This document shows positions 1 to 64,000 of a stretch of 64,000 nt of DNA, one piece after another; positions within the stretch are counted from its first letter, which is position 1; the number at the start of each line of letters is the position of its first letter. Origin of the DNA: Aneurinibacillus soli (lineage in GTDB: Bacteria; Bacillota; Bacilli; Aneurinibacillales; Aneurinibacillaceae). The stretch lies in contig NZ_AP017312.1 of assembly GCF_002355375.1 (NCBI RefSeq), forward strand, positions 2,807,001-2,871,000, read 5' to 3'. The notes beneath the pieces were generated by a model, which did no database searches, was not told where the DNA came from, and saw only the letters and a program-made list of their open reading frames with translations. Position numbers and translations under genes: made by a program.

Positions 1-297
1 TTTATCATCAAGTCGGAACAGCACCTCTCCGGCACTTACTTTTTGTCCAACCTTCACCTGAATTGACGTCACTTTGGCGCTTACTTTCGGCACAACATTC
101 ACCTGCTGAAGCGGCTGGGCGGTTCCTGTCAGAACCCGCCCTTTATCCAGCGTGCCTTTCTGTGCGGTCATCACCTCGACTGGTACAGTCTTGGCTACTG
201 GTGCCGCGGCCTGCTGATCGCCTTTTCCACAGCCGGCCAAAAGGGCACTTGTCAGCACCAGACTTGTGATCGTCATTCCAATTACTGTTTTACGCAT
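1..297 (-). CDS. RND efflux periplasmic adaptor (membrane fusion) lipoprotein, N-terminal part
   Basis: The first 99 residues are visible and the gene runs off the left edge. It begins with a lipoprotein signal: a hydrophobic stretch ending in LLAGC, so Cys23 should be acylated. The mature part reads PVEVMTAQKGTLDKGRVLTG and then a VSAKVTSIQVKVGQKVSAGE segment, the start of a biotinyl-lipoyl-like hairpin domain typical of HlyD/AcrA-family adaptors. The ATG at 297 overlaps the end of the upstream RND pump gene by 8 bases, so the two are translationally coupled. In Gram-positives such adaptors are anchored to the outer face of the membrane and help an RND pump export drugs or surfactants. Family assignment is firm; substrate is unknown. 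Confidence 0.88.
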   Translation of the reverse strand, partial: MRKTVIGMTITSLVLTSALLAGCGKGDQQAAAPVAKTVPVEVMTAQKGTLDKGRVLTGTAQPLQQVNVVPKVSAKVTSIQVKVGQKVSAGEVLFRLDDK

Positions 298-3200
298 GGA
301 ATGTGTTCCCTCCTGTTTCCTGTTCGATTCGCTTCATTTTTTTCGCCCGGCGTTCCTCCCGGCGCTGTCTGCGTTTCATAATCCAATCGTCAAACAGGGT
401 GTACACGACTGGCACAAGCACAAGCGTAATGAGTGTCGAGAACGTCAGACCAAACACAACGACAACGGCAAGCGGTGCCTGTCCTTCGCTTCCTTCCCCG
501 CCTCCAAATGCAAGTGGTAAAATCGCAAGGACAGTAGCAAGTGTCGTCATCAAAATCGGACGCAGACGAATCGGCCCCGCCTTCTTAATTGCTTCATTGC
601 GCTCCATGCCTTCTTTACGGAGCGTATTAATGTAGTCCACAAGTACAATCGCATTGTTTACCACGATCCCGATCAAAAGGATGTACCCCATCAGTGCCGC
701 TACACTGAGCGGCTGCTGTGTGACCAGCAGACCGATGACAACCCCAACGAGCGTCGGCGGAATCGAGAACATAATAATAAATGGATACAGAAGCGATTCG
801 AATTGGCTCGCCATAACCATGTACACAAGCGCAATCGAAAGAAGCATCGCAAGTGCTAGGCTCTGGAACGATTCTGCCATGTCTTTACTTTGACCGCCCT
901 GAACAATATAATAACCCTCCGGCAGCTTCAGATCTGCCAGCTTCTTATTGATCTCCGCTGTAACCTCACTCAGCGGACGCCCGGTAATATCGCTTGTAAT
1001 CTGCACTTGACGCACCTGATTAGCCCGGGAAATTTGCTGTGGAATCTCAATCTTCTTAATGGTCGCCACCTGTCCGACCGATACTTGTGCACCGGACGGA
1101 GTCGAGATCATGAGTCCGTTAAGATTAAGCATTTCTGATTTGAAATTTTCCGGGAACTGCAGGCGAACATCAATTTCATCATCACCTGTACGGTACTGGG
1201 TTGCTACCTGGCCATCAAACGCTGTACGTACCGCTGACACTACCTGATTGGTCGTAATGCCATATTGAGCGGCTATGTTACTGTTTACGGAAACTTCTAA
1301 TTGCTCGGTTGTCTTCTGTAAGGAAGATGTAACGTTACGTGTTCCATCGACCCCTTTCACAAGATCAACCGCAACCTTACTCAAATCCGTGAGCACATTC
1401 AAGTCATCCCCTCGAATGCTAAAACTAACCGGCGAACCCGTTGGCATACCACCTGATGAGCTTGCTCCAACGGTGATGTCGGCACCGGCAATGTTCGCTA
1501 CCTGACTACGCAGCTGTTCGATGACTTGATCAGTTGAACGTTTGCGCTCATCTTTTGGTACGAGCTTGACACTAATGTTAGAGAAATTACCAGTATTAAC
1601 CTGAGCAAGTGAAAATCCTCCTTGCTGTCCAACAGTCGTATAGACAAGTTTGCGCTCTGGAATTTGCTTGACATATGCTTCAACTTGCTTCGTAATCGCC
1701 TCTGTATCTTTGAGCTGTGATCCAGCAGGCAGCTCAATTTTGACTTCAATCTCACCTTGATCAAAATTCGAGATGAACTCTTTCCCGATCATCGGTGTCG
1801 CAAAAATCACCGCCGCCGCTATAAAAGATCCTCCTGCAACGAGCAGTACACTTTTTCGGTGCGATAATGACCAGGAGATCAGGCGACCATATCGCTCACT
1901 TATCGAATGGAAACCCTTCTGGAACAGTACCATTGGGTTTTTGCGATCTGACTGCAAATATTCTTCCTCAGAACGAGGTGGTTTAACAAGTAGCTTAGAT
2001 GACATCATAGGCACAAGCGTGATGGATGCGATAAGCGCTGCGATGTGGGAGAACACAACAGTTAGCGCAAGCGGTGTAAACAGCTGTGCCGCAAAACCGT
2101 TAACAAATACAATCGGCAAAAATACCGCGATCTGCGCCAACGCAGATGCCATAACCGCTGTTCCCACTTCTTTCGTACCGACAATCGACGCTAGCTTAAT
2201 TTCAAGCCCTTCCTGCCGCTTGCGGTAAATGCTCTCAAGCACAACGACCGCAAAGTCAACCAGTGAACCAAGACCGAGCGTCAAGCCAGCCAGTGAAATT
2301 AAGTTAATCGTTTGTCCAGCAAAATACATCAATGAGAACGTTCCAATAACCGAGATCGGGATCACGATGGCGACAACAAGTGTCGAACGGAAACTATAAA
2401 GGAACAAGTACAGCACAATAATCGAGAAAATAGCCCCTTCAATTCCGTGTTGTTTTACTGTAGTAATCGAATCTTTAATAAACACAGACGTATCCATGAT
2501 CGTATCGATCTTAACGCCTTTTGGAAGTTGCTTTTTCAACGCCTCAATCTCGGCATTCGCAGCATTGGCTACATTTACCGTATTAGAGCCGGATGCTTTC
2601 AATACATTCAAACCAATGCTCGGCTGGTCGTTCACCGTTGTTTTCTGGGTTGTTTTCTTATACCCATCTGTTACCGTGACCAGATCAGCCAGCTGAATAT
2701 TCCCACCACCTGGCAGAGCAATTGGGGTTTGCCCAATATCCTGCGGCGTATTAAACTCACCGCTAACCTTAATGCTAACATTCCGACCGCCTTCAACTAC
2801 ATTCCCGGCGGTTCCGGACAGATTGCGCCCTTTCAGACTTTGTAAAATCTGGTCAACCGTCAACCCATATGCATTCAATGCCTCCGGGTTAATCGTAAGC
2901 TGAATTTCTCTTTTAACTCCACCATTTACACTAACAGACGCCACTCCGTCCACACGTTCGAGGTGGGGTTTCACCGTGTCTTCTGCCAGCTTGTCCAACT
3001 CCGAGACACTCATCGGCCCCGATAAGGCTAATGAGATAACGGGGGAACTATTGGGGTCAATTTTGATAACACGCGGTGCCCCTGCTCCATCTGGAAGCCT
3101 ATCTCGAATCAAGTCAAGCTTCTCACGCATGTCGAGTGTCGCCTGATCCATGTTAGTCCCCCAGTTAAACTGGACAATGACCTGAGAGGCGCCACTGATG

Positions 3201-3451
3201 GATGACGAAGAGAGTTCCTTTATGTTGCTAACCGTACCAATTGATTCTTCGATCGGTTTTGTAATGAGTTTCTCTACTTCCCCCGGGGCAGCCCCTTCAA
3301 ACGATGTCGCTACCATCGCGACCGGAACATTAAGCTCCGGATACAGGTCCACCTTGAGCATCGGCAGAGAAATGGCGCCAAATAGTACGATCGTTATCAT
3401 CAGCATAACAATCGTCACGGGCCTTTTTACTGAAAAATCTGCGATTCTCAA
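290..3451 (-). CDS. RND family efflux transporter (AcrB/SwrC type)
   Basis: About 1,053 residues, normal for an HAE-type RND pump. The N-terminus FSVKRPVTIVMLMITIVLFG is the usual first helix. A large extracellular loop follows, then LVDFAVVVLESIYR in the middle helices, a second large loop, and a second helix bundle with GIVVNNAIVLVDYIN and GPIRLRPILMT near the C-terminus. These are hallmarks of proton-driven RND pumps such as B. subtilis SwrC. I chose a TTG start at 3451 because AAAGGAGAGG lies 5 bases before it; an in-frame ATG at 3493 has its AGAGG directly against it. The protein sits in the membrane and works with the adaptor encoded just downstream. Substrate cannot be told from sequence. 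Confidence 0.93.
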   Translation of the reverse strand: MRIADFSVKRPVTIVMLMITIVLFGAISLPMLKVDLYPELNVPVAMVATSFEGAAPGEVEKLITKPIEESIGTVSNIKELSSSSISGASQVIVQFNWGTNMDQATLDMREKLDLIRDRLPDGAGAPRVIKIDPNSSPVISLALSGPMSVSELDKLAEDTVKPHLERVDGVASVSVNGGVKREIQLTINPEALNAYGLTVDQILQSLKGRNLSGTAGNVVEGGRNVSIKVSGEFNTPQDIGQTPIALPGGGNIQLADLVTVTDGYKKTTQKTTVNDQPSIGLNVLKASGSNTVNVANAANAEIEALKKQLPKGVKIDTIMDTSVFIKDSITTVKQHGIEGAIFSIIVLYLFLYSFRSTLVVAIVIPISVIGTFSLMYFAGQTINLISLAGLTLGLGSLVDFAVVVLESIYRKRQEGLEIKLASIVGTKEVGTAVMASALAQIAVFLPIVFVNGFAAQLFTPLALTVVFSHIAALIASITLVPMMSSKLLVKPPRSEEEYLQSDRKNPMVLFQKGFHSISERYGRLISWSLSHRKSVLLVAGGSFIAAAVIFATPMIGKEFISNFDQGEIEVKIELPAGSQLKDTEAITKQVEAYVKQIPERKLVYTTVGQQGGFSLAQVNTGNFSNISVKLVPKDERKRSTDQVIEQLRSQVANIAGADITVGASSSGGMPTGSPVSFSIRGDDLNVLTDLSKVAVDLVKGVDGTRNVTSSLQKTTEQLEVSVNSNIAAQYGITTNQVVSAVRTAFDGQVATQYRTGDDEIDVRLQFPENFKSEMLNLNGLMISTPSGAQVSVGQVATIKKIEIPQQISRANQVRQVQITSDITGRPLSEVTAEINKKLADLKLPEGYYIVQGGQSKDMAESFQSLALAMLLSIALVYMVMASQFESLLYPFIIMFSIPPTLVGVVIGLLVTQQPLSVAALMGYILLIGIVVNNAIVLVDYINTLRKEGMERNEAIKKAGPIRLRPILMTTLATVLAILPLAFGGGEGSEGQAPLAVVVVFGLTFSTLITLVLVPVVYTLFDDWIMKRRQRREERRAKKMKRIEQETGGNTFHA

Positions 3452-3510
3452 CTCAACCTCTCCTTTGATTTCTCTTATAAAATTACTATACATCCTCTTG
3501 AAGTCTCACA

Positions 3511-3561
3511 GATTCATACATGAATCCATGTTCATTTTAAACCATTGAACAGAAAAATCAA
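3511..3561 (-). promoter_or_regulatory. RND operon promoter with two palindromic operator candidates
   Basis: On the minus strand a TTGATT (3556-3561) and a TAAAAT (3534-3539) are separated by 16 bases, a good sigma-A promoter. TGTTCA-N11-TGAACA (3529-3551) covers the -10 box, and GATTCATACATGAATC (3511-3526) lies at and just after the expected transcription start. Both placements suit a repressor such as a TetR or MarR protein. No regulator gene is adjacent within the window. Confidence 0.55.
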
Positions 3562-3594
3562 GCGAATTTTTAACGTATAGTAAGCACATACAGC

Positions 3595-3635
3595 ATGAAA
3601 AAAGCACCTCAAAAGACTACCTTTTGAGGTGCTTT
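3595..3635 (-). terminator. Rho-independent terminator
   Basis: A perfect 15-bp stem (AAAGCACCTCAAAAG with its complement) around a 5-base loop is followed on the minus strand by a run of six T. The stop codon of the 3617-3904 gene falls in the loop. Confidence 0.85.
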
Positions 3636-3904
3636 GTCGCGCGCTCATGCAGCGTTCGCAAATGTCCGAACACTGATTCCACGTTGTTCATAAAATTCTG
3701 CACATCCTGCATCGATTGGGCAATTTGTTTCGCTTTCGCTTTGCGATCCGACCATGTTGTACGGCGACTACGCTCCCACTCCTTCATAATGGTCGTGTAG
3801 TTTCCGCTCCGGGCCATTGTCTGCACTTTCTGCCGATTTTTTTTAGCCCAGGTGACAAACTGGGGATTTTTTTTGGCAAACCGCTTCATTTCCCGCCTGT
3901 TCAT
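3617..3904 (-). CDS. Small basic protein of unknown function
   Basis: 95 residues, very rich in Lys and Arg, with a segment MKRFAKKNPQFVTWAKKNR near the N-terminus followed by a predicted helical region (AKQIAQSMQDVQNFMNNVES). No signal peptide or membrane segment and no motif I recognise. The ATG at 3904 follows an AGAAGATGA-type weak ribosome site. The stop is inside the loop of a strong terminator, so the message ends at the stop. It is followed upstream by two further short genes on the same strand. Real coding is supported by its own terminator and even codon use; function unknown. Confidence 0.6.
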   Translation of the reverse strand: MNRREMKRFAKKNPQFVTWAKKNRQKVQTMARSGNYTTIMKEWERSRRTTWSDRKAKAKQIAQSMQDVQNFMNNVESVFGHLRTLHERATKHLKR

Positions 3905-3992
3905 CTTCTCACCCTCTTGCTCTTGCGCTTTCTCTACATCGTACGCACAAAAAGCCGGGAGCGGAAGAGGGGCAACCGCCTATTCCATCGGA

Positions 3993-4160
3993 TTAGACCG
4001 ATACGCGCTCAATGTTACTAAGCTGGGTTTCTAACTGCTCAATATCCCGTTCGATCCGGCTGATATCTTCCTCGAACATTTCAAGCAACCGACGCTTTTC
4101 TTTCAGCAGCTTCTGCATCTGCACAAGCCGTTCCTTCATATCAAATACACCCACATACAT
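3993..4160 (-). CDS. Small coiled-coil protein of unknown function
   Basis: 55 residues (48 if the internal ATG at 4139 is used). The body, MKERLVQMQKLLKEKRRLLE and then MFEEDISRIERDIEQLETQL, is almost entirely charged heptad repeats, so a short coiled coil is expected. The upstream ATG at 4160 is preferred because GGGGGGAT lies about 7 bases before it, whereas the inner ATG has only GTGGGTG. Similar short helical proteins are scattered in Bacillales genomes, often without assigned roles. Function unknown. Confidence 0.5.
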   Translation of the reverse strand: MYVGVFDMKERLVQMQKLLKEKRRLLEMFEEDISRIERDIEQLETQLSNIERVSV

Positions 4161-4249
4161 TATTTAAATCCCCCCATCTGTCATTCACACCTTTTTATAT
4201 ATATGTGAACGCTAGGAGGATAGAACATATCTGCTCAGAAAAGACTATC

Positions 4250-4411
4250 CTATTCTTTCGGATCATCTTCACTTTTCTCGATCATTTTGGTTCCGTATAC
4301 AAAGAGGAGAATAACCAAAATTATAACAAACGCAAAGCCGCCCAGAAACAGCCAATTTAAATGTTCCATACTTGATCCCATATTCATATTCATGTCCATA
4401 TTCATATCCAC
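4250..4411 (-). CDS. Small single-pass membrane protein with Met/Asn/Asp N-terminus
   Basis: 53 residues. The N-terminus alternates Met with Asp and Asn (MDMNMDMNMNMGSSM). One clear membrane helix follows (LNWLFLGGFAFVIILVILLFVY), then a short charged tail ending EKSEDDPKE. The first codon is probably GTG at 4411, four bases after AGGGG; ATG at 4405 would be 10 bases away. Methionine-rich extracellular ends can bind Cu(I), but nothing nearby supports that here. Function unknown. Confidence 0.5.
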   Translation of the reverse strand: MDMNMDMNMNMGSSMEHLNWLFLGGFAFVIILVILLFVYGTKMIEKSEDDPKE

Positions 4412-4528
4412 TTCACCCCTTGTCTACATGTTGTACGTTTATTGTACCACGCTGTCGATGAAGTTTTCGCGATGAAACGGTGAAAGATTCTTCACAATCG
4501 GCTGTATACGCACTCATCATGATTTGCT

Positions 4529-4891
4529 TTACTTGCAAGCGGGAGACGGTTTGTTATATCCTCGTTCATCAAACGGTTGCAATGTATCCAACCATTTCTC
4601 TTCTAATTTTTTTAATGCATCTTTCAGATCAAAATATCCGTTTTCTTTCTTTTTTAGCACTTCCACAATTTCAAAAACAAAAGCATCTTCGCCGTATTCG
4701 TTCCATTCTTTTTGCAGCATTTGATTTTTATGAACGCCCATTTTCAACTCAAACCGCCTGCCATTCAAATTTTTCAAATTCGGGCTACTTCCGATAAAAA
4801 TTTTCCCATTTACCATGTTTTTAATCTGATAAACGCCCGCCTCCACTTTTATCTCTTTATACTGCTGCTTTAATTCTTTTTTGCGATCCAT
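4529..4891 (-). CDS. GIY-YIG nuclease family protein
   Basis: 120 residues. After a lysine-rich start, the motif pair AGVYQIKN ... GKIFIGSS corresponds to the GIY and YIG strands of the GIY-YIG nuclease fold. The downstream segment LNGRRFELKMGVHKNQMLQK supplies the conserved Arg-helix, and WNEYGEDAFVFEIVE the later conserved block. It is a minimal stand-alone domain, as in small bacterial GIY-YIG proteins. It lies 27 bases downstream of a DUF2087 HTH regulator on the same strand, a pairing I recall from Bacillales genomes; the two are probably one operon. DNA target and role are unknown. Confidence 0.8.
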   Translation of the reverse strand: MDRKKELKQQYKEIKVEAGVYQIKNMVNGKIFIGSSPNLKNLNGRRFELKMGVHKNQMLQKEWNEYGEDAFVFEIVEVLKKKENGYFDLKDALKKLEEKWLDTLQPFDERGYNKPSPACK

Positions 4892-4918
4892 CTTTCTTCT
4901 CCCTCTTTCTACACGTCA

Positions 4919-5674
4919 TTAGTTTTTTACCCAGTACGCACTCCCATCAGACTTCCGATCTAAAAAACCGTATTCGATTAAGTACCGCCGTACGGTAACA
5001 TGGTCATCGTACACTGCTTGCAAAACTTCATTGACTTCCTTTTCATTGTAGATCCGTTCACTTTCAAACCGTTTGGCGATTTCCCGAAGCACAATCAGCC
5101 TGTGCTTTTCTTTTGAAGCGAACGTTTTTAAGCGGCCCGCTGTTCCTTCTGGAAAATACTTCTTCACGATTTCATTCTGCTCTTTTTGCGTCACATTGTA
5201 ACGATCGTCGACCATCTTCGCTGTTTTATGCACATCTACAAAAGCCGGAGCATGATTGTCTTTTGTTTTTAAGAGCTCCATCATGGTCAGGAACACTTTG
5301 GCCTGCCGTTCTTTCTCTTTCAAGACAAAGCGATGATTCCGAATGGTGGACGCACTGCCAATCCCTAATTCTTTCTGGATCTCCGCGTCATTTTTCCCTT
5401 GATAAAAAAGGCGGAGCAGTGCATTCTGATGATCAGTAAGACCGGTTACTTTTTTATCGAGCTGAATCAAGTACGCAAATACCGATTGATGATCTTTCTC
5501 GATGTGAACGCGTATGTACCGTTTTGCTTCATAAAGTTTATCCTCATCTGGATAGATGATGCCTTTTTCGATGTTTTTGCCGCAGAGCAGACATACATAC
5601 TGATCTTCTTCCTCCACATATCCGCATGTAAGTTCCTCCAACGATGCATTCCAAAATCGTTCTGATACATCCAT
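4919..5674 (-). CDS. DUF2087 regulator with zinc-finger-like N-terminus and HTH
   Basis: 251 residues in three parts. Residues 15-60 hold CLLCGKNIEKG followed by VHIEKDHQ, a possible Cys2His2 zinc site. Residues 80-110 (NALLRLFYQGKNDAEIQKEL and on to SASTIRNHRF) resemble a LuxR-type helix-turn-helix. The C-terminal third (KYFPEGTAGRLKTFASKEKH, then VNEVLQAVYDDHVTVRRYL and FLDRKSDGSAYW) is the DUF2087 fold, known from several Bacillus regulators. It is the upstream member of a pair with the GIY-YIG protein. A TTGACA/TATATT promoter and GTTTGA/TCAAAC repeats lie just before it, suggesting autoregulation (inference). Confidence 0.78.
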   Translation of the reverse strand: MDVSERFWNASLEELTCGYVEEEDQYVCLLCGKNIEKGIIYPDEDKLYEAKRYIRVHIEKDHQSVFAYLIQLDKKVTGLTDHQNALLRLFYQGKNDAEIQKELGIGSASTIRNHRFVLKEKERQAKVFLTMMELLKTKDNHAPAFVDVHKTAKMVDDRYNVTQKEQNEIVKKYFPEGTAGRLKTFASKEKHRLIVLREIAKRFESERIYNEKEVNEVLQAVYDDHVTVRRYLIEYGFLDRKSDGSAYWVKN

Positions 5675-5714
5675 AAGTCAAACAAACTCCTTATTTGTCA
5701 GTTTTATTATAAAC

Positions 5715-5746
5715 AATATATTATAAAGTTTGATATTTTGTCAAAC
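5715..5746 (-). promoter_or_regulatory. Promoter and inverted repeat before the DUF2087 gene
   Basis: Minus-strand TTGACA (5739-5744) and TATATT (5715-5720) with an 18-base spacer. The inverted repeat GTTTGA-N7-TCAAAC (5728-5746) overlaps the -35 box, and another GTCAAAC half site is at 5676-5682, so a repressor site is plausible. Confidence 0.5.
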
Positions 5747-5750
5747 GAAG

Positions 5751-5785
5751 ATAAAAAAAAAAGCGCCTCATTATCGAAGCGCTCG
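5751..5785 (-). terminator. Rho-independent terminator after the 5820-6032 gene
   Basis: Minus-strand stem GCGCTTC / GAGGCGC (one G-U pair) with a 6-base loop, then ten T. Confidence 0.8.
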
Positions 5786-5819
5786 TTTTTTATGGTAAAA
5801 TTATGGAGTTTTTTTACTT

Positions 5820-6032
5820 TTACGATTTGGCTGACTGCGTTTGTACAGCTGATTGTACCTGACTTACAGATGTTTGCGCTTGTGCGATCTCTGTTGCGGC
5901 TTGTTTTAAGGCTTCTTCCGCGACTAACTGATTGGCCGAAGATTGTTCGATTGCTTGTGTAATGAGATTTTTAGCCAGTGTTACGGATGCTTCTGCTTTT
6001 TTTAGTTGATTGGTGTCAATTTGTTGAGTCAT
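5820..6032 (-). CDS. Small Ala/Gln-rich helical protein
   Basis: 70 residues starting at the ATG at 6032, which has AGGAGG 7 bases upstream; the longer in-frame extension lacks a ribosome site. Sequence is dominated by Ala, Gln, Ser and Thr in a long helix pattern (KKAEASVTLAKNLITQAIEQ, then AEEALKQAATEIAQAQTSVS), with no Cys and no membrane segment. Followed by a clear terminator. Such proteins can be small coiled-coil structural or spore-associated proteins, but I do not recognise a family. Confidence 0.6.
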   Translation of the reverse strand: MTQQIDTNQLKKAEASVTLAKNLITQAIEQSSANQLVAEEALKQAATEIAQAQTSVSQVQSAVQTQSAKS

Positions 6033-6255
6033 TTTTATTTCCTCCTGAATTGTGTTTTTTACAACTATCCTATATTTTTCTTTTGCACTCACTTTTATGC
6101 ATCAATACACAACAGGGAAAAGATATCCGGCATACAAATGGCTTTTTAGATTTTAAATCTCCAAAAATTACATTATGTGGTATATTTGTATAACAGGTCA
6201 GCAAGGTCTACTTATTGCAAAAATCATTTATTTACATACTTATGAGGTACGCCAT

Positions 6256-6774
6256 ATGGGATTACTATATCTGCTTTTTATTATTTTAGGTGGTATGACT
6301 GCACTGTGTAGTTTAATCGTTTTTATTATTAAGGCGGTTTTAATGCTATTGAAAAAAAGAAACTTCGTAGCAAATAAACTGATTTTTATTTTTTTCGTCT
6401 CCTGCTTATTTTTATCACTAGGCATATATAATTTATTTTTTAATCTACAAGCAGTTCCAAGAGGAGACTTACTTAGATCAACCTTCTCTCCCGATGGACG
6501 ATACATGGTAAAAACATATGTCTGCGATGACGATCCTTTAAGCGCAAATACAGCCCGAGGAGAACTTATAGACACAAAACGGCATACAAAGAAAACGATT
6601 TATTGGAATTATTATGATAACAATCCTTATGTCGAGTGGCTAACTCCTACTGTTGTTGTAATAGGAAATCAAACATTACATGTTGGTCAAAACGAAGTGT
6701 ATGATTGGCGTCAAGATGATACATGGGCCCGCGAATTACCAAAACAATTCCTTGAAAAAACAAATTCTAAATAA
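6256..6774 (+). CDS. DUF5412-type membrane protein
   Basis: 172 residues from the ATG at 6256, preceded by GAGGT at 9 bases. Two membrane helices (LLYLLFIILGGMTALCSLIV and FIFFVSCLFLSLGIYNLFF) precede an extracytoplasmic domain that begins RGDLLRSTFSPDGRYMVKTY, passes WNYYDNNPYVEWLTPTVVVI and ends near NEVYDWRQD. The SPDGRY...YVEWLTPTVVVIGNQTLHV pattern matches what I know as the DUF5412 family. The AT-rich composition differs from the flanking core genes, which may mean recent acquisition. It is followed 14 bases later by a zinc-ribbon gene on the same strand. Function unknown. Confidence 0.7.
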   Translation: MGLLYLLFIILGGMTALCSLIVFIIKAVLMLLKKRNFVANKLIFIFFVSCLFLSLGIYNLFFNLQAVPRGDLLRSTFSPDGRYMVKTYVCDDDPLSANTARGELIDTKRHTKKTIYWNYYDNNPYVEWLTPTVVVIGNQTLHVGQNEVYDWRQDDTWARELPKQFLEKTNSK

Positions 6775-6788
6775 AGAGAGTTGTAAAT

Positions 6789-7058
6789 ATGTCTAATCAA
6801 AAAAATTTCTTCACGCTATTCTCCAAAAAAATCAAGCAATCAGTCGGACCTGGAAAATATGAGGCTTACGGGATTGATGTGATCTGTCCCCATTGCAAGC
6901 ATGATCAATTTATTCATGGGTATGCCCAATTAAATACCGCTTTTATGTCTTTTCTAGGTCTAGACTTCGCCAATCGTTCAGCGGAAATCGTGACATGTGA
7001 TCGATGTGGTCATATTCAATGGTTCAACAAGACCGTCAAACGCAAATACGAATACTAG
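6789..7058 (+). CDS. Zinc-ribbon protein of unknown function
   Basis: 89 residues with two Cys pairs, CPHCKHD and CDRCGHIQW, spaced about 45 residues apart; together they should bind one zinc ion. The last third resembles the generic ribbon tail IVTCDRCGHIQWF. Start ATG at 6789 follows AAAGAGAG at about 7 bases, and the gene is 14 bases after the DUF5412 gene, so both probably share a transcript. No catalytic domain is visible. Could be a nucleic-acid or protein-binding adaptor; function not assigned. Confidence 0.65.
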   Translation: MSNQKNFFTLFSKKIKQSVGPGKYEAYGIDVICPHCKHDQFIHGYAQLNTAFMSFLGLDFANRSAEIVTCDRCGHIQWFNKTVKRKYEY

Positions 7059-7257
7059 CGCCAGACTCTTCTTATTACTGTATATAACCCTGTTATCCCT
7101 TGATAGGATGTTTTCCTTTCAAAGCCACTTCAAACTTTAATTCAAAAACAATTTAACAACAATTCAGAATCGACTGATTCAAGCGCGAAATATGGGCAAT
7201 TTAGCGATTTTTCGCCTGTTTTATAATTGGCATATAATTTGCTTAATATAATAGCAG

Positions 7258-7343
7258 TGATAGATTATCCCTACTCAAACTATCTGTTGGACTTTTTATC
7301 TTTAGGAAGCGAGATTGCACCCCTTTCTCGCTTCCATTTTTTT
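7258..7343 (+). ncRNA. Candidate small RNA ending at a strong terminator
   Basis: Downstream of the zinc-ribbon gene there is about 370 bases without protein coding. It contains a consensus TATAAT at 7247-7252 and, 55 bases later, a strong plus-strand terminator (7305-7343). The zinc-ribbon stop is 245 bases before that hairpin. A short independent transcript from about 7258 to 7343 would explain the arrangement. The -35 (TTGGCA at 7227-7232) is only 14 bases from the -10, so the promoter call is weak. Confidence 0.3.
7305..7343 (+). terminator. Rho-independent terminator
   Basis: Ten-base stem GGAAGCGAGA / TCTCGCTTCC with an 11-base loop, followed by ATTTTTTT. Confidence 0.85.
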
Positions 7344-7365
7344 CGTTAACAGATACAAGGCATCC

Positions 7366-7416
7366 CCCTTTCTACTAAAAATGACGCGGTCTGCATCTAA
7401 GCAAAATCCGCGTCAT
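7366..7416 (-). terminator. Repeated terminator hairpin, copy 1
   Basis: Minus-strand hairpin ATGACGCGG / CCGCGTCAT with an inner stem in the loop, followed by TTTTTAG. It ends the 7430-8986 gene. A second copy at 9338-9388 has the same length, differs at about five positions, and the stem differences are compensatory (T-A in one, C-G in the other). Confidence 0.75.
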
Positions 7417-7429
7417 CCCTTTTTCATTT

Positions 7430-8986
7430 TTATTTATTTGCTCCGTTTAAGACACTAAGTGAATTGTTAAGTGCAGATTTGCACTTGCTGGCATCAGGGT
7501 TTGATGAACGAACGGCTGCTAATACAACGTCAAGCGTTCCATCAATTTGGGTCCATGTTGTGCCATCTATTTTCCTAAGCTTAGGCTCAGATATGTCCCA
7601 TTGATGTTCCAAATCGTCAGCGCCTTTTTTCGCCGAAGTAAAGTCATTTGAGTTTACATATTTCAGCATATCACTTTCGATTTTAACAAAATCTGTTAAT
7701 TGTCCAGCTAATTTATTTTGTGGAGAATCGGTTTGCGATTTTCCACCTACTGTAGTTTTTGGAGAATTGGTTTGCGATGCTACTTTATTTGCTCCGTTTA
7801 AGACACTAAGCGAATTGTTAAGTGCAGATTTGCACTTGCTGGCATCAGGGTTTGATGAACGAACGGCTGCTAATACATCGTCAAACGTTCCATCGATTTG
7901 GGTCCATGTTGTGCTATCTATTTTTCTAAGCTTAGGTTCCGCTGTGTCCCATTGATGTTCCAAATTGTCAGCGTCTTTTTTCGCCGAAGTAAAGTCATTT
8001 GAGTTTACATGTTTTAGCATATCACTTTCGGTTTTAACAAAATCTGTTAATTGTCCAGCTAATGTAGCTTGTGGAGAATCGGTTTGCGATGCGATATTAT
8101 TGCTGCGCCAAATATAACCGCCTATACCGACAGCTAAGAAAATACACAGTACCACAATGGTTTGTGTCAAAACATTTTTCTTGCTTCCATTTGCTTGGTT
8201 TGTTTCTGCTGTTTCACTCTTTGCCGTTGTATCAATTTTTGTAACAGCAAGAAAAATGATTATCGCTAAAATAGCTATAAGAAAAATTACACTCGTAACG
8301 GTTGTCCCCAAACCTAACCCGCCATTAATTTTTGGTTGAGATAGGTAATCTCCTAATGATGCTCCGAGTGGACGAGTAAGAATATACGCAATCCAAAATG
8401 CTAATACTCCATCAAGTCTCAAAAATTTCCATGCTGAAAATACGCAAGCTATTATAATAACGACTGTTATTCCTGTGTTAAGATAACCAAGACCAAGTTG
8501 TTCGGAATATAAATCGCCGACTGCTGTTCCAAGCGCAAATGTGAAAAGAATGGTAAACCAATAGAAAACTTCTCTTTTTCTTGTATAAATCGAGTGTATC
8601 GAGAGTGTTTTTTCACTAAGATACCAAAAAAGAAACGTTAATCCTAGCAGCACGGAGAAAACTACTGTACTAAGCTCAAGAGGTACTCCCATACTGTCTG
8701 TCAAATTATCAGTTACCAATGTTCCAAACACGCTTATAAGAACAACCGTTAGCCAATAAATGCTTGGAACATATTTAGTTGCTCTGAATTGAAGAAACAA
8801 TACGATGAGAAACGCGATTCCCATAATTATTGTAGTGAGAGTTAAACCAAATCCAAGGCTGAAATTTAGGAAATCAGCAAATGTTTCACCGACAGTTGTG
8901 CATAAAATCTTGATTACCCAGAAGAAAATAGTAACTTCTGGTACTTTGCTAAGTAAAATTTTCAATTTGTTTTGGTTGGCTTCCAT
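7430..8986 (-). CDS. Multi-pass membrane protein (COG4705-like) with duplicated extracytoplasmic domain
   Basis: 518 residues starting at the ATG at 8986 (AAGGAAG 8 bases upstream). The first ~240 residues form about eight membrane helices in a repeated pattern with conserved acidic dipeptides (TTVGETFADFL, GTLVTDNLTD, GTAVGDLYSE, GASLGDYLSQ), as in the uncharacterised COG4705 membrane-anchored proteins. A further helix near 285-305 (ILTQT...FLAVGIGGYIW region) is followed by two copies of a ~100-residue domain, each starting SQTDSP and ending SALNNSLSVLNGANK, with one conserved Cys per copy. The copies are 117 residues apart and nearly identical in DNA. The gene is AT-rich and flanked by repeated hairpins, suggesting lateral arrival. 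Function unknown. Confidence 0.72.
   Translation of the reverse strand: MEANQNKLKILLSKVPEVTIFFWVIKILCTTVGETFADFLNFSLGFGLTLTTIIMGIAFLIVLFLQFRATKYVPSIYWLTVVLISVFGTLVTDNLTDSMGVPLELSTVVFSVLLGLTFLFWYLSEKTLSIHSIYTRKREVFYWFTILFTFALGTAVGDLYSEQLGLGYLNTGITVVIIIACVFSAWKFLRLDGVLAFWIAYILTRPLGASLGDYLSQPKINGGLGLGTTVTSVIFLIAILAIIIFLAVTKIDTTAKSETAETNQANGSKKNVLTQTIVVLCIFLAVGIGGYIWRSNNIASQTDSPQATLAGQLTDFVKTESDMLKHVNSNDFTSAKKDADNLEHQWDTAEPKLRKIDSTTWTQIDGTFDDVLAAVRSSNPDASKCKSALNNSLSVLNGANKVASQTNSPKTTVGGKSQTDSPQNKLAGQLTDFVKIESDMLKYVNSNDFTSAKKGADDLEHQWDISEPKLRKIDGTTWTQIDGTLDVVLAAVRSSNPDASKCKSALNNSLSVLNGANK
7433..8091. repeat. Tandem intragenic duplication, period 351 bp
   Basis: Bases about 7433-7740 and 7784-8091 are nearly the same, offset by exactly 351 bases (117 codons). 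The copies differ by scattered substitutions, several of them silent. The unit encodes the C-terminal domain of the 7430-8986 protein. Confidence 0.85.
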
Positions 8987-9187
8987 ATATTTCTTCCTTT
9001 CTTTACAGTGGTTTCCCACAAATTAATTTTTTGTTTTACCTCATTAGTATTACGCTAAATGTCTGCCCAAACATAAATTTGCCACTGAAAATTAAAAGTA
9101 AATTTTATTGGACTACAAATTAAATTATACCCCATACTATACTCCCTAAAAAATGAGAATACGATGAGAATTAAATGAGATTTATCA

Positions 9188-9246
9188 TTTCAGCCGAGAA
9201 GACTCCCACTTCTAAGCGATAGCGAAAGTGGGGGAGTGTTCAATTA
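9188..9246 (+). mobile_element. Probable IS605/IS1341-type right-end remnant (omega-RNA-like hairpin)
   Basis: The segment ACTCCCACTT ... CTAAGCGATAGCG ... AAAGTGGGGGAGT followed by GTTCAA has the form I recall for the 3' end of IS200/IS605 and IS1341 elements, where it lies after tnpB and forms the scaffold of the guide RNA. No tnpB or tnpA reading frame is present upstream; the 200 bases before it are AT-rich and non-coding. So this would be a solo right end. The match is from memory of such ends, not an alignment. Confidence 0.42.
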
Positions 9247-9337
9247 AACGTCAGTATCACCTTAGACACCCATCCCCATGCGCTACCTAATATCCAGGAA
9301 AAAGCGACTAGTAGGTTTGCAATTTGGTTGCAAATTA

Positions 9338-9388
9338 CCCTTTCTACCAAAAACGACGCGGTCTGCATCTAAGCAGAACCCGCGTCGT
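9338..9388 (-). terminator. Repeated terminator hairpin, copy 2
   Basis: ACGACGCGG / CCGCGTCGT outer stem, inner stem TCTGC / GCAGA with loop TTAGAT, then TTTTTGG on the minus strand. It ends the DUF4870 gene (stop at 9412) and is the partner of the hairpin at 7366-7416. Confidence 0.75.
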
Positions 9389-9411
9389 TCCTCACTTTAT
9401 TCCCATCTCTC

Positions 9412-9720
9412 TTACCGCACCCAGTTATGTACAATCGGATAACGGAAGGGGCGCTCTTCAATCGCATACCATATTCCTTTAAGCGGATAATAAAGCGCGA
9501 TAAGCCCTAGGATCGGCAGGAGCAAAAATCCAATCAGCACAAGCATAAGAATCGCGGCAATGCCCGCAGCAATCGTCATCATCACATGAAACAGCAATGC
9601 TTCCGTCGCCTTCTCTTTCACATAATCATCTTGTGTGAGTAGCATAAACAAAAGCGGTACAATAATCGGGGCAAAAAACGTACTTCCGTGAATAATAATA
9701 CAGGCAGGTTTTGCATTCAT
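9412..9720 (-). CDS. DUF4870 family membrane protein
   Basis: 102 residues from the ATG at 9720, with GGAGG 8 bases upstream. The N-terminus contains HGSTFFAPIIVPLLFMLL, followed by DDYVKEKATEALLFHVMMTI and two more hydrophobic stretches, giving three membrane helices. The motif of a short amphipathic segment followed by a helix containing the VKEKATEALLFH block is typical of DUF4870 (Tic20-like) proteins, small bacterial membrane proteins of unknown role. Monocistronic, with its own terminator. Confidence 0.75.
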   Translation of the reverse strand: MNAKPACIIIHGSTFFAPIIVPLLFMLLTQDDYVKEKATEALLFHVMMTIAAGIAAILMLVLIGFLLLPILGLIALYYPLKGIWYAIEERPFRYPIVHNWVR

Positions 9721-9873
9721 TTCCGCTACCTCCAATTTTTTATACCGTATTTACGATTTACTCTCCAAATAGTTTCATCATTCCATACAAATACAATTAC
9801 ATCATTTGATTTTTTTGCAATTCCGTATACACTAGAATTATACACCATCTTTTGTTTAGAGGAGGACAACGAC

Positions 9874-10005
9874 ATGATTACATGTGATAACTGCGGCAAA
9901 ACAACGAATCAGAACCAGGAGACAGGCAATCACTGGATTTGTGGAGACTGTAAGGTAGATGAGCCGGCTGAACAAAAGACGGACAACAACACACAAACAC
10001 ACTAA
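9874..10005 (+). CDS. Small zinc-binding protein with two CxxC pairs
   Basis: 43 residues: CDNCGKTTNQ near the start and ICGDCKVDEP later, so one zinc ion bound by four Cys is expected; the tail is hydrophilic (EQKTDNNTQTH). The ATG at 9874 has AGAGGAGG about 9 bases upstream, a strong ribosome site, and the message ends at the 10011-10051 terminator. Small zinc-ribbon proteins of this type are common in Bacillales; function unknown. Confidence 0.65.
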   Translation: MITCDNCGKTTNQNQETGNHWICGDCKVDEPAEQKTDNNTQTH

Positions 10006-10010
10006 AAACA

Positions 10011-10051
10011 AAAAGTACCCGGACGGGATTCATTCCCATCCGGGTACTTTT
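10011..10051. terminator. Bidirectional terminator
   Basis: Stem AAAAGTACCCGGACGGG with its near-complement (one mismatch), 6-base loop. A-run on one side and T-run on the other, serving the plus-strand zinc protein and the minus-strand aminotransferase. Confidence 0.85.
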
Positions 10052-10064
10052 GTATCTGTGTACC

Positions 10065-11237
10065 TTATCGAAACAATTGCAGCTTCGCGATCCGCTCCGC
10101 TGCTTCTTCAAGACGCGGTTCATCCACGAGCAATCCAACACGAACATATCCTTCTCCTTCGGTTCCAAAGCCGATTCCCGGGGCAACTGCCACGTGTGCT
10201 TCGTTCAACAACAGATCGGCAAGTGACGATGACGTATATCCATCCGGAACTGGGAGCCAGGCAAAGAAAGAGCCGGACGTCGGTGTTGCCCGCCAGCCGA
10301 TGCGGTTCAATGCGTTATATAATGCATTACGGCGTGACTCGTATTTGGCGCACAGATCATATACACACTGCTGGGAAGCCGTCAGCGCTTCAACCGCAGC
10401 CATCTGCACCGCTCCGAACAAACTCACAAAATAATGATCCTGATACAGATTGATCAGGCGAATGACTTCTGGATTACCAAGCGCAAATCCAACGCGCCAG
10501 CCAGCCATGTTGTATGTTTTAGACAAGGTATACACTTCAATGCCTGCCCGCTTCATATCTGGATTTTCAAGGAAGCTCGGCGGTGTTACCCCATCGAATC
10601 CAATCGTACCGTACGCATAATCATGCACCAGCAGAATATTATGATCCAGACAGAATTGTACCGCTTCTTCCATGAATTCCGGCGTCGCCACCGCACCAGT
10701 CGGATTGTTCGGATAGTTCAGGAACATCATCTTTGCCCGGTCCGCAACTTCTGGGGCAATCTTCGTAAAATCCGGGCGGAAATCGTTCTCGGCACGCAGC
10801 GGCATCATCTCCATCACACCACCCGCCATCGCCACACCGGACCAGTAATCCGGATAACCAGGGTCTGGAACTAGGCACACATCCCCCGGATTCAAGAAAA
10901 TAGTACTTAACTCCACAAGACCCACTTTGCCGCCGAATAAAATCGCCACTTCAGTATACGGATCGAGCTCGACACCACGTTCCTGCTTATACCAGTGTGC
11001 AATCGCTTCTTTCAGTTCGTCCCGCCCCTGAAACGGCGAGTACTTATGGTGCAGCGGATTCGCCGCTTCTCGCTGAAGCGCTGCTACAATATGCGGCGGT
11101 GTCGGCTGGTCAGGATTCCCCTGTCCTACGTTAATGACATCGTGTCCTGCCTGCACGATACGGTGTACGTTTCGAGTAAGACCGGCAAAAAACTGTGCCG
11201 GCAGTCGATTCATAGCGTCTGAAGGTATAAATGTCAC
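10065..11237 (-). CDS. mtnE: PLP-dependent aminotransferase, probable methionine-salvage transaminase
   Basis: 390 residues, the usual length of class I/II aminotransferases. Visible motifs are the substrate loop INVGQGNPDQPTP, NYPNNPTGA (PLP contact Asn), HDYAYGTIGFDG (PLP ring Asp and Tyr), the Schiff-base lysine in TLSKTYNMAGWRVGF, and the carboxylate-binding Arg in YVRVGLL. Close in memory to B. subtilis MtnE, which converts ketomethylthiobutyrate to methionine. The setting fits: it lies just downstream, on the same strand, of SAM-riboswitch-controlled metNI. A terminator lies between them, so it may be separately transcribed or reached by read-through. LL-diaminopimelate-type aminotransferases are the main alternative. 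Confidence 0.78.
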   Translation of the reverse strand: MTFIPSDAMNRLPAQFFAGLTRNVHRIVQAGHDVINVGQGNPDQPTPPHIVAALQREAANPLHHKYSPFQGRDELKEAIAHWYKQERGVELDPYTEVAILFGGKVGLVELSTIFLNPGDVCLVPDPGYPDYWSGVAMAGGVMEMMPLRAENDFRPDFTKIAPEVADRAKMMFLNYPNNPTGAVATPEFMEEAVQFCLDHNILLVHDYAYGTIGFDGVTPPSFLENPDMKRAGIEVYTLSKTYNMAGWRVGFALGNPEVIRLINLYQDHYFVSLFGAVQMAAVEALTASQQCVYDLCAKYESRRNALYNALNRIGWRATPTSGSFFAWLPVPDGYTSSSLADLLLNEAHVAVAPGIGFGTEGEGYVRVGLLVDEPRLEEAAERIAKLQLFR

Positions 11238-11291
11238 GTCTCTTCTCTCCTTATGTACAAAACTGGTGGAAAATTACGAAAATACATCCGA

Positions 11292-11345
11292 AAACAAAAG
11301 GCGATCCGGCGAAGAAAGCCCCCTGCTTTCTCCGCCTGTGTCGCC
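11292..11345 (-). terminator. Terminator after metI
   Basis: Minus-strand hairpin GGCG...GGCGGAGAAAGC / GCTTTCTTCGCC...CGCC with a G-rich loop, followed by TTTTGTTTT. Stem has small bulges. Confidence 0.7.
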
Positions 11346-11359
11346 TGCATCGTGTTCTA

Positions 11360-12028
11360 TTAGTCTTTGCGCATGGAACGTGCAACTCGGTTGCCAAGCG
11401 TCTGTAGAAGCTGCACAAGAATGATCAAAATAATAACCGTGATGAGCATTACAAGCGTATCCCAGCGTTGGAATCCGTAGCGGTACGCTAGATTACCCAG
11501 ACCGCCTGCGCCGATAATGCCTGCCATCGCCGTCGCATCAATTAAGCCGATCACAGCAATCGTCAACGACAGTACAAGTGCCGGACGCGCTTCTTTCAAC
11601 ATGACCTTAAAAATAATCTGGCGGCGCGTAGCCCCCATCGCCTGAAATGCTTCAATAATACCTGCATCTACTTCCAGCAGTGCGGACTCCATCAGCCGTG
11701 CAATATACGGGGCAGCATAGACGACAAGCGGTACGATGGCCCCTTCTTTGCCGATGAACGTTCCGGTCACAAGTTTCGTGAATGGAATGATCGCAAACAG
11801 CAAAATAATAAACGGCACAGAACGAATAACATTAATGATCGTACTTACGATCTGATAGAATACGGGCTGTTCCATAATGTGGCCCCGACGTGTGATGACG
11901 AGCAGTACGCCGAGCGGGATACCGATGAGTGTAGCGATAAATACCGATAGGCCAACCATGTACAGCGTTTCTTGCAGGGCGGGAAGATACAAATCCCATT
12001 GCGGGTCCATTCCATTAAACATGCTCAA
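11360..12028 (-). CDS. metI: D/L-methionine ABC transporter permease
   Basis: 222 residues with five membrane helices and the ABC-permease EAA loop (EAFQAMGATRRQIIFKVMLK followed by EARPAL), which docks to MetN. The N-terminus includes ALQETLYMVGLSVFIATLIG and the central IRSVPFIILLFAIIPFT block typical of MetI/MetP. It overlaps metN by 14 bases, so expression is coupled. It forms the membrane channel of a methionine importer. The usual partner gene for the binding lipoprotein MetQ is not found next to it. Confidence 0.92.
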   Translation of the reverse strand: MSMFNGMDPQWDLYLPALQETLYMVGLSVFIATLIGIPLGVLLVITRRGHIMEQPVFYQIVSTIINVIRSVPFIILLFAIIPFTKLVTGTFIGKEGAIVPLVVYAAPYIARLMESALLEVDAGIIEAFQAMGATRRQIIFKVMLKEARPALVLSLTIAVIGLIDATAMAGIIGAGGLGNLAYRYGFQRWDTLVMLITVIILIILVQLLQTLGNRVARSMRKD

Positions 12029-13037
12029 TCACCTCCGCTCCAATTCCTTGCTGCTTCACGTAGTCTACGGCTTTATCAAGCACCGTACTATCCCCGTTAA
12101 TCGCAATCACAAGGTAGCCGAATGGCGTGTCCTTAATTTGTGTAATGTGACCGAACAAAATATTCGGCTTTAACTGAAATTTCTCTGTCAGCTCAGCTAA
12201 TACCGGGTGCCCCGTGCTTTCGCCAATGAACGTCAAGCGGACAAGACGGCTACCTGGCACATGGTGTACCCGATCCAGCAGGCCTTCCGGAAGCTGATCA
12301 TCAAAAATACTGCGAATAAAGTTTTTCGTCGTCATCTGCTGCGGGCGGGAGAATATATCGAGAACCGTCCCGGTCTCCACAACACCGCCTTCTTCCATAA
12401 CGGCTACCCTATCACAAATTTTCTTTACAACGTGCATCTCATGCGTAATGAGCATAATCGTCAAATTATATTTCTTATTAATATCAAGCAACAGATCAAG
12501 AATAGACTCAGTCGTCTGCGGATCAAGAGCCGAGGTCGCCTCATCGCATAGCAAAATTTCCGGGTCATTCGCAAGCGCGCGCGCAATCGCCACACGCTGC
12601 TTCTGACCACCGGACAACTGGGACGGATACGCCTGTGCACGATGTGCTAGGCCGACGAGTTCCAATAGTTCCGTTACTTTTTTCCGGATGACTTCTTTTG
12701 GTGTTTTATTCAGACGAAGCGGCGCCGCTACGTTTTCAAACACAGTGCTGGAAGACAATAAATTAAAATGCTGAAAAATCATGCCGATCTTACGGCGTGC
12801 CTGGCGCAGCTGATCTTGCGACAGCTTCGTCAGATCCGTCCCATTAATGACAACCGAACCGGATGTCGGGCGTTCAAGCAAGTTAACACAACGGATAAGC
12901 GAACTTTTACCGGCGCCACTGAAGCCGATCACACCAAAAATCTCGCCTTTTTCAATTTCGATCGTGGCGTTTTTAATCGCATGAACGGCAGTATCGCCAC
13001 TACCGTATGTTTTGACTACATTACGAATGGAAATCAA
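12015..13037 (-). CDS. metN: Methionine ABC transporter ATP-binding protein
   Basis: 340 residues. Walker A is GFSGAGKSS, the signature is [15 protein letters not shown], Walker B is ILLCDEATSALD, and the switch His is in MLITHEMH. The C-terminal ~90 residues (LVRLTFIGESTGHPVLAELT to the end) form the NIL domain, which in MetN binds methionine and shuts transport off. ATP hydrolysis drives import through MetI. It is the first gene behind an S-box riboswitch, so transcription should fall when SAM is plentiful. Confidence 0.95.
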   Translation of the reverse strand: MISIRNVVKTYGSGDTAVHAIKNATIEIEKGEIFGVIGFSGAGKSSLIRCVNLLERPTSGSVVINGTDLTKLSQDQLRQARRKIGMIFQHFNLLSSSTVFENVAAPLRLNKTPKEVIRKKVTELLELVGLAHRAQAYPSQLSGGQKQRVAIARALANDPEILLCDEATSALDPQTTESILDLLLDINKKYNLTIMLITHEMHVVKKICDRVAVMEEGGVVETGTVLDIFSRPQQMTTKNFIRSIFDDQLPEGLLDRVHHVPGSRLVRLTFIGESTGHPVLAELTEKFQLKPNILFGHITQIKDTPFGYLVIAINGDSTVLDKAVDYVKQQGIGAEVIEHV

Positions 13038-13078
13038 CGAAGATCCTCCTTATATACATGCTGCTTATTTTTTATCGA

Positions 13079-13117
13079 CAAAATAAAAAACCTCTTTTGT
13101 GCAGACAAAAGAGGGGA
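13079..13117 (-). terminator. Expression-platform terminator of the SAM riboswitch
   Basis: Perfect ten-base stem CCTCTTTTGT / ACAAAAGAGG with a 4-base loop, then TTTTTTATTTT on the minus strand, directly after the S-box aptamer and before metN. Confidence 0.9.
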
Positions 13118-13128
13118 CATTTAACTCT

Positions 13129-13241
13129 CTTATCTCTCAGAGTACGCGTAAAGCCGCTCCGCTGGAATTGGCACAGCTTGTAGCATTATGCCGCCGCTGC
13201 CGGGTTTCATCGGGCCAGTCCCTCCACCTCTCTTGATAAGC
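13129..13241 (-). promoter_or_regulatory. SAM-I (S-box) riboswitch
   Basis: Read on the minus strand, the P1 stem is CTTATCAAGAG / GAGAGATAAG; between them lie GGTGGAGGGACTGGCCC, GATGAAACCCGGCAGC and GTGCCAATTCCAGC, the conserved S-box core segments. SAM binding favours the terminator at 13079-13117. It controls metN-metI. Confidence 0.95.
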
Positions 13242-13296
13242 TTCATATTAAGTTATAAATCAACAGATATGAATGTATCATGTCCGAACAATCGTG

Positions 13297-14088
13297 TCAA
13301 TCAGAAAAAATTGCTTTAAACTGCTGATCGGTCATACCTGGATGAACAAGGATGCGCTTGAGTGTAAGCGGTGGATCACCGGGCTGCACTTTGCCATATT
13401 TCGTCGTAAATGCCAGCTCATATCCTGCCTTTTTGACCGTCTGAATGGTCTCCTCTGTATACGAGCCGTACGGATAGGCGAAATAACGAGCATGAAACAT
13501 CTCTTTCGATTTTATAAGATCTGCAAGTACCGTGGCCTGCGGCTTCATAATCATGTTGCTCATCCACAATGTTTTATCATGTAGCGCATACGTGTGCGAT
13601 TGAATGTCGAAGACGTCCGCATACTTCTGCATATCATCCCGGCTAATATAATCAAGTTCATCTGGATGAAAGCCAGAGTTACGGTCCTGAATCGCATCGC
13701 CAATAGCAAATATCGTGGCCGTATATCCGTACTTTTTCAAGATCGGGTATGCGTACCGATAGTTGCTGCGATACCCGTCATCAAATGTCAGCACGACCGT
13801 CCGACGCGGCAACTGTATTTTTCTTTCTACATACTCTTGTAGCTGCGGAAGTGTAGCTGTATGATAGCCTGCTTCATGCAAGATCGCCATCTGACGCTCG
13901 AACGCTTCCACCGACAATACTGACGGATTGTCGCGGAACTTCTTATTTTCTTCGTCCCGCAGCAGATGGTGATACCCAAGTACCACAACGCCTGTATCCG
14001 GCAGTTTTGGTTTTGCTTCTCCGGACACATGGTATAGCGTCACACACATAAGTAGCACGAATAAAACGACTGCTGTTACCTTTTTCAT
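13297..14088 (-). CDS. Polysaccharide deacetylase family protein, secreted or membrane-anchored
   Basis: 263 residues. An N-terminal hydrophobic helix (VTAVVLFVLLMCVTLYHVSG) exports or anchors the protein. The NodB fold follows: VVLGYHHLLR first, the metal-binding motif TVVLTFDDGYRSNY, then IQSHTYALHD (His pair), and FAYPYGSYTEET. The order and the YHH / TFDDGY / SHT..H / YPYG set match PgaB- or YadE-type polysaccharide deacetylases, acting on N-acetylglucosamine polymers outside the cell. No sugar-binding domain is present, so the substrate is open. Transcribed alone. Confidence 0.87.
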   Translation of the reverse strand: MKKVTAVVLFVLLMCVTLYHVSGEAKPKLPDTGVVVLGYHHLLRDEENKKFRDNPSVLSVEAFERQMAILHEAGYHTATLPQLQEYVERKIQLPRRTVVLTFDDGYRSNYRYAYPILKKYGYTATIFAIGDAIQDRNSGFHPDELDYISRDDMQKYADVFDIQSHTYALHDKTLWMSNMIMKPQATVLADLIKSKEMFHARYFAYPYGSYTEETIQTVKKAGYELAFTTKYGKVQPGDPPLTLKRILVHPGMTDQQFKAIFSD

Positions 14089-14199
14089 GTCCTCTATCTC
14101 CTGTACCTTTTCCTCTATTTTCTATACTAATAGCTTCTCTGTTAGCTACCGCCCTCTATCTTACTCTGTTTTGGAAGCGATGTCAGCAGATAAAACAGA

Positions 14200-14229
14200 A
14201 AAAAACCGGACAGCAGTGTAGCTGTCCGG
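14200..14229 (-). terminator. Terminator after hfq
   Basis: Perfect nine-base stem CCGGACAGC / GCTGTCCGG, 6-base loop, followed on the minus strand by TTTTTCTG. Confidence 0.88.
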
Positions 14230-14246
14230 CTCGATGTGGCCATACG

Positions 14247-14489
14247 TTAGTCGTTGTTGTTCGCATTGTCCGGCATAAGGGATACCGGGCGCTGCGGGAG
14301 GAATGTCGAGATCGCATGCTTGTATACAAGCTGCTGCTTGCCATCCGTATCAATCACAACGGTAAAGTTATCAAACGCTTTAATCAAACCGCGGAGCTGA
14401 AACCCATTCACAAGGTAAATCGTGACAGGCACGTTCTCCTTCCGCAAGTGATTAAGAAACGTATCCTGAATGTTGATTGTATTGGCCAT
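14247..14489 (-). CDS. hfq: RNA chaperone Hfq
   Basis: 80 residues. Sm1 motif: [20 protein letters not shown] and [20 protein letters not shown]. Sm2 motif: [15 protein letters not shown], with the YKHA block that lines the proximal RNA-binding face. The acidic C-terminal tail (NANNND) is short, as in Gram-positive Hfq. It forms a hexamer that helps small RNAs pair with mRNAs, though its role in Bacillales is modest. Gene order miaA-hfq is widely conserved; gap to miaA is 35 bases. Confidence 0.97.
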
Positions 14490-14524
14490 GATAGTACCTC
14501 CTATTTTATCTTTAAGATTAAGGT

Positions 14525-15487
14525 TTATATATTCGGCGCTTGTCCGAACTTTCCTTCCGTCAGCTTATAAATTGCTTCATAAGTCCCCGCAAGGTCTGTA
14601 CCCGGTGTAAGATCAAACCAGACGATATCTTTCATCGCCCGAAACCATGTAAGCTGACGCTTGGCAAAATTGCGCGTCCGCTTCTTCACAAGTTCAATTG
14701 CCGCCTCACGTGTCGTATGTCCGTGAAGATACGCGATAATCTCCTTGTAACCAAGCGCCTGCATAGAGCGCAGGGACGCATCGTAGCCCTGCTCAAGCAG
14801 TCTAGCCACTTCCTCTATTAGCCCCTGCTCTATCATCATATCAACCCGCAGGTTAATACGCTCATAGAGAAGGGCTCGATCCATTGTTAGACCGATCATA
14901 AGGAGCTCATACGGCGACTGCTCGCTGCGCTCCTGGTGTTCCGCCATCGTCCGCCCGGTCAGATGATAAATCTCAAGCGCACGGATCAAGCGTTTCACAT
15001 CATTCGGATGCAACCTGGCAGCTGTTACCGGATCAATCTCCGCAAGCCGCATATGAAGCGCCTCCTGCCCATGAACGCGGGCAAACTGTTCAAGCTCGGC
15101 GCGGTACTTATCATCTTGCCCTGCCTGCGAGAATTGGTAATCATACAATACTGACTGCACGTACAATCCTGTGCCACCTACGAGCATCGGTAGCTTCCCA
15201 TGCCCGTTCAACTGTGTAATTAATCCAGTTGTCCGCCGCTGGAAATCAGCGACCGTGAACTCTTCATCAGGATTGCAAATATCGATCATATGATGCAGCA
15301 CACACGCCCGTTCTTCTTCCGTCGCCTTGGCGGTCCCAATATCCATACCACGGTAAAACTGCATGGAGTCTCCAGAGATAATCTCTCCGCCATGTCTGAT
15401 CGCAAGCTCTAAACTGAGCGCCGTCTTGCCAACGGATGTCGGACCGACAATCGCAAGTACACGCTGCTTGCTGTCTGTTGTCATCAC
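14525..15487 (-). CDS. miaA: tRNA dimethylallyltransferase
   Basis: 320 residues. P-loop [16 protein letters not shown], then [20 protein letters not shown] and [20 protein letters not shown] are standard MiaA blocks, with [15 protein letters not shown] and [10 protein letters not shown] later, and [15 protein letters not shown] near the C-terminus. The enzyme adds a dimethylallyl group to A37 of tRNAs reading codons that start with U. It overlaps the upstream methyltransferase gene by 4 bases (ATGA), and hfq follows, so the three genes form one operon. Confidence 0.97.
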
Positions 15488-16269
15488 GCATCACCTCCTG
15501 TATCGATGATGCCATATGTAAACGTGCGTTCCACCGCCTTCGGAATACGCATAAATCCAAGCCGCGCAAAATCCGGACTCCGGCTATGGTTTTTCATCAC
15601 AACGCGGCGACGCGCCACTCGCACAGCTTCCGCCACCGCTTCCTCGATAAGCGGTGCATGATCCGCGAACGGTCGAAGTGGCGAAATGCTCTCCGATGCC
15701 TCAATGGGTACAAAAAACATCGGATCAAAATACACAATATCAAAACTATTATTTTCACATTGCGCAAGAAAAGTCAAATGCTGCTCATTCCGCACTTCAA
15801 TCCGGCGCATCGCCTCATCTAATTCCTGAATTCCGCTTTCGTATCGGGTCAGTCCATCTGCCATCACACGGGCCAAAATACTGCTCGATTCCAGGCCCAC
15901 CACACGTCCGGAAGCTCCCGCCGCATATGAGGCGACAATCGCATCACCTGCCAGACCAAGCGTACAATCAAGCACAGCATCTCCCGGCATAAGAGCAAAC
16001 GCCTGAACCATGGCATCAGTATCGCCGCTAAGCAAGCGTTTTATACGAAGCATTGCCATTCCGGGATGAAAGAACAGCGGGCGTGCTTCCCCTTCACGGT
16101 GCGCTTTGAATCCTGCTTCTGTGATCACAAGCACATCCGGACTATGTGCATACAGGCGGGAGAGCGGCTGCTTGCGGCGTTCCACGAATGGCACACCCCA
16201 TTCCCGTGCCAGTTCCTGCGCCTGTGCGATTACTGCCGCACCCGCTTCATGCGGTGTTGTTACAATCAT
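15484..16269 (-). CDS. Class I SAM-dependent methyltransferase (RsmJ-like)
   Basis: 261 residues. An N-terminal alpha/beta part (MIVTTPHEAGAAVIAQAQEL) is followed by FFHPGMAMLRIKRLL. The SAM-binding motif I is AVLDCTLGLAGDAIVASYA, motif II is VVGLESSSI, and the catalytic-region motif IV is VYFDPMFF. The layout matches the RsmJ / UPF0341-like family, whose E. coli member methylates 16S rRNA G1516; whether this one does so is unknown. Bacillales copies often sit just upstream of miaA, and here the two overlap by ATGA. Start ATG at 16269 has a rather distant AAAGGAAC. Confidence 0.85.
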   Translation of the reverse strand: MIVTTPHEAGAAVIAQAQELAREWGVPFVERRKQPLSRLYAHSPDVLVITEAGFKAHREGEARPLFFHPGMAMLRIKRLLSGDTDAMVQAFALMPGDAVLDCTLGLAGDAIVASYAAGASGRVVGLESSSILARVMADGLTRYESGIQELDEAMRRIEVRNEQHLTFLAQCENNSFDIVYFDPMFFVPIEASESISPLRPFADHAPLIEEAVAEAVRVARRRVVMKNHSRSPDFARLGFMRIPKAVERTFTYGIIDTGGDA

Positions 16270-16346
16270 GCGTTAATCACTCGTTCCTTTTACCAGTTTT
16301 GCATCGTATTCATCATACCGCATTTTACCTGGTGAGGAAACCTGTA

Positions 16347-17435
16347 TTACTTGCCGACCGGCGGGGCCTGTAATATAGCTTTGCCACCTCGATAGCCTCG
16401 TCCGTTCAGGAAGAAGAATTTCGTGGGAAGTGAGCCCGAACGGATCATCCAATGGGCAATCCGACGTACCATAGGCTGGCGACCCACTTTGCCGTCTGAT
16501 AAATATAAACCAAGAAGCCCATCGATAATCATGCGATGAAACTTCGCATCCGGCAGCACCTCGACATGCTGCTGCGCCTGCTCTACGATGTAATGCAGGC
16601 GGCGGTAAATGTGCTGTTCATTCCCATAATACGAGATGAAATTCAGATCCCCACCGAGCTGATCCTCTTCTAAGTCAATCAAATAATCAAGCAAAATGTG
16701 CAACGCGCATACCCACGGAAAATACGCTTCGCGAATAGCCCCGGCATGTGCAGCCGTAAGAGCATGAGAAGACGCCACCTGAAACAAGTGAAACACCCCG
16801 AGTGTTGATCCAGTAGCCGCCGCGAATTCCTGCCATTCGAGAAGCGGTGCAAGATGACGCATCTCCTGCCACCAGACGAACAGGTGTGACTCCCGCTGTT
16901 CAGGCGTCACATGTTTATGTATTTGTAAATCACAGTATAAAGATGCCAGTTCGATCACATGATGCCGCACGAGCGCATACTGTGGAAGCTGTGCAATTTC
17001 GGTCTGGCATGCCGCGACTAGATCACGCAGATAACCACCGTCGTCTTTTTCTACGTTATAAGCATAATAATAGTCCACATCTCTCGAATGCTGCCCGCTT
17101 ACTGCATCGAGCATCGCCTGATGAAGCCGGGTGAAATTATCCGCCTCAGCTGATGTGGAACGATCGCACAAGTTATCAAGGTAATCACTGATCGTCTGAT
17201 ACGCCACGATCAGCCGGATCAGCTGCGGGGCATGCTCTTTTTCGGCTGATGCATACACACAACCACCTTCACAGTGGAATGTTTTATTTTTGATGCTATC
17301 AAGCGCCTGCTTTCGTAATTCCGGATCTGGAATTTGCGCGGCCCGTGCGCGCCATCGGCTGATCTCCGCTTTTACGGCTGGAAAGATATGACGATACAGG
17401 CGGTACATCAGACGTACCGGTCCTTTGGGGTACAT
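16347..17435 (-). CDS. ytpB: Tetraprenyl-beta-curcumene synthase (DUF2600 family)
   Basis: 362 residues, all helical, the usual length of B. subtilis YtpB. Aspartate-rich segments that should bind Mg-diphosphate are YQTISDYLDNLCDRS (about 80-95) and LLDYLIDLEEDQLGGDLNFI (about 240-260), with CEGGCVYAS near residue 55, also characteristic of DUF2600. These enzymes cyclise long C35 prenyl diphosphates to sesquarterpenes, which spore formers turn into membrane-protective terpenoids. ATG at 17435 has AAAGGCGG upstream. It stands between coat genes and the tRNA/rRNA-modification operon, apparently on its own. Confidence 0.93.
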   Translation of the reverse strand: MYPKGPVRLMYRLYRHIFPAVKAEISRWRARAAQIPDPELRKQALDSIKNKTFHCEGGCVYASAEKEHAPQLIRLIVAYQTISDYLDNLCDRSTSAEADNFTRLHQAMLDAVSGQHSRDVDYYYAYNVEKDDGGYLRDLVAACQTEIAQLPQYALVRHHVIELASLYCDLQIHKHVTPEQRESHLFVWWQEMRHLAPLLEWQEFAAATGSTLGVFHLFQVASSHALTAAHAGAIREAYFPWVCALHILLDYLIDLEEDQLGGDLNFISYYGNEQHIYRRLHYIVEQAQQHVEVLPDAKFHRMIIDGLLGLYLSDGKVGRQPMVRRIAHWMIRSGSLPTKFFFLNGRGYRGGKAILQAPPVGK

Positions 17436-17555
17436 GAAATCACCGCCTTTTGGTAAGAATCTTTATTTTTCATTTTACCCATCTGCGCACTTATTTTATC
17501 ACCCTGCGTCATAAAAACGCAAAAAATGACGGCTTGTGGCCGCCATTATGCTTGC

Positions 17556-17849
17556 TTATGCTCGACTTCCCGGATTTAAGTTATTCTGCATCGCATGCTG
17601 AACCGCATTGATCTGTTCCGCTGTCGCCTGAGCTACTTGATACAACCCATACTGCTGCATCGCTGTAAATAGTTGTTGCTGATTCGTACAGGCTGTCTCA
17701 AAGCTACGTGTATAAATGCGGCGCAACTCTTCATGACTGGTCTCCATAAGCGCACTGCTACTACTGTGAATGCGTGCCTTTTCCAGTTCGAGACACAACT
17801 GCATCATTTCCCGATCTGTCAGGCCATGCCCTTCTATATTGTTCGGCAT
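17556..17849 (-). CDS. CotF-like spore coat protein
   Basis: 97 residues. The pattern GLTDREMMQLCLELEKARIH, then ALMETSHEELRRIYTRSFETA and ending MQQYGLYQVAQATAEQI matches the helical ferritin-like CotF / spore coat family, in which helices carry conserved YG and Q-rich segments near the C-terminus. A second member lies 17 bases upstream on the same strand, as is common for these gene pairs. Expected to be made in the mother cell and laid down on the spore surface; regulatory sites were not clear. Confidence 0.83.
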   Translation of the reverse strand: MPNNIEGHGLTDREMMQLCLELEKARIHSSSSALMETSHEELRRIYTRSFETACTNQQQLFTAMQQYGLYQVAQATAEQINAVQHAMQNNLNPGSRA

Positions 17850-17865
17850 CGTATTCCCTCCTCAC

Positions 17866-18069
17866 TTATTGCATATGTTTGGAACGATTAAAATACTGTG
17901 ATAGCTCGCCCACCCGCAACTGATGCTGCTCTGCCATCTGTTCAAGCTGGGTGCGCATCGCATGATCCTCACAGGCACACGCACACCAATTCATCGTTTT
18001 GGCTGTCAGTTGTTCAGCGCGGATCTCATCTTCAATCATCATTAATTCACGTACAGTCAGTTGATTCAT
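17866..18069 (-). CDS. Small CotF-like spore coat partner protein
   Basis: 67 residues from the ATG at 18069 (ATG at 18072 is the alternative; GGAGG lies 8 or 5 bases before). LTVRELMMIEDEIRAEQLTA followed by CACACEDHAMRTQLEQMAEQ and ending GELSQYFN is typical of the short partner encoded upstream of CotF-type proteins, including the Cys-rich turn. It overlaps the divergent promoter region of the plus-strand gene at 18192. Operon with the 17556-17849 gene. Confidence 0.75.
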   Translation of the reverse strand: MNQLTVRELMMIEDEIRAEQLTAKTMNWCACACEDHAMRTQLEQMAEQHQLRVGELSQYFNRSKHMQ

Positions 18070-18191
18070 CATATCCACCTCCACGTGTCTTATAATGAAC
18101 GGATTTGCTGACTCTATACACACAAAATTCGCATACAATTCTCCACAATTCCTTACACTATGTACATGATTATACAAATGGGGGACTGGCT

Positions 18192-19478
18192 ATGTTTTTT
18201 CGCACACTTCTTCTTCTCTGTCTGCTGACTGTATCAGCTCCTGCAGGTAGCTATGCAGCTTCTACCTCTGTATCCGCCGCGTTTATTCGCGATGGATTTG
18301 TCTGGACGAAACAGGGTACAACCGAAGTGAAAATTTCACAGGGCAAGCCGTGCACAACGCCGCGCTGGTCACCGGACGGACGATGGGTGGCATACCTGCA
18401 AGGAACATCCAAGCAGCAACTATACGTCTATGATACAAAAACAAGACGGACGCATACCGTATACAGCGGGGCGGCCAGTCAGATTGCCTGGGCTCCTGAT
18501 CAAAATACACTTGCCTTCCAGATCGGTGGCGTGCTAAATGTGTCAGACATATCCCCTGATGGTCCGACTCCATTTCGCAATGTGGCACTCGCCGTCGACA
18601 ACTACAGCTGGCAGCCGGACGGCAGTGGTTTTCTCGTGTCTTCTTCCGCCTGTCTGACCCCGGCTGGCTGGACGAATCCAAAGCTGTACACCGTCCCAAT
18701 TGACGCCAAGCTCGATCCGAAAAAAGTGCAGCTTCTCTATACGCTACCGAATGAAATCAGCAAGGACGGAGCAACCATTCAAGCGATCGGCACCAGTTCA
18801 TTCAAATGGTCGCCAGATCACAGCTGGATCGCATTCATCGTCTCGCCTACTGCTTCGTTGTCTATGGACAGCGATATGCTCTGCATCGTATCGGCGGATG
18901 GTCGGACATTCCGTGTCATCGGAGAAATGCTGAACAGCGAATCGTGGTTCGCCTGGGCCCCTTCCGAGAATCGTCTGGGCTATATCGCAGGCGGTGGACG
19001 CTATGCGTTTGAAAACAAGAAGCTGCGCCTTTCATCCCCGACCGCTGTCCCGTCTGCGCCGCTGACCCCAAACGGCTACGTAGACCGTGATCTGGAATGG
19101 ATATCCAACACGTATCTCGTTGTTTCACGTGCAAAAGAAAGCAAACCGTTCTCGAATATAATTACCGTCCCCTCCTCCCGTCTGTATGGCCTTACCATTC
19201 CAAGCGGAGTCGCACGCGCACTTACCGAAACACCGCCGAATAACGCCAGTGATATTGCACCTGTATACTTGCCACACAGCAACCAGCTCGCCTGGCAACG
19301 GGTGCAGGGCACACAGGCGAATGTATGGCTCGCCCGCCCGGACGGGAGCGCCTCACACGTCTGGATCAATCGGATTGATGCTCCCTCTTCGTATTATGGA
19401 CGCAGCCGAAACGACGATGTTCTTAGCCTGTACGAGCGAACCGAGCAGGCAGAGCAGAGCACGTTTCTACTACCCTGA
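18192..19478 (+). CDS. Secreted TolB-like beta-propeller protein
   Basis: 428 residues from the ATG at 18192, which follows GGGGGA at about 7 bases. A signal peptide (FFRTLLLLCLLTVSAPAGSY, cleavage near AAS) is followed by repeated propeller blades of the type PRWSPDGRWVAYLQG, AWAPDQNTLAFQIG, SWQPDGSGFLVSS, KWSPDHSWIAFIV and AWAPSENRLGYIAG. Such WSPDG repeats are the signature of TolB/DPP-type propellers. There is no peptidase or other catalytic domain, so a binding role outside the cell is likely. It is divergent from the coat genes. Function unknown. Confidence 0.78.
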   Translation: MFFRTLLLLCLLTVSAPAGSYAASTSVSAAFIRDGFVWTKQGTTEVKISQGKPCTTPRWSPDGRWVAYLQGTSKQQLYVYDTKTRRTHTVYSGAASQIAWAPDQNTLAFQIGGVLNVSDISPDGPTPFRNVALAVDNYSWQPDGSGFLVSSSACLTPAGWTNPKLYTVPIDAKLDPKKVQLLYTLPNEISKDGATIQAIGTSSFKWSPDHSWIAFIVSPTASLSMDSDMLCIVSADGRTFRVIGEMLNSESWFAWAPSENRLGYIAGGGRYAFENKKLRLSSPTAVPSAPLTPNGYVDRDLEWISNTYLVVSRAKESKPFSNIITVPSSRLYGLTIPSGVARALTETPPNNASDIAPVYLPHSNQLAWQRVQGTQANVWLARPDGSASHVWINRIDAPSSYYGRSRNDDVLSLYERTEQAEQSTFLLP

Positions 19479-19577
19479 TATTAAAAATCTGTAAAAAAAT
19501 GATGAATCCAATCCTCCGATCGAAAAGACCGTAGTATAATGATGGTGCAAAACTACCTTATTCTTCCGGAGGATGTT

Positions 19578-19994
19578 ATGAATTTGTCCATAAAAAGGAC
19601 GATCCGATCCATCACCATTTCAACATTGTTGCAGGGCATGCTAAATGTCGCTCTTCTGGTGCTCGCCGCCGTACTGTGCATCCTGCTAGTAAAAGAAACC
19701 CGACTACTCCTTCTTTCACTTGCGCATGCTCCGGCCGTTCATGAAGTGCTAGAACACGTTCTTATTTTCTTTCTCTATTTTGAATTCATCGCTATGATAT
19801 CTAAATATTTCCAGGAAAATTACCACTTTCCCCTGCGCTACTTTCTGTACATTGGAATTACCGCGATGATCCGACTTATCATCGTCAATCATGACAACCC
19901 AATGCATACTCTACTGTACGCCTTTGTCGTTCTTGTACTAATTATCGCGTACTTCATCATTAATTCAACACCACTTCGCCGTGACCGACACTAA
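19578..19994 (+). CDS. PsiE-like phosphate-starvation membrane protein
   Basis: 138 residues, starting at the ATG at 19578 with GGAGG 6 bases before. Four membrane helices (LLQGMLNVALLVLAAVLCIL, the next near VLIFFLYFEFIAMISKYF, HFPLRYFLYIGITAMIRLII, and LLYAFVVLVLIIAYFIIN) and the FEFIAMISKYFQENYHFPLRYF block match the PsiE family. The family is named from a phosphate-starvation-induced E. coli gene; its molecular role is unknown. Followed by a two-way terminator. Confidence 0.8.
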   Translation: MNLSIKRTIRSITISTLLQGMLNVALLVLAAVLCILLVKETRLLLLSLAHAPAVHEVLEHVLIFFLYFEFIAMISKYFQENYHFPLRYFLYIGITAMIRLIIVNHDNPMHTLLYAFVVLVLIIAYFIINSTPLRRDRH

Positions 19995-20042
19995 AAAAGG
20001 AACTGTCTCAATGGCCATCATTGACCTTTGAGACAGTTCCTC
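19993..20042. terminator. Terminator between convergent genes
   Basis: Stem GGAACTGTCTCAA / TTGAGACAGTTCC with a 16-base loop; T-run TTTTTTAG on the minus-strand side. Serves the kinase gene and probably the PsiE-like gene. Confidence 0.8.
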
Positions 20043-20056
20043 CCTAATTCGCACAC

Positions 20057-21010
20057 TTACTTTACAAACAATTGCTGGAACACCTCGTCCGCCTGCATTT
20101 TCACAGACAGCGTCTGGCAATTATTCTCCGGCGATTCGATCGTCCAGGCTGCCACCTTTGTGCCGCACACGACTGCTTCCGCAAGTGTTAGGCCGCGTAC
20201 AAGCCCCATAACCGTACCGGAGAAAAATGCATCACCCGCTCCACTGGAATCCACCATTTTGACCGGGAATACCGACTGGTAGCCCGCTTCTTTCGTGCGA
20301 CTATCATAAAATACAGATCCGTTCTCACCCAATGTGACAACAAACTGGCGCAGGCCGTGTTTCTCAGCAAACGCCGCCAGTGCTGCCTGCTGGTCCGCAC
20401 GTCCAAGATGGGTAAAGTCTATACCGAGCAGTTGATCTGCTTCAAAGTTATTACAGATAAACCCTTCCATCCCGTCGAGCAGGTCCGGATGCTTCTGAAC
20501 AATATCCAGATTGCCCGGAATTCCATATACTGGGATATTATGACAACGAGCTACGGTTAGCGTCTCGCGAGCGATCGCTTCCGTCAGATCGATTTCAAGC
20601 ACAATATGGGTCGACTCGGATACGAGAGCATCCCCGTGCCGTTTCACTGCCGCTTCCAATGCGCCAAGGTTCGGCATCTGTGAGATCGAACCAGCCAGAT
20701 CACCGTTCTCATTAAGAATGGCCAGCCACATGCCCATGCCTTCCTTCTCGCATGCCTGCACATACTTCGTCTCTACATTCACCCGCGCCAGGCGTGCCAG
20801 CACTTCATCCCCGAGACCCGTCCGATCTACCGACGATACAAAGCCGGTCGGCACTTCCAGATTCGCCAGATTCTCCGCAACATTGCGCCCCACACCGCCG
20901 TGTACGAACTGAATACTGCCGAGATTCCTGCCATCTGGCTGGTACGCTTGTGCTGCAAAGCCTTTACAATCAATAAAAGTAGTCCCGATTACCGAAACAA
21001 ATGGTTGCAT
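20057..21010 (-). CDS. PfkB family carbohydrate/nucleoside kinase
   Basis: 317 residues. N-terminus VSVIGTTFIDCKG, then the substrate motif HGGVGRNVAENLANL and the ATP/anion-hole motif VDSSGAGDAFFSG near residue 250 with the catalytic Asp, as in the ribokinase/PfkB family. The GG-G-RNVAENLA block is close to that of pseudouridine kinase PsuK-type and other nucleoside-type members, but no psuG-like glycosidase is adjacent, so the substrate is open. Transcribed alone from the minus strand. Confidence 0.87.
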   Translation of the reverse strand: MQPFVSVIGTTFIDCKGFAAQAYQPDGRNLGSIQFVHGGVGRNVAENLANLEVPTGFVSSVDRTGLGDEVLARLARVNVETKYVQACEKEGMGMWLAILNENGDLAGSISQMPNLGALEAAVKRHGDALVSESTHIVLEIDLTEAIARETLTVARCHNIPVYGIPGNLDIVQKHPDLLDGMEGFICNNFEADQLLGIDFTHLGRADQQAALAAFAEKHGLRQFVVTLGENGSVFYDSRTKEAGYQSVFPVKMVDSSGAGDAFFSGTVMGLVRGLTLAEAVVCGTKVAAWTIESPENNCQTLSVKMQADEVFQQLFVK

Positions 21011-21063
21011 TTCTGTTGTCCCCTTTATCCGCTGCTGATTTCGTTCTGTCGACCTTAACTATA

Positions 21064-21879
21064 TTAAGATTTCGTTAAGATTTCAAGCGGAAGATGAGGA
21101 CCCGAAAACCAGAGGAGTACAGTGGCCACTCCAAAAACAATGACAATCAGATGCTCACGTGCCCGATCTTTTTTCGTACGAATCAATGGTAGACGCACAG
21201 TGGGTGGAAATGGATGCAAATACCGAATACCCGAAACCGTTAGTGTATCCGCCAACAAGTGCGAGGCATACCCCGTGATCCCCGCCATAAACAGGCCCTC
21301 CATCCGAAGCGATGCTTCTGCTTCATACCAGATCGCCCCCCATACGGCAAGCGCCCACAGCGTGTGAGAATATGTACGGTGTGGAAAATGCGGCACGATT
21401 GCAATAAATAAACCAAGCCAGATAAGCCAACGCTCGCTCTCCTGCATTCCCTGCGTCAGCCCGGATAATGTAAACATATGTTCACCAAGACGCCAATACA
21501 AGCTGCATACAGCAAGTAACACGCCCATTAAAGATAACATCCAACGACGAGCCGATTGGTCCTTTAACACAAATCCGACCCCAAGACAGAGCAAGCCGAC
21601 AAGCGCAGTCCCAAACTGCTCATTGCGTGTATGAGGAAAGTAGCTAAGCAAGATGAGTATCACACCTGCGTAGCCAAACAGGCGGCGTATCCATGTAAGC
21701 GGACGCTCTGTAAGTCGTCGCATTAACAGGCCGTCCACATCGAGATCGGGCACAAGTGCTGATACCGCAGCCAGTGTAGTCAGCACAACTCCTTCCGGAA
21801 GCGGTGCCTGCGCACCCCGGGCAACGAGCAAGCCACTCATGACCCCAAGTGCAAGATGGCTTCGTCCCATCATACGCAT
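21064..21879 (-). CDS. YdjM-family metal-dependent hydrolase, membrane protein
   Basis: 271 residues. The first block MGRSHLALGVMSGLLVA, then LVPDLDVDG, HRTYSHTLWAL and the central GYASHLLADTLTVSGIRYL carry the conserved His and Asp residues of the LexA-regulated membrane-bound metal hydrolase family (DUF457, YdjM). About six membrane helices. E. coli YdjM is SOS-controlled, but the substrate is unknown. The start is ATG at 21879; GGGGGGAT precedes. The gene is divergent from the deacetylase at 21983. Confidence 0.82.
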   Translation of the reverse strand: MRMMGRSHLALGVMSGLLVARGAQAPLPEGVVLTTLAAVSALVPDLDVDGLLMRRLTERPLTWIRRLFGYAGVILILLSYFPHTRNEQFGTALVGLLCLGVGFVLKDQSARRWMLSLMGVLLAVCSLYWRLGEHMFTLSGLTQGMQESERWLIWLGLFIAIVPHFPHRTYSHTLWALAVWGAIWYEAEASLRMEGLFMAGITGYASHLLADTLTVSGIRYLHPFPPTVRLPLIRTKKDRAREHLIVIVFGVATVLLWFSGPHLPLEILTKS

Positions 21880-21982
21880 CCCCCCTTTTTTTCTCTGCCA
21901 TTATAACAGATTCACTCATGAGATACGGGTAAGATACACACACTAGTCATATCATTACGTTTCGGAAAGGAGACCGACTGCC

Positions 21983-22711
21983 ATGAACATCCGTGTCATC
22001 AGCCTGCTTGTACTGTCTTTCATCCTATTCGCAGGGAACGGATCTGCTGCTTATGCTGGAAAGCAAACCCGCGCGTACTGGGAGGCAACCGGTGATATTA
22101 TATGGGACGTGTCCACAACAAAAAAACAAATCGCACTTACGTTTGATGATGGCCCACATCCCCTTTATACGAAACAAATTCTGGCCGCTCTTGAAAAACA
22201 TCATGCACACGCCACTTTTTTTGTCGTCGGACAGCGGGTAGAACTCCATCCCGCTCTCGTTCAGCAGATGAAAAAACAAGGACACGAGATTGCGAATCAC
22301 ACGTATAGCCACCCGTCTCCGTCTAGAATCAAAGGGACGGAATTAGAAGATGAAATCCGCCGTACTGATACGATTATTGAACAAACGATCGGCCAAAAAC
22401 CACTCTTGTTCCGACCACCCGGCGGACAGTATAGCGAGAAAGTTGTGAAGGCTGCTAAAGCGGCAGGTGGGCATCGCGTCATCATGTGGTCCTGGACGCA
22501 GGATACAAAAGATTGGGCCAACCCAAAAGCAAAAAAAATCGCCGATCATGTGTGCCGAAATGCCCGCCCCGGCAATATTGTGCTCATGCACGATTTCGGG
22601 CGTGATCGTACCCAGACCGTGCAGGCAGTCGAGACGATTCTTGAGCGACTCGAAAAAGAAGGGTTTCAGTTCGTCACCGTCTCCCAGCTTTTATCCGAAC
22701 GTGGCAAATAG
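21983..22711 (+). CDS. Polysaccharide deacetylase (PdaB/PgdA-like), secreted
   Basis: 242 residues. Signal peptide VISLLVLSFILFAGNGSAAYA. NodB motifs in order: MT1 ALTFDDGPHPLYT (catalytic Asp and metal Asp), MT2 IANHTYSHPSP (metal His pair), MT3 LFRPPGGQYSEKV, MT4 VIMWSWTQDTKDW and MT5 IVLMHDFGRDRTQTV. All catalytic residues look present. Such enzymes remove acetyl groups from peptidoglycan or GlcNAc polymers, and Bacillales use several in cortex and wall maturation. ATG at 21983 has AAAGGAG 9 bases upstream. Confidence 0.9.
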   Translation: MNIRVISLLVLSFILFAGNGSAAYAGKQTRAYWEATGDIIWDVSTTKKQIALTFDDGPHPLYTKQILAALEKHHAHATFFVVGQRVELHPALVQQMKKQGHEIANHTYSHPSPSRIKGTELEDEIRRTDTIIEQTIGQKPLLFRPPGGQYSEKVVKAAKAAGGHRVIMWSWTQDTKDWANPKAKKIADHVCRNARPGNIVLMHDFGRDRTQTVQAVETILERLEKEGFQFVTVSQLLSERGK

Positions 22712-22736
22712 CATGTCTTTCTTTTCTTATACAAAG

Positions 22737-22770
22737 AAAAAGCTCCTGTTTCGTGAAAACAGAAGCTTTT
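22737..22770 (+). terminator. Terminator after the deacetylase
   Basis: AAAAGCTCCTGTTT / AAAACAGAAGCTTTT hairpin with a 4-base loop and one mismatch. Confidence 0.75.
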
Positions 22771-22787
22771 CCCTATACTACCATTAT

Positions 22788-23309
22788 TCATCTGTTGTTT
22801 TTGAGGTTTTTCAGCTCACTTTCCGCTTTTTTTGTAAGTTCTTTCCCTTCGATCGCCTTCGCTCCACTCGATTGCGTAAGACCTTCTATCTGAAGATCGA
22901 TTCCCTTCTTATATGTCATAAGCGTAGTTTCATACGCTTGTTTAATCAATTGGAGATCTTTTCGGGCCGGGTGAGATTCATTGTGAATCGTATTCCACAA
23001 ATAGAGCATCTCTCGGCCAGCTGTCTTCATATGCTCTAGTGCCTCCTCTGCCTCATCTTGATGCTCCATTTCGGCAAGCATCAGATTATATTCGACTACA
23101 ATTCTTTCAGCCCGCGCAAGCGACTGCTTAAAGGCAGTAAGAAATGCTCGATCATTCTTATTTACCTCATCTGCTGACACAGCAGCCTGAGCGGTCTCCG
23201 TCTTTGTTAGCACAGTTTGTCCAACACCAGAAGGCTCGTTCTGGCATCCAGCTGTTATGAATGCAGCAAACAGAAGAACAGTAACCATACATAGGCTGAT
23301 TTTTTTCAC
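22788..23309 (-). CDS. Putative lipoprotein of unknown function
   Basis: 173 residues from a GTG at 23309 that has AAAGGTG 9 bases before. Signal II: MVTVLLFAAFITAGC, so the mature protein starts at Cys. The mature part is helical and highly charged (LARAERIVVEYNLMLAEMEH, EEALEHMKTAGREMLYLWNT, ELTKKAESELKNLK), without catalytic motifs. It sits between a terminator pair and is transcribed alone. I do not recognise a family. Confidence 0.6.
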   Translation of the reverse strand: MKKISLCMVTVLLFAAFITAGCQNEPSGVGQTVLTKTETAQAAVSADEVNKNDRAFLTAFKQSLARAERIVVEYNLMLAEMEHQDEAEEALEHMKTAGREMLYLWNTIHNESHPARKDLQLIKQAYETTLMTYKKGIDLQIEGLTQSSGAKAIEGKELTKKAESELKNLKNNR

Positions 23310-23392
23310 GATTTGTTCGCACCTTTCAACAGCAGTTTTGGACCCTCTATACAAAATATGCGTATGGAGTATGAATATCACCATGCAAATAC

Positions 23393-23440
23393 AAAAAAGC
23401 GTGAAATTCCTGAATCAACCAGGTTTTCACGCTTTTTTTT
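23393..23440. terminator. Bidirectional terminator
   Basis: AAAAAAGCGTGAAA / TTTTCACGCTTTTTTTT with an imperfect inner stem; positioned between the chemoreceptor stop at 23450 and the lipoprotein gene. Confidence 0.85.
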
Positions 23441-23449
23441 GCTGCTGCA

Positions 23450-25420
23450 CTATACGTTAAACTTGCGTACAATCCGCTCTAATTCTTCTGCCATGTTTGT
23501 CAGAGAGGCTGCGGTGGCGGATACTTCCTGCATAGATGCCAGTTGCTCTTCGGTACTGGCGGATACTTCTGTAATACTTGCCGACGTCTTCTCTACCGTC
23601 CGTGTTACAGAACGGATGGAGGTCACAACTTGTTCGGTATGGGTGGTAATCTCTTGAACAGAAGCTGCTACCTGTTGAATTTCCTGCGTTACGTGATCAA
23701 CCGCTTCATATATTTGCGCAAAGGAACTTCCCGCACTTCCCACAACGTTAAGCCCCTTCTCTACTTCCCCTCTGCTAACATCCATCGAATGCAACGCAAT
23801 GTCCATTTTGCTCTTAATATCGCGGATTAAATCGGTAACTTTTTCTGCTGAGCTAGACGATTGCTCGGCCAGCTTTCGAACCTCATCTGCAACGACAGCA
23901 AACCCCCGTCCATCTTCCCCTGCTCTTGCAGCCTCAATCGCTGCATTCAAAGCTAACAGGTTTGTCTGACTGGATATATCCGTAATCAGCTTGGCGAAGT
24001 TACCAACTTCCTCAACGCTTGTATGCAAATGCTTTATAATATCGGATAACTCTTGAACCGAATGATTAATCAAACCCATCTGCTGTACAGTTACACGAAT
24101 TGTTTCCTTTCCTTCTTGCGCTACATCCGATGTTTGTACCATCGCCGATGACGTACCTTGTGTGTGTTTAGCGATCTCCTGCAGCGCTTGCAGCATACCC
24201 GCAATGATGCGAGACACTTTCTCTACATTTTTCGTTTCTTCTTCTGAGCTACCTGCAATATCTAACACAGTTGTAGAAATATGCTCGGTAGCCCGCGTTG
24301 TTTCCTGGGAACCGACCATCAGCTCTTCCGATGATGCAGCTAGATGATCCACCTTTTCCTTCACCTCGTGGAGAACTGCCTGCAACACTTTTCTCATCTC
24401 GTCAAAATGCTCGCCTAATTGTCCAATCTCATCTTTCGAATGGATGAAAATCTCTTCCGTTACATCCCCTTTGCTAATTTTATCTGCAGCATTACGCAAC
24501 TGTGTAAGCGGCCGCGTAATGGAACGAATAACCACATACATTACCATGGCACCTATGAGTAAAGACACGAAAATCGTAAGAATCGTCGTCCAAAAAATAC
24601 CCTGGACTCCCTCTTGTACCTCAGCCATTTGCATCGTTCCGGCGATTTTCCAGCCTGTACGTTTGTTTGTGACAAAAAATAGTTTTCTTGCTTCCCCTTG
24701 ATCCGAATATGTAATCTCACCTGACTCTTTTTCGAAAAGCCCGCTTGCAATCGATTCGGCTATGTTTTCGCCACTTTTTAGTGCAGGATGTACCACAACT
24801 TTTTTCGTACGATCTACAACAAATGCGTAACCATGCTCACCAATTCTCTTGTGCTTCACGGTATTACTCAAATCCGTAAGATTCACATCAACCCCAATGA
24901 CTCCACTTCCATCTTGCAACGTTTTGGTTATGCCAACCACCACAGTATTGCTTATCTTGTCAAGATACGGCTCAGAAATGACAACTTCCCCTTTGGACGC
25001 AATCGCATTTTGATACCAGTCTCTCTTTCGAGGATCATAGTCCGGAGCAAGTTTGTCAGCTCCGTCCGCAATTAAAAACCCCGTCACAGTACCAACATAT
25101 GCGGAGGTAATTTCAGGGTGTACGCTTTGAAAACGATGGATAACATCCATTATAATCGGGCTTGTTCGGCCGGTATACATACGAGCATCAATAGAGCGAG
25201 AAAGATCATCTACATTTTTCATTTGCCCTTCAATCTCTTCCGTAATTAGTTCATTAAGAGATTGCACATTTTCCATCGAAGACATCATCATGTCCGCTTC
25301 GATACGATTTTTCGCAGCATGGTACGAAAATGTTCCGATAATCAAACTAGGAATTAATAATAGTAAAATAAATGCAACCTGTAATTTTCTGCCTACGCTT
25401 GTTGTCATCCAATTAAACAT
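23450..25420 (-). CDS. Methyl-accepting chemotaxis protein with dCache sensor
   Basis: About 656 residues. One N-terminal helix, an extracellular part (residues ~35-275) with [19 protein letters not shown] and [20 protein letters not shown] then [14 protein letters not shown], all typical of a double-Cache domain that senses small ligands such as amino acids; a second helix near 280-300; HAMP ([20 protein letters not shown]); and a signalling tip at [20 protein letters not shown]. The start ATG at 25420 follows GGAAGGTG at 6 bases; the in-frame GTG at 25429 overlaps that site. Directs chemotaxis through CheA/CheW; ligand unknown. No c-di-GMP riboswitch was seen before this gene. Confidence 0.92.
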
Positions 25421-25473
25421 ACATGTCACCTTCCAAAATATTGTGTTTAACCTAAATTAAAGGAGCAATTTTC

Positions 25474-25608
25474 ATGCCAAAAAACAAACCAAAAAAACCA
25501 GTAAAAAAGGCCTATTACTGGCTTTTACGAAAAAACAATTCAAAAATGAATATTTACTCATGCAAATCTGAATTGAATACATCTATTTTATCCATGCTTA
25601 CACGATGA
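25474..25608 (+). CDS. Candidate small basic protein
   Basis: 44 codons from the ATG at 25474, with AAAGGAG exactly 8 bases before. The product opens with alternating Lys and Pro (MPKNKPKKPVKKAYYWLLRK) and continues NNSKMNIYSCKSELN. It lies alone, between a chemoreceptor and the yitT-like gene, in a stretch otherwise without genes. A strong ribosome site with correct spacing argues for translation; no family is recognised, and the DNA also forms a weak hairpin at 25499-25531. Confidence 0.38.
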   Translation: MPKNKPKKPVKKAYYWLLRKNNSKMNIYSCKSELNTSILSMLTR

Positions 25609-25715
25609 TAACTTTATAAATCAGATCAAAATAGTGAATCTTTCCGGGTGTTCAAAACGTACAAGTATAGTAGTGCCATCATGATACGGATCACACTAAA
25701 GGGGGAAATGAACGA

Positions 25716-26600
25716 TTGGATTATGCACAAGAATTACCTAGAACACACAAAAAGACTTCCAAAGTCAAAATTGCCAAAAGAATCATCGGGATTCTTTTAG
25801 GCTCCATTCTGTTTTCGATTGGACTAGAGATCTTCCTCGTCCCTAACCAAATCATTGATGGAGGCATCGTCGGGATCTCCATTATCATTTCTCACCTTAC
25901 CGGTCTTAGTCTGGGATGGTTTCTGTTCTTTCTTAACCTGCCCTTTCTCTTTCTCGGCTACAAACAGATCGGTAAGACGTTTGCTATTTCTACCTTATTG
26001 GGTGTCGCCATTATGTCTGTGAGTACCGCCTTACTGCATCCGATCCCCAAACTAACAGGTGATCCTCTTCTATCTGCCGTATTTGGCGGGATCATTCTCG
26101 GTATAGGTGTCGGAATGGTCATTCGCAATGGCGGATCATTAGATGGAACCGAGATTGTCGCGATTGTATTTAACAAAAGAATTCCGTTTTCTGTCGGTGA
26201 AACGGTCATGATTTTTAACATTTTTATTTTAGGTAGTGCAGGATTTATCTTTGGCTGGGACCATGCCATGTATTCCCTTATCGCGTACTATATTGCTTTT
26301 AAAATGATTGATATTACCATCCAGGGACTTGATGAATCCCGCTCTGTATGGATCATTAGTGAGAAACATCGCGAGATCGGTGACTCATTGCTCGCACGTC
26401 TCGGTCGTGGCGTGACATACTTAAACGGCGAGGGGGCCTATACAGGGGACGATAAAAAGGTAATTTTTTGCGTGATTACCCGACTTGAAGAAGCAAAATT
26501 GCGCTCTATCATTGAAGATATTGATGAAGGAGCCTTCCTCGCTATCGGTTCTGTCAGTGATGTGAAAGGCGGTAATTTTAAAAAGAAAGATGTTCATTAA
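25716..26600 (+). CDS. YitT family membrane protein (DUF2179 C-terminus)
   Basis: 294 residues from a TTG at 25716 with AAAGGGGG about 10 bases upstream. Five or six helices; motifs GLEIFLVPNQIIDGGIVGIS, GMVIRNGGSLDGTEIVAIV and AYYIAFKMIDITIQGLDESR are those of the YitT/YvjA group. The C-terminal ~80 residues (SVWIISEKHREIGDSLLARL, GAYTGDDKKVIFCVITRLE) are the DUF2179 cytoplasmic domain, which resembles ACT-like regulatory folds. Membrane role unknown; B. subtilis has several paralogues. Transcribed alone. Confidence 0.9.
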   Translation: MDYAQELPRTHKKTSKVKIAKRIIGILLGSILFSIGLEIFLVPNQIIDGGIVGISIIISHLTGLSLGWFLFFLNLPFLFLGYKQIGKTFAISTLLGVAIMSVSTALLHPIPKLTGDPLLSAVFGGIILGIGVGMVIRNGGSLDGTEIVAIVFNKRIPFSVGETVMIFNIFILGSAGFIFGWDHAMYSLIAYYIAFKMIDITIQGLDESRSVWIISEKHREIGDSLLARLGRGVTYLNGEGAYTGDDKKVIFCVITRLEEAKLRSIIEDIDEGAFLAIGSVSDVKGGNFKKKDVH

Positions 26601-26684
26601 ATCACTAAACGAACAATGCTACTGGACGTATGCAAGGCTCCTGCGGATATTTGGGCGCTTATCTTGCTCACACTTCTACACTAC

Positions 26685-26695
26685 CGACATATTTT
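26685..26695 (+). promoter_or_regulatory. Possible sigma-K type -10 element
   Basis: The sequence CATATTTTA lies about 40 bases before the start at 26734 and fits CATAnnnTA, the sigma-K -10 consensus. A matching AC -35 at about 16 bases is only loosely present, so this is a suggestion that the downstream repeat protein is made in the mother cell late in sporulation. Confidence 0.3.
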
Positions 26696-26733
26696 AACTC
26701 AAGAAAAGAGTAAAATATTTAGGAGGTATACAC

Positions 26734-26994
26734 ATGAGTACAGATAGACAACAACAACAACAACCATGGCAATCCGGACAAACAGGGCAACCATGGATGA
26801 CAGGACAACAATGGCATCACGGGCAGCAATGGTATCCGGGGCAGCCGTGGCATCACGGGCATCATTGTGCTCCATATCCATGGTATCCAGGGCAGCCGTG
26901 GCATCAATGGCATCATTTTTGTCATCCACATCACGGGTATCCAGGGCATCCATGGATGACAGGACAGCCAGGGTATCCAGGGCGTGAGGAATAG
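26734..26994 (+). CDS. His/Trp/Gln/Gly/Pro-rich repeat protein, likely spore surface
   Basis: 86 residues made of degenerate short units such as WYPGQPWHHG, WMTGQQWHHG and GYPGHPWMTG after a Gln-run start (MSTDRQQQQQPWQSG). His, Trp, Gly, Pro and Gln make up most residues; only two Cys. The ATG at 26734 follows TAGGAGG. No known domain. Low-complexity His/Trp/Gly proteins of this kind are common in spore coats and exosporium, and a sigma-K-like -10 precedes it. His-clusters could bind metal. Function inferred only. Confidence 0.65.
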   Translation: MSTDRQQQQQPWQSGQTGQPWMTGQQWHHGQQWYPGQPWHHGHHCAPYPWYPGQPWHQWHHFCHPHHGYPGHPWMTGQPGYPGREE

Positions 26995-27044
26995 TAGTGG
27001 TATCTAAAGCAGCCCTCTTATGACTGCGATTTTATAAAAACAAT

Positions 27045-27092
27045 AAGCCTACCCGCTCTCTTTCTTCTTAGGGAGAGAGCGGGCAGGCTTTT
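27045..27092. terminator. Bidirectional terminator
   Basis: AAGCCTACCCGCTCTCT / AGAGAGCGGGCAGGCTTTT with one mismatch, between the repeat protein and bdbC. Confidence 0.85.
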
Positions 27093-27093
27093 A

Positions 27094-27513
27094 TCACAGA
27101 GCCTTTTTTTCTCCTACTGACAATAGAACAGTAATACACCCAAAAGCAACTAGCGCTAAAAATGGAATCGTTATAAACCCCAACCAATTTATATACTGAC
27201 CGCTACACGGAATACCTGTTGTGCATGGAAGAATATCCTGCATACCGGGTATTTTTTGTTCCAGATAATGAAACAAAGAAAGAACCATCCCAATACTGCT
27301 TAGCACTCTAGCATATGGAACGATATGGTCGTCACCCCGATAAGCGGCCATTCCTAACAAAATGACCAGTGGATACATACAAATACGCTGAAACCAGCAT
27401 AATTTACAAGGTTCAAACCCCATAATTTCACTAAAATATAAGCTTCCCATCAGCGCCATAACGGAAATGATCCACGCAAAATACAGATTATACGTTCTTA
27501 TAATTTTACTCAC
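27094..27513 (-). CDS. bdbC: Disulfide bond formation protein, DsbB-like
   Basis: 139 residues, four membrane helices. The first redox pair is CKLCWFQR in the outer loop after helix 1, and the second Cys pair is in LPCTTGIPCSGQ. This is the quinone-linked oxidase that re-oxidises BdbD. It overlaps bdbD by 4 bases (ATGA), as in B. subtilis. Located in the membrane; needed for making disulfides in exported proteins such as competence proteins or secreted enzymes. Confidence 0.93.
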   Translation of the reverse strand: MSKIIRTYNLYFAWIISVMALMGSLYFSEIMGFEPCKLCWFQRICMYPLVILLGMAAYRGDDHIVPYARVLSSIGMVLSLFHYLEQKIPGMQDILPCTTGIPCSGQYINWLGFITIPFLALVAFGCITVLLSVGEKKAL

Positions 27514-28223
27514 TTTTTGCTCTCGCCCTGACTCTTCAAAATTTCTGCTTTTATCGCCGCATAGTCGAATGTAGCATCGTCGGAAAGTTTTTTTCCATTA
27601 ATGTAAACAGTCGGCGTGCTATGGATTCCGATTTTCGTCACAATCGCTTTATCGTTTTTGACATCTTCGGCAAACGTATTATTCTCTATATCTTTTTTCA
27701 ATTGCTGATAATTCACATGCAGATTGGACTTTTGCGCAAGTTGAACAAGAAAATCAGCAGTCGCCCAGTTTGTTCCCTCATCTCGCTGCTCGGCATAAAC
27801 AACTTTGTAAAATCTCCAGAACTCCGCTGGATTTTGCTTATAAATTGCTTCGCCCGCCATCGCCGCTGTCGTGGAATCGGCTTTAGGGCTAATCACCGGA
27901 TAATTAATAAAATGCAGTTGAACCACGCCGCTATCAATAAAGTCTTTTTGTAACCTTGGCATAATGGATTCGGCAAATTGTTTACAGGCTGGACATTTAA
28001 AATCCGCAAATTCAACCATATTCACCGGCGCACTGGCTGATCCAATAGTCGGTTGTTTTTTATACTGAAACTCTGCTTCGTCAACCGTTGCACTTACTCG
28101 GGACTTGTAAAACGCATTCATACTAACGAAAGCAACAACAACCACAAGAACAAATGCCAGGGTCCACAATACCATTTTTTCCATTTTTCGTCTGTTTTTA
28201 TTTTCTGCGTCTTTATTCCCCAT
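27510..28223 (-). CDS. bdbD: Thiol-disulfide oxidoreductase, DsbA-like
   Basis: 237 residues. One N-terminal helix (MVLWTLAFVLVVVVAFVSMN) anchors it outside the membrane. The thioredoxin fold holds the active site FKCPACKQFA near residue 75, with a DsbA-type helical insert and the cis-proline motif STPTVYINGK. It oxidises thiols of exported proteins and is re-oxidised by BdbC, whose gene overlaps it. ATG at 28223 has GGAGG 6 bases upstream. Confidence 0.92.
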   Translation of the reverse strand: MGNKDAENKNRRKMEKMVLWTLAFVLVVVVAFVSMNAFYKSRVSATVDEAEFQYKKQPTIGSASAPVNMVEFADFKCPACKQFAESIMPRLQKDFIDSGVVQLHFINYPVISPKADSTTAAMAGEAIYKQNPAEFWRFYKVVYAEQRDEGTNWATADFLVQLAQKSNLHVNYQQLKKDIENNTFAEDVKNDKAIVTKIGIHSTPTVYINGKKLSDDATFDYAAIKAEILKSQGESKK

Positions 28224-28244
28224 GCATTCCCTCCATATATTTTA

Positions 28245-30464
28245 CTATTCAATCAAATTCCACTCAGAATCACCCACGAGTTTTTCCAACTCATTAGCAG
28301 GCACAGGTTTACTAAACAAATACCCCTGTATGTTTGTACAGCCGTAGTGAAACATATAGCGCAACTGTGCTTCTGTTTCTACCCCTTCTGCCAACACATG
28401 CAATCCAAGCGATTGTGCCAGATAGATAATCATACGAACAATCTTTTCGCTTCCCTCATGCTGACCAATTTGCCGAACAAATGACTGATCAATTTTCAGT
28501 GTGTCAATCGGATAATTTTGCAAGTAGCTAAGCGAGGAGTACCCCGTACCAAAATCGTCTATTGACATACGAATTCCGATCTTACTTAATTCCTCAAAAA
28601 CTTTCATTACGTGATCGCTATGATTCATCGCGACATTCTCCGTAATTTCAAGTCCTAAATATTGCGGAGAAAGCCCTGTTTTTTGCAAAACTTTTTCGAC
28701 AGTCGAAACAAACCCACTGCGAATAAAATGAGGCGATGAAATATTGACATGCACAGGGATCGGCTCCCGCCCCTGCTCCTGCCATCGTTTACTTTGCGAG
28801 CATGCCGTATACAGCACCTGTTCTTCTACAGCAAATATAACGCCTGTCTCTTCCAAGATCGGGATAAATACAGCAGGGGAAATCATCCCTTTTTTTGGGT
28901 GATTCCATCGAAGAAGCGCTTCTGCGCCTACAATCTTGCGCGAACTGGCATCAACTTGTGGCTGATAGTATACAAGAAACTCTTGATTCAGTACAGCTTT
29001 TCGAACGCTGTTAAACAACTCAAGATTTTCACTGTTCTCGCTGCTCATTGCAGACGAATAAAACGCAAACTGATTCAGGCCTTTACGTTTCGCCCGATAC
29101 ATGGCTACATCTGCAAACTGAATTAACATGTCCAGATTTTCAGAATCATATGGAGACATACTAATCCCTACGGATGAAGTCAAATAGCACTCTTCTTCAT
29201 TGAGCTGAAACGGGCGCTGGAAGCAATCTAAGATTTTTACTACGACCTTTTCTACTTCCGCAATAAATTGAAACGGCAAACATACAATAAACTCATCCCC
29301 ACCATAGCGAGCAATCTGGCAAGATGCATCCAAATTATGTGTAAGACGTCTGGCAACCTCTTGCAGAATCTCATCACCTTTTGCATGGCCATACGTATCA
29401 TTAATGATTTTAAAACGATCCAGATCGATAAACAATACAGCTATTTTCTTTTTATGTACAAGAACTTCTTTGCCTAATTCCTCTAGTGCATAATTCCGAT
29501 TCAATAATCCCGTAACCATATCTCGATACGCAAGCTCATTAATTCTTTTCGTGTATGCGTGAAATTCTAACGCAACGGCTGCAACTTTTGCCACCTCTTC
29601 TAACAGCTCGATTTCTTCCGGAAGTGGCTTTCGTGGTTTAGAGAAATAAACAGCAAATGTTCCCAGTATCTCCTTACTATTATGTGCACGTATCAGAAAA
29701 GACCAACAAGCCTCCAATCCGCTCTCCCGTGCAATATCCCAAAAGTCCCGCCACAATTCACTTTCGGAAATCCTGTCTACAATCACATCCTGATTGTAAT
29801 AAACTGCTGTCCCACACGAGCCTACATTTGGACCAATTTCAATCCCATCAATGGCTTCATTATAGAAAGAAGGGAGACCTTGAGCTTCTCCTGTATATAA
29901 CCTTCTCTCCTCGGATGAATATAAAAGAATGGAGACCTTGGCTTTCTCAAGAAGCACGGTTTCGAGAAGCTTACACAAATGGAGTAAAATTGAATGAATG
30001 TCTTCTCCTTCATATATTTTTTTTAGAGTCTGATTTAGAATCACAAGCTTCTGATGCGTTTGTTTTCGATGCGTGATATCATGTTGTACACCGACAAAAT
30101 ATATAAGTTTGTGTTCTTCACTAAAAATTGGGCTAATAAATATCTCATTCCAGAACGCCGTTCCGTCCTTTCGATAATTCAGAATCTCAACAGCAACGGG
30201 CTTTTCTGCCTCAATGGCTTCTCTAATTTTTTTTCTGTCATCTGGATTGGTCTCATCTCCCTGCAGAAATCTACAATTTTCCCCCAGCACCTCTTCTTTC
30301 GTGTAGCCTGTATTTGTCGTAAATACTTCATTTACATAAATAATAGGATTATCGTTTTGGTGCGGGTCTGTAATCAGAACGGATGAAGTAGTATGTTCGG
30401 AGAAATTTTTTATTACGTCCAGAAATCCCGCCGTCTTTATTCCTCTAAACAGGTTCATGGCCAT
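28245..30464 (-). CDS. LOV-GAF-GGDEF-EAL blue-light-responsive c-di-GMP enzyme
   Basis: 739 residues, cytoplasmic. Residues ~15-135 are a LOV-type PAS: GENCRFLQG at 61-69 is the canonical flavin motif with the photo-adduct Cys64, and YRKDGTAFWNEIFISPI and YFVGVQHDIT are conserved flavin-side strands. A GAF domain spans ~150-300. GGDEF domain: YGGDEFIVCLP intact, so a diguanylate cyclase is possible. EAL domain: GAEALLRWNHPKKG, ENVAMN and DDFGTGYSSLSYL are intact, so phosphodiesterase activity is possible. ATG at 30464 has AAGGAAGG 8 bases before. Light should alter c-di-GMP synthesis or breakdown; net direction is not predictable. Confidence 0.9.
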   Translation of the reverse strand: MAMNLFRGIKTAGFLDVIKNFSEHTTSSVLITDPHQNDNPIIYVNEVFTTNTGYTKEEVLGENCRFLQGDETNPDDRKKIREAIEAEKPVAVEILNYRKDGTAFWNEIFISPIFSEEHKLIYFVGVQHDITHRKQTHQKLVILNQTLKKIYEGEDIHSILLHLCKLLETVLLEKAKVSILLYSSEERRLYTGEAQGLPSFYNEAIDGIEIGPNVGSCGTAVYYNQDVIVDRISESELWRDFWDIARESGLEACWSFLIRAHNSKEILGTFAVYFSKPRKPLPEEIELLEEVAKVAAVALEFHAYTKRINELAYRDMVTGLLNRNYALEELGKEVLVHKKKIAVLFIDLDRFKIINDTYGHAKGDEILQEVARRLTHNLDASCQIARYGGDEFIVCLPFQFIAEVEKVVVKILDCFQRPFQLNEEECYLTSSVGISMSPYDSENLDMLIQFADVAMYRAKRKGLNQFAFYSSAMSSENSENLELFNSVRKAVLNQEFLVYYQPQVDASSRKIVGAEALLRWNHPKKGMISPAVFIPILEETGVIFAVEEQVLYTACSQSKRWQEQGREPIPVHVNISSPHFIRSGFVSTVEKVLQKTGLSPQYLGLEITENVAMNHSDHVMKVFEELSKIGIRMSIDDFGTGYSSLSYLQNYPIDTLKIDQSFVRQIGQHEGSEKIVRMIIYLAQSLGLHVLAEGVETEAQLRYMFHYGCTNIQGYLFSKPVPANELEKLVGDSEWNLIE

Positions 30465-30721
30465 GTATATACCTTCCTTCTTACTAAGACAAAGATAATA
30501 AGATACGTTCGCACTTATTGTTACTATTATTATAGATCATACATTAATTGGCGAAAAGAGAAAAAAATGTAGGAACCAGACGCACTTTCATACACTATCA
30601 TAGTTAATTTTTACTGGTACATATATGCCCATTTATGCTTTCTACATGCATAATTAGGCCAATAACCATGCCCTGTACACAGGCGCATACATATAAATAT
30701 CGGGAAAGGAGCTGATAGGCC

Positions 30722-30952
30722 ATGACCCGCTGTCCATGTCCGCGTTGTTCACCGATTTACGACCCGCCTAGAAAAATTTATCGAGATTTTTATCACCCGC
30801 AAGAAGTTCCTGTGATCCATACGATCCAGATCATCAATCGACATCACTGTGTCCCGGTTTATAAACATTCGTATTGCTATGTAACAAAAGATGAGTTTGT
30901 TAATCGAGGCTGTTGTCACCACAAGAAGCAATATGCTAAAAAAACGCTGTAG
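30722..30952 (+). CDS. CotD-family spore coat protein
   Basis: 76 residues, rich in His, Cys and Tyr: MTRCPCPRCSPIYDPPRKIY, then HPQEVPVIHTIQIINRHHCV and CCHHKKQYAKK. The layout (Cys-Pro start, central VPVIHTIQIINRHH block, Cys-His tail) fits the CotD inner-coat family. ATG at 30722 with AAAGGAG upstream. Alone on its transcript, followed by a large terminator. Expected in the mother cell during coat assembly. Confidence 0.75.
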   Translation: MTRCPCPRCSPIYDPPRKIYRDFYHPQEVPVIHTIQIINRHHCVPVYKHSYCYVTKDEFVNRGCCHHKKQYAKKTL

Positions 30953-30979
30953 CGTCAGGCATTCCGGACGTATCGTTCA

Positions 30980-31037
30980 ACAGTAAAACAAAGAGCCACC
31001 TTTCCATTTTGGATAAGGTGACTCTTTGTTTTACTGT
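30980..31037. terminator. Long bidirectional terminator
   Basis: ACAGTAAAACAAAGAGCCACC... pairs with ...GGTGACTCTTTGTTTTACTGT, a 22-bp stem with one mismatch, between cotD-like and ynfA. Confidence 0.85.
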
Positions 31038-31049
31038 CATGCAGCACTG

Positions 31050-31385
31050 TTATGCTCGAGGTGCCCAGAGCATAACAGAAACACCGATCAAGCAAATGAC
31101 TGAACCGATCCAATCATAAAGATCGGGTGGTTTTTTATCAATTCCCCATCCCCACAAAACCGCTAGTATAATAAATACTCCTCCGTATGCTGCATACACC
31201 CGCCCAAAGGATGGAAAAGTTTGTAACGTAGGGATAATCCCGTATAAAACAAGAATCAGACTCCCCATAACTCCGTACCAATAGGAAGCTCCTTCCCGTA
31301 ACCATAACCATACAAGATAGCCACCTCCGATTTCTGCCAGACCGGCAAGAAGGAAAAGAACCATCGATTTGACCACGCTACTCAC
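31050..31385 (-). CDS. ynfA: YnfA/UPF0060 family membrane protein
   Basis: 111 residues, four membrane helices. [20 protein letters not shown] is the family signature in helix 1, followed by [20 protein letters not shown] and [20 protein letters not shown]. Related to small multidrug-resistance transporters by fold, and some homologues export quaternary amines, but the role in Bacillales is unproven. Followed on the same strand by its own terminator region; starts at ATG 31385. Confidence 0.92.
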
Positions 31386-31405
31386 CTCGTACCTATATCT
31401 TATAG

Positions 31406-31442
31406 AAAAACATCCACCTGCACGTATCGTGCGCGGTGGATG
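31406..31442 (-). terminator. Terminator after the AbrB-type gene
   Basis: Minus-strand stem CATCCACC / GGTGGATG with inner GCAC / GTGC pairing, then TTTTTCTA. Confidence 0.8.
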
Positions 31443-31448
31443 TGTGTA

Positions 31449-31697
31449 TTATGGTCTCAGTTGACTTACTTCTTCCCGGCAGCTCTCACACATTTTCTTT
31501 CCTTTGAACTCTGTTACACCCTCAATCGAGTCACAGAACATACAAGCTGGCTGATATTTATGGAGGACCACTTTCTCTCCTTCAACAAAAATCTCAAGTC
31601 CATCCTTGATATCGATCCCCAGTGTGCGTCGGAGTTCGATTGGTAGCACAATTCGTCCCAATTCATCTACTTTTCGTACAATACCTGTTGCTTTCAT
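31449..31697 (-). CDS. AbrB/Abh-type transition-state regulator
   Basis: 82 residues. The N-terminal swapped-hairpin DNA-binding domain is complete: MKATGIVRKVDELGRIVLPI, then RRTLGIDIKDGLEIFVEG. A Cys-containing tail follows (CMFCDSIEGV ... CESCREEV), as in AbrB/Abh family paralogues, but with two CxxC pairs that could bind zinc. Likely a repressor of post-exponential genes. A single, monocistronic gene. AbrB itself, Abh, or a third paralogue cannot be separated by eye. Confidence 0.88.
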   Translation of the reverse strand: MKATGIVRKVDELGRIVLPIELRRTLGIDIKDGLEIFVEGEKVVLHKYQPACMFCDSIEGVTEFKGKKMCESCREEVSQLRP

Positions 31698-31852
31698 TAT
31701 TTATCTCCTCACTCCTAATCCTTTAACACTACAATTATAGGTTATACATTTACTGGCGCAAGTGCAAAAAATGCACACTAACACATTTCCTACTTGTATA
31801 ACCAGGCAAACGCCTATTTTGTGTATAGACAGGGGCATTTACCCATTTATTT

Positions 31853-31861
31853 CATACTGTA
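31853..31861 (+). promoter_or_regulatory. Possible sigma-K type -10 element
   Basis: CATACTGTA fits CATAnnnTA and lies 40 bases before the chosen TTG start of the Tyr/Pro-rich gene. The -35 (AC) spacing is poor. Confidence 0.25.
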
Positions 31862-31901
31862 TTATTATCTAAAATTTAACCCAGAATGCGAGGACAAAAA
31901 A

Positions 31902-32213
31902 TTGGAAAACACACAATTACCCTACACGTATGACTCAAATCAAGCTTATACGCAGGCAAGTCAAACCGCTCCTATAGCTCATCATACTGACGAGAGCTCA
32001 ACCAGACGTCCACCTTTCGTTCATCCCCACTTCGGCCATCCATTTTCCGGAGGGTCGTTCCACGGAGGTGCCGGGTCGCTGCTGCCATTTTTATTCCTAA
32101 CACCGTTTCTTTTCAATAACACCAACAGTTCATATCCGTATCCCTATCCATACCCTGTGCCTTATCCTTATCCGTACCCATATGGATATCCATACCCATA
32201 TCAAACATATTGA
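31902..32213 (+). CDS. Tyr/Pro-rich protein, likely spore coat or exosporium
   Basis: 103 residues from a TTG at 31902 with GAGGAC 7 bases before. Starts MENTQLPYTYDSNQAYTQ, has a Gly/His/Phe-rich middle (HPHFGHPFSGGSFHGGAGSL), a hydrophobic stretch LPFLFLTPFLFNNTN, and ends in a Tyr-Pro repeat (about 12 YP units). Proline-tyrosine tails are seen in spore-coat proteins cross-linked through tyrosine; similarity to a named family was not recognised. A sigma-K-like -10 lies upstream and a terminator (32243-32285) downstream. Confidence 0.65.
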   Translation: MENTQLPYTYDSNQAYTQASQTAPIAHHTDESSTRRPPFVHPHFGHPFSGGSFHGGAGSLLPFLFLTPFLFNNTNSSYPYPYPYPVPYPYPYPYGYPYPYQTY

Positions 32214-32242
32214 AAACGAACAAATCCATAGGCAATCAGAAG

Positions 32243-32285
32243 AAGCTGTCCTAAAAGCCAGAACATGGCGAACAGGACAGCTTTT
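32243..32285 (+). terminator. Terminator after the Tyr/Pro-rich gene
   Basis: Stem AAGCTGTCCT / AGGACAGCTT with a 22-base loop, then TT. The following 180 bases to 32470 hold nothing I can identify. Confidence 0.65.
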
Positions 32286-32470
32286 CGTGATATCGACAAT
32301 GTTTCGTGGTGAGGGAGCGGGAGAAGTGACGAGGCCCCGCTCGATCCCATCCTTCACCACACATTGGAGAAAACCGGCATCATACATTGTTATTTATTAA
32401 AGTTAATTCACAAAAGTAAGTGTATGCATTATCATCACTAGTATCACATATGAAACAAGGGGATGATACC

Positions 32471-33249
32471 ATGAAGATTGCCGTTTATCCACCCGAGCAA
32501 CAAGCAACAGGGGCATTTGATGGGGGAAAAATAACCGAACAAAAACCGATTGGATTTCCAGGTGAAGGTTCTGCTGTGAAGCGTATCGGCCCTCTATTTT
32601 ATTGGTCATGGGCTAAATCAAGCAACGAAGGATATATCACACCGCATCCCCACCAAGCGTTTGAAATTATGACATATGTTATTCAAGGAAAGGCAGAGCA
32701 TGGTGATTCACTAGGCACAAAAAGTGTCGTTGGAACCGGAGGAGTTCAAGTCATGCAGACCGGTTCTGGAGTTTATCACGAAGAACGATTTGTTGGTCCG
32801 GATATGGAAGGATTTCAAATCTGGCTTGAGCCATATTTGCGTGAGGCACTAAAAAGAAGTCCAACCTATCGGCAGTATGAACACGAAGATTTTCCGATGA
32901 AAACCGAGAATAACCTACGAGTAAAAACCATAATCGGTGATGACTCTCCGATCGAACTCGTGGCTGACGTGAAAATGTGGGATATTACTGTGAACCCAGG
33001 AGGAAGATATACACATACGATCCCGTCCGGCTATTCTGTAGCGATTCTAGCCATAAATGGAAACGGCACACCTGGCAGGATCAACAAGATGTCCGCAATA
33101 GCCGCTCCTTTCAAGAAAAAGATTTTGTCATTTTACATGCCGAGTCTGCGGTGGAAGCAGTCGTACAAACAGATATGAACCACGAATTACGTATGATCGT
33201 ACTGGAAGTTCCAACTGAAACGAATTATCCCCTTTATCCGAACCGATAA
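32471..33249 (+). pseudogene. Pirin family protein, broken by a frameshift
   Basis: The first part from the ATG at 32471 reads as a pirin cupin (HPHQAFEIMTYVIQGKAEHG, VQVMQTGSGVYHEER, WLEPY), whose His and Glu residues bind iron in intact family members. Near base 33068, after GNGT, the frame shifts and the natural continuation WQDQQDVRNSRSFQEKDFVI and then EAVVQTDMNHELRMIVLEVP is in another frame (to 33249). A single base lost, or two gained, around ACACC at 33066-33074 explains it. In the first frame translation stops at 33178. Could be a real inactivation or a sequencing error. RBS is GGGGATG-like and weak. Confidence 0.78.
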
Positions 33250-33258
33250 TAAGTTACT

Positions 33259-33297
33259 AAAACAGCCTCTCCCCGGACAGGAGCGGCTGTTTTTTAT
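33259..33297 (+). terminator. Terminator after the pirin gene
   Basis: AACAGCC ... GGCTGTT stem with inner pairing, followed by TTTTTT. Confidence 0.75.
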
Positions 33298-33347
33298 TTA
33301 CTCGAACGTAAATTGACATTCATGAAAGTTAAAAAGGAGTGTGCACA

Positions 33348-33977
33348 TTGTCCCCACGATCTACAGAACAAAACGAACAAATTCGGGCAGAAAGAATCGA
33401 ACAAATTATGCAAGCTGCTCTGGAGGTGTATATCGAAAAAGGAATTAGAGGCACAGAAATGGGAGATATCGCAAAGAAGGCTGGCATTGCAAGAGGATTA
33501 GTGTACTACTACTACAAAAATAAGATGGATCTCTTTCGGGAGCTGTTCACTCGCTATATACAACTAGCGCAAACTTTCATTCAATCCAGTTTAACAGCCG
33601 AAGAGGAAGCCATTACGAAGCTTAAAAAGTACACACGATTTTATATGGAAATGGTGCAAAACAGGCCGGACCTTATGAGATTTTACCGCAACATGGAGAA
33701 CGACATTACGCTTGTATTTGAAACGGATGCAGAAGCAGTGCATGACAGTTATACGTTAAATACTCACCAGCCCCTGATTCAGGCATTTAAACAGGCTATG
33801 AATGAAGGAACAATAAAGAAAAGTGATCCTAAAATCATCGTCAATGTATACTGGGGAGCCTTGACCGGCACACTTGACCTGTTTGTGAACGGTCAAATCA
33901 AGAAAGAAGACCTGGAACAAACCATTCATCATGTCATCGATCTCATATTTAACGACCTGCAGCACAATAACCCATAA
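33348..33977 (+). CDS. TetR/AcrR family transcriptional regulator
   Basis: 209 residues from a TTG at 33348, with AAAAGGAG 8 bases before (GTG at 33339 overlaps that site). The TetR helix-turn-helix is complete: RIEQIMQAALEVYIEKGIRG, then TEMGDIAKKAGIARGLVYYY and YKNKMDLFREL. The C-terminal helical domain (KLKKYTRFYMEMVQNRPDLM ... HHVIDLIFNDLQ) should bind a ligand, type unknown. Its neighbours are the broken pirin and a YlaI-type gene; no efflux gene is next to it. Regulated targets are not known. Confidence 0.9.
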   Translation: MSPRSTEQNEQIRAERIEQIMQAALEVYIEKGIRGTEMGDIAKKAGIARGLVYYYYKNKMDLFRELFTRYIQLAQTFIQSSLTAEEEAITKLKKYTRFYMEMVQNRPDLMRFYRNMENDITLVFETDAEAVHDSYTLNTHQPLIQAFKQAMNEGTIKKSDPKIIVNVYWGALTGTLDLFVNGQIKKEDLEQTIHHVIDLIFNDLQHNNP

Positions 33978-33991
33978 GCGAGGTTTCTAGC

Positions 33992-34162
33992 ATGATTTAT
34001 TATGAGGTAGTTTGTTTTTATTGCAGGCAGACATTTAACGTATACGAGGGAACACCGGAATACAAATATGCGAAAGAAAACAGAGACGGAAAACATGTAT
34101 GTGAGCCATGCAGCCACACGATACAGTTAGAAGCCAGATTGAATTTTTTCAAAAAAGCGTGA
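33992..34162 (+). CDS. YlaI/DUF2197-like small zinc-binding protein
   Basis: 56 residues. VCFYCRQTFNVYEG and VCEPCSHTIQLEARLN provide two CxxC pairs about 28 residues apart in the same arrangement as B. subtilis YlaI (DUF2197). ATG at 33992 has CGAGG about 8 bases upstream. It follows the TetR gene by 14 bases, so co-transcription is likely. Its TGA stop is inside the stem of the next terminator. Function unknown. Confidence 0.7.
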   Translation: MIYYEVVCFYCRQTFNVYEGTPEYKYAKENRDGKHVCEPCSHTIQLEARLNFFKKA

Positions 34163-34190
34163 ATCCATCGTGCAACAGGTTTCACGCTTT
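34151..34190. terminator. Bidirectional terminator
   Basis: AAAAAAGCGTGAA / TTTCACGCTTT with a 16-base loop; lies between the convergent YlaI-like gene and the CPBP protease gene. Confidence 0.85.
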
Positions 34191-34196
34191 CACTTT

Positions 34197-34904
34197 TTAG
34201 GTCGAGAAGATAACATACGCATTCCAGCTCATATGAAGAAGAATTGGCGCGGCAAGGGAGTTTGTCCGCTGATAGAGAAGGCCGAATACAACTCCCGCAA
34301 GCACCGACGAGACCGGGTATCCAGGGTGCATAATGCCGAACAGTACGGACGACCCGAACAGACCGGCAACCGGATACAGACGGTTTGCCACAACCCGGTA
34401 CAGAAAGCCACGAAACATCACTTCCTCTTTCACAGGCCCAACGATAATGAGTGCAATCAGCCAAAATACTTCCTGCCATCCTCCCGCCGTATGTCGCTGC
34501 ATATTAACCGGATTCGCTGCTGTTGTTTCAAACTGCCAAAACTCAATCATCAAGAAGGAGATGATGTATAAGCAGCCAAACCCAAGCGTGATATAAAAAT
34601 ACGTAGATGGCTGCCTTAGTGCCGAAAATCGGATCGACTGTACAATCGAAACACGCACGTCCCGATACAGCACTACGATACTGAATACTACACAAGCATC
34701 GAGAAACTGCCCCACACTCCCGGTAAGCAGACTGTAGGCGAATGCTGTACTTGTAATTCCGCCCACAATCGCGGTCAGTACCGCTGTAATAATAGTAAAC
34801 GCAATGTAGGTGAGAATGACTGACCAGAAGATATGCCAGCCCATTTTTGTCGATTCTGTGTGGATCGTGGATAGTTCCCTCAAGAAAGTAACGTCCTCTC
34901 TCAT
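34197..34904 (-). CDS. CPBP family intramembrane metalloprotease
   Basis: 235 residues, about six membrane helices. Motif 1 is GPVKEEVMFRGFLYRV (EExxxR, metal-binding Glu pair), motif 2 is SSVLFGIMHPGY (FxxxH), and motif 3 is APILLHMSWNA (HxxxN), all in the expected order for the Abi/Rce1-like group. In bacteria such proteins serve in bacteriocin self-immunity, peptide processing or membrane protein turnover. Nothing adjacent shows which. ATG at 34904. Confidence 0.9.
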   Translation of the reverse strand: MREDVTFLRELSTIHTESTKMGWHIFWSVILTYIAFTIITAVLTAIVGGITSTAFAYSLLTGSVGQFLDACVVFSIVVLYRDVRVSIVQSIRFSALRQPSTYFYITLGFGCLYIISFLMIEFWQFETTAANPVNMQRHTAGGWQEVFWLIALIIVGPVKEEVMFRGFLYRVVANRLYPVAGLFGSSVLFGIMHPGYPVSSVLAGVVFGLLYQRTNSLAAPILLHMSWNAYVIFST

Positions 34905-34995
34905 GCCTCGCCTCTGAACATGCTCTGTATAGCTCTATATTCTATCATTGCGTTACATGTGTCCACGATAATTTTAATAGTTAGGAATTTTGATG

Positions 34996-35007
34996 ATCAC
35001 ATGTGAT
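34996..35007. promoter_or_regulatory. Perfect 12-base palindrome ATCACATGTGAT
   Basis: Located in the 190-base gap between the CPBP gene and the micro-gene at 35099. Possible repressor site; nothing else ties it to a regulator. Confidence 0.25.
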
Positions 35008-35098
35008 TTAGCAACTATATCAGCCCTTCTATTATTGAGTCTAATCATTTCGGTGTATTCTTGCATTTAATAAAGAGATTGTGAAAGGAGGAAACTAT

Positions 35099-35149
35099 AT
35101 GGGCTGTTCTTCATGTGGAAAAAAGAAAGGAAAAGGTAAGAAAAAGTAA
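35099..35149 (+). CDS. Candidate 16-residue Cys/Lys micro-protein
   Basis: MGCSSCGKKKGKGKKK, with AAAGGAGG 7 bases before the ATG, a near-perfect ribosome site, and a hairpin (35167-35194) 18 bases after the stop. A CxxC pair and eight Lys. It could be a tiny metal- or nucleic-acid-binding peptide. Too short for family assignment, so real expression is the open question. Confidence 0.4.
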   Translation: MGCSSCGKKKGKGKKK

Positions 35150-35166
35150 AGCGTAACGCACGGAAA

Positions 35167-35194
35167 TACGCCTCCCACTCACCTGGGAGGCGTA
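35167..35194. terminator. Hairpin between convergent genes
   Basis: Perfect eleven-base stem TACGCCTCCCA / TGGGAGGCGTA, 6-base loop. T-run is weak on both sides (TTT on the minus strand). Confidence 0.65.
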
Positions 35195-35216
35195 CAAAAA
35201 GACATTCCTAACCATG

Positions 35217-35906
35217 CTACCATATCTTAATCAGTCCGTATAAAATCAACAGCATACCAGGAAGATAATTCGCTCGGTTAAGCCAGCAAATATCCCTATA
35301 TCTCGCACCCAATCGTAAACCAGTCAGAAGTAATATTCCGTTAGTTAGTCCAATACAGAATGCTGTTAGCCATGGGGTATAGCCAATTAGTGCCGCGCCG
35401 ATTCCAGCTCCGAATGCGTCTAAGGAAAGGGCAAGCCCTAAGAGGAATGCTTCTGTTCCCGTAATGGTTCCTGAATGGTTTATATCTGCTTTGGCAGGCT
35501 GGCGCAAGATCTCAATAATGAGACCAAATGGTTTAATATTCAATCTAAGAACGGATTTTTGCTCAAGATGTGAATCCGAGATTTGTATGACATAGCACGA
35601 ATTGCGTGTACCCTCATCTTCCTCTTTTCCTGTTCCCATCTGTTGACGGTAAATTTGGTAAATGGACCATATTCCAATAAGCACAATCAATAATCCGCCA
35701 GCCGCCTGAGCAATGCCCGGTGAAATAAAAAAAGATAGCTCACGCCCGATTTGCATGGATAAGAACATGGCCGTTCCAGAGCAAAACACAATAATTAGTA
35801 TGGAACGCAAAGGTACATAAATTCGCCTTATCCCATAGGTCATCCCGGCACTTAATCCGTCCAAACTTACTGTGCATGCAAATGCCAACAGCGAGATGAT
35901 CCCCAT
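35217..35906 (-). CDS. ytaF: Sporulation membrane protein YtaF (MntP-like)
   Basis: 229 residues. LAFACTVSLDGLSAGMTYGI and the mirrored second-half block LGLALSLDAFGAGIGAAL carry the paired SLD motifs typical of YtaF and the related manganese exporter MntP. Six helices in two inverted repeats, joined by a cytoplasmic loop of ~65 residues containing a KADINHSGTIT segment. In B. subtilis the protein is linked to sporulation, and its transport substrate is unproven. Start ATG at 35906 (GGGGG at about 6 bases). Confidence 0.9.
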   Translation of the reverse strand: MGIISLLAFACTVSLDGLSAGMTYGIRRIYVPLRSILIIVFCSGTAMFLSMQIGRELSFFISPGIAQAAGGLLIVLIGIWSIYQIYRQQMGTGKEEDEGTRNSCYVIQISDSHLEQKSVLRLNIKPFGLIIEILRQPAKADINHSGTITGTEAFLLGLALSLDAFGAGIGAALIGYTPWLTAFCIGLTNGILLLTGLRLGARYRDICWLNRANYLPGMLLILYGLIKIW

Positions 35907-36010
35907 TGCCCTCCCCCTTTAACGCTTGCTGCCTTTTCATTTACATTCAACATTCATTCATCGTATGGAAAGCACGTTACATTTATGAACAGGAAAAATG
36001 GCAGGATAAA

Positions 36011-36040
36011 TAGCACTCCGAATAGGAAATCGGAGTGCTA
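36011..36040 (-). terminator. Terminator ending the P-type ATPase operon
   Basis: Perfect eleven-base stem TAGCACTCCGA / TCGGAGTGCTA, 8-base loop, TTTATCC on the minus strand. Confidence 0.8.
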
Positions 36041-36045
36041 AAAAA

Positions 36046-36429
36046 TCACACCTCTGCTCTATCCTGTGAAAGCACAGACTGGTTCATCATATGAGTCGCT
36101 CCCTGTGGTAGCCGTGCCATTCCTTCCATCACCGGATTGTTGAAAACGAGATTGCCCGCCTGCATCCCAACGGTACGCCCTACTCGATCACCCAGAAGTC
36201 CGCCTACAACCGATCCGACTACCGTACCGACACCTGGAAAAATAGCGGTCCCAAGTATGGCCCCGTATTCGATCCCCGTCATAACACCTAAGGCGACTCC
36301 TACGTTCTTAGTCGTATTAGCCGCGTATTGCATGCCTGACATACCACCGCTTTGTAGTTGCCGTGTATCTTCCCACTGCGACAAACTACCGGAAATCACA
36401 CCGGCCCATAATGATGTTCCACGAAACAT
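36046..36429 (-). CDS. Glycine-zipper membrane protein in the P-type ATPase operon
   Basis: 127 residues from the ATG at 36429 (AAGGAGGC 6 bases before). The middle reads [20 protein letters not shown] and [13 protein letters not shown], a GxxxG glycine zipper likely to form an oligomeric membrane helix pair. N-terminus ([20 protein letters not shown]) and Met-rich tail ([20 protein letters not shown]) are soluble. Last of four genes transcribed from 41513 leftward. Function unknown; association with the ATPase is inferred from gene order. Confidence 0.65.
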
Positions 36430-36458
36430 TGTTATGCCTCCTTCGTATATACGTTCCG

Positions 36459-36689
36459 TTACCAACGCCATATTTTTGGAAAAGAAATCCACGACAGAAG
36501 ATTCAACTTATGTTCTTTTCCCTTAGTCTTTACCATGCCGAAAAACTCGCCAAAAAATACTTCCCATTTCTTTCCGATTTGCTCTTTGCTAGTATGATTG
36601 TTCAACACTATCGCAATGCTTACATTTAGCGCTTCCCGCAAATGGGCGAATGCCTGTTGAAGATGATGATCTACTTTTTGCTCTTCCAT
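36459..36689 (-). CDS. Small soluble helical protein in the P-type ATPase operon
   Basis: 76 residues. [20 protein letters not shown], then [20 protein letters not shown] and [20 protein letters not shown]. Helical, without Cys or a strong membrane helix; the C-terminus is Trp-rich. ATG at 36689 with AGGAGG 8 bases before. It lies 12 bases after the 36702-36944 gene on the same strand. Not recognised. Confidence 0.6.
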
Positions 36690-36701
36690 GCCAGATTCCT
36701 C

Positions 36702-36944
36702 CTATTCGTAAATTTCTCTGTCTACACGTTTCCGGAGCCGCTCAAACTGTGCTTCTGCCACAATGTCTTCTGCTTCTTCTTTGGCTATACGGGCAGTGGT
36801 GCACAGTCCGGTCCACGTAGCAGCTGCCGCCCTGGCCCCAATATTTCCCGCAGCACTTACTGTTGTTTTTACAATAGGGAGCAAAACAGGAGCAGCTAGC
36901 AACATAGCCGAACCGATTACAACACGCTCAAGATTTATCCTCAT
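36702..36944 (-). CDS. PacL/DUF5132-like single-pass membrane protein
   Basis: 80 residues. One hydrophobic helix (VVIGSAMLLAAPVLLPIVKT) is followed by an Ala/Glu-rich helix (ARIAKEEAEDIVAEAQFERL) ending RKRVDREIYE. This order, an N-terminal helix and then an EAxxxVAEA tail, is that of DUF5132 and of the mycobacterial PacL proteins, which bind next to metal P-type ATPases and scaffold them. It is 12 bases after the ATPase stop. The likeness to PacL is my inference; no metal-binding tail motif such as DLHDHDH is present here. Confidence 0.6.
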   Translation of the reverse strand: MRINLERVVIGSAMLLAAPVLLPIVKTTVSAAGNIGARAAAATWTGLCTTARIAKEEAEDIVAEAQFERLRKRVDREIYE

Positions 36945-36956
36945 GCTTTCACTTCC

Positions 36957-39900
36957 TTATGCTGCCTGTACAACAGGACGAGATAATATATGCGAGCTTG
37001 CTCCCAAACCGCTGAGCAGCGGTTTGGACACAAGACTCACCGAGCTTCCTACAAGCAGAACTTGCAGGAGGTGATGCAACTGAAGCGGAGCCGTGTGGAA
37101 TATCCGAGCCAGTCCCGGCACGTAGATAACCGAGAAGAGAGCCAGCCAGGAGACTCCAAGCGCTCCGACAAAGAACTTATCGCGCGTCCACTCTGAGAAA
37201 CGTTGTCCCTTCTCCTGTCTCCAGGAGAACGTCTGACTTAGCTGCCCAGCTACAAGCGTTGCAAACGCCATCGTCCGAGCAACCGGTAGCGACGCGCCAG
37301 CTGCCAGACTGGTTGCGAACAGTCCGAGCGAACCGAGACCGAGGATGGAGCCACGAATGATGACTTTCTTATACAGACTTCGATCGACAATGTCCTGCTT
37401 TTCTGTGGTCAACTCTTTATTGCCTGGATTAACGGCAAGCACCGCGGCCGGCAGTGCGTCCGTCAACAAATTCATCAGCAGAATTTGAATCGGCACGAGC
37501 GGAATTGGCATCCCTGCAAGCACGGCAGCGCTGCTGACGATGACTTCAGCCAGGTTACCAGTCAGAAGGCAGCCAATAGCCTTCCGAATATTCCCGATAA
37601 TCGTTCGACCTTCTTTGACGCCGTCAACAATGGAACCGAAGTGATCTTCTTTCAGTACCATATCCGCCGACTGTTTGGTCACTTCGGTACCTGTCCTGCC
37701 CATAGCGATGCCCACGTCAGCTTTCTTGATTGCCGGGGCATCGTTCACCCCATCCCCTGTCATCGCCACAAGCTGTTCGGTATATTGGTACGCCTTTACG
37801 ATCCGTAGCTTATGTTCAGGCGATACACGAGCGAAAATCGAGACATTCGGAACAACCGCCACCAATTCGGCCTCACTCATCCGGTCCACATCTCCCCCGG
37901 TCAGTACGCGATCACCATCTCGGTAAATGCCAAGCTGCTTCCCGATCGCCATTGCCGTGATCGGATGGTCACCGGTAATCATAACCGGTTTTACGCCGAG
38001 ACGAATCGCTTCCTCAATCGCGATCGCCGCTTCCGGCTTCGCCGGGTCGATCATCCCTACCATCCCAACATAAATCATCTGCTCATCCGCCGCACTTTCA
38101 CAAGCTTCTCCTTCATTTAGCGGACGGTAGGCAAACCCGAGCACACGCAATGCATCTGCGGCAAATGATTCATTTTGCTGAAGAATGCTTGCTCTGATTT
38201 CATCTGTTAGCGGATACGTAACGCCTTGATACTGATAAGAGACACAGCGTTTCAGCGTTGCTTCCACCGATCCTTTGGACATGAGGAAGCATTCATTCTC
38301 TTTGCCCTCTTCATGGCAAATGACACTCATCGTGCCATGATACGAATCAAACGGAATCTCCCGCTTGCGCTGCCAATGGGCAAGCTGTTCTTTATACACA
38401 CCGCCTTTGGCCGAAAGCGTCAGTAGCGCCCCTTCGGTAGGATCGCCCTTCATCGTCCAGCTTCCATCTTCCTGTGTAAGGGTACTGTTGTTGCAGAGCA
38501 CGCCAATGTGGAGAATCTGGGCAATATCTTTGTCAACAACAAGCGGTTCTCCTACACAATCTATAATCTCGCCCGACGGATCATACCCTTCCCCGCTAGC
38601 CTGCCATACTTCATGAACGGTTGCCATTCGAGTAACGGTCATCTCGTTTTTGGTCAATGTCCCGGTCTTGTCCGAACAAATGACTGACACGCGGCCAAGC
38701 GCTTCGAGTGCCGAGAGTTTGCGCATGATGGCATTGCGCTTCGACATACGACGCATGCCAGCGCTCAGGGCAATCGTAATCGTTACCGGCAGTCCTTCCG
38801 GAATTGCCGAAGCAATCAGGGCAACGGAAGTCGGTATCATCTGACCGATTGTATTGCCGCGGAGCAAGCCGACTCCTAGTACGAGAATCCCGGCTGCAAA
38901 AGCGCCTTTTACGAATTTTTTGCTGATGGAAGTCACTTTTTCCTGCAATGGGGTCACAGCTTCTTCGTCTTTCAAAAGCGAGGTGAGGTACCCGATTTCT
39001 GTGTTCATACCCGTTTCCACGACAATGCCCATTGCTTTGCCGCGTGTAATGTTTGTCCCCATATAAACCATGTTAGTTCGTTCTGCCAATGCCGTATCGA
39101 TCGCCACTGTACCTGCTGACTTCTTCACCGCCATCGATTCACCGGTGAGTGCAGCTTCATTCACTTCCAGATTCCAGTGCGAAATAATCCGTATATCAGC
39201 CGGAACACAGTCACCTGCTTCGAGCACAACCACATCGCCTGGTACAAGATCAACAGAAGAAAGTTCACACTCGGTGCCCGAGCGGATTACCTTACACATC
39301 GGCGGTTGGAACTCATTGAGTTCATCCACCACTTTCTCCGCTTTTTGTTCTTGTAAGGTACTGATGATGGCGTTAGCTACCAGCACAGCCGACATTGCTA
39401 CGCCGTCAAAAATATCCCCCGAAAAAATCGAGAGCGTGGCCGTACCGAGCAGCACAAGTGTGGTAAATTCTTTGAATTGGCGGGTAAACCGCATAATCCA
39501 GGACGACTTTTCGGCAGGAAGCAATTGATTGAGTCCGGCTTTGGCTCGAATGCCCGCAATTTTTTGCTCTTCCAGCCCGATATGCTGATCGGTATGCAGC
39601 CCAGAAAGGACATCCTCTTCCCCCATGGAATGCCACGAAGTGCCGCCCCGCTTTTCGATTTGCGGTTTGGCCCCTTCCTTGCCAGCCGTATGTGCGCTAT
39701 TTTCCTGCTTACTATGCCGTGTAGCTCGCGTGATCCATAACAGCTTCAGTGCATCCGCAATCAGATTGACAAGCGGCGCAAATAGCCTTCCGGTTACCAT
39801 AAGCCCTGTTCCAGCTACATTCCACAGCGCTGTCCATTTTCGATGTTGCCCGGTTACATGCTCTGCATGTTTTGCATAGGCATAGTTCTTTGATAGATGC

Positions 39901-41513
39901 TTTAGTTCTTTGATATGCAGATGACCGCATGCCACCTTCTCGAAGCTCGGGTTGTTCGTAATGATAAGATACGGTTTATTTTTCTCCCGTTCTGACGAGA
40001 AGCTCTCTTGCGCCATCCGGGTGAATGTCTGTTCCTCCGGGTTGGTTTTCCGTAAAATCCCGATCGAATCTTCCAGAAACTGAACCTGCACATGAGGATA
40101 CTGTTCCACAAATTGTTTTACATACATCGCTGCTTTTTTCGGTGAGAATGGAGGGGTATATAGCAGTACGCCAAGACACTTCCCCTGCTTCGATAGGAAA
40201 TAAGCCTGCCCCCCGTTTTTTTCACAACGTTTCGCTTCCAATTCGTATTCATGTGTAGTGATGTTATGTTTTTGCATCCAGCGTTTCGTGCCAAACAATA
40301 CAGTCTGCCGATTCAGTTTTCCAGCGAGACCGTCCTCTGTTTCTTCCAGATGCTGAGGTGTATGCTTGGTTTTTCTGAACGTTTCTGCTTTTGTCTGAAT
40401 TAGTTTTTTCAATGGATGTTCTGTTTTTTCCACCATGTTGGCGGCGAGCGGCCAGATGACGTCTTCGCTTTCCGAGCTACTCCAGTACAGAGCCTTCTCC
40501 TCCCCATTAAAGAGAAGACTTGTATCTTCTACAACCAACTCCTGAACTTCAGCCAGTTCACATAGTGTGATGTTCTCCGGAAGAGTCACACCATCTTCCT
40601 TCGCTTTTAATTCCTGCGCCTTCCACGCATGTTCTTCCGCTACCAAACACGGCTGCGGGTTTGCAGCAAGCAAGATGCCCAGCGTATACAGTGGATTGCG
40701 TGTAAGAAAGAAAGCCGCTCCTGCCAGCCCAAAACCTAGCTTGGTGGCTCGACTCGCATACGCTTTTGTCTGGCTTGAGACGTACTGGGCGGAGTCCGTT
40801 TCTTGACCAAGATGCTTTGTACGCTGCCATTGCAAAAATCGTATAGCGCTAATACCGGCGAGCACCAGCAGATTCTCACGCACAAGCGCCAATCCTAACG
40901 CGGCTGCGCCAAGAACCAAGTCCTCATTTACACGTCCCTCACGCGAAAAACGTCCAAATCCCTTTTTTAGAATGGGATACCCGCTTACAATCGACAAAAT
41001 GCCTGCAGCTGAAAACAATCCCGCGCTGCGTGCGAGTTGCGACCGTCCCATGAGCAGTTGTTTTACGCCCAGCACACCCAGTCCGGCGACAGACGCCGTA
41101 AGGATGATCGGTGGCTTATCTTCCGGTTCTCGCTTATCCACCGGCATGGCCCGAAAATGCTCAGAAATCTGCTCTGGCGCATCTGCAGTCAGCACAGCAG
41201 CACTTGCTGTCTCAAGTACTGTCTGCTTATCTGGACCTTCTTCGAATTTCGAATGCCGGTCCACATACTGTTCTTCTTCTAGTTGCTGCAGTAGACGGCA
41301 AAGCGTATGTGCCGAAACCTTTGCCGCATCATATTGAAGTAACACCCTTCCTGTAAATGGACAGGCACTGACGTTCATATGTTCGATGTTTATATGAAAA
41401 AAGGTTTCAATCTTCCGCGCAAACGCGGCATCTCCTTTTAGTCCGTATACTTCGATACGCAGCCTGCCGGGCAGCGAACGAATAAATCTTTCTTTAAACG
41501 TAATGCATGCCAA
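36957..41513 (-). CDS. Giant P-type cation ATPase with a degenerate N-terminal ATPase half (CtpI-like)
   Basis: 1,518 residues from a TTG at 41513 with GGAGAG 8 bases before. Residues ~10-85 resemble an HMA fold without CxxC (RSLPGRLRIEVYGLKG). About 130-630 look like a heavy-metal P-type ATPase with dead sites: VVEDTSLLFNG near 325 in place of DKTGT, though an HP motif (EKTEHPLKK) remains. About 680-1510 are a complete Ca2+-type ATPase: IPEGLP in helix 4, LTGES near 789, SDKTGTLTKNEMTV near 946, MTGDGVNDAPA near 1250, and LLMNLLTDALPAAVLA in helix 6. The layout recalls M. tuberculosis CtpI. It is the first gene of an operon of four. Ion and direction unknown. Confidence 0.85.
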   Translation of the reverse strand: MACITFKERFIRSLPGRLRIEVYGLKGDAAFARKIETFFHINIEHMNVSACPFTGRVLLQYDAAKVSAHTLCRLLQQLEEEQYVDRHSKFEEGPDKQTVLETASAAVLTADAPEQISEHFRAMPVDKREPEDKPPIILTASVAGLGVLGVKQLLMGRSQLARSAGLFSAAGILSIVSGYPILKKGFGRFSREGRVNEDLVLGAAALGLALVRENLLVLAGISAIRFLQWQRTKHLGQETDSAQYVSSQTKAYASRATKLGFGLAGAAFFLTRNPLYTLGILLAANPQPCLVAEEHAWKAQELKAKEDGVTLPENITLCELAEVQELVVEDTSLLFNGEEKALYWSSSESEDVIWPLAANMVEKTEHPLKKLIQTKAETFRKTKHTPQHLEETEDGLAGKLNRQTVLFGTKRWMQKHNITTHEYELEAKRCEKNGGQAYFLSKQGKCLGVLLYTPPFSPKKAAMYVKQFVEQYPHVQVQFLEDSIGILRKTNPEEQTFTRMAQESFSSEREKNKPYLIITNNPSFEKVACGHLHIKELKHLSKNYAYAKHAEHVTGQHRKWTALWNVAGTGLMVTGRLFAPLVNLIADALKLLWITRATRHSKQENSAHTAGKEGAKPQIEKRGGTSWHSMGEEDVLSGLHTDQHIGLEEQKIAGIRAKAGLNQLLPAEKSSWIMRFTRQFKEFTTLVLLGTATLSIFSGDIFDGVAMSAVLVANAIISTLQEQKAEKVVDELNEFQPPMCKVIRSGTECELSSVDLVPGDVVVLEAGDCVPADIRIISHWNLEVNEAALTGESMAVKKSAGTVAIDTALAERTNMVYMGTNITRGKAMGIVVETGMNTEIGYLTSLLKDEEAVTPLQEKVTSISKKFVKGAFAAGILVLGVGLLRGNTIGQMIPTSVALIASAIPEGLPVTITIALSAGMRRMSKRNAIMRKLSALEALGRVSVICSDKTGTLTKNEMTVTRMATVHEVWQASGEGYDPSGEIIDCVGEPLVVDKDIAQILHIGVLCNNSTLTQEDGSWTMKGDPTEGALLTLSAKGGVYKEQLAHWQRKREIPFDSYHGTMSVICHEEGKENECFLMSKGSVEATLKRCVSYQYQGVTYPLTDEIRASILQQNESFAADALRVLGFAYRPLNEGEACESAADEQMIYVGMVGMIDPAKPEAAIAIEEAIRLGVKPVMITGDHPITAMAIGKQLGIYRDGDRVLTGGDVDRMSEAELVAVVPNVSIFARVSPEHKLRIVKAYQYTEQLVAMTGDGVNDAPAIKKADVGIAMGRTGTEVTKQSADMVLKEDHFGSIVDGVKEGRTIIGNIRKAIGCLLTGNLAEVIVSSAAVLAGMPIPLVPIQILLMNLLTDALPAAVLAVNPGNKELTTEKQDIVDRSLYKKVIIRGSILGLGSLGLFATSLAAGASLPVARTMAFATLVAGQLSQTFSWRQEKGQRFSEWTRDKFFVGALGVSWLALFSVIYVPGLARIFHTAPLQLHHLLQVLLVGSSVSLVSKPLLSGLGASSHILSRPVVQAA

Positions 41514-41592
41514 TGTTCTCTCTCCTCTCCCCTCTTCATTGATGTCCAAATTACAAATCATAACGTGTAGTATTGGTTGTGGTAAGTCATTC

Positions 41593-41635
41593 TATACGTA
41601 AAAATTTGTTAAAATCGGTTTTTACGACGTATAAA
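41593..41635. promoter_or_regulatory. Divergent promoter and imperfect palindrome
   Basis: TATACGTAAAAA (from 41593) is mirrored by TTTTTACGACGTATA (to 41633), an inverted repeat with a 3-base insertion. On the plus strand TTGTTA (41606-41611) and TATAAA (41630-41635) are 18 bases apart, a sigma-A promoter for the 41691 gene lying within the palindrome. The minus-strand promoter for the ATPase operon is less clear (TATAGA at 41591-41596). Confidence 0.5.
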
Positions 41636-41690
41636 GATGAGCAAATCATGCCACAATAATTTCTATAGTTCATTAAGGAGGAGAAGCACT

Positions 41691-42062
41691 ATGTTAAAAA
41701 AACTACTTCCCAAGTCTCCCTTAGGCATCGTCCTTACCGCCGCTGCCGTTATCTTATATGCATCACCCGAAGCAAGAAAAGCAGTTCGCAAGGCTGCCGT
41801 CAAAGGCTTGTCAGCACTCATGGCCCTAACGGAACAACTTAAAGAAAGTACTTCCTCGATACGCAACGAACTTTCCGAAACGATGCAGGAGAGCGAAAAA
41901 ACGGAAGACACGAACCTCTCAAAACTCGATACACACACAACATTTACATACAACACAGAAATCGAACCGGAAGATTTCCTCAAGGGTCCAGGACCGTTAA
42001 ACGTAATGAACGACGAATACTTGAAGAAGCACGCCACAGAGATTCCGACAAAACTACATTAA
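41691..42062 (+). CDS. Membrane-anchored helical protein divergent from the P-type ATPase
   Basis: 123 residues from the ATG at 41691, with AAGGAGG 8 bases before. One hydrophobic helix (LGIVLTAAAVILYASPEARK) is followed by a long charged helical tail (VKGLSALMALTEQLKESTSS, ETMQESEKTEDTNLSKL) and a low-complexity end. Like the 36702-36944 product it has one N-terminal membrane helix and a helical cytoplasmic part, and it shares the divergent palindrome with the ATPase operon. Possibly another scaffold protein of that system; no family recognised. Confidence 0.6.
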   Translation: MLKKLLPKSPLGIVLTAAAVILYASPEARKAVRKAAVKGLSALMALTEQLKESTSSIRNELSETMQESEKTEDTNLSKLDTHTTFTYNTEIEPEDFLKGPGPLNVMNDEYLKKHATEIPTKLH

Positions 42063-42075
42063 AGGTTGCAACACG

Positions 42076-42105
42076 AAAAGACCGGATAGCCTGTCCGGTC
42101 TTTTT
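42076..42105 (+). terminator. Terminator after the 41691 gene
   Basis: AAAAGACCGGA / TCCGGTCTTTTT, 8-base loop. Confidence 0.85.
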
Positions 42106-42134
42106 CCATACATCAAACGACGAGGTACAAGATA

Positions 42135-44243
42135 ATGAAAAAGACGAACCAAGAAACACCGGATATTAGCCTGCCTGCATACTACAACAACCGGGAACTT
42201 AGCTGGCTGGCATTTAACAAACGAGTGCTGGAGGAAGCACAGGACGACAGCAATCCGCTTCTGGAGAAACTCAAGTTTCTGGCGATTTTTAGTTCCAATC
42301 TGGATGAGTTCTTTATGGTACGGGTCGCCGGATTAAAGGACCAGATTAAAGTCGGATTTACTAAACCAGAGGACAAATCAGGCCTCACACCTAAGCAACA
42401 GGTTGATGAAATTACACAAAAAACAACCGACCTGGTGACCGCTCAATACGCCGTCTATCATAAAATTCTGCACGCATTGCATCATGAAGATATCGAGATT
42501 GCCCGCATACAAGAGATAAACGAGACGCAATACGCGTACCTTGAGCAGTTATTTGAGCATACGTTACTTCCGATTCTGACGCCGATGGCTGTGGATACGT
42601 ACCATCCGCTCCCCAAATTGTTGAACAAGCGAATTAATCTCGCCATTTTTCTGAGCCGGAAAAACGATCGTAAGCAGGAACGACTGCTTGCGATTGTACA
42701 AGTACCCGCACTATTCAGTCGGTTTATCAAACTGCCAGCCGCTCAAGACAAGCACATCTTCATCCTGCTCGAAGATGTACTTTGCCATTTTATGTATAAA
42801 TTATTTACTGGCTACGATATACTTTCGGTCTCCGAGTTCCGGATTACCCGCAACGCCGATTTAACCATCGATGAGGACGATACTCAAGATTTTCTCCGCG
42901 AAATCGAAAAAGAATTAAAAAAACGAGAACTTGGTGTAGCGGTCCGACTGGAAATCCGTGAAAACGAGGTAGACCACACCCTCCTTCCCTATTTGCTCAA
43001 TGCATTAGGTATTGATAAAAAAGATGTGTATGCCGTTAACGGACCGCTGGACTTAACATTTCTATTCGCTTTTTACAATCGGCTTGCGGACACGAAAGAA
43101 CACCTTATCTATGAAAGATTTACGCCGCAGCCGACTCGGGATTTTCTCGAAAGCCACAATGTCTTTGAGATTGTAGAAAAACAAGACGTGCTGCTTCACC
43201 ATCCGTATGAATCTTTTCAACCTGTGATTGATTTTTTGTGCCAAGCGGCAGATGATCCGGGCGTGATGGCGATTAAACAAACACTCTACCGTGTCAGCGG
43301 CAATTCACCAATCATTAATGCATTAAAGCGTGCGGCTGAAAATGGCAAGCAGGTAACGGTTCTGCTTGAACTGAAAGCACGTTTTGACGAAGGAAACAAC
43401 GTCCACTGGGCTAAAGAACTAGAGGAAGTTGGCTGTCATGTCATCTATGGAATGAATCAACTGAAGACCCATAGCAAAATTACGCTCGTCGTCCGACGTA
43501 AAGAAGGACACATTCAGTGCTTCGTTCACCTTGGTACGGGAAATTATAATGACGTTACAGCCAAAGTCTATACGGATATGGGCTTTTTCACTTCGCATCC
43601 GGAGTTCGGCAAGGACGCTATCGACTTCTTTAATTATTTAAGCGGCTACTGTGACAAGCCGATGTTTTACCATCTACGTACGTCTCCATTCGATATCCGG
43701 GACGAACTGATGCAACTTATTGATGAAGAAATCGAATACCAGCACAAAAACGGTACTGGACATATCATTGCCAAAATGAACTCCATTACAGACAAAAAAC
43801 TTATGATGAAGCTATACGAAGCCTCAAGAGCCGGCGTGAAAATCGAGCTTATCGTACGAGGGATTTGCTGTCTTCGTCCTGGAATTAAAAATGTTAGCGA
43901 AACCATTACAGTACGCAGCATCGTCGGACGATTCCTTGAACATGAAAGAATTTTTTACTTCAATCATAACAATAAAGAGAAGGTCTTCATCTCTTCGGCA
44001 GACTGGATGACACGTAATATGGAGAACCGAGTAGAAATTATGGTTCCGATCTATGCAACCCATTTGAAAATCCGCATTAAAGAAATCTTGTCGGTTATGC
44101 TGAAGGATAACTTCAAAGCGCGCGAACAGGGGGCGGATGGTGAGTATCACTATGTATCTCCTAAGCAAGGCGAACCAAGGATAAACAGCCAGCAGACGTT
44201 CTGTATCCAGGCTTATGAAGCCAGAGGAAGCGAAGAAAGTTAA
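42135..44243 (+). CDS. ppk1: Polyphosphate kinase
   Basis: 702 residues, the usual PPK1 length. YYNNRELSWLAFNKRVLEEA and LKFLAIFSSNLDEFFMVRV are the conserved N-terminal blocks; PMAVDTYHPLPKL and LYRVSGNSPIINALKRAAEN follow; the autophosphorylated catalytic His is in LKTHSKITLVVRR near residue 450 and the second conserved His is in YFNHNNKEKVFISSADWMTRN. Makes polyphosphate from ATP reversibly. Start ATG at 42135 with GAGGT at 9 bases. Transcribed alone, no ppx beside it. Confidence 0.97.
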   Translation: MKKTNQETPDISLPAYYNNRELSWLAFNKRVLEEAQDDSNPLLEKLKFLAIFSSNLDEFFMVRVAGLKDQIKVGFTKPEDKSGLTPKQQVDEITQKTTDLVTAQYAVYHKILHALHHEDIEIARIQEINETQYAYLEQLFEHTLLPILTPMAVDTYHPLPKLLNKRINLAIFLSRKNDRKQERLLAIVQVPALFSRFIKLPAAQDKHIFILLEDVLCHFMYKLFTGYDILSVSEFRITRNADLTIDEDDTQDFLREIEKELKKRELGVAVRLEIRENEVDHTLLPYLLNALGIDKKDVYAVNGPLDLTFLFAFYNRLADTKEHLIYERFTPQPTRDFLESHNVFEIVEKQDVLLHHPYESFQPVIDFLCQAADDPGVMAIKQTLYRVSGNSPIINALKRAAENGKQVTVLLELKARFDEGNNVHWAKELEEVGCHVIYGMNQLKTHSKITLVVRRKEGHIQCFVHLGTGNYNDVTAKVYTDMGFFTSHPEFGKDAIDFFNYLSGYCDKPMFYHLRTSPFDIRDELMQLIDEEIEYQHKNGTGHIIAKMNSITDKKLMMKLYEASRAGVKIELIVRGICCLRPGIKNVSETITVRSIVGRFLEHERIFYFNHNNKEKVFISSADWMTRNMENRVEIMVPIYATHLKIRIKEILSVMLKDNFKAREQGADGEYHYVSPKQGEPRINSQQTFCIQAYEARGSEES

Positions 44244-44246
44244 ATA

Positions 44247-44284
44247 AAAAATGGCCGCCTTAGCTTTTGTAGCATCGGCGGCCT
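44247..44284. terminator. Terminator between ppk1 and a chemoreceptor gene
   Basis: GGCCGCC / GGCGGCC stem; A-rich on the left, so the T-run TTTTTTATT serves the minus-strand gene. Confidence 0.7.
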
Positions 44285-44297
44285 ATACAAATTTCTT

Positions 44298-45992
44298 TTA
44301 TATTTTGAATTTATATACCATACCATGCAGATTTTGGGCTATCTCTTCAAGCTGCTGTAACGAACTAGACACGTCTTGAATCATTTCCATCTGTTCCATT
44401 GACAGAGCCGCCACCTGCCTGGAATGGTCTGCTGCTTCCTTAGAAACTCGTGCTCCGTCCTCCACTGCTGCGGATACTTCTTCCGTGCTGGCGGAAATCT
44501 CTTCGGATGCTGCGGACACTTCCTGTATTTGCCCAGCTACTTGCTCAATCGAATGTAGAATATGTTCGAATGCTTCCCCCGATTGTTGAACGATTATCAT
44601 GCCTTCCTCTACATCTTCTGTTCCCTTTTGCATCGTTTCTACTGCCTGTATGGTATTTGTTTTAATTTCTTGAATCAGATTGGAGATTTGCTCAGCTGAC
44701 ACCTTCGACTGCTCAGCCAGCTTTCGTACTTCATCCGCCACAACCGCAAATCCTTTTCCGTGCTCGCCCGCTCGTGCTGCTTCAATTGCTGCATTCAATG
44801 CGAGCAAGTTTGTCTGGTTTGCGATATCCGTAATGACCTCTACAATCTGACCAATTTGTGCTGAGCGCTCACCCAGCTTCTGGACGACAGAGGCAGAGTG
44901 GCTTACTGAATTATGAATCGAACCAATTTGTGTTACAACCTTTTGAATCGTATGATTACCGTCTCTTGCTCCTTTCGTTGTATGAATAGCCGCTTCGGAT
45001 ACAAGTGACGAAGATTCGGCAATTCGCTGAACACCGGCCGCGATTTCTTCCATGGCTCGTGCGGTTTCTTCCGCTCCTTGTAACTGTGAATCCGATCCGG
45101 CTGCCACTTCCTGTACCGTACCCGAAATATGTTGGGATGCCTGCTCCGTCTTCTGCGCCTGAGTAGCCAGTGTCCCACAAGCAGACGCAGCCTGCTCTGT
45201 CGTTACTACAACTTGCCGAATCAGACCTTGTAAGCCTGATAACATTGTATTAAACGAACGGACAATCTGCCCTACCTCATCCTTGCCTGTATACGAAAGG
45301 CGCACCGTTAAGTCTGCCTCACTGTTCGCCAACTCCTGCATTTTCGTTGCTACATCCGATAGTGGTTTTATCTTTCTATACAATAGTACAAGCATACTCA
45401 TAATGACGATGACCATTAATCCAATCATGACATTTGTTACGAGTAAGAACCAGCCCACTCTTTCTTTCGCGCTTTGAGCTTCTTGCTCAGCCCGGCTGTT
45501 CATTTTTTTCTGAAACTCATTAATTGGATCCGTAATTAGCTTTTTGTTAGCATCGTACGTTTCATCGAACATGAGATGTCGGGCCGCTTCGAAATTTTTT
45601 GCTTCTACTGCTTTCATGGCCCTGTCTTCTGTGTCTATAAGGACATCGGAGTTCTGTTTTGCTTTTGCTAATAAGTCAAGCTCTTCTTGTGGAGCGTTCA
45701 GCTCTTTCAGGCGCGTTATAACACGATCTCGCGTTTTCGTTTCATTTACTTCCTTCCAGTAGTTGTCCAAATGCTTTTTATCCCCAAATTGCACATAGTA
45801 ACGTGCTTCATTTGTCAAATAATCCGATGCAGTTGCCAAGTCGATTCCTAACTGCTTGAACTCAGCTTGTCGCTTTGTAGCAAGCTCCATTGTTTCTACA
45901 CTAGCATCCAGATAATAAACGCTTCCTACTGTTAGCAATGAAAGGATTAGAAAGAGCGCTCCCTTAATTTTTAGTACTGATGATATTCTCAC
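44298..45992 (-). CDS. Methyl-accepting chemotaxis protein with four-helix-bundle sensor
   Basis: 564 residues. Helix 1 ([18 protein letters not shown]), an extracellular helical bundle of ~150 residues ([35 protein letters not shown]) that matches the 4HB_MCP type, helix 2 ([20 protein letters not shown]), a HAMP segment ([20 protein letters not shown]), and a signalling tip around [20 protein letters not shown]. Ligand unknown. The gene is transcribed alone and its 177-base upstream gap to 46169 holds nothing I can assign. Confidence 0.92.
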
Positions 45993-46169
45993 GAATTATC
46001 CCTCTCCCCCGACTTTTATACAACTACAAAAGAACTAGTACTACGGAATCAGGATACCATGTGCAGTTCGTGAGGAATATCACCTTTACTATTACTTTAC
46101 AAAAAATATAAAGTGTAACGAACCCAGATCGCTCTCGTCTCTCTTCTCTATGTTTTGATCTAGTTTCAC

Positions 46170-46655
46170 TTACATAACAGCAATATAAATATCGACCTCT
46201 GCCCAATTAGGGTTACAGCTTCTTGCATCGTACCATTCAAAATCTCCACTAAAGGCACGTTTTACGTTTGAACTTTCAAACCACTTCCAAATGTATGCCC
46301 ACGCTTGAGGAACCACCTCTGAAATCGGCCCTTTCTCAGTCGTAAAAACCATGTACGTAGCTGCTGGAATCACTTTCACAACCATGCCATCTGGTAACTT
46401 TTCAAGATCGTTACTTTCTATTCCGATAACGATTGAATACAGACCTAAAGCCCCATTCTCATAATCGGTATACAAACCAAACGTTACATCCGGATTGATT
46501 TGAGCCGGAATTTTATTAGGAATTTGTTCTACAAAATATCGCTCCCATAATCGCGGTATTTTCCCTTCCCCGGTACTTTCATATTCATTCGTTGTACGAG
46601 CTTCGATCCCAATTATTTTTATTTCATCTTTTTTCACGATTTTTGGTGGATTCAT
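46170..46655 (-). CDS. GyrI-like effector-binding domain protein
   Basis: 161 residues from the ATG at 46655, which overlaps the DinB-type stop (ATGA). VKKDEIKIIGIEARTTNEYE starts the fold, then FGLYTDYENGALGLYSIVIG and IPAATYMVFTTEKGPISEVV, and the end is VDIYIAV. This is the stand-alone small-molecule-binding domain of the AraC/GyrI family (SRPBCC-like 'effector binding'). Probably binds a ligand sensed in concert with the WYL regulator gene upstream in the same operon; that is inference. Confidence 0.83.
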   Translation of the reverse strand: MNPPKIVKKDEIKIIGIEARTTNEYESTGEGKIPRLWERYFVEQIPNKIPAQINPDVTFGLYTDYENGALGLYSIVIGIESNDLEKLPDGMVVKVIPAATYMVFTTEKGPISEVVPQAWAYIWKWFESSNVKRAFSGDFEWYDARSCNPNWAEVDIYIAVM

Positions 46656-47200
46656 TTCTCCTGTCTCCCTTCCATAAGCCATGTCTCGATCCGCTCTTTT
46701 TGGCGAAGGTGATGACGGTAATGCATTTCCACAAGCATGTACCATTCCTTCGCATGTAATGCACCTAACCGAGGGTGCCGGGCTGTATAAGCCAAGGGAA
46801 TTGCATCAAGCGTAGGTTCTAGTTCACGCATTTGATCCAGTACCCGCTTCAAGCCAGTACCAATCTGTTCTTTACTCTCTGGCTGCAAAGGTGTGTACTC
46901 TTTAGAAGATGGAACTTGAATTCTTATCGGTGGAAAGCTGCCTTGGGCAAATATGGCCTCTCCGTTTTCAGTTTTCTCTTCTACTGTACTGACGTGTTGA
47001 CCGATCTGGTTTCTACATGCTTCCACGTTCCGAAGCTGCATGTAGAGAGCCGAGTTGATCAGGTGCATGTACATCTGTCCAAGCGACCATTCACTCTCAG
47101 CTGGTTTACGAGTGAGTTGCTCCAAGCCGAAGTGATCCAGCTCCTGAAGATATGTAGTAGAGATTTCTTCAAATTGACGCAAAGATTCTTTTGTATTCAT
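46652..47200 (-). CDS. DinB-like metal-binding protein
   Basis: 182 residues from the ATG at 47200, with AGGAGAAGG 5 bases before. A four-helix bundle with SEWSLGQMYMHLINSALYMQ, the first conserved His, and later KEWYMLVEMHYRHHLRQKER, the pair of His residues that bind a metal in DinB/YfiT-type proteins. These enzymes include bacillithiol transferases and detoxification enzymes; the substrate here is open. Operon order is WYL regulator, then this, then GyrI-like. Confidence 0.85.
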   Translation of the reverse strand: MNTKESLRQFEEISTTYLQELDHFGLEQLTRKPAESEWSLGQMYMHLINSALYMQLRNVEACRNQIGQHVSTVEEKTENGEAIFAQGSFPPIRIQVPSSKEYTPLQPESKEQIGTGLKRVLDQMRELEPTLDAIPLAYTARHPRLGALHAKEWYMLVEMHYRHHLRQKERIETWLMEGRQEK

Positions 47201-47238
47201 AATCCTTCTCCTCTCATGTTCTATAGCCCCACTATACA

Positions 47239-47274
47239 AAAACACTACTGACAACAGTATGTCAGTAGTGTTTT
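47239..47274. promoter_or_regulatory. Perfect inverted repeat between WYL regulator and DinB gene
   Basis: AAAACACTACTGAC / GTCAGTAGTGTTTT, 14-base arms, 8-base centre. It covers the last codons of the regulator gene and sits 39 bases before the DinB start. Could act as a regulator binding site, a weak terminator or an mRNA-end hairpin. Confidence 0.5.
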
Positions 47275-48206
47275 ATCATTTTTGCTATTTCTTCCTGAAC
47301 TCGCTTCCGCAACGATGCTGGCCCCAACACCTTCGCATCCGCTCCCCAACTCAGTACCCATGGCAGCACTTCCTCGAACTGACGAACTCTAAGCACAACA
47401 AGTAGACCTTCCGGAGTATCCTCTAATGCTTCCGTGTAAAAATAATTGTACTCTTTAACCTTATCCAAAAGATCTCGATTCATCAAAATATGTACCAGAA
47501 TGTTACGATCATCAGGAGGCTCATACGTTTGTAAGTTAAAATCAGGTGGTCTTTTAAATGTCTCGTCCAGCAATGTCAGCTCACACATGCGACGTAAGCG
47601 AAAATGGCGCAACTCCTGTCGCAGATTGCAAAACGCAATAAGTGTCCATGTTCCACCTACATACACAAGGCCGTATGGCTCAACCGTACGAGAACTTTGG
47701 CGATTACCAGTAGGCTCCGGTATTTTTTTCATATAGTGGAAGTGTACTTTCCTCTCCTCTAGTACAGCTCGGCGTAGTAATCCAAGTGCTTCCTCGGCTT
47801 GCTCACTATCAGCAGTTGTTCCCGCGAGCAACTTCAAGCTAGCACGCATCCGTACCGTCTCTCTCTGTACAGAATCAGGTAGAATCGACTCGATCTTCCC
47901 CCTAGACGCGCGTGCCTTAACACGATAGTTCACATCAAACTGCTGCTCAACAAAGTCGATACCGAGCAGTAACGTTACGGCTTCCTCTGCTGTGAAGCTT
48001 ACAGGAGGTAAAAAATAGCCATCAACCAGTGAATATCCTTGACCAGGAGCTCCTACGATGGGTACCCCAGCCTCACTAAGAGCCTGTACGTCTCGGTAGA
48101 TCGTCCGTATGCTTGTCTCGAATATGGCAGCCAAGTCTTCCGCACGCCTTGTGCCGCTACGCTGTAGTTCTAATACAATAGCCAACATGCGATCTGTTTT
48201 ATTCAC
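47262..48206 (-). CDS. YafY-type HTH-WYL transcriptional regulator
   Basis: 314 residues. HTH_11 at the N-terminus (RMLAIVLELQRSGTRRAEDL, then FETSIRTIYRDVQALSEAGV), followed by a WYL domain (YGLVYVGGTWTLIAFCNLRQ, ELRHFRLRRM) and a WCX-like C-terminus. WYL regulators respond to nucleic-acid or small-molecule ligands and often sit beside DinB or stress genes, as here. It precedes the DinB-type gene by 61 bases on the same strand. Confidence 0.9.
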   Translation of the reverse strand: MNKTDRMLAIVLELQRSGTRRAEDLAAIFETSIRTIYRDVQALSEAGVPIVGAPGQGYSLVDGYFLPPVSFTAEEAVTLLLGIDFVEQQFDVNYRVKARASRGKIESILPDSVQRETVRMRASLKLLAGTTADSEQAEEALGLLRRAVLEERKVHFHYMKKIPEPTGNRQSSRTVEPYGLVYVGGTWTLIAFCNLRQELRHFRLRRMCELTLLDETFKRPPDFNLQTYEPPDDRNILVHILMNRDLLDKVKEYNYFYTEALEDTPEGLLVVLRVRQFEEVLPWVLSWGADAKVLGPASLRKRVQEEIAKMIKHY

Positions 48207-48339
48207 AAGCTATCACATCTCCTATATCGTACTTATACATGCTTGTACTATTTGATAGAGCACAAGAAAATGAAAGATATTTAGAGCAATTCGACCCGAA
48301 AATCACGAAAATGAAACGTATAAAAAGATTTTATCCTAT

Positions 48340-48374
48340 TATAAAGTTAGCATTTTACCGTAATAAAGGGTAAA
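48340..48374 (+). promoter_or_regulatory. Promoter and inverted repeat before the amino-acid importer
   Basis: -10 candidate TATAAA (48340-48345). TTTACC-N9-GGTAAA (48354-48374) lies at the expected transcription start and could be an operator. The -35 box is not clear. Confidence 0.35.
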
Positions 48375-48407
48375 CTTAAAAGAAGTATTAATTCTAGGGG
48401 GATTCAT

Positions 48408-49178
48408 ATGAAAAGATTTATAGCCATACTTTTTGTATTCGGGATGATTCTATCTCTCATTGCCGGATGCTCTAGCACCAGCAATAATAAAAAAGAATTA
48501 GTCATCGGCGTTGATGACCAATTTGCCCCAATGGGATTTCGGGATGATAAAAACGAACTTGTTGGGTTCGACATTGATTACGCACGTGCAGCCGGTAAAA
48601 AGATGGGGTACAACGTTGTATTCCAGCCAATCGATTGGTCAGCAAAAGAATCCGAACTGGCTAGCGGTCGCATTAATTTGATCTGGAATGGATATACCAT
48701 TACAGATGAAAGAAAGCAAAAAGTATTATTTACAAAACCATATCTGAAAAACTCGCAAGTTATCGTTACTCTGCAAAAATCACCGATTACGAAATTAGAC
48801 GATCTTGCAGGTAAAAAAATCGGGCTGCAATCGATGTCTTCAGCAGCGGATGCTTTAAATGCAAATCCAATCAAAGCAAAAGTCGGTAATGTAACCGAGT
48901 ACAAAGATAATGTGTCAGCATTAAGTGATTTAAAAATCGGTCGCGTCGATGCGATTGCTATGGACGAAGTAGTCGCCCGCTATTATATGTCGAAAGAAAA
49001 AGACACATTTAAGTTACTCAATGAATCATTAGCTCCAGAAGAGTACGGAATCGGCGTTAAGAAAGGCAATGAAAAATTGTTGAATGAGCTGCAAAAAGCT
49101 CTCGATGACATGAACAAAGACGGCTCAGCAGCCGAAATCTCTAAAAAATGGTTTGGCGAAGATAAAGTATTGAAATAA
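48408..49178 (+). CDS. Amino-acid ABC transporter substrate-binding lipoprotein
   Basis: 256 residues. Lipobox FGMILSLIAGC places an acylated Cys at residue 21. The mature protein is a family-3 solute-binding fold: ELVIGVDDQFAPMGFRDDKN, VGFDIDYARAAGKKMGYNVV, IWNGYTITDERKQKVLFTKPY and KIGRVDAIAMDEVVARYYM. It hands a polar amino acid, possibly cystine or a similar substrate, to the permease. The start ATG at 48408 follows AGGGGG. First gene of a three-gene operon, with a hairpin before the permease gene. Confidence 0.92.
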   Translation: MKRFIAILFVFGMILSLIAGCSSTSNNKKELVIGVDDQFAPMGFRDDKNELVGFDIDYARAAGKKMGYNVVFQPIDWSAKESELASGRINLIWNGYTITDERKQKVLFTKPYLKNSQVIVTLQKSPITKLDDLAGKKIGLQSMSSAADALNANPIKAKVGNVTEYKDNVSALSDLKIGRVDAIAMDEVVARYYMSKEKDTFKLLNESLAPEEYGIGVKKGNEKLLNELQKALDDMNKDGSAAEISKKWFGEDKVLK

Positions 49179-49197
49179 CATATGAACATATGAGAAA

Positions 49198-49235
49198 GAA
49201 ACCCGGATTTCTCCAACGATCCGGGTTTCTCAATT
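49198..49235 (+). terminator. Intercistronic hairpin after the binding-protein gene
   Basis: Perfect eleven-base stem GAAACCCGGAT / ATCCGGGTTTC, 10-base loop, weak T-run. Likely reduces permease and ATPase expression compared with the binding protein. Confidence 0.75.
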
Positions 49236-49250
49236 AGGAGTATCGATACG

Positions 49251-49910
49251 ATGAGCATGAATGATATACTAACGACCACCCTTTCAATGCTAGAAGGCGC
49301 ACAAATGACGATTTTGTTATTTCTAATCGCCATTGTTGTGTCCATTCCACTCGGATTTATTTTAACGATGATGGCAAATAGTAAGCTTAAACCGCTTGCC
49401 TGGTTTGCTCATGGCTATATTTATGTCATGCGTGGAACCCCATTATTATTACAGCTACTATTTATTTGCTTTGGTCTGCCTCTCATTCCGGTTATTGGCG
49501 ACTACCTTATCATGGATCGGTTTGTCGCAGCTTGTGTCGGCTTTATCTTAAACTATGCTGCCTACTTTGCGGAAATCTTCCGTGGTGGTCTGTTAGCGAT
49601 TGACAAAGGACAATATGAAGCTTCACAAGTGCTAGGATTAAGCAGATGGCAAACAACAACAAAAGTCATTTTACCGCAAATGTTCCGTGTCGCACTTCCC
49701 GCGGTCTCAAATGAGTCGATTACACTCATTAAGGATACGGCATTGTTATATGCCGTTGCCGTTCCTGAGTTGCTGCATTTTGCGCAAACGGCTGTAAATC
49801 GCGACTTTACGATTGTTCCATTTTTTATCGCAGGTATCATGTACTTACTGATGACTCTCGTATTGACGCTGCTGTTTAAACTGCTTGAAAAAAAGTTCAA
49901 ATTTGAATAA
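49251..49910 (+). CDS. Amino-acid ABC transporter permease
   Basis: 219 residues, five or six helices. ATG at 49251 with TTAGGAG at 8 bases. GYIYVMRGTPLLLQLLFICF is the HisMQ-type block, and the EAA loop QYEASQVLGLSRWQTTTKVI followed by LPQMFRVALP contacts the ATPase. Probably works as a homodimer. The binding protein precedes and the ATPase gene follows after 15 bases. Confidence 0.94.
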   Translation: MSMNDILTTTLSMLEGAQMTILLFLIAIVVSIPLGFILTMMANSKLKPLAWFAHGYIYVMRGTPLLLQLLFICFGLPLIPVIGDYLIMDRFVAACVGFILNYAAYFAEIFRGGLLAIDKGQYEASQVLGLSRWQTTTKVILPQMFRVALPAVSNESITLIKDTALLYAVAVPELLHFAQTAVNRDFTIVPFFIAGIMYLLMTLVLTLLFKLLEKKFKFE

Positions 49911-49925
49911 AAGGATTGGCACCCA

Positions 49926-50669
49926 ATGGATATGATTCAAGTTTCAAATCTAAAAAAATCGTTTGGACAAGTAGATGTACTGAAGAAGATTACATTTGCG
50001 GTCCAGAAAAGCGAAGTTGTGGCGGTTATCGGTCCCTCAGGCTCAGGAAAAAGTACAATGCTTCGCAGCCTGGTCGATCTGGAGCATGTCGATGGCGGCA
50101 GCGTTTGTGTACAAGGAGATTATCTCGTTAAAGACGGAACATATGCGAACAGCAAGGATATAAAGAAAGTCACATCGAAAATGGGAATGGTGTTTCAACA
50201 TTTTAACCTCTTCCCTCACTTAACCGTAAAAGAAAACTTAGAGCTGGCTCCTAAGTATGTAAAGAAGGAAGCGGCAGCGGAGATAAGCAGACGAAGCAGC
50301 GAGCTTTTAGAAAAAGTCGGCTTGTCTGCAAAAGCAGATGCATACCCTGCCAATCTCTCGGGTGGACAAAAGCAGCGCGTTGCCATTGCTCGTGCCCTAA
50401 TGATGAGGCCGGATATCATTCTTTTTGATGAACCGACTTCCGCACTTGATCCGGAACTGACAGGTGAGGTATTGCAAGTTATGAAGCAGCTGGCGGAAGA
50501 ACATATGACCATGATTGTCGTCACACATGAGATGGGGTTTGCCCGGGAAGTGGCGAACAAAGTTATGTTTATGGACAACGGTGAGATTCTAGAATCCGGC
50601 ACACCTGAACAACTCTTTACTAATCCACAATTCGAAAGAACGAAAGCATTTTTAAACAGGGTTTTGTAA
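49926..50669 (+). CDS. Amino-acid ABC transporter ATP-binding protein
   Basis: 247 residues. Walker [11 protein letters not shown], signature [15 protein letters not shown], Walker [15 protein letters not shown], and switch His VVTHEMGF. The polar-amino-acid-type (GlnQ/TcyN) insert is of normal length. ATG at 49926 has AAAGGATT 10 bases before. Completes the importer with the two genes upstream. Confidence 0.94.
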
Positions 50670-50680
50670 ATGCAAACCAA

Positions 50681-50728
50681 AAAAGAACCGGAAAGCCCTT
50701 GATAATACAGGGCTTTCCGGTTCTTTTT
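50681..50728. terminator. Bidirectional terminator
   Basis: AAAAGAACCGGAAAGCCCT / AGGGCTTTCCGGTTCTTTTT, perfect 19-bp stem with 9-base loop, between the convergent importer and phosphopantetheinyl transferase genes. Confidence 0.92.
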
Positions 50729-50734
50729 ATTATG

Positions 50735-51394
50735 CTACTCTCTTATCCAGTATCGTTCCATCTCCACATCCGTCATGTACGTAACACGCTCTGGCAAATC
50801 ACCCTCACTTACGCATAAACAAGCAATATGTGCTTCATCAATACAGTAATGACGAATACTCCAGCTATTCTTTGCTTCTATACTAAGAAAGCATGCAGGG
50901 GTTAACAGCCCTGTTCCTATTGCTTTGCCAATCGCTTCTTTTCGTGTCCATTTTTCATAAAAGAATGTCCATCTATTCGCTTCTTTTTGCTGCAATAGCG
51001 AGGCATATTCTTCTGAAGTCAGACACTCAAAGGCAACCTTACAATCAAGTGGTTGTATTTCCTCTATATCGACTCCGATTCTTCCTTTTTCGGTCATGGC
51101 ACATATAATCCATTTTCCTGCATGACTAAGATTAAAGTCCCCTTGCCAGCCTGAAGATAACGCCACATAAGGGCGCCCTCTTTTATCTCTTCTATACCAC
51201 TTCGCAACCTCTATGTATGGATAGTAATGCTGGAACATGTAATATACGGTTAAGATCCCAAGCAGTGCTCGTTGCCTATCTTCTATTCTTTTATAGTTTA
51301 GAATACGCTGCTGTTCTTCAGCCGACAACACGGAAAGAAAGCACGCCTGTTTACGATCAGAGATGTAACCCGTATTTCGTACAGCTATTATCAT
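50735..51394 (-). CDS. Sfp-type 4'-phosphopantetheinyl transferase
   Basis: 219 residues. FNLSHAGKWIICAMT, then GRIGVDIEEIQ (Mg-binding Asp and Glu) and FYEKWTRKEAIGKAIGTGL (catalytic KEA) are the Sfp signatures; length is typical. It overlaps the NRPS stop by 4 bases, so it should be made together with the synthetase and load its carrier domain with phosphopantetheine from CoA. A PPTase inside a one-module cluster suggests the system carries its own activation step. Confidence 0.93.
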   Translation of the reverse strand: MIIAVRNTGYISDRKQACFLSVLSAEEQQRILNYKRIEDRQRALLGILTVYYMFQHYYPYIEVAKWYRRDKRGRPYVALSSGWQGDFNLSHAGKWIICAMTEKGRIGVDIEEIQPLDCKVAFECLTSEEYASLLQQKEANRWTFFYEKWTRKEAIGKAIGTGLLTPACFLSIEAKNSWSIRHYCIDEAHIACLCVSEGDLPERVTYMTDVEMERYWIRE

Positions 51395-54300
51395 CTTGCT
51401 GTTACATGCTCTCTAGCAGGTGGGAAATACCCTATTTTAATGGCATAGGTTACTAGTGCCTGTACCAAATCATGATCTGGCTTCGGACAATCAATTCCTG
51501 CTCTCATTAGAATCTCTTGCGCTTCGTTGCATACATACCGATATTCAGAATCATGTGCACCATCCCCTTCAAGCTGGGCTATTGCTAACTCTAGCGCTTC
51601 GGCTTTTTCCCCTGGATCATCAACTTGGAACAAAGCCTCCCGATATCTTGTAGGTTCTAGTAGTGTAATCTCATATCCTAGCGACTGTAATTGTGTAATG
51701 AAGTCTGTATAGTGGATCTGCTCACTATTGCATATATGGAATGTTCTTCCTTCTATTTCTGGTTGACTAGCTAGATTTACAATCGCTCGGCTCGCATAAT
51801 CTACTGGTGTAATGTCGACGTACCAATCAGCAGCAGGAGCAATCCCCAATAGCAGCATTGCTTTTATCATCCGATAAAATGCATTGCTTTCAATATTACG
51901 CTGGAACTTTCCAGACTGTGTACGACCAACCAGATTGCCTACACGGTAAATCGTAGCCGGAATGCCTTTCATAGCTGTACGTACGATATTCTCTGCGCGA
52001 AGTTTGCTATTGGAGTATTCATTTTCTAGTACTACATCGTATGTGAAATCACCATTTTTCACAAAGTCATTCCATTGTCCACTCGCTGCTAAGTCTTCCG
52101 GCACACTTACAGTTGAGATGTGATGAAAATGAGCATCCTGCTTATTGCGGATTATGTCTAGCAAGGACGATGTCCCTCTTACATTTACTTTTTCAAACTG
52201 GGATGAATCTCCAAAATGACGAACATCCGCTGCACAATGAATGATCGCATCAATTTTTTCAGACAAATGGTCACGTACATCAGGAGATATACCGAGATCC
52301 GGTTCACTTAAATCCCCTTCGACAATCACAATTCTGCTTTTGAAAGCTTCTAGATTGCTATCAGGAAAATAAAAGTGCACCGTATTCAAAAGACGCTGTT
52401 CAGGCGAACCTCCATCAGAAACACGAACAAGGCAATAAACGTTTGCTTTTGTTTCCTGCAAAAGCTCATGTACGATATGTGCACCAAGATAACCGGTTCC
52501 TCCCGTTACAAGCACATTCCGGGCTGTATTCCACTCCCGCTTCTTTGCTCCTTTTATGACAGGGGGTTCCGTTAACTCTTTGATCTGGCGTTCTTCGTTA
52601 GACAATGCATGCACCGGTTCTGACTCTCCTGCTCGCTCCACGTATTCTGCTAACGCAGCAATCGTGCGGCAACGGAAAAAATCTTGTATTTTTAGGGAAG
52701 GAAACTTCGGTTTTAACAAAACAAGAATGCTGATGATTTTTAGCGAATGTCCGCCAATATCAAAAAAGTCATCCGCAACCCCGATCTCCTCTACACCAAG
52801 AACTTTCTCCCATGCTTTGGCGATACACTTTTCTGTCTCACTCTTCGGTTTTTCCCTATTTTTTTGTATCAGCGTAATTTTATCTTTTCTGGTAACTAAT
52901 AGTTTCCGATCAATTTTACCCGTTGGAGCAATCGGCATATTCTCTAAATAAATGAACTGTTCGGGAACCATGTAACCTGGTAACGATTGAGCAAGAAAGT
53001 TCCGTATTTTCTTTTCGTCTAGTGGTTGCATACTTCCTGTACTGTAGTAGGTTACTAGTCGTTTATTTCCATCTTCTTCTGTTTTTGCAACAACAGCTAC
53101 ATGTTCAACATCCGCCTGTTTTGCAAATACGTCTTCAATCTCATCTATTTCAATCCGGTGACCGCGAATTTTCACCTGATTATCCTTGCGTCCTACATAC
53201 TCGATATTGCCGTCAGCTAGCAATCGTACAATATCCCCTGATTTGTACAAATATTTCCCTGAGCTATCAGAGAACAAGTGAGGCACAAAAGCCTCCGCTG
53301 TTTTATCCGGCTTATTCAAGTATTCTTTGGCTAAGCCCACTCCTCCAATATACAGCTCTCCCGGTACATGAATCGGACACAGCTGTCCATTTGGATCTAC
53401 GATATACGTTTCATAATTATCATAGGGCTTTCCGATTGGAATATAAACCTGATCGGATGGAACTTCTTCTTCGATGAGATAAATCGTCGTCCCTACCGTA
53501 CACTCCGTCGGCCCGTATGCATTAAAAACCTTACTACCCAGTCCAAAGCGTCGTTGCCATAGACGTACGGTTTCGCCGGTTAGCGCTTCACCGGCTACGA
53601 TAATTCTTTTGATTGTTTGCAGTTTACGGATACTTTTATCTTCCAGATAGGCTGCAATTTGTTTAAAGAACGCAGTCGGAAGTGCCAGCGCTCCTGTTGC
53701 CTTAACTCTCTCGGCAGCATTAGCAAATTCTTCGATCGCCATCCGCTCCACATTAGACAGCAAATGTAAGCGTGCACCCCAGAGCAAAGCGGAAAACGTT
53801 TCGGCAATTGAAGCATCAAAACTATACGAAGCAAATTGAAGAAAAACATCGTCTGGCATACATTCATACGGTCCCCGCAAGTATACGAGCAAATTTACTG
53901 CACCCCTATGAAGAATAACCGTTCCTTTAGGATGACCCGTAGAGCCGGACGTATAAATCATGTAGGCAGGATCTACTGCCTCTGGATAGATAGAAAAATG
54001 TATAGGATTATACGGGAGCAACGCTGCATCATCTACATAAAGTACCTGAGCGGTATGTCCATCAAAGCAACTACTCTCCTGCAGAATGTTTGTATATTGT
54101 GTTTTCGTTATGATAAAAGCGGCACGGCTATCCTCAATCATGTATTCGATACGCGCTAGCGGATATTCCGGATCAATGGGTACATATACCCCTCCCGCTT
54201 TCATAATTCCGAGTAGACCTACTACTGTTTCGAGACTTCGTTCCATAAATAAAGCAACAAAATCACCTTTTTTCAACCCATGATCACACAACATCTGAGC

Positions 54301-55137
54301 GACCTGATCAGATTTGTGATGTAATTCTTCATAAGTAAGCTGTCCTTTCTCCGAGGAAAGGGCGATACGGGCAGGGAATTTTTCGGCTGCTTCCACAAAC
54401 AGAGCAGGAAGGGTTTTATCAGCCGGAAACTCTCTTTTTGTATCATTCAGCATCTCATATAGATTACATTCTTCTTGACTCAAGATGTCAATTTTTCGAA
54501 AATGAGCAGACGGTTGAGCTGCTAGTGTTTCAAGAATATTTTGGTATTGTTCAATAAAACGATAGATGGTCTCCCGCTTAAATGCCTTGCTATTAAAGGT
54601 CACCTCTACCCCATAACCATTCGAAAGTGAATGAATGTTCCATATAATCGGTACCGACTGTTCTCTGCATGCATCCCCCATCGTAAAGATAGCGGGATAA
54701 TGACTCGCTTCAAAAGCACCGAGGAAAAAACGGTGGTCGATCGCTTCTGATAATCGAATTTTCACTTCCGTTAGCAGCTGCTCAAACGTCTCCATTCCCG
54801 CAACAGAAATCCGAAGAGGAAGAATTCTCATTTCTTCCTCTTCCCCCTCACAAAAAGAAGGAACACCTACCAAAATGTCTTCCTCATATGAAAGACGATA
54901 TATCCAAACCAGATACGCAGACAACATGATCACGTCTATTTCACGATTACTATTTTGACATAGAGTTCGTGCCTTCTGTATCCAAGGTCCAGTGATAGAA
55001 GCCTTTACTGATTCCTTTGCAGCATCGTGTAACGAATACCGTGAGAAATCCGATGGTATTTGAATAACAGGCAGTGGCTCAGCTAGCCTATCAAACCAGT
55101 ATCCTTCTGCTGCTTTTTCTTGTCTGTACTCTTCCAT
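51391..55137 (-). CDS. One-module NRPS: partial condensation, adenylation, carrier, reductase
   Basis: 1,248 residues. Residues ~1-215 match only the second half of a condensation domain: EGYWFDRLAEPLPVIQIPSD resembles the usual post-active-site part and no HHxxxDG is present. About 225-745 are an adenylation domain (LTYEEL, MIYTSGSTGHPKGT, FASYSFDASIAETF, NAYGPTECTVG, YKSGDIVRL, GRKDNQVKIRGHRIE, PTGKIDR). About 765-830 are the carrier with DDFFDIGGHSL. About 870-1240 are a thioester reductase: VLVTGGTGYLGAHIVHELL, then YSNSKLRAENIV as the YxxxK catalytic pair. The carrier-bound acyl group should leave as an aldehyde, or alcohol after a second reduction. Layout resembles Lys2-type amino acid reductases. 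Confidence 0.9.
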   Translation of the reverse strand: MEEYRQEKAAEGYWFDRLAEPLPVIQIPSDFSRYSLHDAAKESVKASITGPWIQKARTLCQNSNREIDVIMLSAYLVWIYRLSYEEDILVGVPSFCEGEEEEMRILPLRISVAGMETFEQLLTEVKIRLSEAIDHRFFLGAFEASHYPAIFTMGDACREQSVPIIWNIHSLSNGYGVEVTFNSKAFKRETIYRFIEQYQNILETLAAQPSAHFRKIDILSQEECNLYEMLNDTKREFPADKTLPALFVEAAEKFPARIALSSEKGQLTYEELHHKSDQVAQMLCDHGLKKGDFVALFMERSLETVVGLLGIMKAGGVYVPIDPEYPLARIEYMIEDSRAAFIITKTQYTNILQESSCFDGHTAQVLYVDDAALLPYNPIHFSIYPEAVDPAYMIYTSGSTGHPKGTVILHRGAVNLLVYLRGPYECMPDDVFLQFASYSFDASIAETFSALLWGARLHLLSNVERMAIEEFANAAERVKATGALALPTAFFKQIAAYLEDKSIRKLQTIKRIIVAGEALTGETVRLWQRRFGLGSKVFNAYGPTECTVGTTIYLIEEEVPSDQVYIPIGKPYDNYETYIVDPNGQLCPIHVPGELYIGGVGLAKEYLNKPDKTAEAFVPHLFSDSSGKYLYKSGDIVRLLADGNIEYVGRKDNQVKIRGHRIEIDEIEDVFAKQADVEHVAVVAKTEEDGNKRLVTYYSTGSMQPLDEKKIRNFLAQSLPGYMVPEQFIYLENMPIAPTGKIDRKLLVTRKDKITLIQKNREKPKSETEKCIAKAWEKVLGVEEIGVADDFFDIGGHSLKIISILVLLKPKFPSLKIQDFFRCRTIAALAEYVERAGESEPVHALSNEERQIKELTEPPVIKGAKKREWNTARNVLVTGGTGYLGAHIVHELLQETKANVYCLVRVSDGGSPEQRLLNTVHFYFPDSNLEAFKSRIVIVEGDLSEPDLGISPDVRDHLSEKIDAIIHCAADVRHFGDSSQFEKVNVRGTSSLLDIIRNKQDAHFHHISTVSVPEDLAASGQWNDFVKNGDFTYDVVLENEYSNSKLRAENIVRTAMKGIPATIYRVGNLVGRTQSGKFQRNIESNAFYRMIKAMLLLGIAPAADWYVDITPVDYASRAIVNLASQPEIEGRTFHICNSEQIHYTDFITQLQSLGYEITLLEPTRYREALFQVDDPGEKAEALELAIAQLEGDGAHDSEYRYVCNEAQEILMRAGIDCPKPDHDLVQALVTYAIKIGYFPPAREHVTAR

Positions 55138-55187
55138 TACACTATCATCCTTTTATTGTTTTATATCTTTGGCTGTTATTCGTGTAA

Positions 55188-56924
55188 TTATAAAGTGAAA
55201 CGTTCAATCGTTTCTTTCAGCTCATCCACTACCGTATCCAGCGATTCCGTTTCCCTTGCAATCTCTTGCATCGATGCTAATTGTCGTACTGACGATGAAG
55301 AAACAGAAGAAGTGTTTCCAGCGAATTCCTGAGAAATTCCTGTCATTGACTCCATGGATGCTGTCACTTGTTGCGAACTAGCAGCCATTTCCTCAGAGGT
55401 AGCAGATACTTCCTGGATTTGCGTATTAATACCCTGAACCGCTTCTAAAATGTATTCAAAAGCTTGTCCTGCCTTTTGGACCACTTCCATTCCTACATTT
55501 ACTTCTTTCACCACATGATCCATAGACGAAATGGAATGAGAGGTTCTTCCCTGAATTTCCTGTACGAGATTTGCAATTTGTTGTGCTGATTGTGTGGACT
55601 GTTCAGCCAGTTTTCGAACTTCATCTGCTACAACCGCAAATCCTTTCCCATGCTCACCCGCACGCGCAGCTTCAATTGCTGCATTAAGGGCCAGCAAGTT
55701 TGTTTGGGAAGAAATCCCGGTAATCATCTCCACGATTTTGCTAATTTCCTGAGAGTGTTCTCCTAGCGACCTTACATCAGAAACGGATTTGTCTACAGAG
55801 AGACTGATACTTCTCATCTGCTCAACCACTTTCTTCGTGGTGCTATTTCCTTCTTCCGCTTCCAAAGCCATTGTGTTCGAAACTTCAGAGATGCTACCTG
55901 AGGTTATCGCTACATGCTGAATTCCCTCTGAAAGCTCTTGAGTAGCTTGAGAACTGGCCATGACACTCCCTACCTGTATCTCCGTACTGCTTGCGATCTC
56001 CTGAATCGCAGCAGAGACTTGCTGATTCTCTTGAACGGTATTCTTAATTTCTGATGATAGCCTTGCTGACAAATGAGAAATACGAGAAGATACATCCGTT
56101 ACATTGTGAATAATCCCACGCAGATTTGTGAGCATGGCAGAAAAGCTTTTGCCTAACTCGCCAATCTCATCATTGCCTTGTACTTCCGTGATTTCGATAT
56201 TCAAATTTCCTGCAGCTATCATATGTGCTTTCTCTGAAAGAGAATGAATCGGTGCCATCATACGTCTGATGATAAAGTAAATGAGCAATCCGCAAATGAT
56301 TGTAAAAGGTAGCATCATGTATAAAATCGTACTAGCCTCTTTCCAAGCTTTCTGGGTGACTTGCGCGACATTATAATCCACTACATAAACGGCAATGACA
56401 TTGTTTTGTTCGTCCAAAACAGGCGCAATTCCCGTTTTAAATTGACCATACTGGTCTCCATATATATCGGTAGCCTGAATTTTCTTCTGCTCAAACGCAG
56501 CTTTCATTAAAGCAAGTAAGTCTGGTGAGAGACCTACTTCGTTAAGATTTTGATTATACGGAACGCCTAATTTTCGAAGACTTGAACTCATGGAAACATT
56601 AAAGAACTGCCCGTTTTTATAGGAAGCTAGATATAGATTGTCAATAATCGTAGAATGGCCCATGATTTCATCCATCTTTTTGGTTGCTTGCAGTACATCT
56701 GGATTTTTATCGTTTGGCTGTGCAACAACGGATCGTACTTGATCTAGATTTACTTCTTCGGCTAGAATCGCCGCCGTGTCATGTAATTGTTTGCTCATGC
56801 TGCTTAAGTTACTATTTTTAATCATAAAATATGTAGCAGTACTACTTAAAATCCCAAAAACTAATAGTATACCAAGAGATGCAATAATAATTTTCCAACT
56901 TGCTGAGTTTCTAATTCTTCTCAC
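55188..56924 (-). CDS. Methyl-accepting chemotaxis protein behind a c-di-GMP riboswitch
   Basis: 578 residues from a GTG at 56924 that follows GGAGGGG at 6 bases. Helix 1 ([20 protein letters not shown]), an extracellular Cache-like sensor with [20 protein letters not shown] and GVAPVL-type strands ([20 protein letters not shown]), helix 2 ([20 protein letters not shown]), HAMP ([20 protein letters not shown]) and a signalling tip at [20 protein letters not shown]. The NRPS gene starts 50 bases after its stop with no hairpin between. The upstream c-di-GMP-I riboswitch should control this gene and probably the two that follow. Ligand unknown. Confidence 0.92.
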
Positions 56925-57023
56925 TACGTACCCCTCCAACTAAATATGTTGCCTTATCTCTAGCAGCACCAACCGTCTAAAATTTTCTAGTCTATAGCTT
57001 TTAGACATTAGCTCCAAAAAAAC

Positions 57024-57075
57024 AAAAAAACAATCCCCAAAAACTGATTCACAATGCAAACAGGGATTGTTTTTA
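57024..57075 (-). terminator. Terminator of the c-di-GMP riboswitch expression platform
   Basis: Minus-strand stem AAAAACAATCCC / GGGGATTGTTTTT with a 27-base loop, then TTTTTTTG. It lies directly after the aptamer and ~100 bases before the chemoreceptor gene. Confidence 0.85.
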
Positions 57076-57155
57076 GCGCAACCTGGCAACCGTAGTTATA
57101 AAAACCGTAGGCCCATAGCTTTGCGTCCCATCTTTTCAGAAGGTTTGCCAACGTT
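57076..57155 (-). promoter_or_regulatory. c-di-GMP-I (GEMM) riboswitch aptamer
   Basis: On the minus strand the order is GTTGGCAAACC, a stem-loop TCT-GAAA-AGA, TGGGACGCAAAGC, TATGGGCCTACGG, and GGTTGCCAGGTTGCGC. The GGCAAACC, GAAA tetraloop, GGGACGCAAAGC and GGCCTA segments in this order are the core of the GEMM-I aptamer. The terminator follows directly, so c-di-GMP should change read-through into the chemoreceptor operon; ON or OFF cannot be told without folding. Confidence 0.92.
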
Positions 57156-57278
57156 ACATATGTTATATATGCTATATATGTTATATATTTACCATGGGAA
57201 ATGTTACACCTCTTGTACAATTTTTGCAATATAAGTCGTAATAAATAGTTCTTTATTCCTCCTATCTAGATACACAAT

Positions 57279-57889
57279 TTACAGTACGTGTATGGTTTTA
57301 ATATGCTGTAAATTCCAATATACCGTTTCCCTATCTGCTGTAACAATAGTAAGCCTGTTATGATCAACCTTCTGCAGTAAGCCTATTTTTCATCGTTGTC
57401 TCCCCCATCTATGACAATGATGTGATTTTCTAATCTTTCACATTGGCTTTCAAACGTTCTAGCTAACGGCATCGAAACCGGATTAACAGGAAGATGTTGG
57501 TTACTCAATGAATAAGGTGCTGCATCTTGTGGATAGGGAATTAGCCACTTCACATGATTCATCGAAATAAACATAGTCTTATACACAGGAGAATAGAAGA
57601 CAAAGTAGTCGTTCATGATACTTGTCAAATATCCATGAATGGATTTATTCCCTGTCACGTAAATTTAAACAAATTGACCTTTAGCGTTTGCTAGCGCTTT
57701 ACGAAACGAGATCGAAGCGGAGTCACTTTCAATTGGTTTTTCTATTGGAATGTAGAGAAAAGATAGCGTGCTGTGATCATATACAACAATGATATCCAAT
57801 CCGGCATCTATGAGAGTACCTTTGTAGTAATTTTTTCCCGATACCTCGATATCTACATGTTTTCCTATGAAATGATTAAAATCATTCAT
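57279..57889 (-). pseudogene. DUF2642-type gene inactivated by an in-frame stop and a frameshift
   Basis: ATG at 57889 (GGGAGAA at 5 bases). GKHVDIEVSGKNYYKGTLID begins a fold repeated once in the gene. After GQFV a TAA (57666-57668) interrupts the second copy, which continues IYVTGNKSIHGYLTSIMNDY. The frame is then lost after GDNDEK near 57385, where the following segment IGLLQKVDHNRLTIVTADRE and WNLQHIKTIHV is in the next frame, ending at 57279. Restoring one codon and one base gives a single ~200-residue DUF2642 protein, a type found in spore-associated Bacillales proteins. If not a sequencing artefact, the gene is dead. It lies between the riboswitch-controlled operon and the transporter. 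Confidence 0.82.
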
Positions 57890-57924
57890 ATTATTTCTCC
57901 CTTCTTCTCGTATGGAATGGGATA

Positions 57925-59271
57925 TTAAAACAGCCAGGAGACCCAATAGTATAAAACAACTAACGTAAATAGCGTGGCAGGGGGAATGACGGTCAGTGTG
58001 ATTTTTATATACTGCCACCAGGTAATTTTTACTTTTCCGCGCCTTACGATATGCATCCACATCAGCGTAGCCAGTGTTCCCATCGGAAGAAGTAACGATC
58101 CCATGTCACTTCCAATGACGTTAGCCAGATACGAGATTTTTAAGGTGAGCGGGTCAAGGTGCATGTTCATGAGTGTAAGAGTTCCAACCATAAGCGCGGG
58201 ATGATTATTAAATATATTGGATAGAACAGAGAGGAGAGTTCCCATCATAACGCTTGCGTGCAACAAATTCCCGGAAGAAACGATCGGATGTATGAAATCA
58301 ATCAGCCATGCTGTTAATCCAATGTTGTGCAGGCCATAAATAATGACATACATACTAAAGGCGAAGACAAGAATATACCATGGCGTTTTTTTCAACATAT
58401 CCATCGGGGATATTTTTAAGTGAACCCAACGCCATCCTAACAGTACAAGAGAGCCAATGACAGCTACAATCGAGACAGGGATCGTCAAATACGAAGCAAT
58501 AAAGAGACTAACACGAACAGACAATACAAAAAGCAGAATGTTTCTCATAAAACGGGAACGTGCCTTATCCGATGAAGGAGATAACTTCGTTTTGAGAGGA
58601 TGATAAGCAGGTGTTGTAAGTCCAGATACTGTAGTAGGGACGGTCTGTGGAATGACTTTGTAAAAACGAAGAAACAGGAGCCCAACGAGGAACAACAAAC
58701 CAAGCGTGGCGGGAACAAACATCATCGCCGTATGCATATACAAGTCCATATGCACGATTTTTAATGCAATTAGATTCACAATATTGCTTACCCCAATCGG
58801 AGCGCTGGCAGCGGTGGCGATTAATCCCCCCGATAATAAATAGGGGATTTTTTGATGATTTTTCAAGCCCATATTATTGAGTAACATCACTAAAATAGGT
58901 GTTGTGATTAAAATACTGCCATCGTTATTGAAAAAGAGAGTCATGAGAAAACTTAAAAGATTGACATACCAGAATAAGCGAATGCCTGACCCCCTTGCTC
59001 TGGCAGCAAGCTTCTCGGCCATCCAGTGAAAGAATCCGAAGCTTTCTAAGACAATGGCCATCACAATCGTTGCGATAATCGTGATGGCTGCACCGCTTAT
59101 CGTTTCGGTTATCTGGACTAGATCAGATAACGAAACACTCCCACTGAGTAAGACAAGGATCGCACCCACTGTGGCCGGAATTCCTTCGTTCATTCCCTTA
59201 GGCCTCCAAAAAATAAAAACAAGCGTAACCAAAAAAGACAAGATGGTCATCCAAACCATAGGTTGGAACAC
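57925..59271 (-). CDS. ArsB/NhaD-type ion transporter
   Basis: 448 residues from a GTG at 59271, which has AAGGAAGGAG 7 bases before. About eleven membrane helices. NNDGSILITTPILVML in the first half and NNHPALMVGTLTLMN in the second mark the two inverted repeats of the ArsB / ion-transporter superfamily. ArsB exports arsenite, NhaD is a sodium/proton antiporter, and some homologues move citrate or other anions. No arsR or arsC is adjacent, so the substrate is open. Transcribed alone. Confidence 0.82.
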   Translation of the reverse strand: MFQPMVWMTILSFLVTLVFIFWRPKGMNEGIPATVGAILVLLSGSVSLSDLVQITETISGAAITIIATIVMAIVLESFGFFHWMAEKLAARARGSGIRLFWYVNLLSFLMTLFFNNDGSILITTPILVMLLNNMGLKNHQKIPYLLSGGLIATAASAPIGVSNIVNLIALKIVHMDLYMHTAMMFVPATLGLLFLVGLLFLRFYKVIPQTVPTTVSGLTTPAYHPLKTKLSPSSDKARSRFMRNILLFVLSVRVSLFIASYLTIPVSIVAVIGSLVLLGWRWVHLKISPMDMLKKTPWYILVFAFSMYVIIYGLHNIGLTAWLIDFIHPIVSSGNLLHASVMMGTLLSVLSNIFNNHPALMVGTLTLMNMHLDPLTLKISYLANVIGSDMGSLLLPMGTLATLMWMHIVRRGKVKITWWQYIKITLTVIPPATLFTLVVLYYWVSWLF

Positions 59272-59456
59272 ATTTTTTCTCCTTCCTTCTCGTGATTCAT
59301 GATGTAATTCAATAGTAGAACTCCGGACCCTTGTCCTTCCCTCCCTTCTGTCCTTCTTATCAACTTGTACTATATGTATATGTATCTGGATAAGACAAGC
59401 TCTAGGCACGTCTCTATTTTTCGGTAATTCCATTACAGTGTACCGACACATCTAAA

Positions 59457-59481
59457 CAAAAAACCGCTCCCCTCGGAACGG
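59457..59481 (-). terminator. Terminator after ccdA
   Basis: Minus-strand stem CCGTTCC / GGAGCGG (one G-U pair), 4-base loop, then TTTTTTG. Confidence 0.75.
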
Positions 59482-59493
59482 CAAAGTAGTCTT

Positions 59494-60216
59494 TTAAAAT
59501 GAAGCTGGAAGCAGAGACGAGAAATAAGTAGAAACAATTTCAAAGCTTCCCGTATATAGCATGATTCCTAATGCAACCATCAACCAGCCATTGACCTTCT
59601 GGATGGTAGGTAAGTACTTGTTGATTTTACGAATTTTATTCAGAGACTGCGACCACACGAGTGACACGATCAGAAACGGAATGCCAAGTCCGAGCGAATA
59701 CACAAACAGAAGCATCATCCCCGTCAGCATGGTGCCGCTCTGGCTTGCTAGAATCAAAATAGACGACAGAACCAGGCCAATGCAAGGCGACCAGCCTGCA
59801 CCGAAGACGAAACCAAACAGCATGGAACGGGCAAAATTCATTCCCTTATGACTAAATTCCGGCATTTTCAACCGCTTTTCCATCAGCAGTATACGAAGCG
59901 AGAACAACCCGGCCATCTGTAGGCCGAATACGATAATGACCACCCCGCCGATTTTCTCCAACCATTCGCGATAAGCAAGAAACCACTGCCCAATAAAAGA
60001 GCTGGAAGCACCAAGCAACAGGAATACACTGGTGAATCCAAGAATAAAACCAAGGCTGCGAGTCAAGATCACACTTCGATCTGCCGCAATTTTTTGCCCA
60101 TCCACGTGTCCGCCGGTCAATTGTGCAAGATACGCAGGGACAAGCGGGAATACGCAGGGGGAGAGGAAGGAGATCACTCCCGCTAGAAAAGCGATCCCGA
60201 TATTCACTTCATTCAT
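59494..60216 (-). CDS. ccdA: Cytochrome c biogenesis protein CcdA
   Basis: 240 residues, six helices. SFLSPCVFPLVPAYLAQLTG has the first membrane Cys, and GAGWSPCIGLVLSSILILA the second, arranged as in CcdA / DsbD-type electron carriers. It passes electrons from cytoplasmic thioredoxin to extracytoplasmic thiol proteins. It overlaps the ResA-like gene by 4 bases, giving a natural pair for cytochrome c maturation or spore cortex redox steps. Confidence 0.93.
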   Translation of the reverse strand: MNEVNIGIAFLAGVISFLSPCVFPLVPAYLAQLTGGHVDGQKIAADRSVILTRSLGFILGFTSVFLLLGASSSFIGQWFLAYREWLEKIGGVVIIVFGLQMAGLFSLRILLMEKRLKMPEFSHKGMNFARSMLFGFVFGAGWSPCIGLVLSSILILASQSGTMLTGMMLLFVYSLGLGIPFLIVSLVWSQSLNKIRKINKYLPTIQKVNGWLMVALGIMLYTGSFEIVSTYFSSLLPASF

Positions 60217-60752
60217 TGTTTCACACCCTCTTTTTGCAGCAAATCATTCAGCATCATCCGATATTGTTCTTCCGTGCGGGCACCTGTAACCAGTTCCCCT
60301 ACAATCTCCCCTTTTTTGTTCACGAACATAGAGGATGGGACACCGATTAATCTTTTGCGCAGCTGTTTCATCAACTCATCGGTCGGAATGACGTTCGTAA
60401 ATGTCAGTTTCATCTCTTTCATCATGCGGTACGCGGTGACTTCCTGTTCTTTTCCATCAGATATAATTCCGATGATATTGACATTTTTCGCTTTCATTTC
60501 TTTCGACAAGTTCTCAAGCGCAGGCAGTTCGTCTTTACAAGGTAAACAATATGTGCCCCAAACGTTCACCAATGTTAGATCGTGCTGTTTAAAAATATCG
60601 TTGCTAATCGGTTTGTCGTTTGTATCAACGGTTTTAAATTCAGGAAACGTTTTGAAAAGGGCGGCCTCCGGTTGTTTCTCCCTAGAAGTCCCGCATCCAG
60701 CAAATACAAGACAAAAAGTAGCTAAAAGTAACACAAATGTGATTTTTCTCAT
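60213..60752 (-). CDS. ResA/TlpA-like thiol-disulfide lipoprotein
   Basis: 179 residues. Lipobox LLATFCLVFAGC, so it is anchored by a lipid. Thioredoxin-like fold with the active site NVWGTYCLPCKDELPALENL (CLPC) near residue 70 and the cis-Pro motif IGVPSSMFVNKKG. Reduced by CcdA, whose gene overlaps, it would keep cytochrome c Cys or other exported thiols reduced. Could be ResA or the sporulation paralogue StoA; not separable here. Confidence 0.88.
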   Translation of the reverse strand: MRKITFVLLLATFCLVFAGCGTSREKQPEAALFKTFPEFKTVDTNDKPISNDIFKQHDLTLVNVWGTYCLPCKDELPALENLSKEMKAKNVNIIGIISDGKEQEVTAYRMMKEMKLTFTNVIPTDELMKQLRKRLIGVPSSMFVNKKGEIVGELVTGARTEEQYRMMLNDLLQKEGVKQ

Positions 60753-60765
60753 CTGAAATCCCCTC

Positions 60766-62658
60766 TTATCCTTTCTCTATGACGATTTTGTAATAGGAAT
60801 GAACGGTTAAGAAATAGTAGAATACGTACACAAGCGTATACATGCCAAGCGTTCCCGCCATCGGTACCGTAAAATCTGCCTTCAATTGGATCGCTAAAAT
60901 CAGGAGTGCAACGATACTGTGACACACCCCAAGCAGCAGCGGTGCTGTGAAGATGACTCGCATTTGGCGTGCGATGGAGCGTTTTACCTCTTTGTTTGTC
61001 ATCCCGATCTTACGTAAAATCTCATATTGTTTTTTCGCTTCATTCGCTTCCGTCAGTTGTTTGAAGTAAATGATGCTTCCTGTCGACATAAGAAACACAA
61101 ATCCAATCAGAATGCCGATAAACAGCAGAATGGACATAGGTGCGAGAACTTGAGCAAACGTTTCATAATAAGTCTGAAGAGCCGCTTCTTTCGGCAAGAT
61201 TCTGATAAGCTCTTTTGTAAGCTTTTTGCTCATCTCTGCGTTTTCAATGGTGTATCCTTTCAACCGAAGTGAGTGGTTTGTATCATACATTTTGTTGTAT
61301 ACGCTGTCTTTTACAATAAAGACTTGTGGTACCATATACGCATTGAGTACCGGTTGATTTGTATGTTTAAGAATACGAACATTTTGTTCGAGTCCGTTGG
61401 AGCGAATCGTAAATGTTTTACCGATTTCTTTGTCATATTCAACAGGGCCATAATAAGACAGGACCGCCTCGCTCTCGTTTTGTAGCACGACACGTTCCTT
61501 CGTGTTCATCATGTCCTGAATTCGGTTCCAGGAGCTTTCCGCCATTATATAGAATGCATCTGCTTTTCGTTTTCTTGGAAATGACGTGTCAACTTTCACA
61601 AGCATAGCATCCACTTGATGACGAATCGCATGTTCAGGATAGCTTGCAATCGTCTGTTCTACTTTTTTATCCAGTGCCTCGTCGTAACTAATGTAAGCAT
61701 AGGAGAAAGGAGTTGTTAAGCGAGTGACCTCCTGCATCCTGTAATTCATGCTATATGTCATACCGACTGAAGTTAAGGTTACGGCGCTTAAAATCGTAAT
61801 GGTAGCCAATGTGCGACTATGCGAACGAATACGGTATGAGAGCTGTGAAATGTCGGTCAGATTGGATTTTCGGTAATACAACGAACGGTTGTTTTGCAAA
61901 CGATTAAGTACCCAGGCTAGCGCAAACCGGAAGAATAGGAACGTACCAACAATGGAGGAGGCAAGTGTGATGAGCATGTCCATCACAAACGTTTCTTTTC
62001 CTGTATTTACTCCAATGCTATATCCAGCTAGTAAAATCACAAGGGCCAACAGTGCCCCGATCAGCGATGGTTTGGGTTGCTTTTCCCCAACTTTTTCTGC
62101 ATGAAACAGCTCAATAAGTTTAAAACGGTATACAATTGAAGATGCGTACAGTGAGGTAATGATAAACAAAATCCCAAATACACCAACCGTATACATAAGC
62201 GCTTCTGGACTTACCGTGAATGTAATAACAATAGCTACGGCCATCATTTTCACAAGCATCATCATGAGCAGCTTGGAAAAAATACTGCCTAACAGCACCC
62301 CAATGGCAAGCGCCAAGATCCCCATCACAATATTTTCATAAAATAGCATCAAGCCAATTTTTCTCCTGGTCACACCAAGCAGAGTGTATAAGCCGATTTC
62401 TTTTTTGCGTTTACGTACAAAGAAGGAAGTTGAGTACCAAATAAATAGCATCGAAAACAAGGCAATCACGATAGAAGCGGCATTAAAGGCCAGCAAAACC
62501 TTATCATCGCCCTCTGCAAAGCTCGCGAGCTGTTCGTTAAAACGAATCGATACGAATGTATAATAAATCGTCACAGTAAAAATAATGGAAGCAAAATAAA
62601 TAAAGTAATTTTGGAAATTTCGCTTCAAGTTTTTCGTAGCCAGATTAAAGAGTGTCAT
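60766..62658 (-). CDS. bceB: BceB-type ABC transporter permease (FtsX family)
   Basis: 630 residues from the ATG at 62658 with GGAGG 8 bases before; the gene overlaps the ATPase gene by 14 bases. Ten membrane helices with a large extracellular domain between helices 7 and 8 (about residues 290-500), the BceB/VraG layout that binds peptide antibiotics. N-terminus MTLFNLATKNLKRNFQNYFI and the C-terminal FVFLMSTGSIIYFKQLTEAN segment are typical. Works with BceA and signals to the BceS kinase; family is firm, the exact antibiotic is unknown. Confidence 0.88.
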   Translation of the reverse strand: MTLFNLATKNLKRNFQNYFIYFASIIFTVTIYYTFVSIRFNEQLASFAEGDDKVLLAFNAASIVIALFSMLFIWYSTSFFVRKRKKEIGLYTLLGVTRRKIGLMLFYENIVMGILALAIGVLLGSIFSKLLMMMLVKMMAVAIVITFTVSPEALMYTVGVFGILFIITSLYASSIVYRFKLIELFHAEKVGEKQPKPSLIGALLALVILLAGYSIGVNTGKETFVMDMLITLASSIVGTFLFFRFALAWVLNRLQNNRSLYYRKSNLTDISQLSYRIRSHSRTLATITILSAVTLTSVGMTYSMNYRMQEVTRLTTPFSYAYISYDEALDKKVEQTIASYPEHAIRHQVDAMLVKVDTSFPRKRKADAFYIMAESSWNRIQDMMNTKERVVLQNESEAVLSYYGPVEYDKEIGKTFTIRSNGLEQNVRILKHTNQPVLNAYMVPQVFIVKDSVYNKMYDTNHSLRLKGYTIENAEMSKKLTKELIRILPKEAALQTYYETFAQVLAPMSILLFIGILIGFVFLMSTGSIIYFKQLTEANEAKKQYEILRKIGMTNKEVKRSIARQMRVIFTAPLLLGVCHSIVALLILAIQLKADFTVPMAGTLGMYTLVYVFYYFLTVHSYYKIVIEKG

Positions 62659-63409
62659 GGTTACCGCCTCCGATAACTGCGAGTACATCCATAATTTTGT
62701 TGAAGAATGCTTTACGTGTTTCACCTTTGACAAGCTCCATAAACAGCTTCCCATCTTTAATGAAAAAGATGCGGTCACAATAGCTAGCCGCGAACGGGTC
62801 ATGTGTCACCATCAGAATAGTGGCCTGTTGCTGCTTGTTCAAATCAGATAAACACTCCAGCAATCCGGTCGCTGACTTGGAATCCAGTGCACCCGTTGGC
62901 TCGTCAGCAAGTACCAACTTGGGTTGGTTAATGATGGCGCGTGCAGCTGCGGTTCGCTGTTTTTGTCCGCCAGATACTTCATACGGGTACTTGTCTAGAA
63001 GTGTATCAAGGCCGAGTGTTTGCGCAATCTCCTGCACCCGTTGTTCAATCTCTTGTGCCCCTACACCCGCCAGTGCCAGAGGCAGTATGATGTTTTCTTT
63101 CAAGGTGAGTGTATCAAGCAGATTGAAATCCTGAAAAATAAAGCCAAGTTTATTTCGACGGAAAGAAGCAAGGGCTGTTTCATTCATCGTATGAATGGCT
63201 TCTCCATCCACCATAATACTGCCTGTGCTTGGTTTATCGATGGTAGCGACCAGGTTTAATAGCGTAGTTTTCCCTGCACCAGAAGGCCCCATCACCCCGA
63301 CAAATTCTCCTTCTTGAATTTCTACATTCATATCATGAAGTGCCGTATATTGATGACCACGCGAGCCGTACACTTTGCTTATTCCTTTTGCTTGCAATAC
63401 GATTGACAT
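62645..63409 (-). CDS. bceA: BceA-type ABC transporter ATP-binding protein
   Basis: 254 residues. Walker A MGPSGAGKTTLLNLVATIDK, signature VSGGQKQRTAAARAI, Walker B LVLADEPTGALDSKS, switch His ILMVTHDPF. The GPSGAGKT form and the immediate BceB-type partner point to the peptide-resistance group (BceA/YtsC/YxdL). Promoter region to 63490 lacks a clear box. Removes or shields cell-wall antibiotics such as bacitracin using energy from ATP. Confidence 0.93.
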   Translation of the reverse strand: MSIVLQAKGISKVYGSRGHQYTALHDMNVEIQEGEFVGVMGPSGAGKTTLLNLVATIDKPSTGSIMVDGEAIHTMNETALASFRRNKLGFIFQDFNLLDTLTLKENIILPLALAGVGAQEIEQRVQEIAQTLGLDTLLDKYPYEVSGGQKQRTAAARAIINQPKLVLADEPTGALDSKSATGLLECLSDLNKQQQATILMVTHDPFAASYCDRIFFIKDGKLFMELVKGETRKAFFNKIMDVLAVIGGGNHDTL

Positions 63410-63498
63410 TGTCGCCCTCCTGTATGTTTCTGTGCTTTTCTATATGTATTAAACCGCAAAGAGGGAAAGGGAACCATGTTTTTACCTAACAAAACAAC

Positions 63499-63530
63499 AC
63501 GCCAACCTTACATATTTGTAAGGTTGGCGT
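63499..63530 (-). terminator. Hairpin between the histidine kinase and bceA
   Basis: Perfect thirteen-base stem ACGCCAACCTTAC / GTAAGGTTGGCGT with a 6-base loop that covers the kinase stop codon. T-run is weak, so partial termination is likely. Confidence 0.6.
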
Positions 63531-64000
63531 ACGAATCGTTCAGCTTCGGAAAATGAAGCGTGACCTCAGTATAAGAGTCATATTCAGACGTTACCGTAAT
63601 ATCGTGACCGAGCTTGCGTGCTAACTTACGTGCTAAATATAGTCCCATCCCCGTTGCTTTTTCATACTTGCGTCCGTTCTGTCCCGTGAATCCTTTATCA
63701 AAGACTCGGGATACATCTTCTACAGGGATGCCCATACCTGTGTCCCGTATTTTTAGCATTTTCTCCTCTCGCGTTTCCAGTCCGTATATTTCGATTGTAC
63801 CTTCTGTTTCTGTATATTTTAGCGCATTGGATAAAATTTGATTCAGAATAAACGAAAGCCATTTTTTATCGCTCATGACCTCGTATTCAAGATCATGCAA
63901 TTTGATCTGAATTCGTTTGGAAATAAACGTTTTGGCATTATTTTTCACTGCTTGTTTCACAAGGCTTTCCAGGCTGATATCATGGATCAGATAATCGCGG
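63508..64000 (-). CDS. bceS: BceS-type sensor histidine kinase, C-terminal part
   Basis: 164 residues are visible; the gene continues past the right edge. The ATPase domain is complete in motifs: N box FILNQILSNALKYT, G1 KIRDTGMGIPVED, F box FDKGFTG and G2 ATGMGLYLARKLARKL. This and the downstream bceA-bceB set match the bacitracin-type module, where the kinase has two helices without an extracellular sensor and senses through the permease. The N-terminal half and the response regulator gene would lie beyond 64000. Confidence 0.85.
   Translation of the reverse strand, partial: RDYLIHDISLESLVKQAVKNNAKTFISKRIQIKLHDLEYEVMSDKKWLSFILNQILSNALKYTETEGTIEIYGLETREEKMLKIRDTGMGIPVEDVSRVFDKGFTGQNGRKYEKATGMGLYLARKLARKLGHDITVTSEYDSYTEVTLHFPKLNDSYANLTNM

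Follow-up and report, generated by a model that had tools for sequence, protein, structure and literature searches.

A c-di-GMP-I riboswitch, a chemoreceptor and a stand-alone A-T-R synthetase in one unit conserved in Bacilli: a possible self-made cue with its own receptor

Through in silico analysis of a 64,000-nucleotide stretch of the Aneurinibacillus soli genome (contig NZ_AP017312.1, positions 2,807,001 to 2,871,000; hereafter the window), a compact set of genes has been identified on the minus strand. The elements follow each other in the order: c-di-GMP-I riboswitch, terminator, chemoreceptor (MCP), synthetase with A, T and thioester reductase domains (A-T-R), 4'-phosphopantetheinyl transferase (PPTase) and closing terminator (Table 1). 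A preliminary description of this DNA had placed a GEMM-I aptamer with a terminator at 57024-57155, followed on one strand by an MCP, a synthetase starting 50 bases further on and a PPTase overlapping it by 4 bases. The aptamer and the terminator were both recovered at this site, and the arrangement of the genes was borne out, including the 50-base spacing and the 4 bases shared by the PPTase and synthetase reading frames. GTG 56924, preceded by GGAGGGG, is the most likely start of the MCP. Neither a strong promoter nor a strong terminator, either of which had been named earlier as evidence that would speak against a common transcript, lies between the MCP and the synthetase. No promoter-like site was found on the minus strand of the 50-base gap, and the sole terminator-like site near it, at 55214-55197 and still within the MCP gene's end, is a weak one of -4.5 kcal/mol without a U run; riboswitch, MCP, synthetase and PPTase are therefore likely to form one transcript. 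A sigma-D motility promoter was also sought 5' of the MCP, where nothing rose above noise.

Table 1. Elements of the unit, given as positions in the window
Feature	Position	Strand	Evidence
c-di-GMP-I (GEMM-I) aptamer	57074-57159	-	Rfam RF01051, 67.1 bits, E 5.6e-11, gathering score 35
Aptamer segment CGCAAAGC, predicted ligand-free partner of the terminator loop	57118-57125	-	7-8 of 8 pairs in 5 of 5 leaders
Second predicted antiterminator helix, GGTTG (57083-57079) with CAATC (57069-57065)	57065-57083	-	in five leaders, pairing maintained across G-C/A-U exchanges
Intrinsic terminator of the riboswitch, AAAAACAAUCCC/GGGAUUGUUUUU plus U run, 3' of the aptamer	57024-57074	-	stem-loop, -15.9 kcal/mol
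Terminator-loop segment GCATTGTG (GCTTTGTG in relatives), predicted antiterminator partner	57050-57057	-	conserved loop segment
MCP: TM, extracellular single-Cache, TM, HAMP, signalling domain	55188-56924	-	PF00672, PF00015
Stand-alone synthetase: half condensation domain, A, T, thioester reductase	51391-55137	-	PF00501, PF00550, PF07993, TIGR01733, TIGR01746, all over cut-off
Sfp-type 4'-phosphopantetheinyl transferase	50735-51394	-	PF01648, 58.2 bits (cut-off 25); PF22624
Strong terminator ending the unit, 3' of the PPTase	50681-50728	-	hairpin, -33.3 kcal/mol

The synthetase, a protein of 1248 residues, had been described as a one-module NRPS-reductase. This holds for the A, T and thioester reductase domains, which are intact: the carrier Ser, GGTGYLG and S-YxxxK are all present, and the scores reach 410 bits for TIGR01733 and 226.8 bits (cut-off 213.35) for TIGR01746. 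It does not hold for a full C-A-T-R module. A complete condensation domain with HHxxxDG was considered and rejected; the best PF00668 stretch covers profile positions 189-327 of 456, the reading frame begins within the domain, and only its C-terminal half is left. Such a half domain precedes the A domain in most members, and in the Lysinibacillus relatives even this half is missing. With only half a condensation domain the enzyme would activate and reduce one amino acid, a peptide being unlikely, and the product would be a reduced single amino acid. Whether this is an aldehyde, an alcohol or a pyrazine, and whether release takes two or four electrons, is more than the sequence can tell. The substrate code of the window's enzyme, read by motif alignment, is DAAAIAAVGK, and at least 15 distinct ten-residue codes, from DAWITAVVCK-like to DPMTVGNVSK, occur among the relatives. 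The amino acid used probably differs from lineage to lineage, and the receptor beside the enzyme is always of the same type. The PF01648 score places the third gene among the Sfp-type PPTases.

The first gene encodes a transmembrane MCP, with HAMP and MCPsignal matches far over cut-off and a model consisting of long terminal helices and a Cache core (AlphaFold, residues 3-220, TM-Cache-TM, mean pLDDT 89). The modelled Cache matches the single-Cache/PAS-like sensors CitA, DcuS, WalK and KinD, and also the Cache of the amino-acid receptor Tlp3. A search of PDB sequences with the sensor-domain profile returned no relative, so that a ligand could not be transferred. Every linked receptor carries three invariant residues, Tyr153-x-Asp155 and Asp181 in the numbering of the model. 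Their spacing recalls that of Tyr144 and Asp173 in PctA, a pair retained by amine sensors, where the carboxylate-binding Arg is lost (PMC10104139). As in the dCache_1AA and dCache_1AM domains of PctA and PctD, a Tyr-x-Asp is followed by an Asp about 26 residues on, but the receptor described here has a single Cache and no equivalent of the carboxylate-binding Arg126. With its one PAS-like domain it falls outside the dCache_1AM amine sensors, only the Tyr/Asp part being analogous, by spacing. A ligand with an amino group and without a carboxylate, as the reductase would make, may fit this receptor; with only one Cache in the fold, the analogy is no more than a suggestion.

The pairing of the MCP with the A-T-R synthetase extends well beyond the window, and an operon with both genes is found in many soil bacteria. 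A scan of named genomes gave 34 relatives from Aneurinibacillus, Paenibacillus, Cohnella and Lysinibacillus, to which five whole-genome loci were added, and in all 39 loci an MCP lies directly upstream on the same strand, while the flanking genes otherwise differ. Wider searches detected the stand-alone enzyme in 50 of 399 Bacilli genomes (threshold 1e-160; some multi-module proteins are included in this count) and in 98 of 297 Paenibacillaceae genomes (threshold 1e-200). Among 35 stand-alone loci from diverse genera the MCP is upstream in 30, directly downstream in three (L189-L191, one Brevibacillus-like genus) and missing in two. After removal of three evident duplicates about 71 distinct Bacilli loci remain, about 69 of them with an adjacent MCP on the same strand. 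The two exceptions are L187, where an intact-looking A-T-R enzyme has no MCP, and L195, where the MCP is gone and the riboswitch directly precedes the synthetase (L195 2898-6856). The L195 enzyme lacks Asp235 of the A domain, the proline of GPTE and the catalytic Tyr of the reductase, which in this one case suggests decay once the receptor was lost. The conserved core is the MCP plus the A-T-R enzyme; the PPTase is present only occasionally, and the riboswitch, although common, is missing from many lineages.

Gene content within the family of the window points in the same direction. The enzyme is present in five of 11 genomes, and the same five have the riboswitch and an MCP orthologue of 56-100% identity (Fisher p 0.002 for enzyme and MCP); all four NRPS-bearing members other than the window's genome retain the order riboswitch-MCP-NRPS. 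No orthologous MCP was found in the six enzyme-less genomes of the family, whose MCPs match mainly in the signalling domain, G010 having a distant full-length receptor of 33% identity. A profile of the linked sensor domain scores 235-341 bits in 9 of 11 enzyme-bearing genomes, a figure that is partly so by construction because the receptors are in the alignment, and at least 235 bits in 1 of 32 genomes without the enzyme, a figure free of this effect (p 9e-7 for the difference between the two groups); all other matches stay at or below 98 bits. Distances between the NRPS proteins correlate with those between the MCPs, with r of 0.75 for the sensor domain, a value reached in none of 2000 permutations, and 0.93 for the signalling domain. 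The proposal that the linked MCPs form one clade was not supported by the trees, in which they fall into two coherent groups with the unlinked receptors L115 and L108 nested among them; a single origin of the linked MCPs is thus not established.

The direction of switching can be predicted from the leader. A terminator lies 3' of the aptamer in every leader examined, and in five leaders its stem is preserved by compensating changes; the aptamers orthologous to that of the window are those of L069, L070, L035 and L071. Pairing is possible between the 5' arm and loop of the terminator and the aptamer core CGCAAAGCUAUxGG. This core is the best duplex partner of the terminator 5' half in most of 14 leaders, and in 13 of the 14 the duplex is more stable than those of shuffled arms. 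The terminator is wholly outside the aptamer and cannot be opened by ligand binding, and because its 5' half can pair with the aptamer core, an OFF switch is predicted, with expression at low c-di-GMP. Folding of nascent transcripts predicts the antiterminator pairing as the minimum for three of five close relatives. The leader in the window has one mismatch that weakens this helix, and the predicted minimum there is a different structure, so that the OFF prediction for the window leans on the relatives. If the genes are indeed off at high c-di-GMP, the product would belong to the motile state.

A c-di-GMP-I riboswitch stands at the head of 15 loci from six families: five loci of the window's family and L184, L185, L186, L188, L192, L197, L199, L211, L212 and L195, the last without an MCP. 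The earlier claim of a single transcription unit under such a riboswitch is well supported by the anatomy and by this conservation. No riboswitch was found at the pair in the loci of Paenibacillus/Cohnella sensu stricto, Lysinibacillus and the Brevibacillus-like genus. The Paenibacillus, Cohnella and Lysinibacillus loci had suggested a restriction of the riboswitch to the window's family, a view overturned by loci of more families.

The host genome contains four c-di-GMP-I switches. One (L074 5957-6044, minus strand; 145956-146043 of its own genome) consists of an aptamer and a terminator before a 283-residue soluble MCP-like protein. Another (L075 8406-8491, minus strand; 2893405-2893490; 86.9 bits) abuts a 55-residue transposase-like fragment and is an orphan with no proper target visible. 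A further aptamer (L076 8551-8642, minus strand; 3663550-3663641) precedes an HD-domain protein, which may be an HD-GYP c-di-GMP phosphodiesterase and could provide feedback. In L192 two divergent c-di-GMP-I riboswitches stand back to back, at 9019-9109 on the plus strand and 8378-8464 on the minus strand; one serves the MCP-NRPS pair and the other the opposite side.

That the receptor and the product of the synthetase belong together, as the preliminary description had proposed, receives strong comparative support from the pairing in about 69 of 71 loci, the swapped order in one genus and the shared absence in genomes that lack the NRPS. Conserved adjacency shows a shared role, yet it is no proof that the receptor binds the product. 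With two such genes side by side across several families, cells may steer by a chemical that they make themselves. The reading preferred here, with a probability of roughly one half, is that the operon provides a chemical cue made by the cell together with a chemoreceptor dedicated to it, both switched by c-di-GMP. At high c-di-GMP the aptamer would fold, leaving the terminator free, and transcription would halt; at low c-di-GMP bases of the aptamer would pair with the terminator 5' half, and the operon would be read in motile cells. To judge from the intact domains and from what is known of the family, the A domain would activate one amino acid and load it onto the T domain, itself armed by the PPTase. 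The reductase would then set free either an amino alcohol or an amino aldehyde, the latter of a type that can dimerise to pyrazines. The released compound, or one simply derived from it, would leave the cell and bind the extracellular single-Cache of the MCP, which would signal to the chemotaxis array. The anatomy, the broad conservation and the integrity of the domains are observations; OFF switching, the reduced amino-acid product and its recognition by the receptor are inferences.

The pair might instead reflect a shared programme with no ligand relation, in which both genes are wanted in motile cells (or both kept off on surfaces) and the MCP senses some other cue, for example a nutrient. 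It is well established that c-di-GMP-I riboswitches commonly precede chemoreceptors, and a further switch of the host genome stands before a soluble MCP-like protein. But the pair persists in the genera where no riboswitch was detected and is kept where the order is swapped, and the partner always has the same sensor-domain type, never that of another of the dozens of MCPs; this explanation is accordingly judged rather unlikely. A mere chance neighbourhood, or a mobile cassette of two functionally unrelated genes, would agree with the patchy presence of the pair within genera and with its different genomic places. It is already disfavoured, and has a very small probability, given the count of paired loci against the controls, where an MCP was near other NRPS/ligase genes in only 1 of 26 cases, as a divergent gene at a multi-module locus.

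There is also a small chance that the product is a secreted antimicrobial or repellent, such as a pyrazine, while the MCP responds to the amino acid precursor or to a competitor's related compound, so that cells close in on a target or keep away from a poison of their own making. A Paenibacillus strain releases the antimicrobial 2,5-bis(1-methylethyl)-pyrazine (PMC5481530), and this compound is the expected dimer of a valine-derived aldehyde, of the kind expected from a valine A-T-R enzyme; the Asp/Tyr positions of the receptor, too, resemble the amino-group ligands of dCache domains sensing amino acids and amines (PMC10104139). Nothing ties the Paenibacillus pyrazine to the present gene, however, and neither a transporter nor an immunity gene is among the conserved neighbours of the pair.

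The reading as a self-made cue with its own receptor has partial counterparts among known systems. Units with a c-di-GMP-I riboswitch and a chemoreceptor share the RNA family and the chemoreceptor as first gene, but the present unit also holds a synthetase conserved with that receptor. The single-module A-T-R or reductase-ended synthetases PvfC (Pseudomonas, leudiazen/pyrazine N-oxide signal), Lys2 and MxcG (myxochelin) likewise release a reduced amino acid through A, T and thioester reductase domains, and products of PvfC act as signals; we know of no chemoreceptor partner described for any of the three. MxcG has a full C domain, in contrast to the half domain of most members here. By inspection of the listed loci, none of the pvf tailoring genes (PvfB-type N-oxygenase and partners) was recognised beside the pair. 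Signalling by valdiazen is noted in PMC11659414. By domain, the best NCBIfam match is AusA/AusB (aureusimine/phevalin), likewise a reductase-ended NRPS from Firmicutes accompanied by a PPTase of its own, although the equivalog scores lie far below their cut-offs (642.5 of 2500 and 67.6 of 225). AusA is a two-module dipeptide enzyme. Chemotaxis to autoinducer-2 (LsrB with Tsr) is also steering by a self-made compound; there the genes for the synthase, the binding protein and the receptor are unlinked and serve general functions, whereas here synthetase and receptor share one conserved operon.

Taken more widely, the loci could represent an undescribed and widespread autochemotaxis of Bacilli, in which each lineage has its own reduced-amino-acid signal and a single-Cache receptor in the same operon, c-di-GMP toggling both through one riboswitch. 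This extension is tentative and falls a little short of even odds; under it, the many substrate codes imply species-specific pairs of signal and receptor. No description of the operon was found in the literature, a weak absence as few subscription papers were covered. If the proposal is right, bacteria would move toward or away from a dedicated signal of their own under c-di-GMP control, and a role would be given to the orphan one-module synthetase of about one third of the sampled Paenibacillaceae. To our knowledge, the ligands of most bacterial chemoreceptors are unknown. Here the genome itself offers a candidate, the product of the neighbouring gene, in dozens of species and with many codes, which allows matched-pair tests.

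Several minor features were recorded in the course of the analysis. Downstream of the pair in L182 (7925-9401) there is a T-box leader with a tryptophanyl-tRNA synthetase gene, and such a gene flanks the pair in L189-L191 too, possibly by chance or for self-protection. Two small ORFs lie 5' of the window's riboswitch (57383-58060, minus strand); one, of 91 residues, resembles an N-terminal repeat of a 317-residue protein (L076 6328-7281) encoded near another c-di-GMP-I switch of the same genome. The window also contains a SAM (S-box) riboswitch at 13127-13242 on the minus strand (70.2 bits).

Follow-up and report, generated by a model that had tools for sequence, protein, structure and literature searches.

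Pairing of a half-condensation NRPS-like reductase with a chemoreceptor in Bacilli suggests a bacterial scent-making and scent-sensing system

The window, that is the whole 64,000-nucleotide stretch of the Aneurinibacillus soli genome analyzed here, carries on its minus strand an apparent three-gene operon, read from the sequence as a c-di-GMP-I riboswitch with its terminator followed by genes for a chemoreceptor (MCP), an NRPS-like reductase, and a phosphopantetheinyl transferase (PPTase). The riboswitch aptamer in the operon leader (57074..57159) matches Rfam RF01051 over its full length (1–87 of 87), with 67.1 bits against a gathering score of 35 (E = 8.8e-12). Only four RF01051 matches occur in the 4.1-Mb genome, and another of them precedes an MCP match on the same strand by 0.5 kb. 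Directly 3' of the aptamer, an intrinsic terminator hairpin, AAACAATCCC..GGGATTGTTTTTTT, was read in the sequence (57020..57074); it also forms in the computed RNA fold and is probably the expression platform. The chemoreceptor gene (55188..56924) encodes a sCache-like sensor domain flanked by two transmembrane helices, then a HAMP and an MCP signaling domain, the last two scoring above cut-off (PF00672, 53 bits; PF00015, 168 bits). Its start is placed at the GTG at 56924, behind GGAGGGG, the longest frame running from a TTG at 56939. The best PDB matches of the modeled sensor domain (pLDDT 87.8; residues about 35–205) are PAS/Cache folds. The last gene encodes a Sfp-type 4'-phosphopantetheinyl transferase (50735..51394; PF01648, 58 bits; PF22624, 44 bits) and shares 4 bp with the end of the NRPS gene; in further loci a homolog also lies directly downstream of the NRPS gene. 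A long terminator-like hairpin with a T-run, likewise read in the sequence (50679..50728), closes the operon. The original prediction was confined to the NRPS gene and missed the larger find beyond its coordinates, the operon with its chemoreceptor, PPTase, and riboswitch.

The NRPS gene lies at 51391..55137, exactly as first placed, and is read from 55137 to 51391. Its ATG at 55137 is preceded by a Shine-Dalgarno-like sequence of its own, AAAGGATG. According to Pfam domains and catalytic residues, the 1248-aa product is a half-C–A–T–R reductase. The N-terminal region, residues about 1–220 (54478..55137), is the C-lobe of a condensation domain alone: a profile search for the full domain matched only positions 189–327 of the 456 of PF00668, corresponding to residues 5–136 of the protein, and HHxxxDG is missing from the frame. 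The adenylation domain (residues about 240–745; 52903..54420) comprises AMP-binding (248–607) and AMP-binding_C (666–741) and keeps Asp441 and Lys741. The carrier domain (about 765–840; 52618..52845; PP-binding at 772–833) has Ser798 in a GGHSL motif. The thioester reductase domain (about 870–1240; 51418..52530; PF07993, 193 bits; NAD_binding_4 at 877–1119) has GGTGYLG and the Thr1009/Tyr1041/Lys1045 residues, and exceeds the TIGR01746 cut-off (226.8 vs. 213.35). The protein thus has the A, T, and R domains of a canonical C–A–T–R module with their catalytic residues, without the both-lobe C domain and HHxxxDG, and shares the order of minimal A–T–R NRPS-like reductases devoid of a condensing C domain. 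The original prediction had seen half a condensation domain without HHxxxDG, no upstream gene supplying the rest, and an intact module and reductase; all this holds, the preceding gene being the chemoreceptor and every recognizable catalytic residue being in place. Its further reading, that the enzyme is unable to condense in the usual way and activates and probably reduces a single acid, is supported as well; the C-lobe is devoid of the C active site.

HHxxxDG is absent throughout the 39 loci read, and orthologs from Aneurinibacillus, Paenibacillus, and Cohnella begin at the same lobe boundary; the truncation is therefore real and not a product of chance or mis-assembly. This boundary is common to orthologs from several Bacilli families, and the half domain has been wholly lost in some. 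That the gene is a decaying fragment, a pseudogene, or an assembly error might be argued from the missing half domain and from frames broken in three of the 39 loci (L040, L043, and L064), but the idea is scarcely credible. It is rejected on the conserved start, shared with a congener's enzyme of 80% identity, and on the catalytic residues, which are intact in this protein and in almost all of its relatives; the genome is moreover a single contig.

In the structure model, the C-lobe is folded and docked on the A domain as in C–A didomains (pLDDT 89.1, pTM 0.88), with a TMq of 0.90 against the Txo1 C–A structure (6oyf). This modeled docking, together with the retention of the lobe in most lineages, would fit a functional element needed to activate the A domain, like the ADA domain reportedly needed for this in fungal aminoadipate reductase. 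We consider such a role, which would be compatible with our preferred explanation, rather unlikely: conservation is far lower in the half domain than anywhere else in the protein (mean pairwise identity 0.23 vs. 0.48–0.52; across 15 representatives, 2 of its 215 columns are invariant), and the half domain is missing in Lysinibacillus and in L145, whose A–T–R parts retain the catalytic residues checked. Because it has been lost in some lineages, it appears dispensable. We favor the view that it remains from a two-module ancestor resembling AusA and would now serve the A domain as an underlying scaffold. Such a history suggests that a C-lobe can persist as a passive platform beneath an A domain before it is discarded, a point relevant to engineering NRPSs at the C-lobe boundary.

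Condensation might instead be supplied in trans, leading to a peptide aldehyde. There is precedent for A–T–R enzymes that rely on another protein for peptide-bond formation; in livipeptin, a tRNA-utilizing enzyme acts with a C-minus NRPS (PMC10548850). We judge this very unlikely here, as no condensation or transferase gene was found among the three operon genes or the nine neighbors scanned, and the only conserved partners are the MCP and, in part, the PPTase. A trans-acting tRNA-dependent partner was likewise rejected, none being present among these neighbors.

The pocket code of the A domain reads DAAAIAAVGK, its positions being placed by the GrsA numbering. The pocket first proposed, D-A-A-L-I-A-A-V-G, is mostly borne out, except for position 4, which is Ala and not Leu. 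The hint of a hydrophobic or aromatic acid also finds support, since the pocket points to an aromatic substrate amino acid and the Asp and Lys of an alpha-amino-acid pocket are present. As the NRPS has no C-domain active site, the most likely product would be an amino aldehyde, then a pyrazine. Minimal A–T–R enzymes do yield pyrazines (PMC7586950).

We surveyed class and phylum samples of 398 genomes each, keeping only NRPS relatives with E ≤ 1e-250, so that more distant A–T–R enzymes are uncounted, and using a sensor-domain profile built from 17 MCPs adjoining these enzymes. The enzyme gene is paired with an adjoining chemoreceptor gene: among the 398 Bacilli genomes, 40 of 43 single-module relatives, from nine families, have next to them on the same strand an MCP gene whose product carries a related sCache sensor, located upstream in 37 and downstream in three. 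An outlying single-module lineage (L143, L144, and L151) has its MCP adjacent too, on the opposite side. None of the 12 multi-module relatives stands beside an MCP of this sensor family, a result that applies to this family alone because of the origin of the profile; MCPs of other kinds neighbor four (L134, L135, L136, and L162) of the eight multi-module contexts read (these four and L141, L154, L161, and L163). The sensor-domain family is present in 40 of 42 genomes encoding the enzyme and in 11 of the 356 others. Cases that count against our preferred explanation are G363 and one of two copies, the second, in G163, where the enzyme gene has no adjacent MCP and the catalytic residues are intact. 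The linked sensor domains do not constitute one exclusive clade, as the pair label changes at least three times. The own-genome MCP comparison covered 28 of 50 matches, including L069, the MCP of the window itself. At L138, where the riboswitch and flank of L137 are retained, the MCP is gone and the enzyme lacks the A-domain Asp and the reductase Tyr; this natural loss of both together (n = 1) was counted for the pairing.

Pocket codes vary between lineages. Given A-domain distance, they correlate with sensor-domain distance (partial correlation 0.27, permutation p = 0.04; 18 of 19 representatives, L012 being dropped for an MCP truncated in the locus), and the value is −0.13 with the MCP signaling domain instead; as the permutations ignore relatedness, matched evolution of pocket and sensor is only a hint. 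With its pockets varying and the gene pair itself constant, the arrangement resembles the specificity groups seen in quorum sensing.

The riboswitch was found upstream in nine of the 31 loci examined. It was not found in the Paenibacillus, Cohnella, and Lysinibacillus loci examined, nor in L140, L144, L147, L149, and L157 even at E = 0.5; L054, L041, and L001 contained no Rfam element at gathering score. This distribution bears on another explanation, in which the aldehyde or pyrazine has a different role (volatile, antimicrobial, or protease inhibitor), the MCP senses the amino acid precursor or an unrelated nutrient, and both are merely coregulated in a c-di-GMP lifestyle program. The usual ligands of Cache domains are amino acids or organic acids, so that the precursor could be what the MCP binds, and Tlp3–isoleucine is among the fold matches of the sensor. 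Furthermore, 32 of the 72 sensor-domain matches stand away from the enzyme; this MCP family therefore also works without it. c-di-GMP riboswitches commonly lead motility genes, and another of the four in this genome is the one near an MCP match. However, coregulation alone leaves unexplained both the adjacency in nine families, several without a riboswitch, and the enzyme's decay at the locus from which the MCP has disappeared (n = 1), and we regard this explanation as somewhat doubtful.

By analogy with known A–T–R enzymes, our preferred explanation is that the A domain would adenylate a single alpha-amino acid, here probably an aromatic one, for the T domain to hold as a thioester, from which NAD(P)H-dependent reduction by the R domain would yield an amino aldehyde. 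Spontaneous condensation of two such aldehydes would give a dihydropyrazine, then a pyrazine. Less surely, the MCP may bind this product or its precursor outside the cell, which would then move by its own chemical. Through the riboswitch the pair would be linked to c-di-GMP, which signals the change from motile to sessile life, so that motile cells would sense their own product under c-di-GMP control. We consider it an even chance that the operon produces, and probably also senses, a small molecule derived from an amino acid, its product and the putative MCP ligand being inferred. More tentatively, it might belong to a widespread class of gene pairs in Bacilli, in which each lineage would make its own amino-acid-derived aldehyde or pyrazine with a half-C–A–T–R (or A–T–R) enzyme and carry a matched sCache chemoreceptor for it; cells would then steer by a lineage-specific signal of their own making, gated by c-di-GMP in several lineages. 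The pairing in relatives suggests a bacterial scent-making and scent-sensing pair. To our knowledge, there are far more chemoreceptors than ligands known for them, and most of the genes behind the amino-acid-derived pyrazines of Bacillales have yet to be assigned; the conserved gene pair names a candidate ligand and a candidate receptor at once and makes both open to testing within one strain. In the open-access literature searched for chemoreceptors or riboswitches together with NRPSs, by title and beginning of abstract, we found no description of such a synthetase and receptor pair.

Judging from profile scores and phylogeny, the closest kin are AusA-type reductase NRPSs and not Lys2, which the original prediction had proposed. 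In the tree, the enzyme belongs to a clade next to the two-module AusA-like enzymes, and the single-module enzymes do not form one clade (p-AU 1.1e-5). The best NCBIfam scores of the NRPS and the PPTase, far below cut-off, are those of AusA and AusB, the aureusimine NRPS and PPTase (for the one-module NRPS, NF047350, 642.5 vs. 2500). Like the present enzyme, AusA has a terminal reductase and a PPTase next door, but it is a two-module enzyme with a complete C domain, and we know of no MCP or riboswitch associated with it. Lys2, the fungal L-aminoadipate reductase of lysine biosynthesis, has an ADA domain and, as here, a partial C–A–T–R arrangement; the likeness is architectural, and membership was rejected on a TIGR03443 score of 369.1, below the cut-off of 1030.1. 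ATRed of Xenorhabdus indica and other minimal A–T–R enzymes share the A–T–R order without a condensing C domain, and their amino aldehyde dimerizes to a pyrazine, as proposed here (PMC7586950). In contrast to ATRed, the present enzyme has a C-lobe before its A domain, is encoded in an operon with an MCP, a PPTase, and a c-di-GMP riboswitch, and is placed with AusA-like enzymes in a tree that leaves out ATRed itself. Signal synthase and receptor systems such as LuxI–LuxR, DPO–VqmA, and AI-3–QseC (PMC13220807) involve small amino-acid-derived (pyrazinone) signals akin to the proposed product, and LuxI–LuxR forms a synthase and receptor unit like the gene pair. Unlike in these systems, the putative receptor is a chemotaxis receptor and not a transcription factor or kinase. 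If it senses the product, the pair would be a chemotactic counterpart of LuxI–LuxR in Firmicutes, tied to c-di-GMP in some lineages.

The ORF at 51391-55137 (minus strand) encodes a 1248-aa nonribosomal peptide synthetase (NRPS)-like protein. According to Pfam, its residues 5-136 cover only positions 189-327 of the 456 of the condensation (C) domain model, and intact A, T, and NAD_binding_4 reductase (R) domains follow. The protein lacks the HHxxxDG motif and keeps the catalytic positions of the carrier (Ser798), the A domain (Asp441/Lys741), and the reductase (Thr1009/Tyr1041/Lys1045). The original prediction of half a C domain followed by an intact module and reductase is therefore upheld, as is the absence of an upstream gene supplying the other half: the adjoining gene, 50 bp upstream, encodes a methyl-accepting chemotaxis protein (MCP). 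Six of the 11 genomes in the family gave a match, full length in five (the window's own included) with 54-100% identity, and 34 loci from genome contigs provided further relatives. A script found no HHxxxDG in the NRPS frame of any of the 39 loci. Aneurinibacillus orthologues start at a YW..L helix, and those of Paenibacillus and Cohnella just ahead of an LPVLQIPxDF motif. An artefactually truncated gene is ruled out by these set starts without HHxxxDG and by the single-contig 4.1 Mb genome in which the window sits. In Lysinibacillus (loci L054 and L056), the half-C is wholly missing; there, the NRPS frame has an unusual start, in which a well-placed ATG-ATT-GAA is directly followed by an in-frame TAA and then a TTG. 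The NRPS frame is broken in L040, L043, and L064, with the upstream MCP still open.

Among 15 representatives, conservation is lowest in the half-C, with a mean pairwise identity of 0.23 and 2 of 215 columns invariant, compared with 0.52 and 90/506 for the A domain, 0.48 and 11/76 for the T domain, and 0.50 and 64/371 for the R domain. The AlphaFold2 model of residues 1-655 (mean pLDDT 89.1, pTM 0.88) matches C-A didomains nearly end to end, Txo1 (6oyf) with a TMq of 0.90 and also LgrA, EntF, and SrfA-C. Because of this match, the C-lobe is predicted to be folded and in its usual position; it has no active site. The half-C is genuine but only a modest curiosity: the enzyme is an A-T-R reductase that keeps a scaffold lobe.

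The main finding is the operon, with a synthetase-chemoreceptor pairing that recurs across Bacilli. By clustering of neighbor proteins, the MCP is the one family besides the NRPS common to all 39 loci, which include the window and two that appear to be of the same species (L011 and L032); other flanks vary by genus. All 39 carry a same-strand frame ending just 5' of the NRPS, 12-131 bp from its first possible start in 37 loci and 340-345 bp at the broken frames of L043 and L064. As the window's genome has 50 MCP-domain matches, we estimate the chance of an MCP neighbor there at about one per cent. Both genes are absent from Aneurinibacillus genomes G002, G004, and G005. Long imperfect inverted repeats were seen by eye between MCP and NRPS (L054:7777-7910, L056:7837-7970, and in Cohnella, e.g., L041:7828-7946); those of L054 and L041 had no Rfam match.

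Profiles of the linked sensor domain and of the NRPS were both searched in the same 398 Bacilli genomes. Of the 43 single-module NRPS matches (frames under 1400 aa), 40 have a same-strand sensor-family MCP no more than 2.5 kb away, 37 upstream and 3 downstream, in families f1, f4, f5, f8, f23, f29, f33, f36, and f56, versus none of 12 multi-module NRPSs. The three without one are the enzymes of genomes G168 and G363 and the second of two copies in G163. The sensor family occurs in 40 of 42 enzyme-bearing genomes versus 11 of 356 others (Fisher p 2e-42, ignoring relatedness). Among eight multi-module contexts examined, four have an MCP with another N-terminal part beside a two-module NRPS: divergent and about 330-470 bp off in L134, L135, and L136, downstream on the same strand in L162.

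A c-di-GMP-I riboswitch precedes the unit at 57159-57074 (minus strand; Rfam 67.1 bits, gathering 35), with an intrinsic terminator hairpin directly after it; next come the Shine-Dalgarno sequence of the MCP, GGAGGGG, and its GTG at 56924. The fold z-score of this region is only -1.07, and a consensus scan did not list the hairpin, whose loop exceeds the allowed length. At the other end, an Sfp-type PPTase gene overlaps the NRPS end by 4 bp and precedes a long terminator-like hairpin (50728-50679, minus strand). The genome has only four c-di-GMP-I riboswitches; one, at G000:C1:145956-146043 (minus strand), lies about 0.5 kb upstream of a same-strand MCP-domain match (144992-145432). In the upstream flanks searched with Rfam, this riboswitch class was found at 9 of 31 loci (the window, L032, L131, L132, L133, L137, L138, L139, and L145) and not at the Paenibacillus, Cohnella, Lysinibacillus, f23, and f36 loci. 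Loci with a PPTase homolog after the NRPS are the window (L001), L009, L012, L054, L056, L131, L132, L133, L139, L145, L146, and L148. L133 carries another c-di-GMP-I riboswitch close to the unit but on the other strand (9519-9609, plus strand), and in f23 genomes a T-box leader lies slightly 3' of the NRPS and ahead of a later gene (L140:9441-9718 and L153:9425-9711). Elsewhere in the window, 28245-30464 (minus strand) shows by eye GGDEF/EAL-like parts and a LOV-like GENCRFLQ motif, and may encode a light-linked c-di-GMP enzyme.

Two loci of genus g73 share an upstream gene judged by eye to be SpoIIE-like. Of these, L137 has riboswitch, MCP, and NRPS; L138 has riboswitch and NRPS, the MCP being missing with no tblastn trace. 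In the L138 NRPS, Gly replaces the A-domain Asp and Cys the reductase Tyr, and 9 of 110 otherwise invariant columns are changed versus 0-4 in six other rows tested alike. This association of MCP loss with NRPS decay is a single case, and G363, with intact catalytic residues and no adjoining MCP, is a counter-example.

We compared by phmmer the window's sensor domain with linked receptors of other genera and with 28 of the 50 own-genome MCP matches, one being the window MCP itself. Lysinibacillus linked receptors matched at 1e-55 and those of Paenibacillus and Cohnella at 2e-12 to 1e-6; among the other own-genome MCPs compared, only L080 matched (3.5e-8), above the four weakest linked receptors. 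A single clade of linked receptors is ruled out by the sensor-domain tree, which needs at least three changes. Of the 72 sensor-family matches, 32 lie elsewhere than beside the enzyme; no NRPS of this kind was found beside the MCP in 16 such contexts examined (in L181 the MCP ORF was not recovered), and their neighbors differ from one to the next. No Pfam ligand-binding family gave a match. The sensor-domain model (pLDDT 87.8) is PAS/Cache-like; closest to it are the sensors KinD, WalK, and CitA and Tlp3, a receptor for amino acids. In an exploratory comparison of 18 representatives, pocket and sensor-domain similarity were weakly correlated (partial r 0.27, p 0.04), a signal absent with the signaling domain.

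The A-domain pocket reads DAAAIAAVGK by GrsA numbering; the earlier by-eye reading, DAALIAAVG, departs in the fourth letter. The pocket has 6 of its 10 letters in common with the GrsA Phe code, which makes an aromatic amino acid a fair guess and no more. Beyond the gene order, domains, residues, riboswitch, and pairing observed, family knowledge suggests that the PPTase would prime the T domain, the A domain would adenylate one alpha-amino acid, and the R domain would release the product by two-electron reduction, which could self-condense to a dihydropyrazine and then a pyrazine. Such a route to a Phe-derived pyrazine is reported for ATRed of Xenorhabdus indica (PMC7586950). Pocket codes vary among lineages: the window's genus has DAAAIAAVG, most Paenibacillus and Cohnella have DAWITAVV[AC], Lysinibacillus has DPTTSGVVL, and further codes occur elsewhere. 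Products should therefore vary. The pairing may reflect self-sensing of the product, plausible because pyrazinones such as DPO and AI-3 are known bacterial signals (PMC13220807).

In an unrooted tree of 39 A-T-R regions, 27 of the single-module rows group as a clade (98/96), with the two-module AusA-like L134 and L135 nearest and L141 next. Single-module L144 and L152 fall outside (100/99), and grouping all 29 single-module rows is ruled out (p-AU 1.1e-5). The simplest reading, we infer, is that module 1 and the C N-lobe were lost at least twice. Rows without half-C (family f4 and L145) sit within the clade, which fits a later loss of the half-C. NCBIfam points the same way: the best partial match of the NRPS is to AusA (642 of 2500 bits), that of the PPTase to AusB (67.6 of 225 bits). 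Lys2-type reductases, originally proposed as the closest arrangement, give way to AusA, since their model reaches only 369 of 1030 bits and the tree neighbors are AusA-like. The match to AusA is itself partial, and the AusA-like L134 and L135 have two modules, whereas the window NRPS has one.
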